Positions 1-37,858 of a stretch of 37,858 nt of DNA are shown in pieces; position 1 is the stretch's first letter, and the number at the start of each line of letters is the position of its first letter. The position numbers were made by a program, and so were the translations under genes. The notes beneath the pieces were generated by a model. It was not told the DNA's origin. It saw nothing but the letters and a program-made list of their open reading frames with translations, and made no database searches. Origin of the DNA: a virus; IMG/VR virus record IMGVR_UViG_3300025520_000136, positions 1-37,858 of that record; one strand, 5' to 3'.

Positions 1-279
1 TCAACTGCCCACCTTCAGCACGGCATTCCTTACTAACTCCTGCCAGGGCGACGGGCGCGGGTGCGCAAGGTTAGGGTCAAGGCGCATCCCGGCCGACGCG
101 ACATAGTCCTCGATGTCATCGGCCAATCGCCGCACCGCCAAATCCCATTCCCGCCCCCGCTCGTCCGGTATCGCGATATTCGCGACCGCCCACTTTACCG
201 CCGCAAACATCTCCGGGTGGTTGCCGCACCGGGTCCTGAGCTCACATGTCAGCCTGACGGCAAAGCGCTCCTTGTCCAA
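1..279 (-). CDS. hypothetical protein, 92 aa, last gene of the right-end cluster
   Basis: I do not recognise this protein. It is a charged, mostly helical-looking chain (many Arg, Asp and Glu, one Trp-rich stretch near residue 45) with a Pro-rich segment around residues 70-79 and no membrane segment. The start is a TTG at 279, chosen because a TAGGAG ribosome-binding sequence lies about 8-9 bases upstream. The stop codon is the first three bases of the window, so the gene is complete. It lies 121 bases downstream of the formyltransferase gene on the same strand and may be the last gene before the phage right end. Its position invites a link with the modification cassette, but no motif supports one. 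Confidence 0.6.
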   Translation of the reverse strand: MDKERFAVRLTCELRTRCGNHPEMFAAVKWAVANIAIPDERGREWDLAVRRLADDIEDYVASAGMRLDPNLAHPRPSPWQELVRNAVLKVGS

Positions 280-348
280 CGACTCGTACTCCTATCCTGA
301 CAGCCGACAATTACCACCCGCCAGCGCGCCGTCACCCCATAGCGCCCA

Positions 349-389
349 GCGGGCGATTTCTATCCCCTGAGAAGGCAGAAACCGCCCGC
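349..389. repeat. inverted repeat in the gap after the formyltransferase gene
   Basis: Two 13-base arms (349-361 and 377-389) are complementary except for one position, with a 15-base loop. A 12-bp perfect palindrome, GAGAGGCCTCTC (391-402), lies beside it and overlaps the stop codon of the upstream gene. There is no U-run after the stem on the minus strand, so it is not a textbook intrinsic terminator. It could still mark the 3' end of the com operon or stabilise its mRNA. Confidence 0.4.
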
Positions 390-400
390 TGAGAGGCCTC

Positions 401-1000
401 TCACGGCCCGGCCAGCCGCCGCCCGTGCCAGGCCGGTTCCCACGTGGCCAGCGCCGCGTCCTGCGGTACGGCTGGAAGCAGCCCGTTGCCCACCAGCTCG
501 ATCGCCCGCCGGAACAGCCGCAGCCCCATCGGCCCCAGCTCGCGCCGCCATAGCGCCGCCGCGTCGTCGTCCGGTCGGATATGGCACCAGTCCTGCAGCG
601 CGATCGCACCGGTATCGGCCCCGTCGTCGATCCAGTAGATCGTCCCGCCTGTCACCCGCTCACCCATGTGCACCGCCCAGCGGATCGCATCGCGCCCCCG
701 GTGCCGGGGCAGCAGTGACGGGTGATAGCCAATCGCCCCCAGCGCTGCGCGGGCACGCGCTTCGGCCGGGACAAAGCAATGGGCATGGGCGCACAGGATC
801 AGGTCCACACCGTCCGGCACCGCGCTGGAATCAAGCCGCCGGGGCGCGATGCTGACCGGCACGTCGTGCCTTGCCGCTACTTGGGCGAGGCTGTCGTCCA
901 GGTCCGGCACCGCCACGCCCAGCACGCGGTGCCCGCCTGCCAGACACTGCTTCAGTAGTTCCCGGCCGAGCCACTTCTGGCCCGCAATGAACAGCCTCAT
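401..1000 (-). CDS. formyltransferase-fold protein (Formyl_trans_N), 199 aa
   Basis: This looks like the N-terminal catalytic half of the formyltransferase family (methionyl-tRNA formyltransferase, GART, ArnA), which moves a formyl group from 10-formyl-tetrahydrofolate to an amine. The diagnostic HPSLLP loop is at residues 93-98, followed by an Arg-Gly pair, a TGGT segment near 117-120 and the DDGADTG loop at 125-131. His93 and Asp129 match two of the three usual catalytic residues. The third, normally an Asn two residues before the His, is Gly91. The C-terminal substrate domain of Fmt is missing. The ATG overlaps the stop of the ATPase-GNAT gene (ATGA), so the two are translationally coupled. 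Placement in a com operon suggests nucleic-acid base modification as the role; that is inference. Confidence 0.8.
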   Translation of the reverse strand: MRLFIAGQKWLGRELLKQCLAGGHRVLGVAVPDLDDSLAQVAARHDVPVSIAPRRLDSSAVPDGVDLILCAHAHCFVPAEARARAALGAIGYHPSLLPRHRGRDAIRWAVHMGERVTGGTIYWIDDGADTGAIALQDWCHIRPDDDAAALWRRELGPMGLRLFRRAIELVGNGLLPAVPQDAALATWEPAWHGRRLAGP

Positions 1001-2127
1001 GGAGCGCCCTCATCCAGCAGATAGCGGAACCCCTGAACCGCCCGAAAGTGCCCACCAAAACCAGTGCCGGGACTATGGCCGGATATCTTCCCGCGCTCGG
1101 CCGAGCGGCGCAGCGTCTCCACGCTGCGCGCCTTCAGCTCGCCGTGCAGCCGCCCGGAAACCTGTGTCCAGCCCCGCGCCCGCCGCAGTGCCGCCGCAAG
1201 GCCGGGGTGGCTGGTATGGAACAGCGTGGGCATGGGCCGGGCATAACGGTTGCGCCCCTGCGCCCAGGCCTCGCACACCGCGTTCAGGAACCGCAGGCCT
1301 ACGCCGATGCCCTGCCACTCCGGCATGATCACCAGGCGGCAAGCGCGCGCCTCGACCAGCCCCGGCCGGGTGGACACCGCCACGTGCGCCACCGGCTGGC
1401 CATCGATCAGCCCGACATAGCAGCGCGCGGCGATCATTCGCGGCAGCTTCAGATAGTGATGCGGCTCAAACAGGGGCCAGTGGCTCCAGTCACTTTCCCG
1501 GATTTCCAGCTCGATTGCGGGGCGACATCGAAGACGCCCCCGTTCCAGCGATCCGGTCGCCGTGTCGTACACCCAGTCGGGTTGCAGCCAGTCGAGAATG
1601 TCATAGTGGCACGACAGCAGCACCGCACGCCCCCGGCCACGCCGCCAGGCCTTGGCAAAGGCCGCCGCGCCAACGCAGGCGATCTGGCGGTCTACCACGG
1701 ACGAGAACTCGTCAACCACCGCCAGCTCCGGCGCTTCGCAGACGAGGCGCGCCAGCATCGCCCGGAACTTCTCGCCATTCGACAGGATCGCGTGCGGCCG
1801 CAGCCAGGTCGGAACGCTGCCAAGGCCCACGGCGGAAAGCGCGCCCGTCACCTGGTCAAACGGCAGGCTGGGGCCGATCGCGTCGATGATCGGCGCGCCG
1901 TCCGGCCATGGCGGGTCATAGATCGGGCCGATTGCCGCCCCCAGGCTCGTCTTGCCAGAGCCTGACGGGCCGACGATCACGCCGATCTGCCAGTCCTCGT
2001 CCACGCCCGGCAGCTCGGCCTCGATGTCGAACCGGGTGGCCTGGTCGGACACGTTGAACAGCGATTTGACCCGCGCCGCACGGTACGTGTCCGCGTCGGC
2101 GCAGCTGTGGTGCACCGCCAGCTTCAT
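997..2127 (-). CDS. ABC-type ATPase fused to a GNAT acyltransferase, 376 aa (Mom-position enzyme)
   Basis: Two domains are visible. Residues about 40-200 form an ABC/SMC-like ATPase: Walker A GPSGSGKT at 53-60, a signature-like LSNGEK at 115-120, Walker B ending in Asp139-Glu140, and a switch His at 174. Residues about 205-340 look like a GNAT acyltransferase, with the acyl-CoA pyrophosphate loop around PEWQGIGVGLRF (269-280). In Mu the corresponding place downstream of com holds mom, itself a GNAT-related enzyme that modifies adenine in DNA. The natural reading is an ATP-dependent DNA-modifying acyltransferase that protects phage DNA from restriction; an analogy is TmcA, a nucleic-acid ATPase-GNAT fusion. 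The ATG overlaps the stop of the 65-residue gene and sits in a potential hairpin. Substrate and acyl donor are unknown. Confidence 0.85.
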   Translation of the reverse strand: MKLAVHHSCADADTYRAARVKSLFNVSDQATRFDIEAELPGVDEDWQIGVIVGPSGSGKTSLGAAIGPIYDPPWPDGAPIIDAIGPSLPFDQVTGALSAVGLGSVPTWLRPHAILSNGEKFRAMLARLVCEAPELAVVDEFSSVVDRQIACVGAAAFAKAWRRGRGRAVLLSCHYDILDWLQPDWVYDTATGSLERGRLRCRPAIELEIRESDWSHWPLFEPHHYLKLPRMIAARCYVGLIDGQPVAHVAVSTRPGLVEARACRLVIMPEWQGIGVGLRFLNAVCEAWAQGRNRYARPMPTLFHTSHPGLAAALRRARGWTQVSGRLHGELKARSVETLRRSAERGKISGHSPGTGFGGHFRAVQGFRYLLDEGAP

Positions 2128-2138
2128 ACGCACACCAC
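2107..2138 (-). promoter_or_regulatory. potential RNA hairpin enclosing the ATPase-GNAT start codon
   Basis: On the minus strand GTGGTGTGC (2138-2130) can pair with GTGCACCAC (2115-2107), giving 9 base pairs of which two are G-U. The 14-base loop contains the ATG at 2127-2125, and the 5' arm covers the AAGGTGG stretch that would serve as ribosome-binding site. Mu mom has an inhibitory stem-loop over its start, opened by Com binding. The same arrangement next to a Com homolog suggests the same control. The function is inference; the complementarity is seen directly. Confidence 0.45.
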
Positions 2139-2321
2139 CTTCAGCTTGAAGCCAAGCCGGTGCAGCCGCGCATAGGTCCGGCTCTGGTCCGCCTCGTCGC
2201 GGCACTGGATGATCAGCCCGTATTGCGGGCGGTACTGGAAGCCGTTCCGGCCGGGTACTTTCCGGCCGGAAGGCTTGCTGTTTAGGCGCCGCGCACCTTG
2301 CGCGGAGGCACTGTTGGACAT
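2124..2321 (-). CDS. small protein between com and the ATPase-GNAT, 65 aa
   Basis: I do not recognise a named family. The N-terminal 25 residues are basic and Ser-rich. The C-terminal 40 residues (QYGLIIQC near 32-39, then a helix and a final KVVCV strand) look like a compact alpha/beta fold. The ATG at 2321 follows a CGGAG ribosome-binding sequence. The gene overlaps the last 40 bases of com in another frame, and its stop overlaps the start of the ATPase-GNAT gene (ATGA). This chaining implies translation from com through to the enzyme. It could be an accessory subunit, or mainly a translational relay. Confidence 0.7.
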   Translation of the reverse strand: MSNSASAQGARRLNSKPSGRKVPGRNGFQYRPQYGLIIQCRDEADQSRTYARLHRLGFKLKVVCV

Positions 2322-2506
2322 GACGATCTCCGGTGGCTGCTCTGCTGGCGCTCCGGGAATTGGCTCGGCGTGCCCGTGGGCACTGGCCTGAACAGGTTGA
2401 TCTGGCGGCAGCGTCGGCACTTGATCTCGATCGTGCCAGCCAGTGCGCCAGTCTCTGCTCGGAACAGCAGGGCATTACAAGCCCCGCAACGAATCGACTC
2501 CTTCAT
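2282..2506 (-). CDS. com: Com-like zinc-ribbon translational regulator, 74 aa
   Basis: The N-terminal 40 residues match Mu Com closely: MKESIRCGACNALLF at the start, then IEIKC and RRC. The two CxxC pairs (Cys7/Cys10 and Cys30/Cys33) form the zinc-binding knuckle. Mu Com binds com-mom mRNA and exposes the mom start codon, so this protein probably controls translation of the downstream modification genes. The ATG at 2506 is preferred because it gives the Com-like N-terminus; a GTG at 2515 would add three residues. The C-terminal 35 residues are basic, Ser/Pro-rich and unlike Mu. The gene heads the operon and follows a 167-base region with a strong palindrome. A small hairpin (2289-2305) lies just before its stop codon. 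Confidence 0.88.
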   Translation of the reverse strand: MKESIRCGACNALLFRAETGALAGTIEIKCRRCRQINLFRPVPTGTPSQFPERQQSSHRRSSCPTVPPRKVRGA

Positions 2507-2521
2507 ATTTGGCACCTATAG

Positions 2522-2673
2522 GCGCTCCCGCCTGACAGGCCGGGGGAGCTGATGGGCTGGCGCGCCAGCCCTAGGTGCGAGTTGCTGCTCGCGGTTAGGG
2601 GCGCTGCAATCGCCCCGGCCGCCCCCGTTACAGGCGCGGCGCATTCGTCCCGATGATCAGCTTCTGCTGGCCA
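2522..2673 (-). promoter_or_regulatory. intergenic control region upstream of com, with an 18-bp palindrome
   Basis: This gap separates the last tail gene from com. It holds the perfect 18-bp palindrome GGGCTGGCGCGCCAGCCC at 2554-2571 and a shorter one around GCCTGACAGGC (2530-2540). In Mu the matching region carries Pmom, controlled by C activator, Dam methylation and OxyR. I see no GATC cluster in the promoter position and no convincing -10/-35 pair, so the promoter cannot be placed. The palindrome could be an operator or, as RNA, a terminator for the tail operon. Confidence 0.4.
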
Positions 2674-3456
2674 TCAAATCCATTCTTCCATTGTCAGCTC
2701 CCAGCGCGTGCGGCCGGGGCTGCGCCGCTCGAATTTGCGCAGCGATACGAGGCGGCCATAGTGGATGCGGTTGCGCTGCCCCGTGGTGGCGTCAGGGTCT
2801 TCTACGACCAGCACCGGCAGGGTTTCCCCGACCTCCAGCTGCAGGGCGTAGAGCGTCTCGACTTCGGCGTCCGTCAGGTCACCCAGCGTCCAGGCATAAG
2901 TGCCCAGGCGTGCCCCTTCGACAATCGCCATCCCGCCCGACAGCAGGCGCGTAGAGGCCCCGGTATCGATAACGCCCCGGCCGCCGCCCCATTCCTTGTT
3001 CCAGGTCGGCTGGAATGCGTCGCCGACCAGTATCCGGCCGATCTTCAGCGCAGGGTTGCCGCCGGGCTGCCAGACGTTGACAGACACATAGCGCACGGTC
3101 ACCGCCGCGCCGGTCCACAGCGCGTGGCTGACGTTCGGGTTCTGCCCGGCCGCGTCAACTGCCGGCAGATAGCCATCGGCCTTGATCACGATGCTCGCGC
3201 TGTCCGCGATACCGCCCGTGATGCTCCAGGAGCTCGAATTAGCGATCGCACCATAGATGGCGGCCAGCGCGATCGTGTTGATCGCCTTGGGCGCCCCCAG
3301 ATCGATGGTGATGGTCGCGATCGAGCCCACGGCGCTATCTTGCCAGACCTCCTTCGGGTCATGGGTCAGCAGGTTGGCGGCGCCCATCCCGCGCGACGCA
3401 TAGATGGCAACTGCCGCGTTGGTCACCGCCGATGAAAGCATCAGGATATTCGCCAT
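2674..3456 (-). CDS. tail protein with a discoidin-like N-terminal region, 260 aa
   Basis: Probably a distal tail protein. Residues about 25-150 have the alternating-strand pattern of an F5/8 type C (discoidin, galactose-binding) domain: a VWQ turn near 37-39, an ITIDLG strand around 50-55, then IALAAIYGA and a ring of short strands. Such domains bind sugars, so adsorption to the host surface is possible. The C-terminal third (TLPVLVVEDPD then SLRKFERRSPG) looks like a second beta domain. The ATG at 3456 overlaps the stop of the upstream gene. The domain assignment rests on pattern only. Confidence 0.65.
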   Translation of the reverse strand: MANILMLSSAVTNAAVAIYASRGMGAANLLTHDPKEVWQDSAVGSIATITIDLGAPKAINTIALAAIYGAIANSSSWSITGGIADSASIVIKADGYLPAVDAAGQNPNVSHALWTGAAVTVRYVSVNVWQPGGNPALKIGRILVGDAFQPTWNKEWGGGRGVIDTGASTRLLSGGMAIVEGARLGTYAWTLGDLTDAEVETLYALQLEVGETLPVLVVEDPDATTGQRNRIHYGRLVSLRKFERRSPGRTRWELTMEEWI

Positions 3457-3818
3457 CAGAGCCTCTTCAGCACGGTTACGCGCGACAGCCCGGTCGCCTC
3501 GTCGTCTTCAGCGCCCAGCAGGAACACCTGCGCGCCGGTTTCATAGCCCAAGCGGTCGATCGTCAGGGTGATTACCTGACCGCGCAGGTGCTTCCACCGG
3601 CCAACCAGCAGATGCTCGTCAATCGCCGCCACCGGGCCGAGGAATGCCAACTGACGGGCGCCCTCGGCCTCGGCGTCGGCCTTGGCGGCGATCGTCGTCA
3701 TCCGGCTGGTGGTCAGGGCCTTGTCGCCCCACCGCGCGCGCAACGTGGCGTCTTCCGAAACGAGCCAGCGCCCGTCGGCCATCAGCCACTGTGCAAAGAC
3801 CGGATCGACCGCCGCCAT
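3456..3818 (-). CDS. tail-region protein of unknown function, 120 aa
   Basis: I do not recognise a family. The chain starts with a Trp-containing helix (DPVFAQWLMADGRW), has an Ala/Glu-rich helix around residues 43-55 and ends in beta strands (VITLTIDRLGYETGAQVFLLG). It has no signal peptide or membrane segment. It lies in the distal tail block, coupled at its stop to the next gene and six bases from the upstream one, so a structural or assembly role in the tail tip is likely. Confidence 0.65.
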   Translation of the reverse strand: MAAVDPVFAQWLMADGRWLVSEDATLRARWGDKALTTSRMTTIAAKADAEAEGARQLAFLGPVAAIDEHLLVGRWKHLRGQVITLTIDRLGYETGAQVFLLGAEDDEATGLSRVTVLKRL

Positions 3819-3824
3819 GACCGC

Positions 3825-4211
3825 TTACTCGGCGCCGCTGGTCGCCACCTGCGGCGGCGTGACGTACTTGCCGCTGGGCTCGGGCGCTTCTTCGCTCTTG
3901 GTCAGCGTCTGCCCGCGCAGCAACCGCTCCATACGCGAGCCGCGGCCGCCTTCGCCCAGACCCCAGAAGCCGTTGACCCAGGCGAAGTTGCCCACGTCAG
4001 CGGCGGCCGTCTTGATTTCCTGCGGCAGGGTTTCCCGGTTGGCGTAGGCGAACTCGAAGAACTCGCTCACCTTCTCGGGCAGGATTACCGTCCCGTAGAT
4101 CGCGTTGACCTGGGCAACCTTCGTTTCGTCATCAGGAAATGACGTGATCAGCGTCGGGAAAGCCTGCGCCATGATGAGGTTCGCCTGCGCGAAATCGGTC
4201 ACTTGAGGCAT
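3825..4211 (-). CDS. tail-region protein of unknown function, 128 aa
   Basis: The protein is mildly acidic and mostly helical, with a Glu/Pro/Ser-rich C-terminal tail from about residue 108. A Gly/Trp-rich turn (FAWVNGFWGLGEGG) lies near residues 76-89. No family was recognised. The ATG at 4211 has a strong AAGGAG ribosome-binding sequence and is preceded by an AT-rich stretch that may be a promoter, unlike most genes here, which overlap their neighbours. It begins a set of three genes that ends before com. Confidence 0.65.
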   Translation of the reverse strand: MPQVTDFAQANLIMAQAFPTLITSFPDDETKVAQVNAIYGTVILPEKVSEFFEFAYANRETLPQEIKTAAADVGNFAWVNGFWGLGEGGRGSRMERLLRGQTLTKSEEAPEPSGKYVTPPQVATSGAE

Positions 4212-4213
4212 AA

Positions 4214-4256
4214 TTCTACTCCTTTATAAAACTGCAAAGGGTGGAGTCAGAACTCA
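4214..4256 (-). promoter_or_regulatory. possible promoter after the protease gene
   Basis: On the minus strand an AT-rich TTTTATAAA (about 4222-4231) precedes the AAGGAG site of the next gene, with a weak TTCTGA about 18 bases further upstream. AT-rich stretches are rare in this window. The -35 match is poor, so this is tentative. Confidence 0.25.
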
Positions 4257-4669
4257 AGGGTCCAAACCCCGTCCCGCACTCCGAAAAAATGTGCGCATCC
4301 AATGATGTCCATGCCGATCAGCATGTGCATCGGCGGAACAGGCGAAAGCATCTGCTGGATGACCGCTCCACGCCTGGGCCAACAATCTCCTGGCAAGCCA
4401 GGCTTCAGGAATTCTAGATCGGCAAAATAGTAGGGGACGATCGCAGGAGACCCGCCTACACCGGCTGCGAAATCGGTCTTCCCCTGTACAACAGGCAACC
4501 GAAGAAATGCAGCCATTGGGGCGCTGATGGCCGTGTGCATTGCGCCGGTATCAACCAGCGCGCTGATCGCCACACTGCTATGAATCTGGCCCGGCGCATA
4601 GACAACCACTGGTGCGATGCACCGTCCGGCCATGATGCGATCCTCAATCATCCAGTTTGCTTGCGCCAT
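4247..4669 (-). CDS. retropepsin-like aspartyl protease, 140 aa
   Basis: Residues 37-43 read SALVDTGA, the active-site motif of retropepsin-type aspartyl proteases (catalytic Asp40-Thr41-Gly42), followed by Thr46. Near the C-terminus HMLIGMDIIG (115-124) matches the second conserved hydrophobic-Gly segment. One such motif per chain means it would act as a dimer. The ATG at 4669 is preferred because GGAGG lies five bases upstream; the frame stays open to an ATG at 4885, which would add 72 residues of odd composition. The gene sits between the large tail protein and the last tail genes and is lower in GC than its neighbours, as expected for a late-acquired moron. It might trim a tail protein or act on host envelope proteins. 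Confidence 0.75.
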   Translation of the reverse strand: MAQANWMIEDRIMAGRCIAPVVVYAPGQIHSSVAISALVDTGAMHTAISAPMAAFLRLPVVQGKTDFAAGVGGSPAIVPYYFADLEFLKPGLPGDCWPRRGAVIQQMLSPVPPMHMLIGMDIIGCAHFFGVRDGVWTLEF

Positions 4670-4898
4670 TTGATCCTCCACTTCTGGTTGAAGGGCGGGC
4701 ATACCCTGCGGTGGAGCCGGGTAATAGGCGGCCCCTGCAACCCGGTGGATCGAGGCAGCGCTGGGGACCCACGCGATGCGTGGCCTGCCGGACGATTTGT
4801 AACCGACCACACCGCGAAGCGCGCACGGCCCGAGAGATTTCTCTTGGCCCGTCGCAACAAATGGGGAGGTTGAGATGTCATGCACTTTGCAACCTCCA
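4670..4898 (-). other. 229-base region between the large tail gene and the protease start
   Basis: The protease frame stays open here to an ATG at 4885, and another frame begins at an ATG overlapping the large tail gene's stop (4899). Neither translation looks protein-like, and GC is lower than the surroundings. I see no clear promoter. It may be leader sequence of an inserted moron, or an N-terminal extension of the protease. Confidence 0.35.
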
Positions 4899-7800
4899 TC
4901 AGCCCGTGACGTAGGATTGTGATGCGAGGATCGCCCCGCCAGCGCCGGACGGCGTGCGGACTTCGATCACTCGGAATTCGAAGACCTGCTCAATGCCGGT
5001 GGAATTGGTGAAAGTTCCAGAGGTGCTATCGCCGCCTGGTTCGCTCGGTCCCGTCGCCGATCCAGCGCCTGTTGCGACGGTGCTCCATGAGCCCCCATAC
5101 GGCCGCGACTCAATGCGGGCGCGGATGGAACCCGAAACGCCGCCAGCATCGCAGTTCACCAGCGCGGACAGAGCCAGCGTTCCACCGGACCCGATCTTGC
5201 GCTTGATCGTCTCGCCATAGGCCGCCGACTGCACGCCGCCATTGTATGCCGTGGTGAGCTGGGCGGCGGCAGTTGCGTCCAACTGCGCCAGGTTGTTGGC
5301 GGTCGCGCCAGCCCCTTGCCCAGCAATCGCGGCAGCGGTCCCGAGGCCTGTCTCGATCTCAGAAACCAGGTACTTGGTCGCTGTGCCGGACTTGATCAGA
5401 TCCTTCCCAAGCTGGGGAACCTTGGAGATCATGACCTGCAAGTCAACCCGGCTGCCCCGCGCGGTCGATTTGAAGCGGAACTGGATGTTCCGCATCGTGT
5501 TGCTCGTTGCGCGGAAATAGAACTCCTGAACCCCGGTGTCGCCAATGGCCGCGATGGCGTTGGCCGAGCCGCCGACATCAGAGTTCACTGCTGCGCCGTG
5601 TTTCAGGCTCCACCATGCCACGTTCGGCATATGAATCAGTGCCCAGAAGTTCCCGGTCCAGCCGGCCCCCGCGTCATTATTCCAGATTCTCGTGCGGACC
5701 CGGTAAACGGACCCAGGCTCGATATTGAAATAGGCGGACGAAAAGTCGAAGTCGCGATCGCAGGTGAAGGAAATTGAGCGGTTCTGCTCCCAATACGAAT
5801 CCATCGCCAGGAACCCGACATTGGGAAGGCCGGAAAAGCCCCACCAGCTCGGATCGCGATAGTCACCGTCAGGGATGATGTTGTCGTAACCCGAGACCAG
5901 CAACCGGCTCGCGCCGGCATAGTTCTGGGTGGCAAAATAGCCTTGCCCTGCGATGGCAGCGGCAGCGCGGCTCTCGGTGACGTTGGCGCCAGCTTCAGCA
6001 GGCCATACATCGTTCAGGAATGCGACCCCTGGCTTATAAACGTGCAGGGACTGGATGTTCCCATCATTCTGCAAATGCTGAACCTGACCCGCCACGTTGG
6101 ACGGCACCAGCCCGCTATAGGTCGCCCACGCGGACTGCCCGTTGATCGCCGCAGCGGTGCGGATCTCGGTGACGTTGGCGCCAGCTTCAGCAGGCCAGAC
6201 ATCGTTAAGATAGGCCACGTTCGGCTTGTACACGCGCAGCGCCTGAAGGTAGCCGGTGGGTTCAAGATGCTGGATTTGCCCGGCCACATTGGAGGGGGCA
6301 AGGCCGTTATACGTCGCCCATGCAGACTGGCCAGTGAACGCAGCCGCGGTGCCCAAGGCAGTCTTGAAGTTCCCCAGCGTGGCCTGCGCCCCGCCACTGG
6401 TTTCAAGCAGTGTGCTTGATCCAAAATTCACGCTGGCCAAACCGGCCAGCCCGCCGAAGCCCGTCAGGTAGGCGCCTCCATATGCAAGGCTGCTCTGGGT
6501 GGCGAGCGCCCCTTGGCCAGCGATGGCAGCAGCCGTGCCCGCTGCCGTCACAACGTCAGCATCACCCAGATAGGCCGTGTCGGCGCTGTTGCGCAGGTTC
6601 AACCCGACGCGCGCCCCGCGCGTGGCGTCGAGGTCGCCAAGATAGCCAAGCCCCCCAATCGTCACCGATCCGCCGCCAGCGCCGCTCAGCGCGCCATTCG
6701 CGCCGATCGTGATGTTCGCGTTCACATATGGGCTGGCGCTGGGGGCCGTGGCCAGCGGCCCTTGGCCAGCGATCGCCGCAGCCGTGTTCTCGCCGGTCAC
6801 GTTGGCGAATAAATCGGCCCCGCCGTCATGGTAAACCGGCCACGCGGTCTGATCTGCCGGCACACGGCACAGCATCATCTGCGTGTAGAACAGATACGGG
6901 TCGGTCTGCCCGCCGTCAGTCGCCCCGCGGATCCAGATACGCGCGTACCGGGCATTGGCCGGGGCGAGCAAGAAGCCGCCGACACGATCGAAACTACCCG
7001 GCTCGCCACCGTTCGCGCCGTTGTTCCGCCCGCCCGAAGCAGCCACGGATTCGGTCAGATATGCCCCGCTCGCGTCGTACCAACCGACCTTCAGGTCAGG
7101 GGCATAGGCAAGCCGATGATAGGCCACCAGCGCAGAGGCAAACACCCGATCGCCGCCGGATACTGGAAGCCACCAGCGCTTCGGGTTTCCGCCAGACGGG
7201 TTGTAGCTATCGAACACCCCCGCCGGCGGCGTTCCGAGAACTCTGGTGTAGGCGGTCGAAAGCGCCCCGGAATATCCCGGCAATCCGACCCCGTGCTCGG
7301 ACGTGAACGAAGCATAGTTGTACCAGCCCGGTTCCCACCCGTAGCTCCCGTTCTCGAATGCAGAGTTCGTGAGCACGTTCTGGCCCAGACCGACCGCGTA
7401 ATTCATCACCGCGCCAGCAACTGCCGTGGCCCCAGGCCCTTGCCCGGCGATGGCGGCGGCGGTGCCCGCTGCGGTTACGATGTCCAGGTCGCCGAGGTAG
7501 GCCGTATCCGCATTGTTGCGCAGGTTGACGCCAGAAATCGCGCCCCAAGTTGCATTATCCTGCGGCTTGCCCGCCCCGCTGATCCGCGTGGCCCAGTCGG
7601 CGAAATTCTGTGTGGCGAAATAGCCCTGCCCGGCGATGGCAGCGGCGGTGCCCTCAGCCGTGATGACCTGCGCCTGATTCGGGATATTGCCATCAGTAAG
7701 TCGCAGATCGCCTCCCACCGTCGCGCCGGCGGTGGCACCGGGCTGGGCAGGCTTCAGCGCCTCGATCGAAGTTCCATCGAGGTACGCCACTTCGCTCGAC

Positions 7801-8969
7801 AGCACGATCGCGGCCAGATCGCCGCGCTGCATCGGCGTTTCATTGCGCTTGTAACCCAGCTTGCGCGTGGCGAGCGGGCGCAGCACTTGCTCGCGCGATA
7901 CGTCCTGGCTGGTCGCTGACGCCACAGAAGCGCCCCAGGCCCACTCCCGGATCGTGATTGCGCCATTGTCATCCAGCAGCCACAGCAGCGAACTGTTGCC
8001 CAGCAGCTCGTCCAGCATGGCCGCAACCGTGCTGGTATCGTCCTTTGCCACCCACCCGACCGGCGCCGGGCGCGCGGCGGAAGCAGCCGACACGCTGCCA
8101 GCGGTAAAGGCCGGGCCGCCGATGGCCTCGACCAGGCGCTGGGCGATCCCGGCCGTCGTCTCGACATAGCCGCTGCCGACTTCGCCGCGCAGATCCGCGC
8201 ACAGTTCACCAGCGGGCTGGGTCCACCATTTGACGCACGCGATCGATGGGCACGCCACGCCTCCACCGGGCGGGGCACTGGCGGCCTGAAGCGCGGCAAA
8301 GGTCGCCGCAGCGCTGCCCTGCCACGCCAGCGTGGTAAGCGCCGCCGCCGGTGCGCCCTTATCGCGAACAGCATCGAAAGCCTGCAACGGGCGGAGCGGA
8401 TCTGCATAGCAGTAGATGTTGTTCGCCGCATCGAGCGGGTCGCCGCTCAGGTTCCAGATCCGGCCCCAAACGCGGCGGCGGATCTGGCCGTCCCATTCTG
8501 CCGGGCCTTCAAGCCCGCCGGTGCCAGCGAACCGCGCGGTCAGTAGCGGCTTTTTCAGGCTGGTCGCCGGATCGGCCAGCGCGATGGTCAGTTTCCCACC
8601 CGAGGCCTTCGCATCGAGCACTTTGCCGCTGATCCGGACCGGCGGCAGCGCAGCGCCCTCACTGCCGATCCGCACCGTGATGGGGGCATCGGCCCAGACA
8701 TAGCTGGCTGTGGCCGATAGCAGCGCCTTGTTCGAAGGCGCCCATTCGATCGCGGCCGCTGCTGGCACGCTGCCCGCCGGGAACTCGCCGCCTTCATACT
8801 CCAGCGACGCGATCAGCGTCGGCAGCCCCACGACCCCGGCACGCCAGTCGGTCTGGCCGGAATAGGTATAGGGCGCGAGCGCCCCGCCGCCCGCCAGCCG
8901 GATCGTTTCGGCGATGCCGTCGGCGGCGCGGGCGGGCTGGGCCTCGACCAGGATGACTTGCGCGGGCAT
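4899..8969 (-). CDS. large tail tip / host-specificity protein with repeats, 1356 aa
   Basis: This is the gene right after the tape measure, where siphoviruses encode tail-tip and receptor-binding proteins. The N-terminal ~430 residues are a mixed beta region without obvious repeats and may attach to the tail tip. From about residue 430 to 1220 a short motif, TAAAIAGQG followed by an Ala-Thr pair, recurs eight times between longer beta-rich inserts, two of which are near-duplicates. The C-terminal ~110 residues (after the last repeat) look like a beta-sandwich of fibronectin type. The ATG overlaps the stop of the tape-measure gene. No chaperone domain or glycosidase motif was recognised. Which segment contacts the host is not decidable by eye. 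Confidence 0.75.
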   Translation of the reverse strand: MPAQVILVEAQPARAADGIAETIRLAGGGALAPYTYSGQTDWRAGVVGLPTLIASLEYEGGEFPAGSVPAAAAIEWAPSNKALLSATASYVWADAPITVRIGSEGAALPPVRISGKVLDAKASGGKLTIALADPATSLKKPLLTARFAGTGGLEGPAEWDGQIRRRVWGRIWNLSGDPLDAANNIYCYADPLRPLQAFDAVRDKGAPAAALTTLAWQGSAAATFAALQAASAPPGGGVACPSIACVKWWTQPAGELCADLRGEVGSGYVETTAGIAQRLVEAIGGPAFTAGSVSAASAARPAPVGWVAKDDTSTVAAMLDELLGNSSLLWLLDDNGAITIREWAWGASVASATSQDVSREQVLRPLATRKLGYKRNETPMQRGDLAAIVLSSEVAYLDGTSIEALKPAQPGATAGATVGGDLRLTDGNIPNQAQVITAEGTAAAIAGQGYFATQNFADWATRISGAGKPQDNATWGAISGVNLRNNADTAYLGDLDIVTAAGTAAAIAGQGPGATAVAGAVMNYAVGLGQNVLTNSAFENGSYGWEPGWYNYASFTSEHGVGLPGYSGALSTAYTRVLGTPPAGVFDSYNPSGGNPKRWWLPVSGGDRVFASALVAYHRLAYAPDLKVGWYDASGAYLTESVAASGGRNNGANGGEPGSFDRVGGFLLAPANARYARIWIRGATDGGQTDPYLFYTQMMLCRVPADQTAWPVYHDGGADLFANVTGENTAAAIAGQGPLATAPSASPYVNANITIGANGALSGAGGGSVTIGGLGYLGDLDATRGARVGLNLRNSADTAYLGDADVVTAAGTAAAIAGQGALATQSSLAYGGAYLTGFGGLAGLASVNFGSSTLLETSGGAQATLGNFKTALGTAAAFTGQSAWATYNGLAPSNVAGQIQHLEPTGYLQALRVYKPNVAYLNDVWPAEAGANVTEIRTAAAINGQSAWATYSGLVPSNVAGQVQHLQNDGNIQSLHVYKPGVAFLNDVWPAEAGANVTESRAAAAIAGQGYFATQNYAGASRLLVSGYDNIIPDGDYRDPSWWGFSGLPNVGFLAMDSYWEQNRSISFTCDRDFDFSSAYFNIEPGSVYRVRTRIWNNDAGAGWTGNFWALIHMPNVAWWSLKHGAAVNSDVGGSANAIAAIGDTGVQEFYFRATSNTMRNIQFRFKSTARGSRVDLQVMISKVPQLGKDLIKSGTATKYLVSEIETGLGTAAAIAGQGAGATANNLAQLDATAAAQLTTAYNGGVQSAAYGETIKRKIGSGGTLALSALVNCDAGGVSGSIRARIESRPYGGSWSTVATGAGSATGPSEPGGDSTSGTFTNSTGIEQVFEFRVIEVRTPSGAGGAILASQSYVTG
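5315..7655 (-). repeat. eight-copy TAAAIAGQG-type repeat inside the tail gene
   Basis: Copies lie near 5330, 5955, 6145, 6340, 6525, 6770, 7450 and 7635. Two consecutive ~192-bp units (starting near 5950 and 6142) are almost identical in both DNA and protein, sharing for example the run CTCGGTGACGTTGGCGCCAG on the plus strand at 5973 and 6165. The inserts between other copies differ greatly in length and content. It is a coding repeat, in frame throughout. Confidence 0.85.
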
Positions 8970-11900
8970 CAGTAGATCGAGGTCCGCGCAAGATTGGCCA
9001 GCTGCGAATAATCGATCTGGCCGGTGGCATAGCTGCGCGCCGCCATGCCGTTCTGGATGCCTTCCAGCAGGGCGATGATCGACGCATTCTGGTCGTTGTT
9101 CTCGTTCAGCGCGGCGTTGGTTGCAGCCAGCGCTGGGTCGCTGGCGCGCTGGGCGTCCGCAATCCGCTGGTTGGCGCGGGCAATCGTGTCGCGCGCGGTG
9201 TCCAGGATGGTCTGGCGATCCGAGGCGAAGTTGCCCGTGGTGCCGTAAGCCTCGCGGCTGACCGCATTGAGCTGCTCAAGCAGGGCCGCAAGCTTGTCCG
9301 GCGCGCCTTCATCGCCCGCATCGGCGGCGGCCTTGGCAGAGGCAATCTTGTCCAGGATCACCTGGCGCTGGTCGACGGCAGAGCCTTCGAACAACGACCC
9401 GCCGGTCATCTGTTCGATCAGGTCCTGCAACGATCCGACTTGTTCCGCCATCAGCGACTGGGTCAGCTTCAGGCGGTCCTGGGCGTTGCGCTCCTCCAGC
9501 TTGGTCAGGTCGAAGCCATACTCGCGGGCAATGCGCACGCGCTCGGCCGCCTGCCGTTCGAAATCCTTGAACTGCTTGGCCAGCTCCGCACCGATCCCGC
9601 CGATCGCGATCTCGACATCTTGCACCTTCAGCGCTTCCTTCAGCGCCTTTTCCACGTCCGAGGAGGACCGCAGAGCCTTCTGAACCGCCGCTGAGACGCC
9701 CGAAATCGCGCCATCGGCGATGGCATTGCCCAGCGCCGCCATCAGCGCCTCGCCCTCGTCCTTGCCGTTGTAGATGATGTCCGACGTCACCTTCTTGCCG
9801 GTGGTCGCCGCCGCGTTCCCGCTGGCCGACACCTTGATCCAGCCCGAATCGCGCTTGCCGATCGCGACGTTGAACGCGCCCAGGTCCGCGCCCAGCGCTT
9901 CAGCGATCCGGTCCAGCTGGTTGACCAGCGTGCCGCCCCAGCCAGACGCCTGCTTTTTCAGCTCGTCGCTGTTCCCGGCCGTCCCGGTCACCCCGGCGTT
10001 GCCCCTGGCGTCCAGCCCGATCGATGCGCCGCCCGACTTGGTCTTTTTGAACAGCCCGCCGACGAGCCCGCCCAATAGCCCACCCGCGATTGAGCCCAGC
10101 GGCCCGGCGAAGTCGCCCAGGCTTTTGAACAGCTTCGGCGCAACGTTCTTGAATGCGCTCTCGCCGAACGCGCCGCCCAGCATCGCCCCGGTGTTGCTAC
10201 CCGATTTGCCCAGCACAAACGACGACGCGGCCGAGCCGATCATCGCCCCCTTCATCATCTCAGGGAGGCTGGTTTCCAGCTTGCCCAGTGCCTGCTTGAC
10301 GGCATCCGTCAGTTGGAGAGGCAAGGCGATACCCAGACGACGCAGCATCTGGTCCGTCATGTCGACCAGCAGGTCCGCGCCGCGTCCCGCCTGCGGGGGC
10401 ACTTTCGCCTTGGCCCCGGTCACCACGATGTCGCCGTTGCCCAGCCCGTCGCCCTCGCCAGCGCCGGGCGCGGCGGCGGCCGCAGGGGCGCCAGCAATAT
10501 CAGTGCTGGCCTTGCGCACGATCGCGGCAAAGTCGGCTACGGCCTTGCCGCCATCGCCCAGCGTGCTGGCCAGCGCGTCACTGGCTTCGCGCACCTTGTC
10601 CTGCCCGGTGGCCTGCTCTTCCAGCTGGCGCAGCGTGTCGCCGAACATTGATTCGACGATCCGCTTGGACGTGATCTGGATAAAGCTGTTGCCGATCGAC
10701 GACAGGATCGCCTCGGCCGAGAACTTGCCCCGCAGCATCCCGGCCACAGTCTGCTCCAGCGCGCCGCGCATGTCATAGACCGCGTCCAGGTTGGCCTGGA
10801 TCAGCGCCCGCTGGTCGCGCAGCACCATCGACCGGCGGCGCTCGCCCTCCACGGTCGCCAGCACCGCGTCCAGCTGGGCCTCGCTGAGCGGGCCTTGCTG
10901 CTCCTGCAGCCGCAGCACGATCTTCAGCGCTTCGGCCTCGTCATAGCGGCCCGCCAGCAACAGCTTGTCAATCTCCGCGCTCTCGCGCTGGGCGGCCATG
11001 AAATCGTTGAACGGCTTGTTCAGGCTCTCCTCGATCGCCCGGCGCGCGTCGGCCATATCGGCCAGCAAGGCATCCTTGTTGACCAGCTTGCGCCGCTCGA
11101 TGTCGCTGGCGATGTCGTCCAGCTGGCGCAGGGCCTTGTTTGACCGCTCTACCGCTGCCGGGATGTCAGAGAAATCATCGCGGATGCCCGCGATCTTGGC
11201 GGCCGTATCCTCCGCAAATTCGGAGCGGGCTGCCGTGCCGCCATCGCCACGCTTCTTGCCGCTGGCTTTCCTCCGCTCGGGCTTCGCCAAACCGCCGGCC
11301 AGCTTCCCATCGTTCAGCGATTTATCAATCAGGTCGGCCGTTTTCCCGCTCAGGTCCGCAACGGCTGAGTCAATGATCGCTTGCTGCAGTTCCTGTTTAC
11401 TGACCTTCAGCGCAGAATAGTCGAGTTCCTCGGTTCGGCGCAGCGCCTCGTCTCGCGACATCCCGCCGGAGCGCACCATGCTGGCAAGGAAACCTGCTTC
11501 TGCCGCTTTACCCGCGTCTCGCGCTCCGCCGCTGTAAAGCCCGATGGCATAGCTGGACAGCGATCGGCTGCCCGCTGCGCCGAGTGTCGCCTCCGATGAC
11601 GCCCGCTTGGCCAGCGCCTCACTACGCAGATTGATCGCCATCAGCCGGGCGTTCAGCAGAAGCAGCTCGTTCTGCTCGCGAATGCGGCCGCTGGCGCCGC
11701 TGAAAATTCCTGCCAGCGCGGATTGCGCTTTGGCCAGCGAATCCGCTCCCTCCTCGGCCGCAGCGGCAGCGGCGCTGGCATCGTCCAGCGTCGTCACGAA
11801 ATTGGCCATCACCGCAATGGCAATGGTAATAGCCGCCCCGTAAGGCCCGGCCATGAAGCTGGCGAAGCCCGCCATCCGGCCACCCATCATCGACACGGCG

Positions 11901-12175
11901 GTGGCAACCTGGCCGCCTTGCGTCGCAATCACGGTGCCGATGTTTGCGCCGCCCTGCAGCATAATGGCCACGTCCTGGGCCTGTTGGCCCAGCATGAAGT
12001 ACCCGGTGCGAGCCTCCCCGGCAGAGCGGGCGACGGCAGCGCCCATTCCGGTTGCTGCTGCCTGCGCCCGCTGCGACGCGGCGGTGACCTGCTCGATCCC
12101 GTCGGCCGAGCTGCGCAGGGCGGCCGCCGCCCCCTGTCCGTCGCCCGCAATGATCAGAGAAGTCTTGAGCACCAT
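8969..12175 (-). CDS. tail tape measure protein, 1068 aa
   Basis: Length, position and composition identify the tape measure: long Ala/Glu/Lys-rich helical stretches, a hydrophobic segment at about residues 101-130 and a Gly-rich hydrophobic segment near 690-710 (GPLGSIAGGLLGGLVGG). It follows the frameshifted tail-chaperone pair, as in most long-tailed phages. The tape measure sets tail length at roughly 0.15 nm per residue, which would give a tail of about 150-160 nm. The ATG overlaps the stop of the -1 frame chaperone extension. No lysozyme or peptidase motif was seen in it. Confidence 0.9.
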   Translation of the reverse strand: MVLKTSLIIAGDGQGAAAALRSSADGIEQVTAASQRAQAAATGMGAAVARSAGEARTGYFMLGQQAQDVAIMLQGGANIGTVIATQGGQVATAVSMMGGRMAGFASFMAGPYGAAITIAIAVMANFVTTLDDASAAAAAAEEGADSLAKAQSALAGIFSGASGRIREQNELLLLNARLMAINLRSEALAKRASSEATLGAAGSRSLSSYAIGLYSGGARDAGKAAEAGFLASMVRSGGMSRDEALRRTEELDYSALKVSKQELQQAIIDSAVADLSGKTADLIDKSLNDGKLAGGLAKPERRKASGKKRGDGGTAARSEFAEDTAAKIAGIRDDFSDIPAAVERSNKALRQLDDIASDIERRKLVNKDALLADMADARRAIEESLNKPFNDFMAAQRESAEIDKLLLAGRYDEAEALKIVLRLQEQQGPLSEAQLDAVLATVEGERRRSMVLRDQRALIQANLDAVYDMRGALEQTVAGMLRGKFSAEAILSSIGNSFIQITSKRIVESMFGDTLRQLEEQATGQDKVREASDALASTLGDGGKAVADFAAIVRKASTDIAGAPAAAAAPGAGEGDGLGNGDIVVTGAKAKVPPQAGRGADLLVDMTDQMLRRLGIALPLQLTDAVKQALGKLETSLPEMMKGAMIGSAASSFVLGKSGSNTGAMLGGAFGESAFKNVAPKLFKSLGDFAGPLGSIAGGLLGGLVGGLFKKTKSGGASIGLDARGNAGVTGTAGNSDELKKQASGWGGTLVNQLDRIAEALGADLGAFNVAIGKRDSGWIKVSASGNAAATTGKKVTSDIIYNGKDEGEALMAALGNAIADGAISGVSAAVQKALRSSSDVEKALKEALKVQDVEIAIGGIGAELAKQFKDFERQAAERVRIAREYGFDLTKLEERNAQDRLKLTQSLMAEQVGSLQDLIEQMTGGSLFEGSAVDQRQVILDKIASAKAAADAGDEGAPDKLAALLEQLNAVSREAYGTTGNFASDRQTILDTARDTIARANQRIADAQRASDPALAATNAALNENNDQNASIIALLEGIQNGMAARSYATGQIDYSQLANLARTSIY

Positions 12176-12866
12176 CAGTCGGTTTCCACGATCCCGTTAA
12201 GCGCGTTCCGGGCCGCCGCTTCCATCACGCGCAGACCGGCCCAGATGTTTGGCGTGGCGTCGATCCCGCTGCCGCGCAGCCCGGCTTCGACCCCGGCGTA
12301 ATCAAGGCCCTGCCAATAGACCTGGCCTTCCATTCCCTGCGCGATTGCCCGCCACTGGGTCTGGACGGCCAGGAACGCCGACAGCGTGCCCCAGTTCTCC
12401 GCCCAGACCTCCAGATCATCGCCTACGATCTCCGCTTCCAGCGTGGCCAACACTTCGGGCGGGGCTTCAAATTCGCGGGCATCCCGCGCCGCGTCGCTCA
12501 GGTTCCGCTTGCCGCCACCCGCCCAGTGACGCGCGGCGTCCTTCAGTTTCCCAGCTTGGTCTTCGTCACGGCCTGCAGGTACGTCTGGACCAGCGCGGCC
12601 CGGACATACGGCACGGCGATCAGCTGACTGCGCAGCTCGTCCGAATAGGGCAGCGGCTGCTCGGCGTCGTCGACCAGGTCCTCGAACCCGCAGACGATCC
12701 GGGTCAGCAGCTGCTTCTGCCCTTCCAGCGTCGCGGTATCGCCCAACTCGTCCACGGGAATGACCCGGAACGTGGCGCGGAAGGTCTGCTCCTTGAAGCC
12801 GCCGTCGACCGGCGCGCAAACGGTGACGGGGTGGGTGAACTTGGGGTCTGCGGTAAACTTAAACAT
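12175..12866 (-). CDS. tail assembly chaperone, -1 frameshift product (gpGT type), about 230 aa
   Basis: The chaperone gene ends with a perfect slippery heptamer just before its stop. A -1 slip there continues into an open frame of 123 codons ending at 12175, giving a 107+123 residue fusion. The extension contains a helical region rich in Trp and Glu (VWAENWGTLSAFLAVQTQW) and resembles the DUF1799 phage family. In lambda, G and GT are made this way and load the tape measure for tail assembly. The extension has no good start codon or ribosome-binding site of its own close to the upstream stop, which supports synthesis by frameshifting. The frameshift is predicted from sequence, not observed. 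Confidence 0.75.
12528..12552 (-). promoter_or_regulatory. programmed -1 ribosomal frameshift site
   Basis: The minus strand reads GGGAAAC at 12552-12546, in the phase X-XXY-YYZ with codons GGA and AAC, and the TGA stop follows at once. A small stem-loop, GACGC/GCGTC with a three-base loop (12540-12528), starts five bases further on. Lambda uses the nearly identical GGGAAAG at its G/GT junction. Confidence 0.75.
12543..12866 (-). CDS. tail assembly chaperone, unshifted product (gpG type), 107 aa
   Basis: A small acidic protein directly downstream of the tail-tube gene and upstream of the tape measure, the standard place for the tail chaperone. It starts MFKFTADPKFTHPV and contains a VDELGDT motif typical of regulatory subunits of phage tail assembly. 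The C-terminus (TKTKLGN) is encoded by the slippery site, so a fraction of ribosomes should extend it. The family assignment rests mainly on position, size and the frameshift. Confidence 0.8.
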   Translation of the reverse strand: MFKFTADPKFTHPVTVCAPVDGGFKEQTFRATFRVIPVDELGDTATLEGQKQLLTRIVCGFEDLVDDAEQPLPYSDELRSQLIAVPYVRAALVQTYLQAVTKTKLGN

Positions 12867-12924
12867 TGGTGATCCTTCGAAGATGACAGTTGCAAAGCGG
12901 CGGAGAAGCCCGGCAGCGTGCCCT

Positions 12925-13866
12925 TTATTCCAGCGTTAGCTTCCACTGGTCGTTGCCCAGCGCGCCCGGCAGCGGGGTAAAGGTCAGCGGCCATTCCTTG
13001 ATCTTCTGCTCATTCGCCAGCGCAGTGACCCGGCCCTGCTGGGCAGAGGGAATCGCCAGTTTGACGCGCTTGGCCGCCACGGTGCCCTGGGTGATATTGA
13101 TCGCCTGCAGCGTCTGATCCTGCGCGATCTGGTACGGATTGTACGTGGTCAGCGGCACGGCCTCGACCTGGACCGACAACTGCTCCTGCTTGTCGACGAT
13201 CAGGATCGCTTCCTGGCCAACCAGCATCCGGGGTTGGACATCGTTGCCCAGGTCAAAGCTGAAGTTGCGCATGACAAACGATGTGCCGCCGATCGTAAAC
13301 ACCGGCGTGTTCGCCTTGCTGACCACCTGCGGCGCCTGCCAGGCGGTGTAGTCCGGCACCACTTTGGCCTGCTGGCTTGGCATCGTGAACAGCCCGGTCA
13401 GGGTATAGCGCATGATCGGCAACCCGTTGGCGTTCAGGGTGAATACCACGGTGCCGCGCGCGCCCAGCAGGACATAGCGGGTCGTATCGATCGCCAGATA
13501 AATCGAACCCGCCTCGTGTCCGTCGGTCACCGGGGAGTATTCCACCTTGGTCCCGGCGCTGATGACTTCTGCCACGCCGCACATGCGCAGCAGCGGCCCC
13601 CACGCGGGCGCGGTGCCCAGCGTGCCCGATCCGACCAGCTCGACATCGAATGACAGGACCGAACGCAGGTTGATCGGGATCGACGGGTCGGCCCCCATGT
13701 GCGGCCGCTCCAGGTTACGCGTCACGTCCTCGCCGTCCATCGGCGTCAGCTCGACGTTCATGGCCAGCACGGCATTGGCCAGCGCGGTCGGGACCGCGTC
13801 GGTGCCATAGGCGGTTTCGATCTTGGCCAGCAGCGTCTTGGACGCCCACTTCAACGGTTCGGGCAT
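12925..13866 (-). CDS. major tail tube protein, 313 aa
   Basis: It starts MPEPLKWASKTLLAKIETAYGTDAVP in pattern, which is characteristic of tail-tube proteins of B3/D3112-like and other siphoviral Mu relatives. The rest alternates beta strands and Gly/Asn turns as expected for a tube subunit. It sits between the tail-terminator group and the chaperone pair. No sheath gene is next to it, so the tail is probably non-contractile. The ATG overlaps the stop of the 59-residue gene (TAATG). Confidence 0.82.
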   Translation of the reverse strand: MPEPLKWASKTLLAKIETAYGTDAVPTALANAVLAMNVELTPMDGEDVTRNLERPHMGADPSIPINLRSVLSFDVELVGSGTLGTAPAWGPLLRMCGVAEVISAGTKVEYSPVTDGHEAGSIYLAIDTTRYVLLGARGTVVFTLNANGLPIMRYTLTGLFTMPSQQAKVVPDYTAWQAPQVVSKANTPVFTIGGTSFVMRNFSFDLGNDVQPRMLVGQEAILIVDKQEQLSVQVEAVPLTTYNPYQIAQDQTLQAINITQGTVAAKRVKLAIPSAQQGRVTALANEQKIKEWPLTFTPLPGALGNDQWKLTLE

Positions 13867-14045
13867 TACGCGTTCCCTTCTTTCTTGAGGCTGCCGTCAG
13901 GCATCCGGGTCCAGCTTCCGCCGCTGCTCGGCATCGCCAGTGGGGTCTGCGGCGAAGCGGCAACCGGCTGCGGCGCGGCGCCGGTGTCGGTATTGGTGTC
14001 GGTTTCAGTGGGGGCCGTCTCGGCCACCCGCGTGGTCTTTTTCAT
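13866..14045 (-). CDS. small Thr/Pro-rich tail-region protein, 59 aa
   Basis: A short gene filling the gap between the tail terminator and the tail-tube gene. It begins MKKTTRVAETAPTETDT and ends MPDGSLKKEGNA. The composition (Thr, Ala, Pro) suggests a flexible chain with a basic end. Both ends overlap neighbouring genes (ATGA upstream, TAATG downstream), and TGAGGAT sits upstream as a ribosome-binding sequence, which together support translation. Function unknown. Confidence 0.7.
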   Translation of the reverse strand: MKKTTRVAETAPTETDTNTDTGAAPQPVAASPQTPLAMPSSGGSWTRMPDGSLKKEGNA

Positions 14046-14482
14046 GCTGTGATCCTCAGTTGATCATCGAGTGCGAAATCGATCTGGAACACCAGCGCGC
14101 CGCCGGTCGCGCCGACCAGCTCCGCCTGCGCCAGAATGAAAATCCCGATTGCGTCGTCCGGTGCCCATCCGGCCACGGCCTCGATCACCGACCGCACGAT
14201 CGGCGACGCTTCATCGATCGCCCTGGCCGCCGTCGGGTCACCCGCCACCCGCACCACGATCACGACCGAAACGGTCTCCCGGAAAGACTGGACAAACATC
14301 CCGGCCCCGGCCTCTGCGCTCCCGCCAGACAGGCCAGCGGGCAGGACGTAGGCGGCGGGCGTCACCTGCGGCAGCTGGTTGCGGTCAACCACGTTGGCAA
14401 AGTCGCCAGCCGTGCCGATCCGGCCCGCCAGCGCCGTAACCTGCCCGCCGATCCGGGCGGTCACTTCCGCCAGCCGGATCAT
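14042..14482 (-). CDS. Mu gp37-like / tail terminator protein, 146 aa
   Basis: The order after the gp36-like gene, the size and the pattern (an N-terminal helix, then GGSAEAGAG, then strands in SVVIVVRVAG and a C-terminal LVFQIDFALDD) fit the Mu gp37/DUF1834 group, which caps the tail tube. A helix before residue 100 (ASPIVRSVIEAVAGW) is typical of this fold. It is coupled to both neighbours by overlaps. The family is inferred from order and pattern. Confidence 0.7.
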   Translation of the reverse strand: MIRLAEVTARIGGQVTALAGRIGTAGDFANVVDRNQLPQVTPAAYVLPAGLSGGSAEAGAGMFVQSFRETVSVVIVVRVAGDPTAARAIDEASPIVRSVIEAVAGWAPDDAIGIFILAQAELVGATGGALVFQIDFALDDQLRITA

Positions 14483-14910
14483 CAGATGAACCCCGTCAGG
14501 TTTTCCGGCGTGAACTCGCGTTCGCGGTCGATCGTGACCACGCCCGATGCGCCGCTGCTTTCCGGCTCGATCCCGGTTACCGGCAGGCGGATCACGCCCT
14601 TGGCGATGCGGTCAAGGCTGGCCAGCGCATCCTTGTAATCCTGCGCGATCTTCGGATCGGGCTCGAACATGTGCAGCTTGTAGATCGCGATCGCCTGGCC
14701 AAGGTCCGTCAACAGCGGCGGCACCTCCGCCAGTGGCAGGGCGTAACGGCCAGCCAGATAGCCATCGATCACCGCGTCCGTATCCGCCAGCGCGCGGTTG
14801 ACCACGGCGGTGTCAACGCTTCCCACAGGCGGCGCTGCCCGATCGGTGATCTGGACAAGCAGGCGCTCTCCATATCGGTCGGTCAGCTGGTCAAGGGTGA
14901 TATAGGGCAC
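14482..14910 (-). CDS. Mu gp36-like (DUF1320) head-tail connector protein, 142 aa
   Basis: The N-terminus VPYITLDQLTDRYGE is characteristic of the gp36/DUF1320 family, as is the following stretch with VVNRALADTDAVIDGYLAGRY and the helix GQAIAIYKLHM. These small proteins join head to tail, like the adaptor proteins of other phages. I chose the GTG at 14910, because the protein then begins as family members do; the only upstream ATG in frame (15039) lies inside the preceding gene. The stop overlaps the next gene's ATG. Confidence 0.82.
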   Translation of the reverse strand: MPYITLDQLTDRYGERLLVQITDRAAPPVGSVDTAVVNRALADTDAVIDGYLAGRYALPLAEVPPLLTDLGQAIAIYKLHMFEPDPKIAQDYKDALASLDRIAKGVIRLPVTGIEPESSGASGVVTIDREREFTPENLTGFI

Positions 14911-14926
14911 TGGCTGGCCGCCCCCG

Positions 14927-15286
14927 TTACTGGATTTCGGTCCGCAGGAACGGATCGTCCAGGATTTGCTGGAACAGCTCGTCGCCCAGCGCATCGGCGT
15001 CCACTTCGACCGGATCGGGTCCAAACTGGATGCCTGCACGGCGGCGGATACGCGGCGTGGCCGAACGGACCATGTAGACCCGCGCCGGGAACGGTTCTGG
15101 GGGCTGCTGGCCCTGATCCACCCCGTTCCCGTCCAGTGCGGCCTGCTCAGCCGGGACGGGCTCGGCCTGCTCGGCCTGCTCGGCCACAGCCTGCTCAGCC
15201 GCGACGGGCTCGGCCTGCTCGGTCGGGGCGGGCGAAGCGGCGGCCTTTACGGCCACCGCTTGCTTTGCGCGGGGGGTCTTAGCCAT
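14927..15286 (-). CDS. Mu gp35-like protein with Glu-Gln-Ala repeats, 119 aa
   Basis: The C-terminal half (PARVYMVRSATPRIRRRAG, then a GPDPVEVD loop) resembles Mu gp35-like proteins that follow the major capsid gene. The N-terminal half is low-complexity: a basic, Ala-rich start and then several EQAEP/AEQA repeats between residues about 20 and 50, probably disordered. The repeat is visible in DNA at about 15140-15225. It is 15 bases downstream of the capsid gene's stop on the same strand. Confidence 0.72.
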   Translation of the reverse strand: MAKTPRAKQAVAVKAAASPAPTEQAEPVAAEQAVAEQAEQAEPVPAEQAALDGNGVDQGQQPPEPFPARVYMVRSATPRIRRRAGIQFGPDPVEVDADALGDELFQQILDDPFLRTEIQ

Positions 15287-15301
15287 CGCTCAGCCCCCCC
15301 C

Positions 15302-16201
15302 TTACGCCAGCCAGGGAACGACGAGCAGCTCGGCGGTTCCCTTCCACTCGTTGGTTTCGCCGCCGGTGCCCAGTTCGCTGTTCAGCAGCTTCAGGCCAGC
15401 GCTTTCCAGCGCGGGCGGCACGACCAGCAGGTTCGGCTTGATCCCCAGCGGGCGGCCATAGTCGCCCTTCATGCCCATCAGCCCGGCGCGGCCGACGCCA
15501 TAGTTGGCGGCGTTCAGCGTCTGCTTGCTGCCCCAGGCCATCTGCCACAGGCCATAGCCAAAGTTCATGCGGGCATCGATGCCATAGCGGAACTCGTTCA
15601 GGTCGAAGACGTTGTCGTCGGTCACCTTGTCGCGCGCCACGATATCGCCGAAATCGCGGCGAACCTGCTTGATCAGCGGCTTTACCACCCGGCTCGTGTC
15701 CAGCAGGTACCAGGCCGTGCCCGAGCCGCCGTCGGTGTTGGCGACCGAGGTAACTTCGCCTGCTTCGTTCAGCACCGGATGATCGGTGTCGAAGAAGTTC
15801 TGGCCGTCATAGCAGTTCGTGGTGAACCCGGCCTTCAGCAGGTCCCAGATCATCTGCTCGGGGTCCAGCACCGCCGCTTCGCCCATGCCTTCGAACAGGG
15901 TCGAATACTGGCCCAGGTTGTCGGTTTCGATATCATCGCGGTCGACGCCGATGGTCAGTTCGAACTTCTTTTCCTTGATCGAATAGTCGGCTTCGGAAAG
16001 GTTCTGCACCACGCGCGGGCCGACCCATTCACGGACCTTCGGCAGCTTGCCCAGCCAGCCATAGCGCTGCTCCTTGGTCGCGGAGTTCACGGTCATGGCG
16101 ATGCGCGGCGACATCGGCTTGGGCGCGCCGAGCAGGCCGCGCTTCATCGCGGCCGAATAGCCGACCCGCAGCTTGTTCAGATTTTCGGTGGAAACGAGCA
16201 T
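15302..16201 (-). CDS. T: major capsid protein (Mu gpT type), 299 aa
   Basis: Length and sequence fit the Mu major head subunit family. Characteristic segments are the N-terminal NLNKLRVGYSAAM helix, the LGKLPKVREWVGPR loop near residue 50-63, a run of KKFELTIGVDRDDIETD around 78-92 and the NFFDTDHPVLN segment near 135-145. This protein forms the icosahedral shell in an HK97-type fold. It follows the protease/scaffold and decoration genes as in Mu. There is no N-terminal delta domain, in line with the use of a separate scaffold. Confidence 0.93.
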   Translation of the reverse strand: MLVSTENLNKLRVGYSAAMKRGLLGAPKPMSPRIAMTVNSATKEQRYGWLGKLPKVREWVGPRVVQNLSEADYSIKEKKFELTIGVDRDDIETDNLGQYSTLFEGMGEAAVLDPEQMIWDLLKAGFTTNCYDGQNFFDTDHPVLNEAGEVTSVANTDGGSGTAWYLLDTSRVVKPLIKQVRRDFGDIVARDKVTDDNVFDLNEFRYGIDARMNFGYGLWQMAWGSKQTLNAANYGVGRAGLMGMKGDYGRPLGIKPNLLVVPPALESAGLKLLNSELGTGGETNEWKGTAELLVVPWLA

Positions 16202-16213
16202 GTCAGCGGCTCC

Positions 16214-16624
16214 TTACTGGAACTCGACCCAGACGCCCTGGGCGTCCACGTCAAAGCAGATACCGGCTGCGGGGCGCGCACCGGCGTTGTTGGTCTTGGC
16301 GACGGTCTGGTCATCGACGACATAGACAGTCTTGCCGATCTCGGTCCGGGCGATCAGGTCCCCGGCCGCGGAATTGGCAAAGCGGAAGATCCCGCGCTTG
16401 ACGTCGATCGACACCGCGCCATTGGCGCCGCCGGTGTTATCGACGGTTTCTTCCGCGCGGCCGATCGTGACGTTCGCGGCCGTGGCGCTGGCCGACGCGG
16501 CGTAACCGGCCGCTGTGATCTGGACCATGCCGCCCTGGATGATCTTGCCATTGGCAGGCAGCGGGATGCGGCGCTTGTCGCCAAGCGCTTCGGGCGTATT
16601 GCGCCCTGCGGTGAGAGCAGCCAT
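16214..16624 (-). CDS. capsid decoration / DUF2190-like head protein, 136 aa
   Basis: A small beta-rich, Ala/Gly-rich protein between gene I and the major capsid gene, where Mu relatives encode a head decoration or DUF2190-like protein. Short strands alternate with turns (AAGYAASASATAAN, VTIGRAEE, IGKTVYVVDD, GVWVEFQ), and no helix of note is seen. The ATG overlaps the stop of gene I. It most likely coats or stabilises the shell. Confidence 0.72.
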   Translation of the reverse strand: MAALTAGRNTPEALGDKRRIPLPANGKIIQGGMVQITAAGYAASASATAANVTIGRAEETVDNTGGANGAVSIDVKRGIFRFANSAAGDLIARTEIGKTVYVVDDQTVAKTNNAGARPAAGICFDVDAQGVWVEFQ

Positions 16625-17118
16625 CAGATCGCTTCCTTCTTCTGACCGCCGGCCTTCAGGCTCTCGCGGTATTCGTCTTCATTGATGCCCATCAGCGCAA
16701 TGACCTGACGGTCGGTCGCGTCCAGGTCACTGGCGGCGGGGGCCGGGGCTTCACCCGTGATCACTGCGCCTTGCTCAACCTTGGCCATGGCCGCGATCAG
16801 CTTCTGCGCGGTGGCGGGGTCCTGCATGTGCAGCCCGATGTATTCATCGCGGACCGGCTTCAGGCCCACGCGCCCCTCGGCGATCGCCGCGTCGATGAAC
16901 GCCACAGCGGCATCGCGCTTACGCTCACCCTGCAGCTGGTTCAGCGCCTGCGCGGTCTGCGTCAGCTCGCTCTGCAGCGCCACGAATGCCGGGTGCTCGA
17001 TCACTGCGCTTTGCGGCGCGGTTGCGGTCATTTTTGCCGAAAGCGCCGCCTCGATGGCGTCGTCGTCGGCAGTGCCGTCGAGCCCCAGGAGCTCGATCAG
17101 CTTCGCTTTCCAATCCAT
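16624..17118 (-). CDS. Z: scaffold protein from an internal start in gene I (Mu gpZ type), 164 aa
   Basis: Inside gene I, residue Met160 (MDWKAKLIELLGLDG) is preceded by a very strong ribosome-binding sequence, CGGAGGAAA, eight bases before the ATG. That is stronger than the site in front of the full-length gene. The resulting protein is helical and acidic, as scaffolds are, and lacks the protease domain. Mu makes gpZ the same way. Presence of this product is inferred. Confidence 0.7.
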   Translation of the reverse strand: MDWKAKLIELLGLDGTADDDAIEAALSAKMTATAPQSAVIEHPAFVALQSELTQTAQALNQLQGERKRDAAVAFIDAAIAEGRVGLKPVRDEYIGLHMQDPATAQKLIAAMAKVEQGAVITGEAPAPAASDLDATDRQVIALMGINEDEYRESLKAGGQKKEAI

Positions 17119-17595
17119 GCTGGTTTCCTCCGAATGCAGGGCCGTCAGCCCCACCAGGTTTGGGGTGTTGGTCAGGCTGGCGCGCAGCACGCCCAGGACG
17201 CGGTTGTCCTCGGAATGCATGATCACCGGGCTGATCCCTCGGTAAGCCTTGCCTGCCATCAGGCGCTGGCCCTCCTCGGTCCATTCGACACGGCCCCACA
17301 GGCCGTCCGCGCGCGCCTGCAGCTCGACGATCCAGCCACGCGCCGGGGCGGGCAGCCCCAGCGGGGCCGCCTTGTCCGTCGAATGACACTCGTCGAGCGG
17401 CAGCTTCTCGCCAGCGCGCAGCGCACCCGCGATCACCGCCATCGATGCGACGCGATACGGGCCGCGTCCGTCGTGGGTATGGATCGCACCAGCGGGCAGC
17501 AGGTGAACCCATTCGGGCACGCCTGCTTCGTCCGCGATCAGGACCGCCGCACACAGGGCGGTCTGGGCTGCAAGGGTTGAGGTTTTCCGCGTCAT
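16624..17595 (-). CDS. I: head maturation protease with scaffold domain (Mu gpI type), 323 aa
   Basis: The N-terminal ~155 residues form the Mu I protease domain: WVHLLPAGAIHTHDGRGPY near 29-47, a conserved DECHSTDKA around 68-76, then the GWIVELQ, GLWGRVEWT and YRGISPVI segments. The Asp-Glu-Cys-His stretch probably contains active-site residues. After residue 160 comes a helical scaffold (coiled-coil-like around 180-230). In Mu the full protein cleaves the scaffold, which is also made separately from an internal start. The ATG at 17595 lies about 30 bases after the candidate late promoter. The last codon overlaps the decoration gene. Confidence 0.88.
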   Translation of the reverse strand: MTRKTSTLAAQTALCAAVLIADEAGVPEWVHLLPAGAIHTHDGRGPYRVASMAVIAGALRAGEKLPLDECHSTDKAAPLGLPAPARGWIVELQARADGLWGRVEWTEEGQRLMAGKAYRGISPVIMHSEDNRVLGVLRASLTNTPNLVGLTALHSEETSMDWKAKLIELLGLDGTADDDAIEAALSAKMTATAPQSAVIEHPAFVALQSELTQTAQALNQLQGERKRDAAVAFIDAAIAEGRVGLKPVRDEYIGLHMQDPATAQKLIAAMAKVEQGAVITGEAPAPAASDLDATDRQVIALMGINEDEYRESLKAGGQKKEAI

Positions 17596-17616
17596 CGGAA
17601 AGGCTCTGCGCCTTCC

Positions 17617-17660
17617 GGACCGCTAAAAATATGGCCGCGCAGGCGGGCCTGAAACCCGAA
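17617..17660 (-). promoter_or_regulatory. candidate late promoter PI upstream of gene I
   Basis: On the minus strand TTTC, one variable base and the 20-bp block GGCCCGCCTGCGCGGCCATA (17649-17630) are followed by an AT-rich TATTTTTA (17631-17624), a possible -10. The same block occurs upstream of the lysozyme gene. The arms GGCC...GGCC make it an imperfect dyad, a likely binding site for a Mor/C-type dimer. It sits about 30 bases from the gene I start. Confidence 0.6.
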
Positions 17661-17718
17661 AGCGCGGCGCTATGGCTTCCTGATGGCCGGATCGCCCGGC
17701 AAAATCAACCGGGCAAAA

Positions 17719-18222
17719 TCATCCTACGCCCGGTTCGCCCAGCTGCTGTGCCAGGTACTCGTCCGCAATCTCCACGATCTTGCGGCCGTCCTCGTCCGAA
17801 ACGCCCAGCCAGGGCCGCGCCGGGATATCGCCGAACGGGATTGGCAGCCCGCTCTTCGTCGATCCGAACGCCCCCTTGCGCGCGCCGTGCTGCATCACCC
17901 CGGAATAGATCAGCGCCGATCCAATCACCACGCCATCTCGGCTGACGAACTTCTTGATCTGCCGTGAGAGGGCTCTGCCGGGGCCAATCAGCGGGCGTGA
18001 GAGGCTCCCGTAACCCATGCGCTTGTACCGCGCGAGCGTGCCTGCGCTCTTCGGTGCCCAGGCCGTGCCGTCCGGGCCGATGCCCTTCAGGAACCGCTGG
18101 CGCGTGGCCTGGATCATGTACTCGCCGATCTCGTCGTGCATCGGCTGCGGGTCTTCCAGCGCCGCGATCGCGCGCCGGATCGCCTCGGTCGCGGGGGCAT
18201 GGTTGAATTCGATGCGGATCAC
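17719..18222 (-). CDS. G: Mu gpG-like virion morphogenesis protein, 167 aa
   Basis: Matches the phage virion morphogenesis family (Mu gpG, Phage_tail_S): an N-terminal IRIEFNHAPATEA strand-helix, a helical segment with EIGEYMIQATRQRF, the conserved GPDGTAWAPKS loop and C-terminal PARPWLGVSDED. These proteins act in head-tail joining or tail completion. The GTG at 18222 gives a family-like N-terminus and has an AGAGG about 11 bases upstream; an ATG at 18270 would add 16 residues without a recognisable ribosome-binding site. The gene is followed by the PI element. Confidence 0.83.
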   Translation of the reverse strand: MIRIEFNHAPATEAIRRAIAALEDPQPMHDEIGEYMIQATRQRFLKGIGPDGTAWAPKSAGTLARYKRMGYGSLSRPLIGPGRALSRQIKKFVSRDGVVIGSALIYSGVMQHGARKGAFGSTKSGLPIPFGDIPARPWLGVSDEDGRKIVEIADEYLAQQLGEPGVG

Positions 18223-18316
18223 GGCTATTCTGGCCTCTGTCGAGTGGCGACCTTGGAAATCGGAATCCATGACGCCACGGCTTCGTGCTGCGAATGAGGG
18301 GCGCTCCGACCCTCCG

Positions 18317-19579
18317 TCACTCGACAGTCCCGCTCAGAACAATCAGATCACCGGCCTTTACCCGCCGCCGCACATCCACGATGTCAGGCTGATAGGCCGA
18401 TCGCACAAAGTTGCTCTGAACCTTCGAACGCTCCACTTTGCGCCAATAGTTCACTGCGATCGCCAACTGGGGGGCGCGGCCCGCCGTGTTGGTCGCCAGC
18501 ACATAGATCAGCCGCCCCGTCTTGCTGTCATACAGCACCGCTTGGGGTGAACGCATCAGCACCGGCAAATTCTCAACGACATCGTCTGGCAAGGCGTCAC
18601 CAGCCCGGCGATGGCGCTCAAACTTGGGCCCCTTGATCAGGCCGGGGTTAAACCAGATTTCTGCGCTTGCCGGGGCCTGATCCAACTTGGTCAGCGCTTC
18701 CACGTCCGCAATCCGCAATGTTCCCAGCAAAGCCGGATCATGCCGGGTTCCGGCCCGCGTATCGCTGACCCATCGCGACCACGGCTCGGCGATTTGCTGC
18801 TGGAACTCTTCGCCGAACGCAGCCCCGATGGGCGCGGGCCACTGCTCGATCTTGCGCGCCAGCGCGTTCACCGCGTCGGCCACGCTGGCACCCGGCGCAT
18901 AGTCCCAGCCTTTGCCGATCCCCACCGGCGCGCCGGTCTTCGGATCGCGCGCGTTCCAGCCCTCCGGCAGCCGCTTGTCCGGATCGCCACCCATTCGCCG
19001 GACACCGGCGGCCGTGCGCGCGCCCACGGCATAGCAGCTGCAGCCCCAGTCGCTTGGCGGATAATGCGTGGTCCAGAACGCGTGGTCCGGCGGCAGGGCC
19101 ACGCCGTCCCATGACAGGTGCGCCGGGCGCGGCTCCAGGCTGCCGCCGTGGCGATAGACCCAGAACGGATAATTCCCCGCCTTCAGCTGGGCGAACCGCC
19201 CGGCGGAATAGCTGGTGTAGGAATTGGTGCGATAGATCACGCGCACGCGCCAGGCTTCGCCCTTGACCGATCCCTCGCCGGTCCAGCCGGTCCAGCCATT
19301 GCGGGCGACAATCGCGTTGAAGTCGCGCCGGAAGTCCTCGATCCCGCGCCCTTCGGCGATGGCCTTGTCCACTGCGCTGGCAAGGTCGGACAGCAGGTCC
19401 GCCTCCATCGCCCCGGCCACCATGAACGCCTGGTCATGCGCTGCGCCCTGCAGATCGTCCCAGCGCCGGGTCGGCACCAGGTTGCCCAGCTTGCGCCGAA
19501 AGAATGCGACCTGTTCGGCAAACGGCTCGCCGAACACGCCGGAAACTGCGCTGGGGTGGGTCGGCTGCGGCCCGGCCAT
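18317..19579 (-). CDS. F: Mu gpF-like minor head protein with C-terminal nuclease-like domain, 420 aa
   Basis: Residues about 1-240 match the head-morphogenesis family (Mu gpF, SPP1 gp7): FAEQVAFFRRKLGNLVPTRRW, then VRVIYRTNSYTSYSAGR around 112-128, a SDWGCSCYAV cysteine motif and WNARDPKTG. Residues about 305-420 form a separate domain (IWFNPGLIKGPKFERH, LPDDVVENLPVLM, then AVLYDSKTGR and a KVERSKVQSNFVRSAY basic strand). This resembles the phage Barnase-EndoU-ColicinE5/RelE-like (PBECR) nuclease domains often fused to gpF-like proteins. Such a domain could be injected with the DNA. The stop of the portal gene is three bases upstream. Confidence 0.85.
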   Translation of the reverse strand: MAGPQPTHPSAVSGVFGEPFAEQVAFFRRKLGNLVPTRRWDDLQGAAHDQAFMVAGAMEADLLSDLASAVDKAIAEGRGIEDFRRDFNAIVARNGWTGWTGEGSVKGEAWRVRVIYRTNSYTSYSAGRFAQLKAGNYPFWVYRHGGSLEPRPAHLSWDGVALPPDHAFWTTHYPPSDWGCSCYAVGARTAAGVRRMGGDPDKRLPEGWNARDPKTGAPVGIGKGWDYAPGASVADAVNALARKIEQWPAPIGAAFGEEFQQQIAEPWSRWVSDTRAGTRHDPALLGTLRIADVEALTKLDQAPASAEIWFNPGLIKGPKFERHRRAGDALPDDVVENLPVLMRSPQAVLYDSKTGRLIYVLATNTAGRAPQLAIAVNYWRKVERSKVQSNFVRSAYQPDIVDVRRRVKAGDLIVLSGTVE

Positions 19580-19582
19580 GGC

Positions 19583-21169
19583 TTACTCCGCTTCCTCGGC
19601 CGCGTCGGCCATGCCCGCCGCTTGCGCCGCCGCGATCCCGCCCGCGATCACTTCGGCCAGCGCAGCCCGGCCGTCCAGCGTGCCGAACGCCGCGCTCAAC
19701 ATCTCGCGCAGCTCGCCCAGGTCTGTGGCCCGTTCCAGCATCACGCCGATCGATGCGGTCATCTCGTCTATCGGGGGCTGCCCCGCGCGTTGCATTGCGC
19801 GGGCGATCTGCCCCGCAGGATGCAACGGCGTTGCGGGCTCTTCAGCCTGCGCCGCGATCGCGGGCCGGGGCACAGCCGCCGGTTCGGGCTCTGGCGTCGG
19901 CTGCGGCCCGGCCGGTGCCAGCACCTGCTCGTCCGCGCCTGGCTCTGACAGCCCGAACTTGTCGCGGACTTCCGACTGGCCCACCCGCAGGCCCAGCGGA
20001 ACCAGCTTGGCCAGGCTGTCGGTCAACTGTGACAGGTCCTCGCGCTTGGGCCGGGCAATCACCAGGCGCGGATAGGCCTTCTGCGGCCCGAACTCCAGAT
20101 CGATCCAGGCGCGGATCAGGTCGCGGTTCAGCACGGCCGAGACCGACTTGCAGTCGGCGGTCTCGATATCCTCCTGCACCTGGCGGTGTTCCTGGCTGAC
20201 CGCGTGGCCGCCAGAAATCGCGTCGGTCGTGGTGGTCTGCCCCAGCACGGCCTTCGACACCTGCCGGTCGAGCCAGTCGGCCCGGCGCTCGTACAGCTCG
20301 GACCCGGCCGTGACGTTCTTGGCCTCGACGAACTCCATCTCCATCGAGGACGGAATGATCGCGGCGCAGTCCCCGGCGATATTGGCCACCGCGCGGAACA
20401 GCGTGGCCTTGTCCTCCTTGGTCGCACCTTCGTGGAACTTGCCCAGCCGCACCGGCTGGCCATAGGTCTGGGTGAAGATCGCCCAGTCGCGCTGGGTATA
20501 GGCCTTGAACATCCACGACCACACCGCCAGCCGCGCCAGCCCGCTGCGGATCGGCAGGCCCGACTTGGCCTTGATCTGGGTGGTAATGAACTTGAACGCG
20601 GGCAACGGGACGGCAGTTTCGGTTCCGTCGATCCCGCCGCGCAATAGCGGCGTGCGCAGATCCCGGCTGGCGAAAGTGAACCAGCGCGGATCGCGCCATT
20701 CCAGCCGGTTGGGCCGCCATTGCCCAGCCGACGTATCCCAGATGATCTCGGTAAAGCTGACGCCCTTGCCGATCGCGTCCAGGATATCGAACATTTCGTC
20801 GGCCAGCTCGTCACGCTTCAGCCAGTCGCGCACCATGTCGGCCATGGCCACGTCGCGGGCGTCGTCGGATGCCGCTTCGACCGTAATGTCGATCTGGGCC
20901 ACACTGCGCTTGCGGGTGGCCATGACGCCCGCATAATGGAGGTCGCGCTCCTCGATGATCTCGGCCAGCTCGAAATAGCGCAGCGGCTCGCCCTGGTCGG
21001 CTTCGCGCAGAATGTTCGCCAGCCGGTCCGGGGTCAGGCCGTCCGCAGGATAGCCAGCGAGGGGCGATCGAACACCGGCCAGCGTCGGCCCGCCGACTTC
21101 GCGCGTCAGCAGCTCGCGCTGCAAGGGTTGGCCGTACTGATCGACCAGCGTGGGGCGGGCAGCGTTCAT
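19583..21169 (-). CDS. portal protein (Mu gp29 type, DUF935), 528 aa
   Basis: Clear gp29/DUF935 portal signatures: the LANILREADQGEPLRYFELAEII region near 50-70, LHYAGVMATRKRSV around 76-90, then FTEIIWDTS, RFFxxFASRDLR-type strand WFTFASRDLR and AYTQRDWAIFTQTYGQPVRLGK around 220-245. This dodecameric ring is the DNA entry channel of the head. Residues from about 430 are Pro/Ala/Glu-rich and probably flexible, ending in an Ala-rich helix. The ATG has GGAG eight bases upstream. It follows the terminase after a 109-base gap that contains a hairpin. Confidence 0.92.
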   Translation of the reverse strand: MNAARPTLVDQYGQPLQRELLTREVGGPTLAGVRSPLAGYPADGLTPDRLANILREADQGEPLRYFELAEIIEERDLHYAGVMATRKRSVAQIDITVEAASDDARDVAMADMVRDWLKRDELADEMFDILDAIGKGVSFTEIIWDTSAGQWRPNRLEWRDPRWFTFASRDLRTPLLRGGIDGTETAVPLPAFKFITTQIKAKSGLPIRSGLARLAVWSWMFKAYTQRDWAIFTQTYGQPVRLGKFHEGATKEDKATLFRAVANIAGDCAAIIPSSMEMEFVEAKNVTAGSELYERRADWLDRQVSKAVLGQTTTTDAISGGHAVSQEHRQVQEDIETADCKSVSAVLNRDLIRAWIDLEFGPQKAYPRLVIARPKREDLSQLTDSLAKLVPLGLRVGQSEVRDKFGLSEPGADEQVLAPAGPQPTPEPEPAAVPRPAIAAQAEEPATPLHPAGQIARAMQRAGQPPIDEMTASIGVMLERATDLGELREMLSAAFGTLDGRAALAEVIAGGIAAAQAAGMADAAEEAE

Positions 21170-21225
21170 CGAAGGGTCTCCACTGGCACCTGAAATGCCT
21201 CTAAGAAGCGGTAAGAAGGCCCATA

Positions 21226-21242
21226 GGGCGCTTTGAGCGCCC
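21226..21242 (-). other. hairpin between terminase and portal genes
   Basis: A perfect 7-bp stem with a three-base loop (GGGCGCT/AGCGCCC) lies in the 109-base gap between the terminase stop and the portal start. It has no U-run, so it is a weak terminator at best. It may adjust the ratio of terminase to portal by attenuation or mRNA processing. Confidence 0.4.
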
Positions 21243-21278
21243 CCGGTGGGCTCACGGGGCGGTTATGGCGCTGGCGGG

Positions 21279-22955
21279 TCAAATTCCGCCCCCACGCAGG
21301 GAAGCCCCCAACGGGGCGCGAAACGGGTTGCCGGACGCCTCGAAATCGTCGTCGTCGCCGTTCCATGGATCGGGCTCGCGGCGGGTAATCGGCTGATAGC
21401 CATACTCGACCGCGCCCTGCCGCGACGCGTACCAGGCCAGCATGCCGGAAATGGCGGTATCGCCGTGGCGCATGAAGCCGTCGCTGCCCGCATAGCGCAT
21501 GTCGTCCGGCACTTTCACCACGCCGCCCACGAACTGCAGCGCCTGGTGGTCGCGCACGATATCGTCGTCCGCCGCAATCAGGATCGTCTGCTCGCCGAAC
21601 GCAGCGGTATAGGCCACGCCGTTTTCCCGGTACCACTGCACCGACAGTTTGATTTCCGAGATCCGCTCGCCAAACTTCTGGCGGTGGACTTCGGCCAGGT
21701 ACGCACCGTTGCCGGTCGCGTCGAACGCGCCGTGCCCGAACCGGGGCAGGCGCGGCACCACAAAGAACCCGACCTGCTTCTGGCTTTCGAACGGCAGATT
21801 GCGCAGCTCGATCACCATGCGCCAGCGCCGCCGCAGGTCCTGCTCCAGCGAAGTGATGACAATGTCCGATCCGTCGCCGCTGCGGGCAAAGTCCCAGCCC
21901 AGGTCATGCCGCCGCCGCCGGTCCAGCGCGTCGAGGTGCGGTTGCAGCACAACCTTGCACCATTCCTCCACCATCTGGTGGCGCACCCGCTCCGGCGCTT
22001 CCTTGAAGCTGTCCGGCAGGTGATAGCGGATCACCGGGATGGCGCGGTCGGTCACCTGCTCGATCACGACCCGGCTCAGCGCTGCGCCCATCGCGTCGGC
22101 GGGCACCGCGTCCAGCTCCTGCGCCATCTGCGCGGTGCGCGTGCCATAGGCTCCGCGAATGGTGTCTTCCCATTCGCGCTCGGCCTCGGCGCTCCACGTC
22201 TTGCCGCGCATCAGGCAGACCCGCCGGAACAGCCCGTTCTTCACCGCCTCTGAGAAGGGGATGAAGTGCACCTTGAAGCGGTTCTTACCGGCCCGTGCTT
22301 CGCGGATCAGTTCATTGAACGGGTTCAGCACCCCGTTGTGGCTGCTGATCACGCGGACCTTGCCGCCCCAGATCAGCAGCGCCATCACGGCATCGATCAC
22401 GGCCCGCACGTCCTTGTGGAACGCGGCCTCGTCGATCACGACGACGCCCTGCAGACCACGGATGTTTTCCGGGCGGCTCGACAGCGCCTCAACCCGGAAC
22501 CCGCTGGCAAAGGTCACCCGGAAAGCGCTGATATGCTTGCTGGTCCCGTCCTCGCGCTGGTCCTCGAACAGGAACTCCTCGATCTCGGCGGTCTCTTTGG
22601 CGACGACCTTGGCGAAGTGCGCGACATAGCCGATGAACTCGCGGCCCTTGTCCTTGGTGTCGCCGATATAGAACACGTTGTCGCCGCCCGCCGACCGGGC
22701 CGACGCGGCGATCAGCGTATCGTCCAGTGCCTCGCAGAACGTGATCCCGGTCCGGCGGCCCTTTTCCGCGATCTTCAGGTCCGACTTGTCTTCCAGCCAC
22801 ACCCGCTGGTGCTTCATCAGCACCCCTTCTGCCAGCGGGTCGAGGTCAGCCGGAATTTCCGCGCCGCGCGTCAACTCCGGCGGCAGCTGGTCGGGCTCGC
22901 GCGGCAGGACCGGGGCGGCGATATCGTCGGTATGTTCGGCGGGCGCGGCAATCAT
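21279..22955 (-). CDS. terminase large subunit (Mu gp28 type), 558 aa
   Basis: The packaging motor ATPase and nuclease. The ATPase domain has an Arg-rich Walker A, EKGRRTGIT (64-72), and Walker B VVVIDEAAFH with Asp175-Glu176. The nuclease domain begins around LGWDFARSGDGSD (352-364), where Asp355 is a likely metal ligand, and continues to AGSDGFMRHGDTAISG near the C-terminus. The R-x-x-T-G Walker variant is usual for Mu-like and P2-like terminases. The ATG overlaps the stop of a small membrane-protein gene, tying it to the small packaging genes upstream. Mu packages headfuls from its integrated ends; this family does that work. Confidence 0.93.
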   Translation of the reverse strand: MIAAPAEHTDDIAAPVLPREPDQLPPELTRGAEIPADLDPLAEGVLMKHQRVWLEDKSDLKIAEKGRRTGITFCEALDDTLIAASARSAGGDNVFYIGDTKDKGREFIGYVAHFAKVVAKETAEIEEFLFEDQREDGTSKHISAFRVTFASGFRVEALSSRPENIRGLQGVVVIDEAAFHKDVRAVIDAVMALLIWGGKVRVISSHNGVLNPFNELIREARAGKNRFKVHFIPFSEAVKNGLFRRVCLMRGKTWSAEAEREWEDTIRGAYGTRTAQMAQELDAVPADAMGAALSRVVIEQVTDRAIPVIRYHLPDSFKEAPERVRHQMVEEWCKVVLQPHLDALDRRRRHDLGWDFARSGDGSDIVITSLEQDLRRRWRMVIELRNLPFESQKQVGFFVVPRLPRFGHGAFDATGNGAYLAEVHRQKFGERISEIKLSVQWYRENGVAYTAAFGEQTILIAADDDIVRDHQALQFVGGVVKVPDDMRYAGSDGFMRHGDTAISGMLAWYASRQGAVEYGYQPITRREPDPWNGDDDDFEASGNPFRAPLGASLRGGGI

Positions 22956-23167
22956 GCGCGGGCGTCCCGGTCTGGATCGTCCAGGTCGAACAGTACCCAG
23001 TCCGTCAGGCGATAGTACGCAAACAGCAAGGCCAGCGCTGGCCAGAGCAATGCCGCCAAGATTAGCTGATATCCCTCGCTATCGCGGCGCGGCGGCATGG
23101 TGCCCAGCATCAATCCTGCGGACAGCGCCACACCCTGCAACCAAAGGCAGAAGATGACCAGCGTCAT
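22952..23167 (-). CDS. small two-span membrane protein, 71 aa
   Basis: Two hydrophobic segments are visible, residues about 2-23 (TLVIFCLWLQGVALSAGLML) and 34-52 (LILAALLWPALALLFAYYR), followed by an acidic tail rich in Asp. It overlaps both neighbours (terminase start and the preceding gene's stop). Function unknown; a second holin-like or pinholin role is possible but the gene is far from the lysis cassette. Confidence 0.62.
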   Translation of the reverse strand: MTLVIFCLWLQGVALSAGLMLGTMPPRRDSEGYQLILAALLWPALALLFAYYRLTDWVLFDLDDPDRDARA

Positions 23168-23505
23168 GCCCCATCGTCCCCGTCGCTGTCGGCAATGGTC
23201 GCGCAGCGCTCGGCCGGGGCCTCCCGGCCTGCCGCCTCGGCGGCGGCGTTGGCCAGCCCGACGGCGGCACGCGCAGAGTAACTCGCCGTCCAGCTGCTGA
23301 CCTTTCCGGCCTTGTCGAAGTAGATCGTCAGCCCCCAGCCGTTGGGATAGTTCGCCTGCGCACGCGTGAACACACCACGCCGGTGCCAGCCGACAACCTT
23401 GGTCGGCATAGCGCCGCCGCCAACCGGCGAAATTTCATGCAGCACCGGCTGCAGTTCCTGCGCATTCAGCACCTGCCGCCTGGTGGATGAACCTTGCTGC
23501 TTCAT
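23164..23505 (-). CDS. hypothetical protein in the packaging gene block, 113 aa
   Basis: No family recognised. The protein starts MKQQGSSTRRQVLNAQE, has a central strand-rich part with several aromatic residues (VVGWHRRGVFTR, then WGLTIYFDKAG and VSSWTASYSAR) and an Ala/Glu-rich acidic C-terminus (EAAGREAPAERC then DSDGDD). The ATG at 23505 overlaps the preceding stop. The neighbours are terminase subunits, so an accessory packaging role is possible. Confidence 0.6.
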   Translation of the reverse strand: MKQQGSSTRRQVLNAQELQPVLHEISPVGGGAMPTKVVGWHRRGVFTRAQANYPNGWGLTIYFDKAGKVSSWTASYSARAAVGLANAAAEAAGREAPAERCATIADSDGDDGA

Positions 23506-23732
23506 TGCGCCTGCCCCCGAATTCGTGCCTGCACCGCGCGGCCGAACGGGGTCAGCACCGGCAGCCGGTTGGCTGTGGTCATCAGCCCCTTGTCGATCAA
23601 CGCGCTGCGCAGCGGCCAATAGCCCGGCCGCATGTCCAGCACCCCGGCGTGAACGGTGCGGCGCTGCGCATCCGTCATGGTGCGCAGCGCCGCCTCGATG
23701 TCGGCGGTGGTAAAGTCGATCCCGCGCGTCAT
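23502..23732 (-). CDS. hypothetical protein, possible winged-helix fold, 76 aa
   Basis: A short, basic, helical protein (FTTADIEAALRTMTDAQRRTV, then RSALIDKGLM and LTPFGRAVQARIRG). The end, a TPFGRAV turn, recalls the wing of small winged-helix proteins, but I cannot assign a family. It lies between the gp27-like small terminase and the next small gene with ATGA overlaps on both sides. Confidence 0.6.
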   Translation of the reverse strand: MTRGIDFTTADIEAALRTMTDAQRRTVHAGVLDMRPGYWPLRSALIDKGLMTTANRLPVLTPFGRAVQARIRGQAQ

Positions 23733-24388
23733 CCGGCCAGCCCCAGCACGCCCTTGCGGATCGCGGCGACCCGCTCGGCCGACAGCCCGGCCTCGGTCGC
23801 GATGCGCTCCACGGTGTCGGCGGTCTCGATCGCCTCGGCCTGTTCGCGCGCGGCGTCGCGTTCCTTCTGCAGGCGCTCCTGCTCATCCTGTTCGCGCTGA
23901 TCCTTGCGGTCCTGCCGCTCGGCATTGGCCAACAGCAGCGTCGTGCTGGTCAGGCGCATAAGGGCCAGGCTGGCCGACGCCAGGAACTTCGGATCGGGAT
24001 CGTCCGCTGCCATGATCATCTCGGCTAGCCGGAACTTCACCAGTTCGACCGCCGCCTGCGTTGCGTCGCTGCGCTCGCCCTTGGGCAGGCGATCCAGCAC
24101 CGCCGTCGTCGCGGCGCGGGTTGCTTGCAGCTTGCGCATCTCGATCGCCAGCCGGATCGAATGGCGGCTGAACGCGCCGACGCTGACCGGCGCAATGCCA
24201 TGATCGGCCAGCATCGCATTCATCCGCCGCAGGATTTCCGCCTGCGGCATGCGCCGCTCGCGCAGCTCCGCATTCGCCCAGGCCAGCGCTTCGTCGGCCG
24301 CTTCGGGCAGCATCTCCAGCGATGACAGCCGCCCACGTCCGCGCTGGGCGCGCGCCTTGGCTTCGGTTTCAGATGGCCGCGGCGGCAC
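23729..24388 (-). CDS. terminase small subunit (Mu gp27 type, DUF3486), 219 aa
   Basis: Matches the Mu gp27/DUF3486 family: an N-terminal basic region (RGRGRLSSLEMLPE), the helix EALAWANAELRERRMPQAEILRRMNAML with HGIAPVSVGAFSRHSIRL, which is the DNA-binding helix-turn-helix (about 48-80), a middle helix and a coiled-coil-like stretch around 155-195 (QDRKDQREQDEQERLQKERD). It recognises the phage DNA for packaging together with the large subunit. It is closely linked to the gp25/gp26-like genes, as in Mu. Confidence 0.85.
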   Translation of the reverse strand: MPPRPSETEAKARAQRGRGRLSSLEMLPEAADEALAWANAELRERRMPQAEILRRMNAMLADHGIAPVSVGAFSRHSIRLAIEMRKLQATRAATTAVLDRLPKGERSDATQAAVELVKFRLAEMIMAADDPDPKFLASASLALMRLTSTTLLLANAERQDRKDQREQDEQERLQKERDAAREQAEAIETADTVERIATEAGLSAERVAAIRKGVLGLAG

Positions 24389-24391
24389 GGC

Positions 24392-24706
24392 CTATTCCTC
24401 GTCCGCCGGGGTCGAAACGCCAGGAATGGACGCACGGCGCTCCACGTGGTTACGCCCGGTGCGCGTCAGTGTAGCGATGGTGACCGGGCCAAGGCCTGCC
24501 AGTTCGGACCGCTTGATGTTGATCGCGTCGACCTGATCCAGCCACACCAGTTGCGCCTCGACCCATTCGTGCGGGCGGCGCGGTACGATCGCCTCGATCA
24601 TCACCGCCAGGTTGCGGCTGTTCAAGGTGGCGTCGCTCTGCTGCGCCAGTTCGGCCAGGATCGCCAGGCGGGCGTCGGCCTGGCAACGCTTGTCGTAATC
24701 GCTCAC
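24392..24706 (-). CDS. Mu gp26-position protein, possible winged-helix, 104 aa
   Basis: A mixed helical protein with an N-terminal helix (ADARLAILAELAQQSD), a second one (NSRNLAVMIEAIV), then PHEWVEAQLVWLDQVDAI and a hairpin-like TIATLTRTGRNHVER, an order consistent with a winged helix. It lies between the DUF2730 gene and gp27, the place of Mu gp26. Family not recognised from sequence alone; its role is probably in regulation of packaging or in small-terminase assembly. Confidence 0.66.
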   Translation of the reverse strand: MSDYDKRCQADARLAILAELAQQSDATLNSRNLAVMIEAIVPRRPHEWVEAQLVWLDQVDAINIKRSELAGLGPVTIATLTRTGRNHVERRASIPGVSTPADEE

Positions 24707-25026
24707 GGATGCTTCCTCAAAAACTCGTCGATCCGCGTGACGGTGCGCGCCACGATATCGAGCTCGGTTTTGACAGCGGTCAGCTTGTGGCTGACCTGGC
24801 TCAGGTCTTCTTTTGTCGGCAGGTGGCGCAGGTCATCCTCGACCCGCTGGATGCGCCGGTCGTGGCCCTTCATGCCTTCCTGCACGTCCGCGATCTCGCG
24901 TTTGGCATCATCGATGCGCTTGTTGGTGTCGCGCGCGGGCCGGCTCAGCCAGATCCACAGTGCGTTGATGATGCCGATCAGCAGCGCGATCAGCGACAGC
25001 CACTGCTGTGCGGTTTGCAGGGTCAC
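24703..25026 (-). CDS. Mu gp25-like (DUF2730) membrane-anchored coiled coil, 107 aa
   Basis: An N-terminal membrane segment (residues about 8-28, QWLSLIALLIGIINALWIWL) is followed by a long heptad-patterned coiled coil (about 35-105). This is the layout of DUF2730/Mu gp25 proteins that precede the terminase genes. It overlaps the neighbours at both ends. The membrane anchor with a cytoplasmic coiled coil suggests a scaffold or lysis-linked role, not established. Confidence 0.75.
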   Translation of the reverse strand: MTLQTAQQWLSLIALLIGIINALWIWLSRPARDTNKRIDDAKREIADVQEGMKGHDRRIQRVEDDLRHLPTKEDLSQVSHKLTAVKTELDIVARTVTRIDEFLRKHP

Positions 25027-25238
25027 GGGTAGCCTTTCTCATAAGTACTTTGGCAGTGGATGCAGCGCTCAGCCGATGGCATCGCGCGGCGGCGCGCGGC
25101 CGGGATCGGTTCCCCGCAGGCAATGCATTCGTCAGTGCCATCGGCGGTCAGCTCGGCGCGGATGCGCGCAATTGCGTCATCCCGCTCAAGACTGACCATC
25201 GCCTCCGCCGCCTCGATCTGCCGTTCGGTAACGTCCAT
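25023..25238 (-). CDS. DksA/TraR-type zinc-finger protein, 71 aa
   Basis: Four cysteines in two CxxC pairs (Cys38/Cys41 and Cys59/Cys62), with the family phrases ECIACGEPIPAARR and RCIHCQS, identify the short TraR/DksA C4 zinc-finger family common in phages. The first 30 residues form a helix. Relatives bind RNA polymerase through its secondary channel and alter promoter choice. The gene overlaps the gp25-like gene. Confidence 0.83.
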   Translation of the reverse strand: MDVTERQIEAAEAMVSLERDDAIARIRAELTADGTDECIACGEPIPAARRRAMPSAERCIHCQSTYEKGYP

Positions 25239-25244
25239 CGGGCG

Positions 25245-25454
25245 CTACTGTGCGGCTGCTTCCGACAGCTTGCCCCGCCGCCGAGCGCGCGCGGCGTCAT
25301 TGGCCGTGCGCAGGTCTGCCAGCTTGCGCTTCAGCTCTGCCTGGTCGGTGGAATTCATGCTGTCGGCGATGTGATCCGCCGCGTCACTGATCGCCTGATA
25401 GGCTTCGAGCGCGGCGGCAACAGAACGGACGATTGTTTCTACGTTCACGCCCAT
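25245..25454 (-). CDS. hypothetical helical protein, 69 aa
   Basis: Almost wholly helical, with an acidic N-terminal half and a basic middle (KRKLADLRTANDAARARRRGKL). No motif or membrane segment is visible. It lies one base after the lipoprotein gene's stop and just before the zinc-finger gene. Function unknown. Confidence 0.6.
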   Translation of the reverse strand: MGVNVETIVRSVAAALEAYQAISDAADHIADSMNSTDQAELKRKLADLRTANDAARARRRGKLSEAAAQ

Positions 25455-25455
25455 G

Positions 25456-25899
25456 TCACTGCGCCTTCACGCTGGTATCGCCCCGGCCCGGCGCGCCCAG
25501 CAACGCACTGATCTGCGCGATGATGGATTTCGCCCGTGCCAGGGCTTCGCCAAAGCTGGTCGCGTTGCCCGTGTCATAGGCGGCGCGCAGTGCGACCACC
25601 GCCTCCATTGCCAAGGCGTCCAGACGTTCAACGCGGGCGGCCGCAGCGCCCTTCAGGACACCGGCGCTGGTCGCCGCTTCGATCGCCGCCCCCACAGCCA
25701 GATAGCTTTGCTCGACGGCAATCATCGCGCGCTCGTCGAGCACAGTCTGATCGGCGGCGGCCACGGGCGCAGGCGGAATGGCCGAGACCGAGCCGGGCGC
25801 ACAACCCGAAAACGTCAACATGATCGGCAGCAACAGCAGGCACATCAGAAAGAAGGTAATCCGGGCGCCATCGCGGCGCGCATGTCCAGCAAAGCTCAT
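25456..25899 (-). CDS. lipoprotein of the lysis region, spanin candidate, 147 aa
   Basis: An N-terminal signal with a basic start, a hydrophobic core (FFLMCLLLLPIMLTF, 16-30) and a lipobox-like FSGC with Cys33 predicts an outer-membrane or periplasmic lipoprotein. The rest is Ala-rich and helical. It follows the lysozyme and holin-like genes, so it may be the outer spanin or a related membrane-fusion factor of lysis. No inner-spanin (Rz) gene with an overlapping frame was found, so this role is tentative. Confidence 0.62.
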   Translation of the reverse strand: MSFAGHARRDGARITFFLMCLLLLPIMLTFSGCAPGSVSAIPPAPVAAADQTVLDERAMIAVEQSYLAVGAAIEAATSAGVLKGAAAARVERLDALAMEAVVALRAAYDTGNATSFGEALARAKSIIAQISALLGAPGRGDTSVKAQ

Positions 25900-26231
25900 C
25901 GTTTTTCTCCATCGGCAGGATTGGCGGGGTTAGTGGGGCCGGAAGGGGCAGGCCCGCGCATCTGGTCGACCAGCCCCTTGGCGATCGACTGCGCCTGTCC
26001 CAGCCGCTCCAGATCAGCGCGGTTATCGCGCCCGGCCACGGCAAAGCCGACCCAGCCGGTCACCACGATCGCGGTCGCGATCGACTTGAAAAACTCGTCC
26101 TCGCTCAGCGCCGGGAATGCCGGGATCATCCCCAGGATGACGCAGGTCTGCACGAACAGCGCCAGCGCATACCAGCCGCGCTGCGTCGGCCAGCCGGGAC
26201 CGATCCGGCTCAGCCAGTCCCAGAACGTCAC
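25896..26231 (-). CDS. holin-like membrane protein, 111 aa
   Basis: Two membrane spans are predicted by eye, residues about 19-38 (GWYALALFVQTCVILGMIP) and 46-66 (FFKSIATAIVVTGWVGFAVAG), followed by a polar tail with a Pro-rich end. Size, topology and its place directly after the lysozyme gene fit a holin, which opens the membrane at a set time to release the endolysin. The GTG at 26231 overlaps the lysozyme stop (GTGA), so the proteins are translationally coupled. Confidence 0.72.
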   Translation of the reverse strand: MTFWDWLSRIGPGWPTQRGWYALALFVQTCVILGMIPAFPALSEDEFFKSIATAIVVTGWVGFAVAGRDNRADLERLGQAQSIAKGLVDQMRGPAPSGPTNPANPADGEKR

Positions 26232-26899
26232 GCCGCACCATCCCGGCCCAGCCGGTTGGCGCGGGCGATCCAGCCGTTCAGAAACCGGCGCTGCGATGGG
26301 TTGTTCGCCGCGATCGCGCGGTACCGGGCCTTCGCCGCCTCGCGATAGGCCGCTGTCAGCGCGGGCATGCCCAGCGCCGGGTATTGCAGCACCCACAGCA
26401 TGAGCTCGCGGGTGCGCGGGCCGATCACGCCGTCGACCGTCAGCAGCGCGCGCGGCCCGGCCCGCTTGAACGTGCTCATCGCGCAGTTGTTGATCGCGCG
26501 CTGCAGCAGCTTGCGCGCGGCCTTTAGTCCTCCGTTCACGGCCTGGTCAAACAGCATCTCGCCCAGCGGGCGGACCAGCTGCTCCGCGCCCAGCGGCCGC
26601 CAGAAGCACTGGTGATACAGCGCCTTCGCGACACCTGGCGTCAACAGCCGGATATCCGCGCCGTCGATATCGCCGTCCATGTCCAGATCGTAATCGGCCA
26701 GCCCGTCACCGTCCGCGTCCAGCGCGCCCTCGGCCTTCAGGAACCGCAACGAAATCCCGTACTGGGTCTCGCCGCCCCGGTCGGCCGGGTCGTTCACGTG
26801 CCCGCCTTCGGCCTTCATCAGCTCACGGAACGCCGCGTCGTAACGCGGCGAATAGGCCGTGACGACAATGGCATCCGGTTCGCCGGTTTTCGCGTTCAT
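26228..26899 (-). CDS. endolysin, GH108-type muramidase with EF-hand-like insert, 223 aa
   Basis: The motif EGGHVNDPADRGGETQYGIS (31-50) is the active-site signature of the GH108 lysozyme-like family, with Glu31 as the catalytic acid. The C-terminal half matches the family's peptidoglycan-binding part (FDQAVNGG, then VDGVIGPRTRE). Between them, residues 61-83 carry two Asp-rich loops (DADGDGLADYD and DMDGDIDGADI) of EF-hand/dockerin type. The ATG at 26899 is preferred because AGGAGG lies five bases upstream; a TTG at 26938 is also in frame. It has no signal peptide, so release by the holin next door is expected. It starts about 90 bases after the candidate late promoter. Confidence 0.9.
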   Translation of the reverse strand: MNAKTGEPDAIVVTAYSPRYDAAFRELMKAEGGHVNDPADRGGETQYGISLRFLKAEGALDADGDGLADYDLDMDGDIDGADIRLLTPGVAKALYHQCFWRPLGAEQLVRPLGEMLFDQAVNGGLKAARKLLQRAINNCAMSTFKRAGPRALLTVDGVIGPRTRELMLWVLQYPALGMPALTAAYREAAKARYRAIAANNPSQRRFLNGWIARANRLGRDGAA

Positions 26900-26974
26900 C
26901 GCGGCCTCCTGAAATCCATCGAAAGCCGGATGCGACAACGCGCGCCCCGGCCGGTCTGATGGTTGGAGACTGCT

Positions 26975-27018
26975 CTTTGAAAGGGGGTTTAACTATGGCC
27001 GCGCAGGCGGGCCAGAAA
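26975..27018 (-). promoter_or_regulatory. candidate late promoter Plys upstream of the lysozyme gene
   Basis: On the minus strand TTTC plus one variable base and the block GGCCCGCCTGCGCGGCCATA (27013-26994) are followed by TAGTTAAA (26995-26988), a possible -10. The 20-bp block is identical to the one upstream of gene I. It overlaps the end of mor and lies about 95 bases upstream of the lysozyme start. Mu has its late promoter Plys in the same position. Confidence 0.6.
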
Positions 27019-27020
27019 GG

Positions 27021-27410
27021 TCAGAGCAGCGGGAGCTGCCCGGTCTCTTTGCCCCGTCCGGGGCGTTCTGGCAAGTCCGCCTCGCGGGCGAACAGCTTGG
27101 TGACACCGGTTTCGGTCATCCCCAGGCGGCGGGCGATCCTCGCGTCGGACAGCCCCTCGCGGTTGCGATACCACAGCGCCCGTTCGCGCCGGGCCAGTGG
27201 CACGCGGATCGTGGCCGGGGCCAGCGCCCGGCTCAGCTTGTCGGCCAGTTCGCGGCCCAGCGCCTGGACCACGTCGTGATCGTCGCGCAGCGAATAGGCA
27301 ATGTACAGCCGGATGCCGCCCAGCTCCTGACACAGCCGCACAAACCCTTCCTCGCCGAGGATGGCTTGCAAGTGCAGCTTGAGCTGACCGGCATCCGTGC
27401 TGCTATGCAT
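27021..27410 (-). CDS. mor: Mor-type transcription activator, 129 aa
   Basis: Matches the Mor/C family: the dimerisation region contains LCQELGGIRLYIAYS (26-40), and the C-terminal helix-turn-helix spans about residues 84-109 (GLSDARIARRLGMTETG). Length equals Mu Mor (129 aa). These activators bind dyads and recruit RNA polymerase to middle (Mor) or late (C) promoters. It is the last gene of the early operon, and the two repeated promoter-like elements are its likely targets. No second Mor/C gene is seen in the window. Confidence 0.92.
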   Translation of the reverse strand: MHSSTDAGQLKLHLQAILGEEGFVRLCQELGGIRLYIAYSLRDDHDVVQALGRELADKLSRALAPATIRVPLARRERALWYRNREGLSDARIARRLGMTETGVTKLFAREADLPERPGRGKETGQLPLL

Positions 27411-27687
27411 GGTCAGTGGCGCCCTTCGCAGCGGCCAGCGCGTGGGCGTAGCGATGCCGCCCGTCCTCCGGCAGCACCGTCACCACCACGCCCGCCCGCA
27501 CGACATAGACCAGCCCGTCGGCCAGGATCAGGAACTCCGCCACACCCAGCTTTAGCGCCGCCGCCGCCGCCCGCTCCAGCGAGGCGGCGATGGCATCCTT
27601 CACCGGGTCAAGGTTAGCCATGCCGGTGCGCTCCATCCAGCGCACCAGCGCGTGGTCGGACACTTTCAGCGATGCGGGCGCGCTCAT
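27403..27687 (-). CDS. hypothetical protein, DUF4258-like pattern, 94 aa
   Basis: The N-terminal SDHALVRWMERTG and the later FLILADGLVYVVRAGVVVTVLPEDGRH, with a helical Ala-rich stretch between, resemble the DUF4258/RelE-like arrangement (His and Arg early, then two strands ending in VTVLP). The resemblance is by eye and I give it limited weight. Overlaps both neighbours. If RelE-like, it could be a nuclease or inhibitor, but nothing beyond the pattern supports this. Confidence 0.6.
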   Translation of the reverse strand: MSAPASLKVSDHALVRWMERTGMANLDPVKDAIAASLERAAAAALKLGVAEFLILADGLVYVVRAGVVVTVLPEDGRHRYAHALAAAKGATDHA

Positions 27688-27893
27688 GCCGCACCCCGCA
27701 TCGCGTCCAGGTCGCGGAATGCCGCCTCGATCTCACCGCGCTTGTCCAGGATCAGCGCGGCGATCCCCCCGGTGATTCCCGCGTCGGCATTGATCCGGCC
27801 CAGCGCGGCGGCGATATCGGCCAGCACCGCCTGCTCCGGGGTCATATGCAGCGCGCCGCGATTGTCGGTGTAGCACTGTGCCAGCTTAGCCAT
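27684..27893 (-). CDS. hypothetical protein, 69 aa
   Basis: A small helical protein: MAKLAQCYTDNRGALHMTPE, then two amphipathic helices (AVLADIAAALGRINADAG and ALILDKRGEIEAAFRDLD). No family recognised. The ATG at 27893 overlaps the GemA stop region; the stop overlaps the next gene's ATG. Function unknown. Confidence 0.62.
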   Translation of the reverse strand: MAKLAQCYTDNRGALHMTPEQAVLADIAAALGRINADAGITGGIAALILDKRGEIEAAFRDLDAMRGAA

Positions 27894-28599
27894 GACGCGC
27901 GCCCTCCGCCTTGGCCAGTCCCAGCTCGCGCAGCTTCGCGCCCAGCTTGGCTGCCAGCGCGGCATAGTCCTCGGCGCTCCACGCCCGGTCGCGCGCGTTG
28001 GGTTCGCCGCACAGCTTCCACGCCGCGTCGTGCAGCGCCCAGTCGGCGGGCACGTGGCCCGCCGCCTTCAGCTTGTCCAGGATCGCCGCGCACAGGCTGC
28101 GTTGCAGGCCAAGCGGGTCCAGCGGCTTCTGGCTGGCCCGGCCGTGCTGCACCCAGCCGTGGCGCGATCCCATCGCCTTCAGCGCCTCGATCAGCTGGAA
28201 CGCGTCCGACTGGCGCGCCCAGGCCAACTTTTCGCACTTCAGCTGCCGCTTGGCGAAGGCTTCCAGCGCCGCGTCGCTGCGGTTGTGGACCACGCCCAGG
28301 TGATAGAGCGAAATCCACAGCGCCCGCGCCTTCAATGCCATCGGATGGCTCGCCGCCTTCTTGCCCGGCAGCGGCTTGAAGCCCTTCGACTTCAGCCAGT
28401 CCAGCATGGCCACCAGCTCGCGCTCGCTGCACTCGGTCAGCGACAGGTGCCCCGTCTGGTCCAGCAGCGCCTGGCGATAGTCGTCCTCGTCCATCGCCAG
28501 GTCTTTTCGGGCAATCTGGATTATGGCCATCATTGCCCGGCGCTGCTGGGTGGCCGGATCGAACCGGGCCGGTCGGCCCACGTACTTCACCGCGTTCAT
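27886..28599 (-). CDS. gemA: GemA-like protein (Mu gp16 type), 237 aa
   Basis: Resembles the phage GemA/gp16 family: an N-terminal region with AIIQIARKDLAMDEDDYRQAL, DQTGHLSLTECSERELVAML, DWLKSKGFKPLPG, and a C-terminal half with further helices (KLAWARQSDAFQLIEALKAMG). GemA of Mu alters host gene expression and DNA topology. The ATG at 28599 overlaps the preceding stop (ATGA). It occurs in the semi-essential part of the early region after B, as in Mu. Confidence 0.86.
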   Translation of the reverse strand: MNAVKYVGRPARFDPATQQRRAMMAIIQIARKDLAMDEDDYRQALLDQTGHLSLTECSERELVAMLDWLKSKGFKPLPGKKAASHPMALKARALWISLYHLGVVHNRSDAALEAFAKRQLKCEKLAWARQSDAFQLIEALKAMGSRHGWVQHGRASQKPLDPLGLQRSLCAAILDKLKAAGHVPADWALHDAAWKLCGEPNARDRAWSAEDYAALAAKLGAKLRELGLAKAEGARHG

Positions 28600-29012
28600 G
28601 TGCGTTCTCCCTTGGCTGCCGTCGCCGCGAACACGACCCGGTCGCAAGCCTGCGCGAATTGCCGGTCGGTCAGGCGCGCCGCGATCGCCTTTTGATGCAG
28701 GGCCACCACGGATGATTGGTGCAGCCGCCCCAGCTGGCGGGCGATGGCTTCGTATGACAGCCCCGCGCCCAGGCTGCGCATTGCCCACACGGCCAGCGCC
28801 CGCCCCATGCTAACCGGGCGGGTCCGGCTTGGCCCCATCACCGCCGCGCGGCTGACTCCCCAGGTGGCCTCGGCCACGGTCAGCGCATGTTCCAGCACGC
28901 CCCGGCCAATCGGCATCGGACGCCCGCAGCATGGGCAATCAGGCAGGGCCAGCGGCGCGGCCTGTTCGGCCCGCCGCCAGAATGCCTGACCGGTCAATAC
29001 GGGCGCGTTCAT
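28596..29012 (-). CDS. DnaA C-terminal-like protein with a cysteine knuckle, 138 aa
   Basis: The segment LSYEAIARQLGRLHQSSVVALHQKA (86-110), preceded by an Ala/Met/Trp-rich helix, has the pattern of the DnaA domain IV helix-turn-helix that binds DnaA boxes. Ahead of it lies a cysteine cluster, CPCCGRP (26-32), suggestive of a zinc knuckle. Such proteins may bind near the origin or act as replication regulators; MuB and the host DnaA/DnaB pathway load the replisome at Mu ends. The ATG overlaps the upstream stop (ATGA). Confidence 0.72.
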   Translation of the reverse strand: MNAPVLTGQAFWRRAEQAAPLALPDCPCCGRPMPIGRGVLEHALTVAEATWGVSRAAVMGPSRTRPVSMGRALAVWAMRSLGAGLSYEAIARQLGRLHQSSVVALHQKAIAARLTDRQFAQACDRVVFAATAAKGERT

Positions 29013-29167
29013 GCCGGGACTCCCGCCAGCAGCAGCGTGGCATTGATGATCAGCACCAGCACGGCCAGCGTGCCCAGCAGCGCCTCGTCGATCATTGCCC
29101 GCAGGTTGGTCTGGTGGGCGGCGGCATAGTCTGCCGCCACCCGGCGAATGGTGTCCAGGACGCGCAT
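29009..29167 (-). CDS. tiny single-span membrane protein after gene B, 52 aa
   Basis: MRVLDTIRRVAADYAAAHQTN, then a hydrophobic segment (about 30-50: LLGTLAVLVLIINATLLLAG) and a short end. It fits exactly between the B stop (TGATG) and the next start (ATGA), which supports a real gene. It could be a membrane-active early protein; Mu kil lies in a similar place but I see no sequence support for that identification. Confidence 0.65.
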   Translation of the reverse strand: MRVLDTIRRVAADYAAAHQTNLRAMIDEALLGTLAVLVLIINATLLLAGVPA

Positions 29168-30129
29168 CAGCCCAGCACCTTGCTGTTCGACAGCTGCGCC
29201 CAGGCATCCTGCAGGTGCCCAAGGTTAAGCGGCTGCCCTTCGGACGCGGCCAGCATCCATGCCAGCTCCAGCGCCATGCTGCCGCTGCGAAGCCCGCCCG
29301 GCGTCATGCAGATGCGGTGCAGATAGCCCACCGCTTCGTCGTCGAAGATCTTCCACGCCTGCGCCAGCGCATCGATATCGGCGCGCAGCGGCTGCGAACG
29401 GACTACCCGCAGGCTGACCCGGCTGAACAGCTGGGCGAACGCGGCGCGGCGGTTGCCGCCTTCCAGCCGCTGCAGCACGCTCTCGTTGCCGAACAGGGCA
29501 ATGCCCAGCCCTTCGGAATCGTTCCAGCCCCGGATCTCTTCCAGCGCTTTTTCCGACAGGTGCTGCGCCTCGTCCAGGATCAGCAGCGGGTTGCGCATAT
29601 TGCGCACCCGTTCACGGATGCGCCGGGTCAGCTTTTGCGGCGTCCCCACCGGGTCTCGCTCGCCCATCGCTTCCAGCACTTCGATCTGCATGTTGTTCAC
29701 GCCCGCAGTGCTGGGTGTCATCGTGCAGTGGAACACGTTTGGATAGCAGGCTGCGTATTGCTTGGCGGTCATCGTCTTGCCCAGGCCCGGCCCAAGTGCC
29801 GCCACCACGATCCGGCCGCGCTGCGCCATGGCCAGCACGTGGCCCAGCTGCTTGCTGGTCTGCGTTTCAAAAAAGCCCGGCGCTTCAGGAGCCTCGATGT
29901 CAATCGCGGCCTGCGCGGCGATCAGCTGGCGATACTGGAACACCTTGCCGGCCAGCTTCAGCTCGTCGCCGCTGTACCCCTTTTCGCTGCCGAACTGGCT
30001 CAGCGTGCCGGAAGGTACGCCGATGCGCTTCGACACTTCGCTCCAGCTCAGACCTTGCTGATTGCGAAAATCGATCAGCCAGTTGCGCTGTTCTTCGATG
30101 TCGATGGGCTGTGCTGCGGGATCATTCAT
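29167..30129 (-). CDS. B: MuB-type AAA+ ATPase, transposition target selector, 320 aa
   Basis: Residues about 15-60 form a lambda-type helix-turn-helix (LSWSEVSKRIGVPSGTLSQF). The AAA+ core has Walker A GPGLGKT at 113-119 and Walker B PLLILDEAQ at 181-189, with further family segments in IALFGNESV and RRAAFAQLFSRVSLR. MuB binds target DNA, stimulates the transposase and mediates target immunity. It follows the transposase gene after a 72-base gap. Length matches Mu B (312 aa). Confidence 0.92.
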   Translation of the reverse strand: MNDPAAQPIDIEEQRNWLIDFRNQQGLSWSEVSKRIGVPSGTLSQFGSEKGYSGDELKLAGKVFQYRQLIAAQAAIDIEAPEAPGFFETQTSKQLGHVLAMAQRGRIVVAALGPGLGKTMTAKQYAACYPNVFHCTMTPSTAGVNNMQIEVLEAMGERDPVGTPQKLTRRIRERVRNMRNPLLILDEAQHLSEKALEEIRGWNDSEGLGIALFGNESVLQRLEGGNRRAAFAQLFSRVSLRVVRSQPLRADIDALAQAWKIFDDEAVGYLHRICMTPGGLRSGSMALELAWMLAASEGQPLNLGHLQDAWAQLSNSKVLG

Positions 30130-30201
30130 GGTATTCGGTCTCCGTCTCTTGAGTGAGGCGGGCGCGCGGGATCAGTTTGGCGACCGGACCCGCGCGCCCT
30201 T

Positions 30202-32205
30202 TTATTTCACCAGCTTCAGGGTCTTCTCCATCGCGGTGAAAATTCGGTCGGTGCGCTCTTCGACCGCGCGCACCGGGGCCGGATCGGCCAGCTTCAGTGC
30301 AGCGGCAGTATGGCCCCGGTGGCGCACAGGGCGCACCACGCTGGGTTCAGGCGCTTCGATAATCGGCGTATCCGCCTGCAGACGGGCAACCTCGTCTGCT
30401 GCCAACAGCTGCTCGGCCTCGGCCGCGTCGCGAATCCTGCGGCGGTACTCGGCCAGCTGCTTCGCGCTGCGCTTCGCGCCGTTGACGTCCAGGAACCCGG
30501 TATCGGCAATGATCTGCGCGCTGGTCAGGTACCGTCCGTCCTGCGCGTACAGGTGCACATCGCGGGTCAGATCGTCCGGATCGAACCGCACTGTCACCCG
30601 CTGGCCGTGCAGCTGGCCGCAGCCGTCGGACCAGTACCGGTTGCCAAACAGCTCGATCTCGCCGGTCCGGCGGTTGACCAGCTTCTGCTCTGCCGCCAGC
30701 AGCGCCATGCGCAGCTGCTCGGGCGTGGCCTTGCCGATTGGCGCGCGGGCATAGCTTTCGGCAAATGCCTCGTCGAAGCTGCGGCCGCGCGCGGTCTCGG
30801 TGCGCCGTCCCAGCCGGGCGTTGTGCGCGTTCATGCCCTGGTCGACCAGCGCCACAAACATATCCCACTCGACCGCACGGCTGCCGTAATTCTCCGGCTT
30901 CGCCAGCACGGTATTGCCGGTGTACGCGCCCTCCATCGCCGGGTGCTTGGCAATCGTGTCGCACAGGTCGCGAAAGCCGCGCTCGATCGGCTTGGACTGG
31001 CCGCGATAGGGCAGCGTCCAGTGGATGTTGATGCCCAGGCTGGTCAGCAGACCGGTAGGGTCTTCCGGCTTCACCTTGAACCGGAACCGGGTCTTCGCTC
31101 CGCCGGTGATCCACTTGCTGGCAAATCCCCGGCCGTTGTCCAGAACGCAGCCGTTGGGGATGCCCCAGCGCTCGAAGAGCGATGCGAACACCAGCCGCAC
31201 GTGTTCCGCGGATTCGACCTCGCACACCCGCCATGCCACGAACTTGCGGCTGTAGATGTCCTGCAACGCCACCATCAGCGGGCGCACCACGCGGCCATCG
31301 CTGGTCCGGGCAAACACGTCGAACTTGTGCCCGTCGATGTTGACCAGCTCGAGCGCGTGCAGGTCGGACACGGTGCGGCGCTGCGCGGGCAGCGACCGGC
31401 GCAGGGCTTCCTCGCCCTTGCGCCGCAGCAGGATCACGCGCGGGTCCACATCGCGCTCCAGCCGCCGCCTCATGGTCTTCTCAGAAGGCATTGAGAGGCC
31501 GCGTGCTGCCGCGACCGCGCGGGTGCGCTCATAGCAGCTGCTCAGCGTCGGCGCAGACGGGCGCAGAAAATCGGACTTGAACAGGTTCCACAGCAGCGGG
31601 TCGATCTCGGCCTCGCTGCCGCCGCCCTGACGGCGTGGGGCCAGCGCGGGCAGCCGGTCGGACACCGCTACGCCCTCGATCAGGCGCAGCCAGTTCCACA
31701 GCGTGGAAATCGCGATTCCGTGACGGTTTCGCACTTCGGCCAGCGCGGCGCTGCGGGTCAGACCTGCGCCTTCCAGCAGATCGATCTCGCTGACAACGCT
31801 CATCCGCCGCTCGGCCTCGGCCTTCACCTTGGCGCTCTGCCCCTCGTACCAGCGCCAGCCGGTCGCCGTAACCGGCGCGGCCAGCGCCGCTTCGGCAACC
31901 GACGGCGTGATGCCGCGCTTGGCCAGTTCCAGCTGCGCCGGACCGGGCAGCAACGACACGTGGAATTCCGTGCCGCCGCCCCGGCCGATGCGCGGGCGCG
32001 ACAGCGGCTCGCCGCTGGCGTCGGCCTTCAGGTGCCAGTGTTCATCGCGGGCACGCCGGGTCAGGCTGCGCTTGTCGCTAGGCAGACCGGGCAAGGCCAG
32101 CTCGGCCAGCTCGGCAGCGCTGAACCACTCGCGCGCGCCGCAATCGGTATTGCCTTCAGTCTCGCCCGAAAGCTGACAGACAAGGGGATGCACGTTCGAA
32201 TTCAC
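30202..32205 (-). CDS. A: MuA-type DDE transposase, 667 aa
   Basis: N-terminal residues about 26-60 (EWFSAAELAELALPGLPSDKR) are the enhancer-binding HTH. Residues 100-250 form the end-binding region, including an HTH around 150-178. The catalytic triad is Asp291 (NIDGHKFD), Asp356 (LDNGRG) and Glu408 (KPIERGFRDL). A beta-barrel region (about 490-560) and a C-terminal helical tail for MuB/ClpX contacts follow; the end is basic (LKLVK). It pairs the phage ends, nicks them and joins them to target DNA. Length matches Mu A (663 aa). The ATG overlaps the preceding stop. Confidence 0.96.
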   Translation of the reverse strand: MNSNVHPLVCQLSGETEGNTDCGAREWFSAAELAELALPGLPSDKRSLTRRARDEHWHLKADASGEPLSRPRIGRGGGTEFHVSLLPGPAQLELAKRGITPSVAEAALAAPVTATGWRWYEGQSAKVKAEAERRMSVVSEIDLLEGAGLTRSAALAEVRNRHGIAISTLWNWLRLIEGVAVSDRLPALAPRRQGGGSEAEIDPLLWNLFKSDFLRPSAPTLSSCYERTRAVAAARGLSMPSEKTMRRRLERDVDPRVILLRRKGEEALRRSLPAQRRTVSDLHALELVNIDGHKFDVFARTSDGRVVRPLMVALQDIYSRKFVAWRVCEVESAEHVRLVFASLFERWGIPNGCVLDNGRGFASKWITGGAKTRFRFKVKPEDPTGLLTSLGINIHWTLPYRGQSKPIERGFRDLCDTIAKHPAMEGAYTGNTVLAKPENYGSRAVEWDMFVALVDQGMNAHNARLGRRTETARGRSFDEAFAESYARAPIGKATPEQLRMALLAAEQKLVNRRTGEIELFGNRYWSDGCGQLHGQRVTVRFDPDDLTRDVHLYAQDGRYLTSAQIIADTGFLDVNGAKRSAKQLAEYRRRIRDAAEAEQLLAADEVARLQADTPIIEAPEPSVVRPVRHRGHTAAALKLADPAPVRAVEERTDRIFTAMEKTLKLVK

Positions 32206-32660
32206 TGGCTTTCGCCTCCCCGGATAAGCGGTGCAATCACCTTCAGGCGCTGCCGTTCCTTGTTGAGCCGCGCGATCTGCGCATCGATCTGCCCGATCCG
32301 GGCGGTGTGGACTTCCTCGCCGACCAGCACCGCCGCGCCGATCTCGCGCATGATCCGGTCCAGCACATCGTGTCGTCCGGTCACGGCAACCAGCGCCAGA
32401 AACCGCGACATGATCACCTTGTGCCCGTCCCGCGCAGGGCTGGCATAAGCGTCCAGCATCGCCCGGCTGACGTCCTCGTCCAGCAACACGCTGATCTCTG
32501 CGGCCAGCACTTCGCGGCTGCGCTCGTCCGTCTTCAGAATCTCGGCGGCGGCGCGTGAAATCTGGCGCTCCAGCCCAGCCAGCTCAGCCGGGGCCGAAGC
32601 CACCGTCGGGGCCTCGAACACAAAGCCGTACTGGTTGGGGTGGTCCTGCGTCTTAGCCAC
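32202..32660 (-). CDS. hypothetical helical protein upstream of transposase, 152 aa
   Basis: No family recognised. The N-terminus (KTQDHPNQYGFVFEAPT) is followed by a long helical stretch (LAGLERQISRAAAEILKTDERSREVLAAEIS) and a C-terminal heptad-like part (ARIGQIDAQIARLNKERQRL). I chose the GTG at 32660, overlapping the previous stop by eight bases, since upstream in-frame sequence looks like shadow of the preceding gene. Its stop overlaps the transposase ATG. A DNA-binding or coiled-coil role is possible. Confidence 0.65.
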   Translation of the reverse strand: MAKTQDHPNQYGFVFEAPTVASAPAELAGLERQISRAAAEILKTDERSREVLAAEISVLLDEDVSRAMLDAYASPARDGHKVIMSRFLALVAVTGRHDVLDRIMREIGAAVLVGEEVHTARIGQIDAQIARLNKERQRLKVIAPLIRGGESQ

Positions 32661-32880
32661 GCGCGCTGCCCTCCGCCGGGGCCACCACGCGCTTGGCGCA
32701 GCGGTAATACTTGGGCGTGAACTCCACCGGGGCGTTGCCGGGGTAGGCAAAGCATTCGCCGTTCCAGCGGCCCAGCGCAAAGCGGGTGTCATCGGCCAGG
32801 AACTTGTAGCCGCCATCGCGCGCACCCTCGTCGATCAGCAGCAGCGGCAGCACTGCCTGCAGGTTGGCAGACTTCGTCAT
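32653..32880 (-). CDS. hypothetical protein, 75 aa
   Basis: A small protein with an N-terminal helix (AVLPLLLIDEGARDGGYKF) and an aromatic, strand-rich second half (FALGRWNGECFAYPGNAPVE, then TPKYYRCAKRVV). Two Cys residues are present but not in CxxC form. Function unknown. It overlaps both neighbours in the early operon. Confidence 0.62.
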   Translation of the reverse strand: MTKSANLQAVLPLLLIDEGARDGGYKFLADDTRFALGRWNGECFAYPGNAPVEFTPKYYRCAKRVVAPAEGSARG

Positions 32881-33998
32881 GCGGGCAGCTCCAGCCCGTG
32901 AGTCACCGCCAGCGCGATCACGTCCTCGGCCAGCTGGGTCTCGCGGCGTCCCGACACATGGTACTTGCGCACTTGGGCGAACCGGTCATGCACGCTCACC
33001 AGCACGCCCCGCGCGCCCAGGTACTTGATCGCCGCCTCGATCCGCTGCCGCCGCAGTTCGGGCAGCAGGACCGGCAGTGGCGCAGGCTCGGCCACGCGGC
33101 GCGCGCCAATGCTGGGCCGTGCCACAGCCGTGCTGGTCTTCGCTGCCAGCCGCTGCGCCGCCGCCCGGATCAGGTCCAGTCGCGGCGCTTCCGGCACGTC
33201 GATCACCCGGTCGACCGGGGCTTCCAGTGCGCGCTCGGCGCGGCGGGCATGGGTGCGAATGATCCCGTCACGGCGGCGGGGCTGGCGCGCGATATCGACG
33301 CTCTGGACTTCCAGCGGCACCGCCTCCGGCGCGGGGCGGTCAAGGTCTGGATCAGCCTGATCTGGGACGACCGGCGCGGGCTGTTCAAACTCTGGCAGGG
33401 GTGCGTCCGGCCAGCCCTCCGGCTCGGCCTTGTTGGCCGTAGCGGGTCGAAGGGCTGGCGCGGACGGCTTTACCGGCGGTACGACCCGACCGGGCTCATG
33501 CGTCTCGCTGGCCGCAGCTGGCGAGAGGGGCATTGCGGAATCATCATTGGCCTTGGCCAGACGCGGGTCTTCCGACCGGCGCGGCATGTTCACCAGCCGG
33601 ATCGGGGCAACTGGCACTTCCGTCGTGCCCTTAGCCGCCGCCGTCACGCCATCGATCAGGCCGCGCACCACGGACGGGCGCAGGAACAGCGGCGCACCGC
33701 GCAGGCTACCGTTTCCGCGCTTGCGGGGCGCGGCTGGTTCGGTTGCGCCCGGCGTCGCCGTCAGCGCTTGCCGCGCCTCGGCAATGGCCAGCAGCGCCTC
33801 GTCGATCGCCGCCGCCGTGGCCGACAGCAGCGTCTTGCCGCGCCCGCTCAGGCTCTTCTCGATCTGCACCAGCTCAACGCCAATGCTGGCGCGCAGCAGC
33901 GGCACGCCGCCGGGGTGGGCCGGAAAGCATTCAATCTCGTCACAGGTCAGCGCGGCAGTCGCGCGGTCCAGGGCGTGAAGCGCTTGTTCGCTCATCAC
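32877..33998 (-). CDS. hypothetical protein with Pro/Ala-rich middle, 373 aa
   Basis: Not recognised. Residues 1-80 form a helical module with ECFPAHPGGVPLLRASIG; residues about 80-300 are rich in Pro, Ala, Glu and Arg and probably disordered; residues 300-373 form a second module (LRRQRIEAAIKYLGARGVLV, then FAQVRKYHVSGRRE). The last module could be a winged helix. The protein lies in the early operon between small genes that overlap it. The basic C-terminus suggests nucleic-acid binding. Confidence 0.65.
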   Translation of the reverse strand: MMSEQALHALDRATAALTCDEIECFPAHPGGVPLLRASIGVELVQIEKSLSGRGKTLLSATAAAIDEALLAIAEARQALTATPGATEPAAPRKRGNGSLRGAPLFLRPSVVRGLIDGVTAAAKGTTEVPVAPIRLVNMPRRSEDPRLAKANDDSAMPLSPAAASETHEPGRVVPPVKPSAPALRPATANKAEPEGWPDAPLPEFEQPAPVVPDQADPDLDRPAPEAVPLEVQSVDIARQPRRRDGIIRTHARRAERALEAPVDRVIDVPEAPRLDLIRAAAQRLAAKTSTAVARPSIGARRVAEPAPLPVLLPELRRQRIEAAIKYLGARGVLVSVHDRFAQVRKYHVSGRRETQLAEDVIALAVTHGLELPA

Positions 33999-34244
33999 TT
34001 ACTGCTCCTCGTACCAGGGGCGGCGGCGACCTTCGGGCTCCGCCAGCGTGATCGATCCGCCGCGCACCGGCGCGGCCATTTTCGCGGCCATCCGCCGCTT
34101 CGATTCTTCCTCGCGCGCTGCCGCCGCCCGGCGGCGCAGCTCCTGCTCCGCCTCGCGCGGGGTGCAGCCCAGTTCCAGCGCCAGCGTGAACGCGGCACGG
34201 TGCGCGCGCAGCCGATCGGCGGTGGTCTGGTGGCGCGCCATCAC
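33999..34244 (-). CDS. small basic helical protein, 81 aa
   Basis: Strongly basic and helical (QTTADRLRAHRAAFTLALELG, then TPREAEQELRRRAAAAREEES), ending in a proline/arginine-rich tail. No family recognised. It overlaps the upstream gene by four bases and abuts the next one. The composition suggests DNA or RNA binding. Confidence 0.62.
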   Translation of the reverse strand: MMARHQTTADRLRAHRAAFTLALELGCTPREAEQELRRRAAAAREEESKRRMAAKMAAPVRGGSITLAEPEGRRRPWYEEQ

Positions 34245-34468
34245 TCGGCCCCTCGCGCGGCGATCAGCGCCTTCAGCAGCTGCTCCGTTCCGCGCCGCAC
34301 AGCCCGGTCGCGGCGCAGGTCCGACTGGCGGTTGCCGCGATCGGTGCCCATGGTCGCGATCGTGAAGCGCACTTTGGACGGCTTGAAGCCACGCGCCGCA
34401 ATCTGCCGCTTCGACAGGCCCGCGTCGGCCAGGTCCAGAATCGCCTCTTCGGTTGCGGTCATGCCCAT
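34241..34468 (-). CDS. small HTH-type protein, 75 aa
   Basis: Residues about 8-37 (AILDLADAGLSKRQIAARGF and KPSKVRFTI) have the spacing of a helix-turn-helix of homeodomain/resolvase type. The rest is basic. The ATG at 34468 overlaps the methyltransferase stop (TGATG); an alternative ATG two codons on is possible. A regulator of the early operon is likely. Confidence 0.62.
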   Translation of the reverse strand: MGMTATEEAILDLADAGLSKRQIAARGFKPSKVRFTIATMGTDRGNRQSDLRRDRAVRRGTEQLLKALIAARGAE

Positions 34469-35124
34469 CACCGGCCTCCCGGCAGTGGCGGCAGCCACAC
34501 CGTGCGGGTCTGGCCCGGCGCGGTCGGCTCCTGGACGTTCCACACGATCCAGCAATAATCGATCATGCCGCCCCGGAACGCACGGTTCCCCATCAGGCTG
34601 ATCCGGTCGCCCGGCGGCATCGATGGGCGCTGGGTCAGCACCAGCACTTCGGCAGGCGGGTGGTCCTGCATGAACAGCCCGAACCGCACCTGGCTCGACA
34701 GCCACTTGATCGGCAGCAGCATGCACACCCGGCGTGTCGACAGCTTCAGCGCATGGCGCACGAACGCCTCGGCAATGCCCTTGCGGTACGAATACGGCGG
34801 GTTGCAGACGATGCTGCACGGGGCCGGGGCGCGGTCCAGTTCCAGAAAGTCGGCCGACTGGAACACCAGCGCGAACAGGAACTGCGAACGGTCGACGTTG
34901 TCGACCACGTCCGACAGGTAAACCCGCCCGTCAAAGCCCGCGCCCTCGAACGCCGAACAGATCGTGCCGCTGCCCGACGCCGGGTCCCAGATACCTTCGC
35001 CGCAGGCCAGCTCCTCGCGAAACTGGATATGCTTGATTAGCTGGTCGACCGTCCACTGCGGCTCGACATACCAGTCGAGCGGGTGGCGCTTGCCGAACTT
35101 GGCGGAGGACAGCTCACCGCGCAT
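34468..35124 (-). CDS. DNA adenine N6-methyltransferase, 218 aa
   Basis: The AdoMet-binding motif DPASGSGT (47-54) and the catalytic NPPY (108-111) identify an adenine (or possibly cytosine N4) DNA methyltransferase. Substrate-side phrases include EPQWTVDQLIKHI near the N-terminus. No partner restriction gene is seen, so it is an orphan enzyme, likely protecting phage DNA or timing gene expression. Mu depends on host Dam for mom, so a phage methylase in the same genome as a com-like operon is notable. The ATG overlaps the upstream gene by 11 bases. Confidence 0.85.
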   Translation of the reverse strand: MRGELSSAKFGKRHPLDWYVEPQWTVDQLIKHIQFREELACGEGIWDPASGSGTICSAFEGAGFDGRVYLSDVVDNVDRSQFLFALVFQSADFLELDRAPAPCSIVCNPPYSYRKGIAEAFVRHALKLSTRRVCMLLPIKWLSSQVRFGLFMQDHPPAEVLVLTQRPSMPPGDRISLMGNRAFRGGMIDYCWIVWNVQEPTAPGQTRTVWLPPLPGGR

Positions 35125-35383
35125 GAGCGCGCCCTTTGTCAGCGGTTAGGTGGCGAAGGCGAATGGCGGGATCGGACCCGCAACCATCAACCCGGCGAAG
35201 CCAGCGCCAGATGGCGCTAGGGGAGACACCGCGACGGCAGGCGGCAATCGAGATCGCGGCGCTGCGCGTCTGACCGAGAGCCTCGATCGCCTCGACTTCG
35301 GCTACAACGGAGTAACGCTTGACGGCTGCGCTCAACGCAGCGGTAGAGCAGCCGCTCAGGTATGCGTTTGCGCCATCAAGCAT
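35114..35383 (-). CDS. stand-alone paralog of the transposase end-binding HTH, 89 aa
   Basis: Residues 25-67 align without gaps to transposase residues 136-178: 19 of 43 positions are identical by my count. Shared positions include SVV, the TRSAA run, an Arg-x-Gly turn and W-x-W-L-R followed by a final Gly. That region of MuA lies in the end-binding part, so the protein may bind the phage ends. It overlaps the ParB-like gene's stop and the methyltransferase start. It could compete with the transposase at the ends, act as a co-repressor, or hold ends during replication. Confidence 0.8.
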   Translation of the reverse strand: MLDGANAYLSGCSTAALSAAVKRYSVVAEVEAIEALGQTRSAAISIAACRRGVSPSAIWRWLRRVDGCGSDPAIRLRHLTADKGRAHAR

Positions 35384-36356
35384 CGCCCAGCTCCTTGTTC
35401 AGCCGGTCTCGCATTTCCCGCTTGAGGTCTGCCGTATGCAGCATCGCCGCCAGATCGGGGATGAAAGCTCGCCGCTCTCCCAGGTTCAACCGCTCCCAGC
35501 CGCCTCTGATCTGATTGCGGTATTTCTCCAGGTCGCGGCGCGGCGCGGCGCTATGATCTGCGCTACCAATGCCCTGCCGGACTTTGGCCTCATCCGCGCT
35601 CAGCTCCGGATCGCCCAACAGCAACTCGATTACCTGGCGGCGCGGGCCTTCATCGCGGATTGCCGCGATCGTCTTCAGCTGGCTGGCGTTTTCGCCGACT
35701 ACCGGGTGCGCTGCCAGCGCCTCGACCAGTTCGGCCGGAAAAGGTTCGATCAACAGCCGGTACAGGCGCATGTCGCGATAGATCGCGGTGCGCTCCATCC
35801 CCAGCGCATCGCCGACGGATTCTTCCCATCCGTATACGCGTTGCAAATTGCCACACGTATCTTCGGTCTCGTCCTTCAGCGCCTGCTCGGCGAGCAATTC
35901 ATGCTTGCGCACGGCGTCCCACCGGGCCTTCACGGCCAGCTGCTGCTGCTTCAGCCCGCCATGCTGGCGCGCGATCCGCTCCTGCGCGGCGTTCACCAGC
36001 GCGGCGGTGAACTTGGCCCGCTCCAGCGGGGCCAGCGGGCGGCGGTGCAGGTTCTCCGACGCTTCCAGGTCGGCCAGGTCTTCGGGCTTGCCGCTGACCT
36101 CGATCGCCCACACCGTGATGCCTTCGATCCGCGCGCCGATCAGCCGGTGCATGCCCGTCACCAGCCGCCAGGGCCGGTCCGCGTTCTTGGGCTGCGCCAC
36201 GACCTTGATCGGGTCGCGCTGCCCGTCGACGGCCATCAGCCGCCCCAGCGCCGCCGCCTTGTCCTGGTGCAGGAATCCGATCCGGTTCCCTTCGTCCACG
36301 TGATGCGGCGAAAGCTCAAACAGCTTCGCGCCCGAAAGCAGGCTTTTATCGTTCAT
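35376..36356 (-). CDS. ParB-like nuclease/partition-domain protein, 326 aa
   Basis: Residues about 10-110 form a ParB/Srx-type domain: QRDPIKVV, WRLVTGMHRLIGARIEGI (64-80) and ENLHRRPLAPLERAKF (101-116), the usual box order. A helical HTH-like part follows at 170-200 (WEESVGDALGMERTAIYRDMRLYR). Such proteins can bind or hydrolyse nucleotides and act on DNA; in phages their role is often unclear. The ATG overlaps the upstream stop (ATGA). Its occurrence in a transposable phage early operon suggests regulation or DNA organisation. Confidence 0.85.
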   Translation of the reverse strand: MNDKSLLSGAKLFELSPHHVDEGNRIGFLHQDKAAALGRLMAVDGQRDPIKVVAQPKNADRPWRLVTGMHRLIGARIEGITVWAIEVSGKPEDLADLEASENLHRRPLAPLERAKFTAALVNAAQERIARQHGGLKQQQLAVKARWDAVRKHELLAEQALKDETEDTCGNLQRVYGWEESVGDALGMERTAIYRDMRLYRLLIEPFPAELVEALAAHPVVGENASQLKTIAAIRDEGPRRQVIELLLGDPELSADEAKVRQGIGSADHSAAPRRDLEKYRNQIRGGWERLNLGERRAFIPDLAAMLHTADLKREMRDRLNKELGDA

Positions 36357-36781
36357 TTCTGGGTCTCACTTAGACGGTGCGCCGCGCTCTCGGCGGGGTT
36401 ACGCTGGGCACCAGTTTCAACAACAGGGACGGCCAGATGCCCGCCAACACCGAAGCCAGACTCGCCCTCGCCGAGGCCCGTATCGAGGCTCTGCAACACC
36501 TGCTGATCGCGGTGGTTGTTGCCGCCAACCAGCGCCTGCCCGGCAGTGCGGCGGCGACGACGCGCATTGCGAACGCGGTGGGCGGCTTCCCCGCCGATGG
36601 CGAAGGCGTTGCCGCAGCCCAGGAGACCGAGCTTTTGCTCGACCATCTCCGCACGGCGCTCTCGCTGCCGGTGAACGACTGATGCCGCGCGCTCCATTTC
36701 GGCAGCGTCAGCGATCCTCTGGCGATAGGCGTCCAGCCTGCGCATCGAATCCGCTTCCAGCTCTGCGAACGCCGGGGTCAT
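36353..36781 (-). CDS. hypothetical early protein, 142 aa (antisense to 36437-36682)
   Basis: The reading frame starts with an ATG overlapping the Cro/Ner-like gene's stop (ATGA) and ends overlapping the ParB-like start, the coupling seen all through this operon. The first 33 residues (TPAFAELEADSMRRLDAYRQ onward) look like a good helix. From residue about 34 on, the sequence faces a convincing opposite-strand gene and reads like a shadow, with Gly and Arg runs. Either this gene is real with a degenerate C-terminal part, or only its beginning is. Confidence 0.5.
   Translation of the reverse strand: MTPAFAELEADSMRRLDAYRQRIADAAEMERAASVVHRQRERRAEMVEQKLGLLGCGNAFAIGGEAAHRVRNARRRRRTAGQALVGGNNHRDQQVLQSLDTGLGEGESGFGVGGHLAVPVVETGAQRNPAESAAHRLSETQK
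36437..36682 (+). CDS. possible opposite-strand small protein, 81 aa
   Basis: It starts at an ATG with AGGGA about eight bases upstream; a GTG at 36377 is an alternative that adds 20 residues. The protein has an amphipathic N-terminal helix (TEARLALAEARIEALQHLLI) and then a Gly/Ala-rich part with LLLDHLRTALSLPV. About 81% of third codon positions are G or C by my count. It runs against the early operon, inside the gene at 36353-36781, the only such case apart from the repressor. Both frames share register, so one may be a shadow of the other. Confidence 0.5.
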   Translation: MPANTEARLALAEARIEALQHLLIAVVVAANQRLPGSAAATTRIANAVGGFPADGEGVAAAQETELLLDHLRTALSLPVND

Positions 36782-37014
36782 GCCGCCACCTTCCGCGAGC
36801 GGCGGCGCGACTTGGCCTCCGCCACCGCCAGCGCCGCGTAGATCTTCTTGATCGAGCGCAGCGTGAGGCTGATCGGCTCGGGATTCCGGTCCGACTTCTT
36901 CCACCGGCTGAAGGTCGTGGGATGAACCCCTGCCTCTCGGCACAGGGCGCTGATCGAAATGCCAGCGCAGAACGCTCGCATCTCGATATCCGCGATCAAA
37001 TTCTCTTGGTCCAT
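36778..37014 (-). CDS. Cro/Ner-like HTH regulator, 78 aa
   Basis: Residues 19-40 (ISISALCREAGVHPTTFSRW) form a clear helix-turn-helix of lambda type, followed by a basic end (KSRRRSRKVAA). It is the first early gene, directly beside the operator region and facing the repressor, which is the Cro/Ner position. It is expected to limit early transcription and repressor synthesis. The ATG at 37014 is preferred; an in-frame ATG at 37056 would put its translation start in the operators. A weak AGG precedes it. Confidence 0.82.
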   Translation of the reverse strand: MDQENLIADIEMRAFCAGISISALCREAGVHPTTFSRWKKSDRNPEPISLTLRSIKKIYAALAVAEAKSRRRSRKVAA

Positions 37015-37099
37015 GGCGCGAAACCTAATTTGCAACATTGCTAATTGCAACAGCATTAATGCAAATCGGCCTTTTTAGCGCTTTTGCTAATGGTGTGGC
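37015..37099. promoter_or_regulatory. divergent operator/promoter region between repressor and Cro/Ner
   Basis: On the plus strand two direct repeats, CTAATTTGCAACA (37025-37037) and CTAATTGCAACA (37041-37052), are followed by a related ATTAATGCAAA (37055-37065) and another GCTAAT (37086-37091). The region is much more AT-rich than the rest. In Mu the same interval carries operators O1-O3, the early promoter and the transposition enhancer bound by transposase domain I-alpha. The repeats are probably bound by the repressor and the Cro/Ner-like protein. Exact promoters could not be fixed. Confidence 0.7.
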
Positions 37100-37858
37100 A
37101 TGAACGGGTTGGAACAGGACCGCCGCCTTCTGCAGGCGCTCTGCGAATTCGCCGGGCTCGCGCCATCGCGATTGGCGGTTGAGGCCGGTCTTGCCGCGAC
37201 CACCATCTTGCGGCCGTTCAACGGCACCGCCACGACCAGGTTGAGTGCGCCGACGATTGACAAGTTGCGCGACCGGTTTCCGGAGTTTCCGGGCTGGGCA
37301 GATTATTCGCCAGGCGCTGCCGCTCTGGGCGATGAGCGCATCGCATATCGTGGCCAGCAGCAAGGCGATGGTTCAGGCCGCCTTCTTCCAAGGGACCGGT
37401 CAAACCCGCCAGCGCCGCGCCAGCGCCCTGCCAAGCACATCGAGCTGATCGAGGTCGCACAGATCGACCTCAACTTTGGCCTCGGCGGTGCTTTCATGGA
37501 TCAGGACATCGTCGAGCATCAGGCCGAGCGCCTGACTTTCCCGGCAGCATGGTTGCGCCAGATCACGTCCAGTGCCCCCGGCGATCTTTACTGGGCGCGC
37601 GGTGTTGGCAATTCGATGGAACCGGCAATCGGCGATGGCGACGTAGTGCTGATTGACCGCTCCAAGGTCGGCTCCAGCTTTGGCGACCTTTACTGGGCTA
37701 TCGCCTATGGCCAGACCGGCATGATCAAGCGCCTCCGCCCCATGCCGGACGGCAGCGTTAAGATCCTCTCCGACAATACCAACGTCCCGCCTGAAATCGC
37801 CTACGACGGCGAGCTGCATGTATTTGGCCGGGTTGTGGCTGTGGTGAAGAGAGTCTGA
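37100..37858 (+). CDS. c: prophage repressor with S24/LexA-type C-terminal domain, 252 aa
   Basis: The only clearly plus-strand regulator. Residues about 5-65 are a helical DNA-binding domain (LAPSRLAVEAGLAATTIL). The C-terminal half is a LexA/CI-like peptidase S24 domain, with GNSMEPAIGDGD carrying Ser172 and GMIKRL carrying Lys210, the catalytic dyad. The expected self-cleavage region reads FGLGGAF with no Ala-Gly or Cys-Gly pair. It maintains lysogeny by blocking the early promoter, and the dyad suggests induction by DNA damage. Mu's own repressor is not of this type. The stop codon is the last triplet of the window, and the ribosome-binding site is weak. Confidence 0.9.
   Translation: MNGLEQDRRLLQALCEFAGLAPSRLAVEAGLAATTILRPFNGTATTRLSAPTIDKLRDRFPEFPGWADYSPGAAALGDERIAYRGQQQGDGSGRLLPRDRSNPPAPRQRPAKHIELIEVAQIDLNFGLGGAFMDQDIVEHQAERLTFPAAWLRQITSSAPGDLYWARGVGNSMEPAIGDGDVVLIDRSKVGSSFGDLYWAIAYGQTGMIKRLRPMPDGSVKILSDNTNVPPEIAYDGELHVFGRVVAVVKRV

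Follow-up and report, generated by a model that had tools for sequence, protein, structure and literature searches.

The closest described system is com-mom of phage Mu, in which mom is responsible for N6-carbamoylmethyladenine (momylation), a modification that leaves a glycinamide-like group. The regulated gene starts within com (an overlap of 80 bases as annotated), and the pair lies at the genome end after the tail genes. In vitro selection (SELEX) gave CC(N)2-3GAG, displayed in the loop of a hairpin, as the target of Mu Com (PMC6483171). A second point of comparison is a family of proteins that couple an ABC ATPase to a GNAT acyltransferase, exemplified by Tenacibaculum phage pT24, for which the Aravind group predicted that a DNA base receives an acyl group of uncharacterised kind (PMC7824862). 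Two more distant comparisons are the hydrolase domain of 10-formyl-THF dehydrogenase (ALDH1L1/FDH), whose formyl acceptor is a phosphopantetheine thiol (PMC8748788), and the ParB-like protein DpdB, a precedent for ParB-like proteins in DNA base modification (PMC12839542).

We analysed a viral sequence of 37,858 nucleotides (the window), which is the complete IMG/VR record IMGVR_UViG_3300025520_000136. It derives from a Mu-like phage and encodes proteins of the MuA and MuB types as well as a homologue of the late transcriptional activator of Mu. An earlier note, made from the letters alone, had described a chained cassette of com, a 65-residue protein, an ABC-ATPase/GNAT fusion and a formyltransferase-fold protein (FT) in the mom position, and had proposed a base hypermodification other than momylation. 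All four frames exist as described. They lie on the minus strand, a point left unstated in the note, and overlap as claimed: com and the 65-aa gene by 40 bases (2282-2321), so that the regulated gene starts within the 3′ end of com, and the 65-aa/fusion and fusion/FT pairs by ATGA each (table 1). As in Mu, the genes lie at the genome end after the tail genes; here the regulated product is, by sequence, not Mom, the GNAT is fused to an ATPase, and an adaptor and an FT are added. The closest fusion protein (86% identical) is found in Novosphingobium hassiacum, so the host is likely to be a sphingomonad. By analogy with Mu, the late activator homologue is a candidate activator of the cassette.

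Table 1. Features of the window and of related loci (positions are those of the window unless a locus is named).
Feature	Position	Strand	Remarks
com	2506-2282	minus	ATG at 2506, TAA at 2284-2282; 74 aa, four-cysteine zinc-ribbon translational regulator
candidate Com operator region	2322-2411	minus	90 nt 5′ of the 65-aa start, inside com
65-aa gene	2321-2124	minus	ATG at 2321, TGA at 2126-2124
ABC-ATPase/GNAT fusion	2127-997	minus	ATG at 2127, TGA at 999-997; 376 aa
ATPase domain of fusion	2127-1540	minus	approx. residues 1-196
GNAT domain of fusion	1515-1015	minus	approx. residues 205-371
formyltransferase-fold gene (FT)	1000-401	minus	ATG at 1000, TGA at 403-401; 199 aa
Mu late transcriptional activator homologue	27021-27410	minus	phrog_836, E 3.8e-15
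ParB-like protein, separate from the cassette	35376-36356	minus	phrog_3264; early region; might supply the ParB function lacking in the 65-aa protein
possible aspartyl protease	4247-4885	minus	212 aa
tail-region protein	4899-8969	minus	1356 aa
frame past the cassette	1-279	minus	92 aa; record end
decarboxylase and short class III CoA-transferase-like gene after fusion	L174, L175, L176, L178, L179, L180, L187, L191, L195, L198, L207, L230; L168:4571-5682		

The first protein is a clear Com homologue, scoring 28.3 bits against Pfam Zn_ribbon_Com (cut-off 22.9), matching phrog_13819 (gpCom) and sharing 35% identity with Mu Com, including all four cysteines. In its relatives the start of the small gene usually overlaps com (66 of 78); at one Neisseriaceae locus (L092:3607-4807) com and the small gene lie approximately 0.9 kb apart. 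We searched the 90 bases 5′ of the small gene for the SELEX motif and found it in 69 of 74 loci that combine com with the cassette, against 26 in dinucleotide shuffles. The motifs sit mostly near positions −55 and −32, in one or two small hairpins with the loop C-N2-3-GA, the type also carried by the Mu com/mom overlap (AUGC-CUGCGA-GCAU). The second and third stem pairs show compensation above partner-shuffled controls (C-G 50, G-C 33, T-A 9 and A-T 4 for the second; A-T 43, G-C 35 and T-A 6 for the third). A test requiring the loop motif and three extra stem pairs was positive in 61 of 74 com-ATPase-GNAT loci (shuffle mean 1.4, maximum 7) and in 60 of 70 loci with a different gene behind com, in nearly every case one for a methyltransferase (shuffle mean 1.2, maximum 5). 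The coding overlap also constrains this region, and loci lacking Com serve as the control for that: two such sets gave 3/77 and 0/71. This motif-anchored test succeeded where alifold, applied to aligned or ungapped operator regions, returned no consensus because the hairpin positions shift among loci.

These comparisons support control of the cassette by Com at the level of the family. The operator of the window itself departs from the consensus, with an insertion in the first hairpin and a second motif (CCCGGAG) that has no stem, while the first hairpin of its nearest relative is near-normal. The control by Com suggested in the earlier note is thus backed by the operator common to the relatives and is best called probable for this particular phage.

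To see what Com precedes elsewhere, we collected 100 independent IMG/VR Com loci (L415-L514) in two scans, which are biased towards close Com relatives, so that the proportions are not a census. Fifteen of these loci have mom and five the present cassette; most of the others have a DNA methyltransferase directly behind com. About 60 of the 62 com-following proteins that were scanned are DNA methyltransferases, by Pfam MethyltransfD12 (38), N6_N4_Mtase (25) or C5 (one), double matches being possible; ParB-methyltransferase-like proteins stand behind com at L462 and L465. Com therefore looks like a general RNA switch for exchangeable DNA-modifying genes, reusable before interchangeable modules.

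This company of genes is the strongest evidence that the target of the cassette is DNA, and the operator hairpin common to cassette and com-methyltransferase loci points the same way. Together, these two independent lines connect a very widespread phage enzyme family, whose members are often wrongly named ABC or iron-siderophore transporters, with DNA modification. We consider DNA the likely target, as the earlier note had proposed, although the chemistry remains a prediction. Alternatively, the fusion could acylate a protein or RNA, such as the host RNA polymerase or the ribosome, with its place behind com a coincidence. GNAT substrates are diverse, and some phage GNATs, for example Rac of phiKMV-like phages, modify host proteins (PMC7824862). 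We nevertheless find this quite improbable: Com is tied to DNA-modifying genes in almost all other loci, the core partner of the fusion is ParB-like (see below), and the genes, which adjoin terminases in many phages, are placed next to the terminase or at the tail end of the genome and would be expressed late, too late for host takeover.

The ATPase and GNAT domains read in the fusion were borne out by matches above the cut-offs of Pfam ABC_tran and Acetyltransf_1; the protein also falls in phrog_11143. It belongs to the same family as the predicted acylation enzymes, since the pT24 genome matches it over 85% of its length (tblastn, E 1e-46). Records from Streptococcus, Lactococcus and Oenococcus annotate it as an ‘ABC iron siderophore transporter’ (for example, L165:2983-4157). 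An AlphaFold model (pLDDT 86) shows an ABC ATPase fold for the N-terminal part; a fold search with the whole fusion as query yielded ABC ATPases only, among the matches listed. The GNAT part has no close solved relative, and no homology between it and Mu Mom could be detected (hhalign probability 0.1, E 0.58). This agrees with the suggestion in the earlier note that the modification differs from momylation, but acylation of DNA by this family had itself already been predicted (PMC7824862). What appears to be new is the link with Com, the ParB-domain partner, the FDH-type donor enzyme and the operator.

Members of the family retain the ABC motifs (Walker A, signature, Walker B/D-loop), and these and the CoA-binding motif of the GNAT are kept in 142-158 of 159 near relatives. 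The near-invariance of the ATPase motifs would suit a DNA-bound machine for anti-restriction or DNA handling that depends on the ABC ATPase and a ParB-type domain, with the GNAT modifying this complex rather than the DNA. A weak match to PADLOC mad3 (E 3.7e-8) leans the same way, but its best stretch covers the P-loop only and we take it as a generic P-loop match. Such a machine seems very improbable to us, given that the other Com-linked genes encode DNA-modifying enzymes, that the CoA-binding motif is present in 158 of 159 near relatives and that two separate lineages have accessory enzymes of acyl-donor type beside the fusion (see below).

The 65-aa protein (phrog_28816, E 2.5e-22) is, from sequence comparison, the detached C-terminal domain (‘SM’ domain) of a ParB-like partner. 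The gene that precedes the fusion in phages of Gordonia, Pasteurella, Leptospira, Streptococcus and Arthrobacter encodes a ParB-like protein ending in this domain; its N-terminal ParB_N ranges from weak to clear in Pfam and, in Gordonia phage NHagos, comes only from the annotation of the record. The partner in Javan523 is annotated as a ‘DNA modification methylase’, and no methyltransferase domain was found there. Just before the fusion, the small domain is present in approximately 155 of 160 loci with a close fusion and in 62 of 76 and 69 of 73 loci of two distant lineages. The T4-like/Bacteroidetes lineage differs from the window clade, which has the small domain, FT and Com: of its 72 loci, 0 have any of the three. 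Com and the ParB form, the latter scored by frame length, exclude each other: 76 loci have Com with the short form, 42 the ParB form without Com, 27 the short form without Com and none Com with the ParB form. Because of this exclusion, and of the five changes between ParB and Com states that the tree requires, com-bearing phages appear to have dropped the ParB part and kept the adaptor domain. The strict gene linkage leads us to infer that the small domain and the fusion are physical partners. A sequence search of the small domain against solved structures gave only repeat-protein noise. In Porphyromonas phage phage007a_Bg4, this domain, beside the fusion, carries the label ‘acr candidate protein’ (L003:5876-6004), a doubtful anti-CRISPR assignment. 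The arrangement resembles DpdB and DndB, where a ParB-like protein likewise stands beside an ATP-using DNA-modifying machine (PMC12839542, PMC10853773), but here the enzyme is a GNAT and Com-bearing loci retain the C-terminal domain without the ParB domain.

Conservation of the cassette extends to hundreds of phages. The gene order com, small gene, fusion and FT recurs in Pseudomonas phage Komp_PAO1_1, whose com lacks an annotation and was read as a frame from the DNA. Fusion and FT also adjoin in Gordonia phages, in the order ParB-like gene, fusion, FT and terminase, and in P. gingivalis phages, after a 42-aa gene; the fusions of the Pseudomonas, Gordonia and P. gingivalis phages are 54-68% identical to that of the window. 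Fusion and FT are adjacent in most of 160 further loci, about half of which have Com upstream. FT follows the fusion in 108 of the 129 loci with enough sequence and is absent in 21, where no common substitute was found and a terminase or host flank mostly takes its place. It is confined to the window clade, and a quick tree gives 13 changes there, a pattern of repeated loss. FT is thus, judged by its distribution, an accessory, and because it is missing in about one-sixth of the relatives the core would be the ParB-like or small domain with the ATPase-GNAT. Its repeated loss implies either that the acyl group is sometimes other than formyl or that FT acts elsewhere.

The fourth protein has the formyltransferase fold ascribed to it (Pfam Formyl_trans_N, E 3.5e-23). 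In a profile search of the PDB, the best match is the FDH hydrolase domain (4qpd, E 4.5e-45), followed by Fmt (2.9e-29), and the FDH hydrolase domain is also the best fold match of the model (pLDDT 96; TM 0.87-0.88, 37% identity). Catalytic His93, Ser95 and Asp129 are invariant in our set A2 and kept by nearly all of 121 family members. The catalytic Asn of the N-x-H motif is absent in 121 of 121 and is Gly in the window. This combination, with His-x-Ser-Leu-Leu-Pro and Asp kept and Asn replaced, is that of the ALDH1L1/FDH hydrolase domain and the HypX N-terminal domain, and FT is, by these sequence criteria, of the ALDH1L1/FDH type. It differs from ALDH1L1 in standing alone as 199 residues that match the first 207 of approximately 310, in having neither carrier nor dehydrogenase domain, and in having Gly rather than Ile at the Asn position. 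An identity as PurN (GAR transformylase) is not borne out, and the database name phosphoribosylglycinamide formyltransferase is doubtful because the catalytic Asn is missing. The one-carbon enzyme of the earlier note is hence a formyl-THF enzyme, albeit of an FDH type that points to the making of an acyl donor and that is dispensable in some relatives.

GNATs use acyl-CoA. As FT is FDH-type, lacks the Asn and accompanies a GNAT that needs such a donor, the economical reading is that it supplies formyl-CoA. HypX, which has the same fold, is the proposed maker of formyl-CoA (PMC6802093), and placing Asn into FDH lowers hydrolase activity to less than 10% (PMC4388273). We put the donor step forward tentatively, since it draws on a single residue and on analogy with two enzymes, the HypX reaction itself being a proposal. 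A search by title and abstract gave nothing relevant in the literature on a formyltransferase in such a setting.

A different role for FT would be that of a tailoring enzyme: the GNAT adds an amine-bearing (for example, aminoacyl) group and FT formylates the amine in the manner of PurN, which formylates glycinamide ribonucleotide, a substrate akin to the group left by Mu momylation. An accessory gene that is often lost is what one would expect of a late step. The amine formyltransferases PurN, Fmt and ArnA, however, carry the catalytic Asn that all the members here lack, and the nearest relative of FT uses a thiol as acceptor, so that we regard tailoring as unlikely. Donor supply by FT, the reading we prefer, has a parallel in 12 distant loci, including that of Gordonia/Rhodococcus phage Jace, where the fusion is followed directly by genes for aspartate decarboxylase and class III CoA-transferase instead of FT, always both and with active-site motifs kept. 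The pair would fit beta-alanyl-CoA. Since it accompanies the fusion too, the best reading of the accessory genes is that their products provide the acyl-CoA from which the GNAT acylates the base.

On this basis, we propose with moderate confidence that the cassette stands in the place of mom as a Com-switched module, active late, for the acylation of DNA bases, a formyl-CoA donor step included. Com would bind the hairpins at the 3′ end of com and allow ribosomes to start on the 65-aa gene, a step suggested by the Mu precedent and the conserved operator, and the fusion and FT would follow by ATGA-coupled translation. The 65-aa adaptor domain would work with the ATPase-GNAT, whose ABC ATPase, driven by ATP, may load or move the GNAT on phage DNA. 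The GNAT would then use acyl-CoA to acylate an exocyclic amine of a base, which would protect the DNA from restriction. FT is predicted to take a formyl group from 10-formyl-THF and pass it to a thiol, that of CoA or of a carrier, and the resulting formyl-CoA would be the donor, with an N-formyl base as the likely product; this donor step is the weakest of the proposal. N-formylation of bases is not known to us from any natural DNA, and naming a specific reaction, from 10-formyl-THF to formyl-CoA, opens a way towards a DNA base that may be new. The most far-reaching form of the idea is unlikely to hold in every part: that a stripped-down FDH-type enzyme makes formyl-CoA from folate for base N-formylation, that relatives swap the donor, for example for beta-alanyl-CoA, and that Com is a general switch before exchanged modules comprising mom, three kinds of methyltransferase and the present cassette.

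Three other frames of the window drew attention. The frame past the cassette gave no PHROG match and only sub-threshold Pfam matches. Between the tail genes, a protein with no PHROG match has, by eye, a retropepsin-like look (LVDTGA ... LIGMDIIG), and may be an aspartyl protease. The long tail-region protein carries repeats of the type TAAAIAGQGxxAT.
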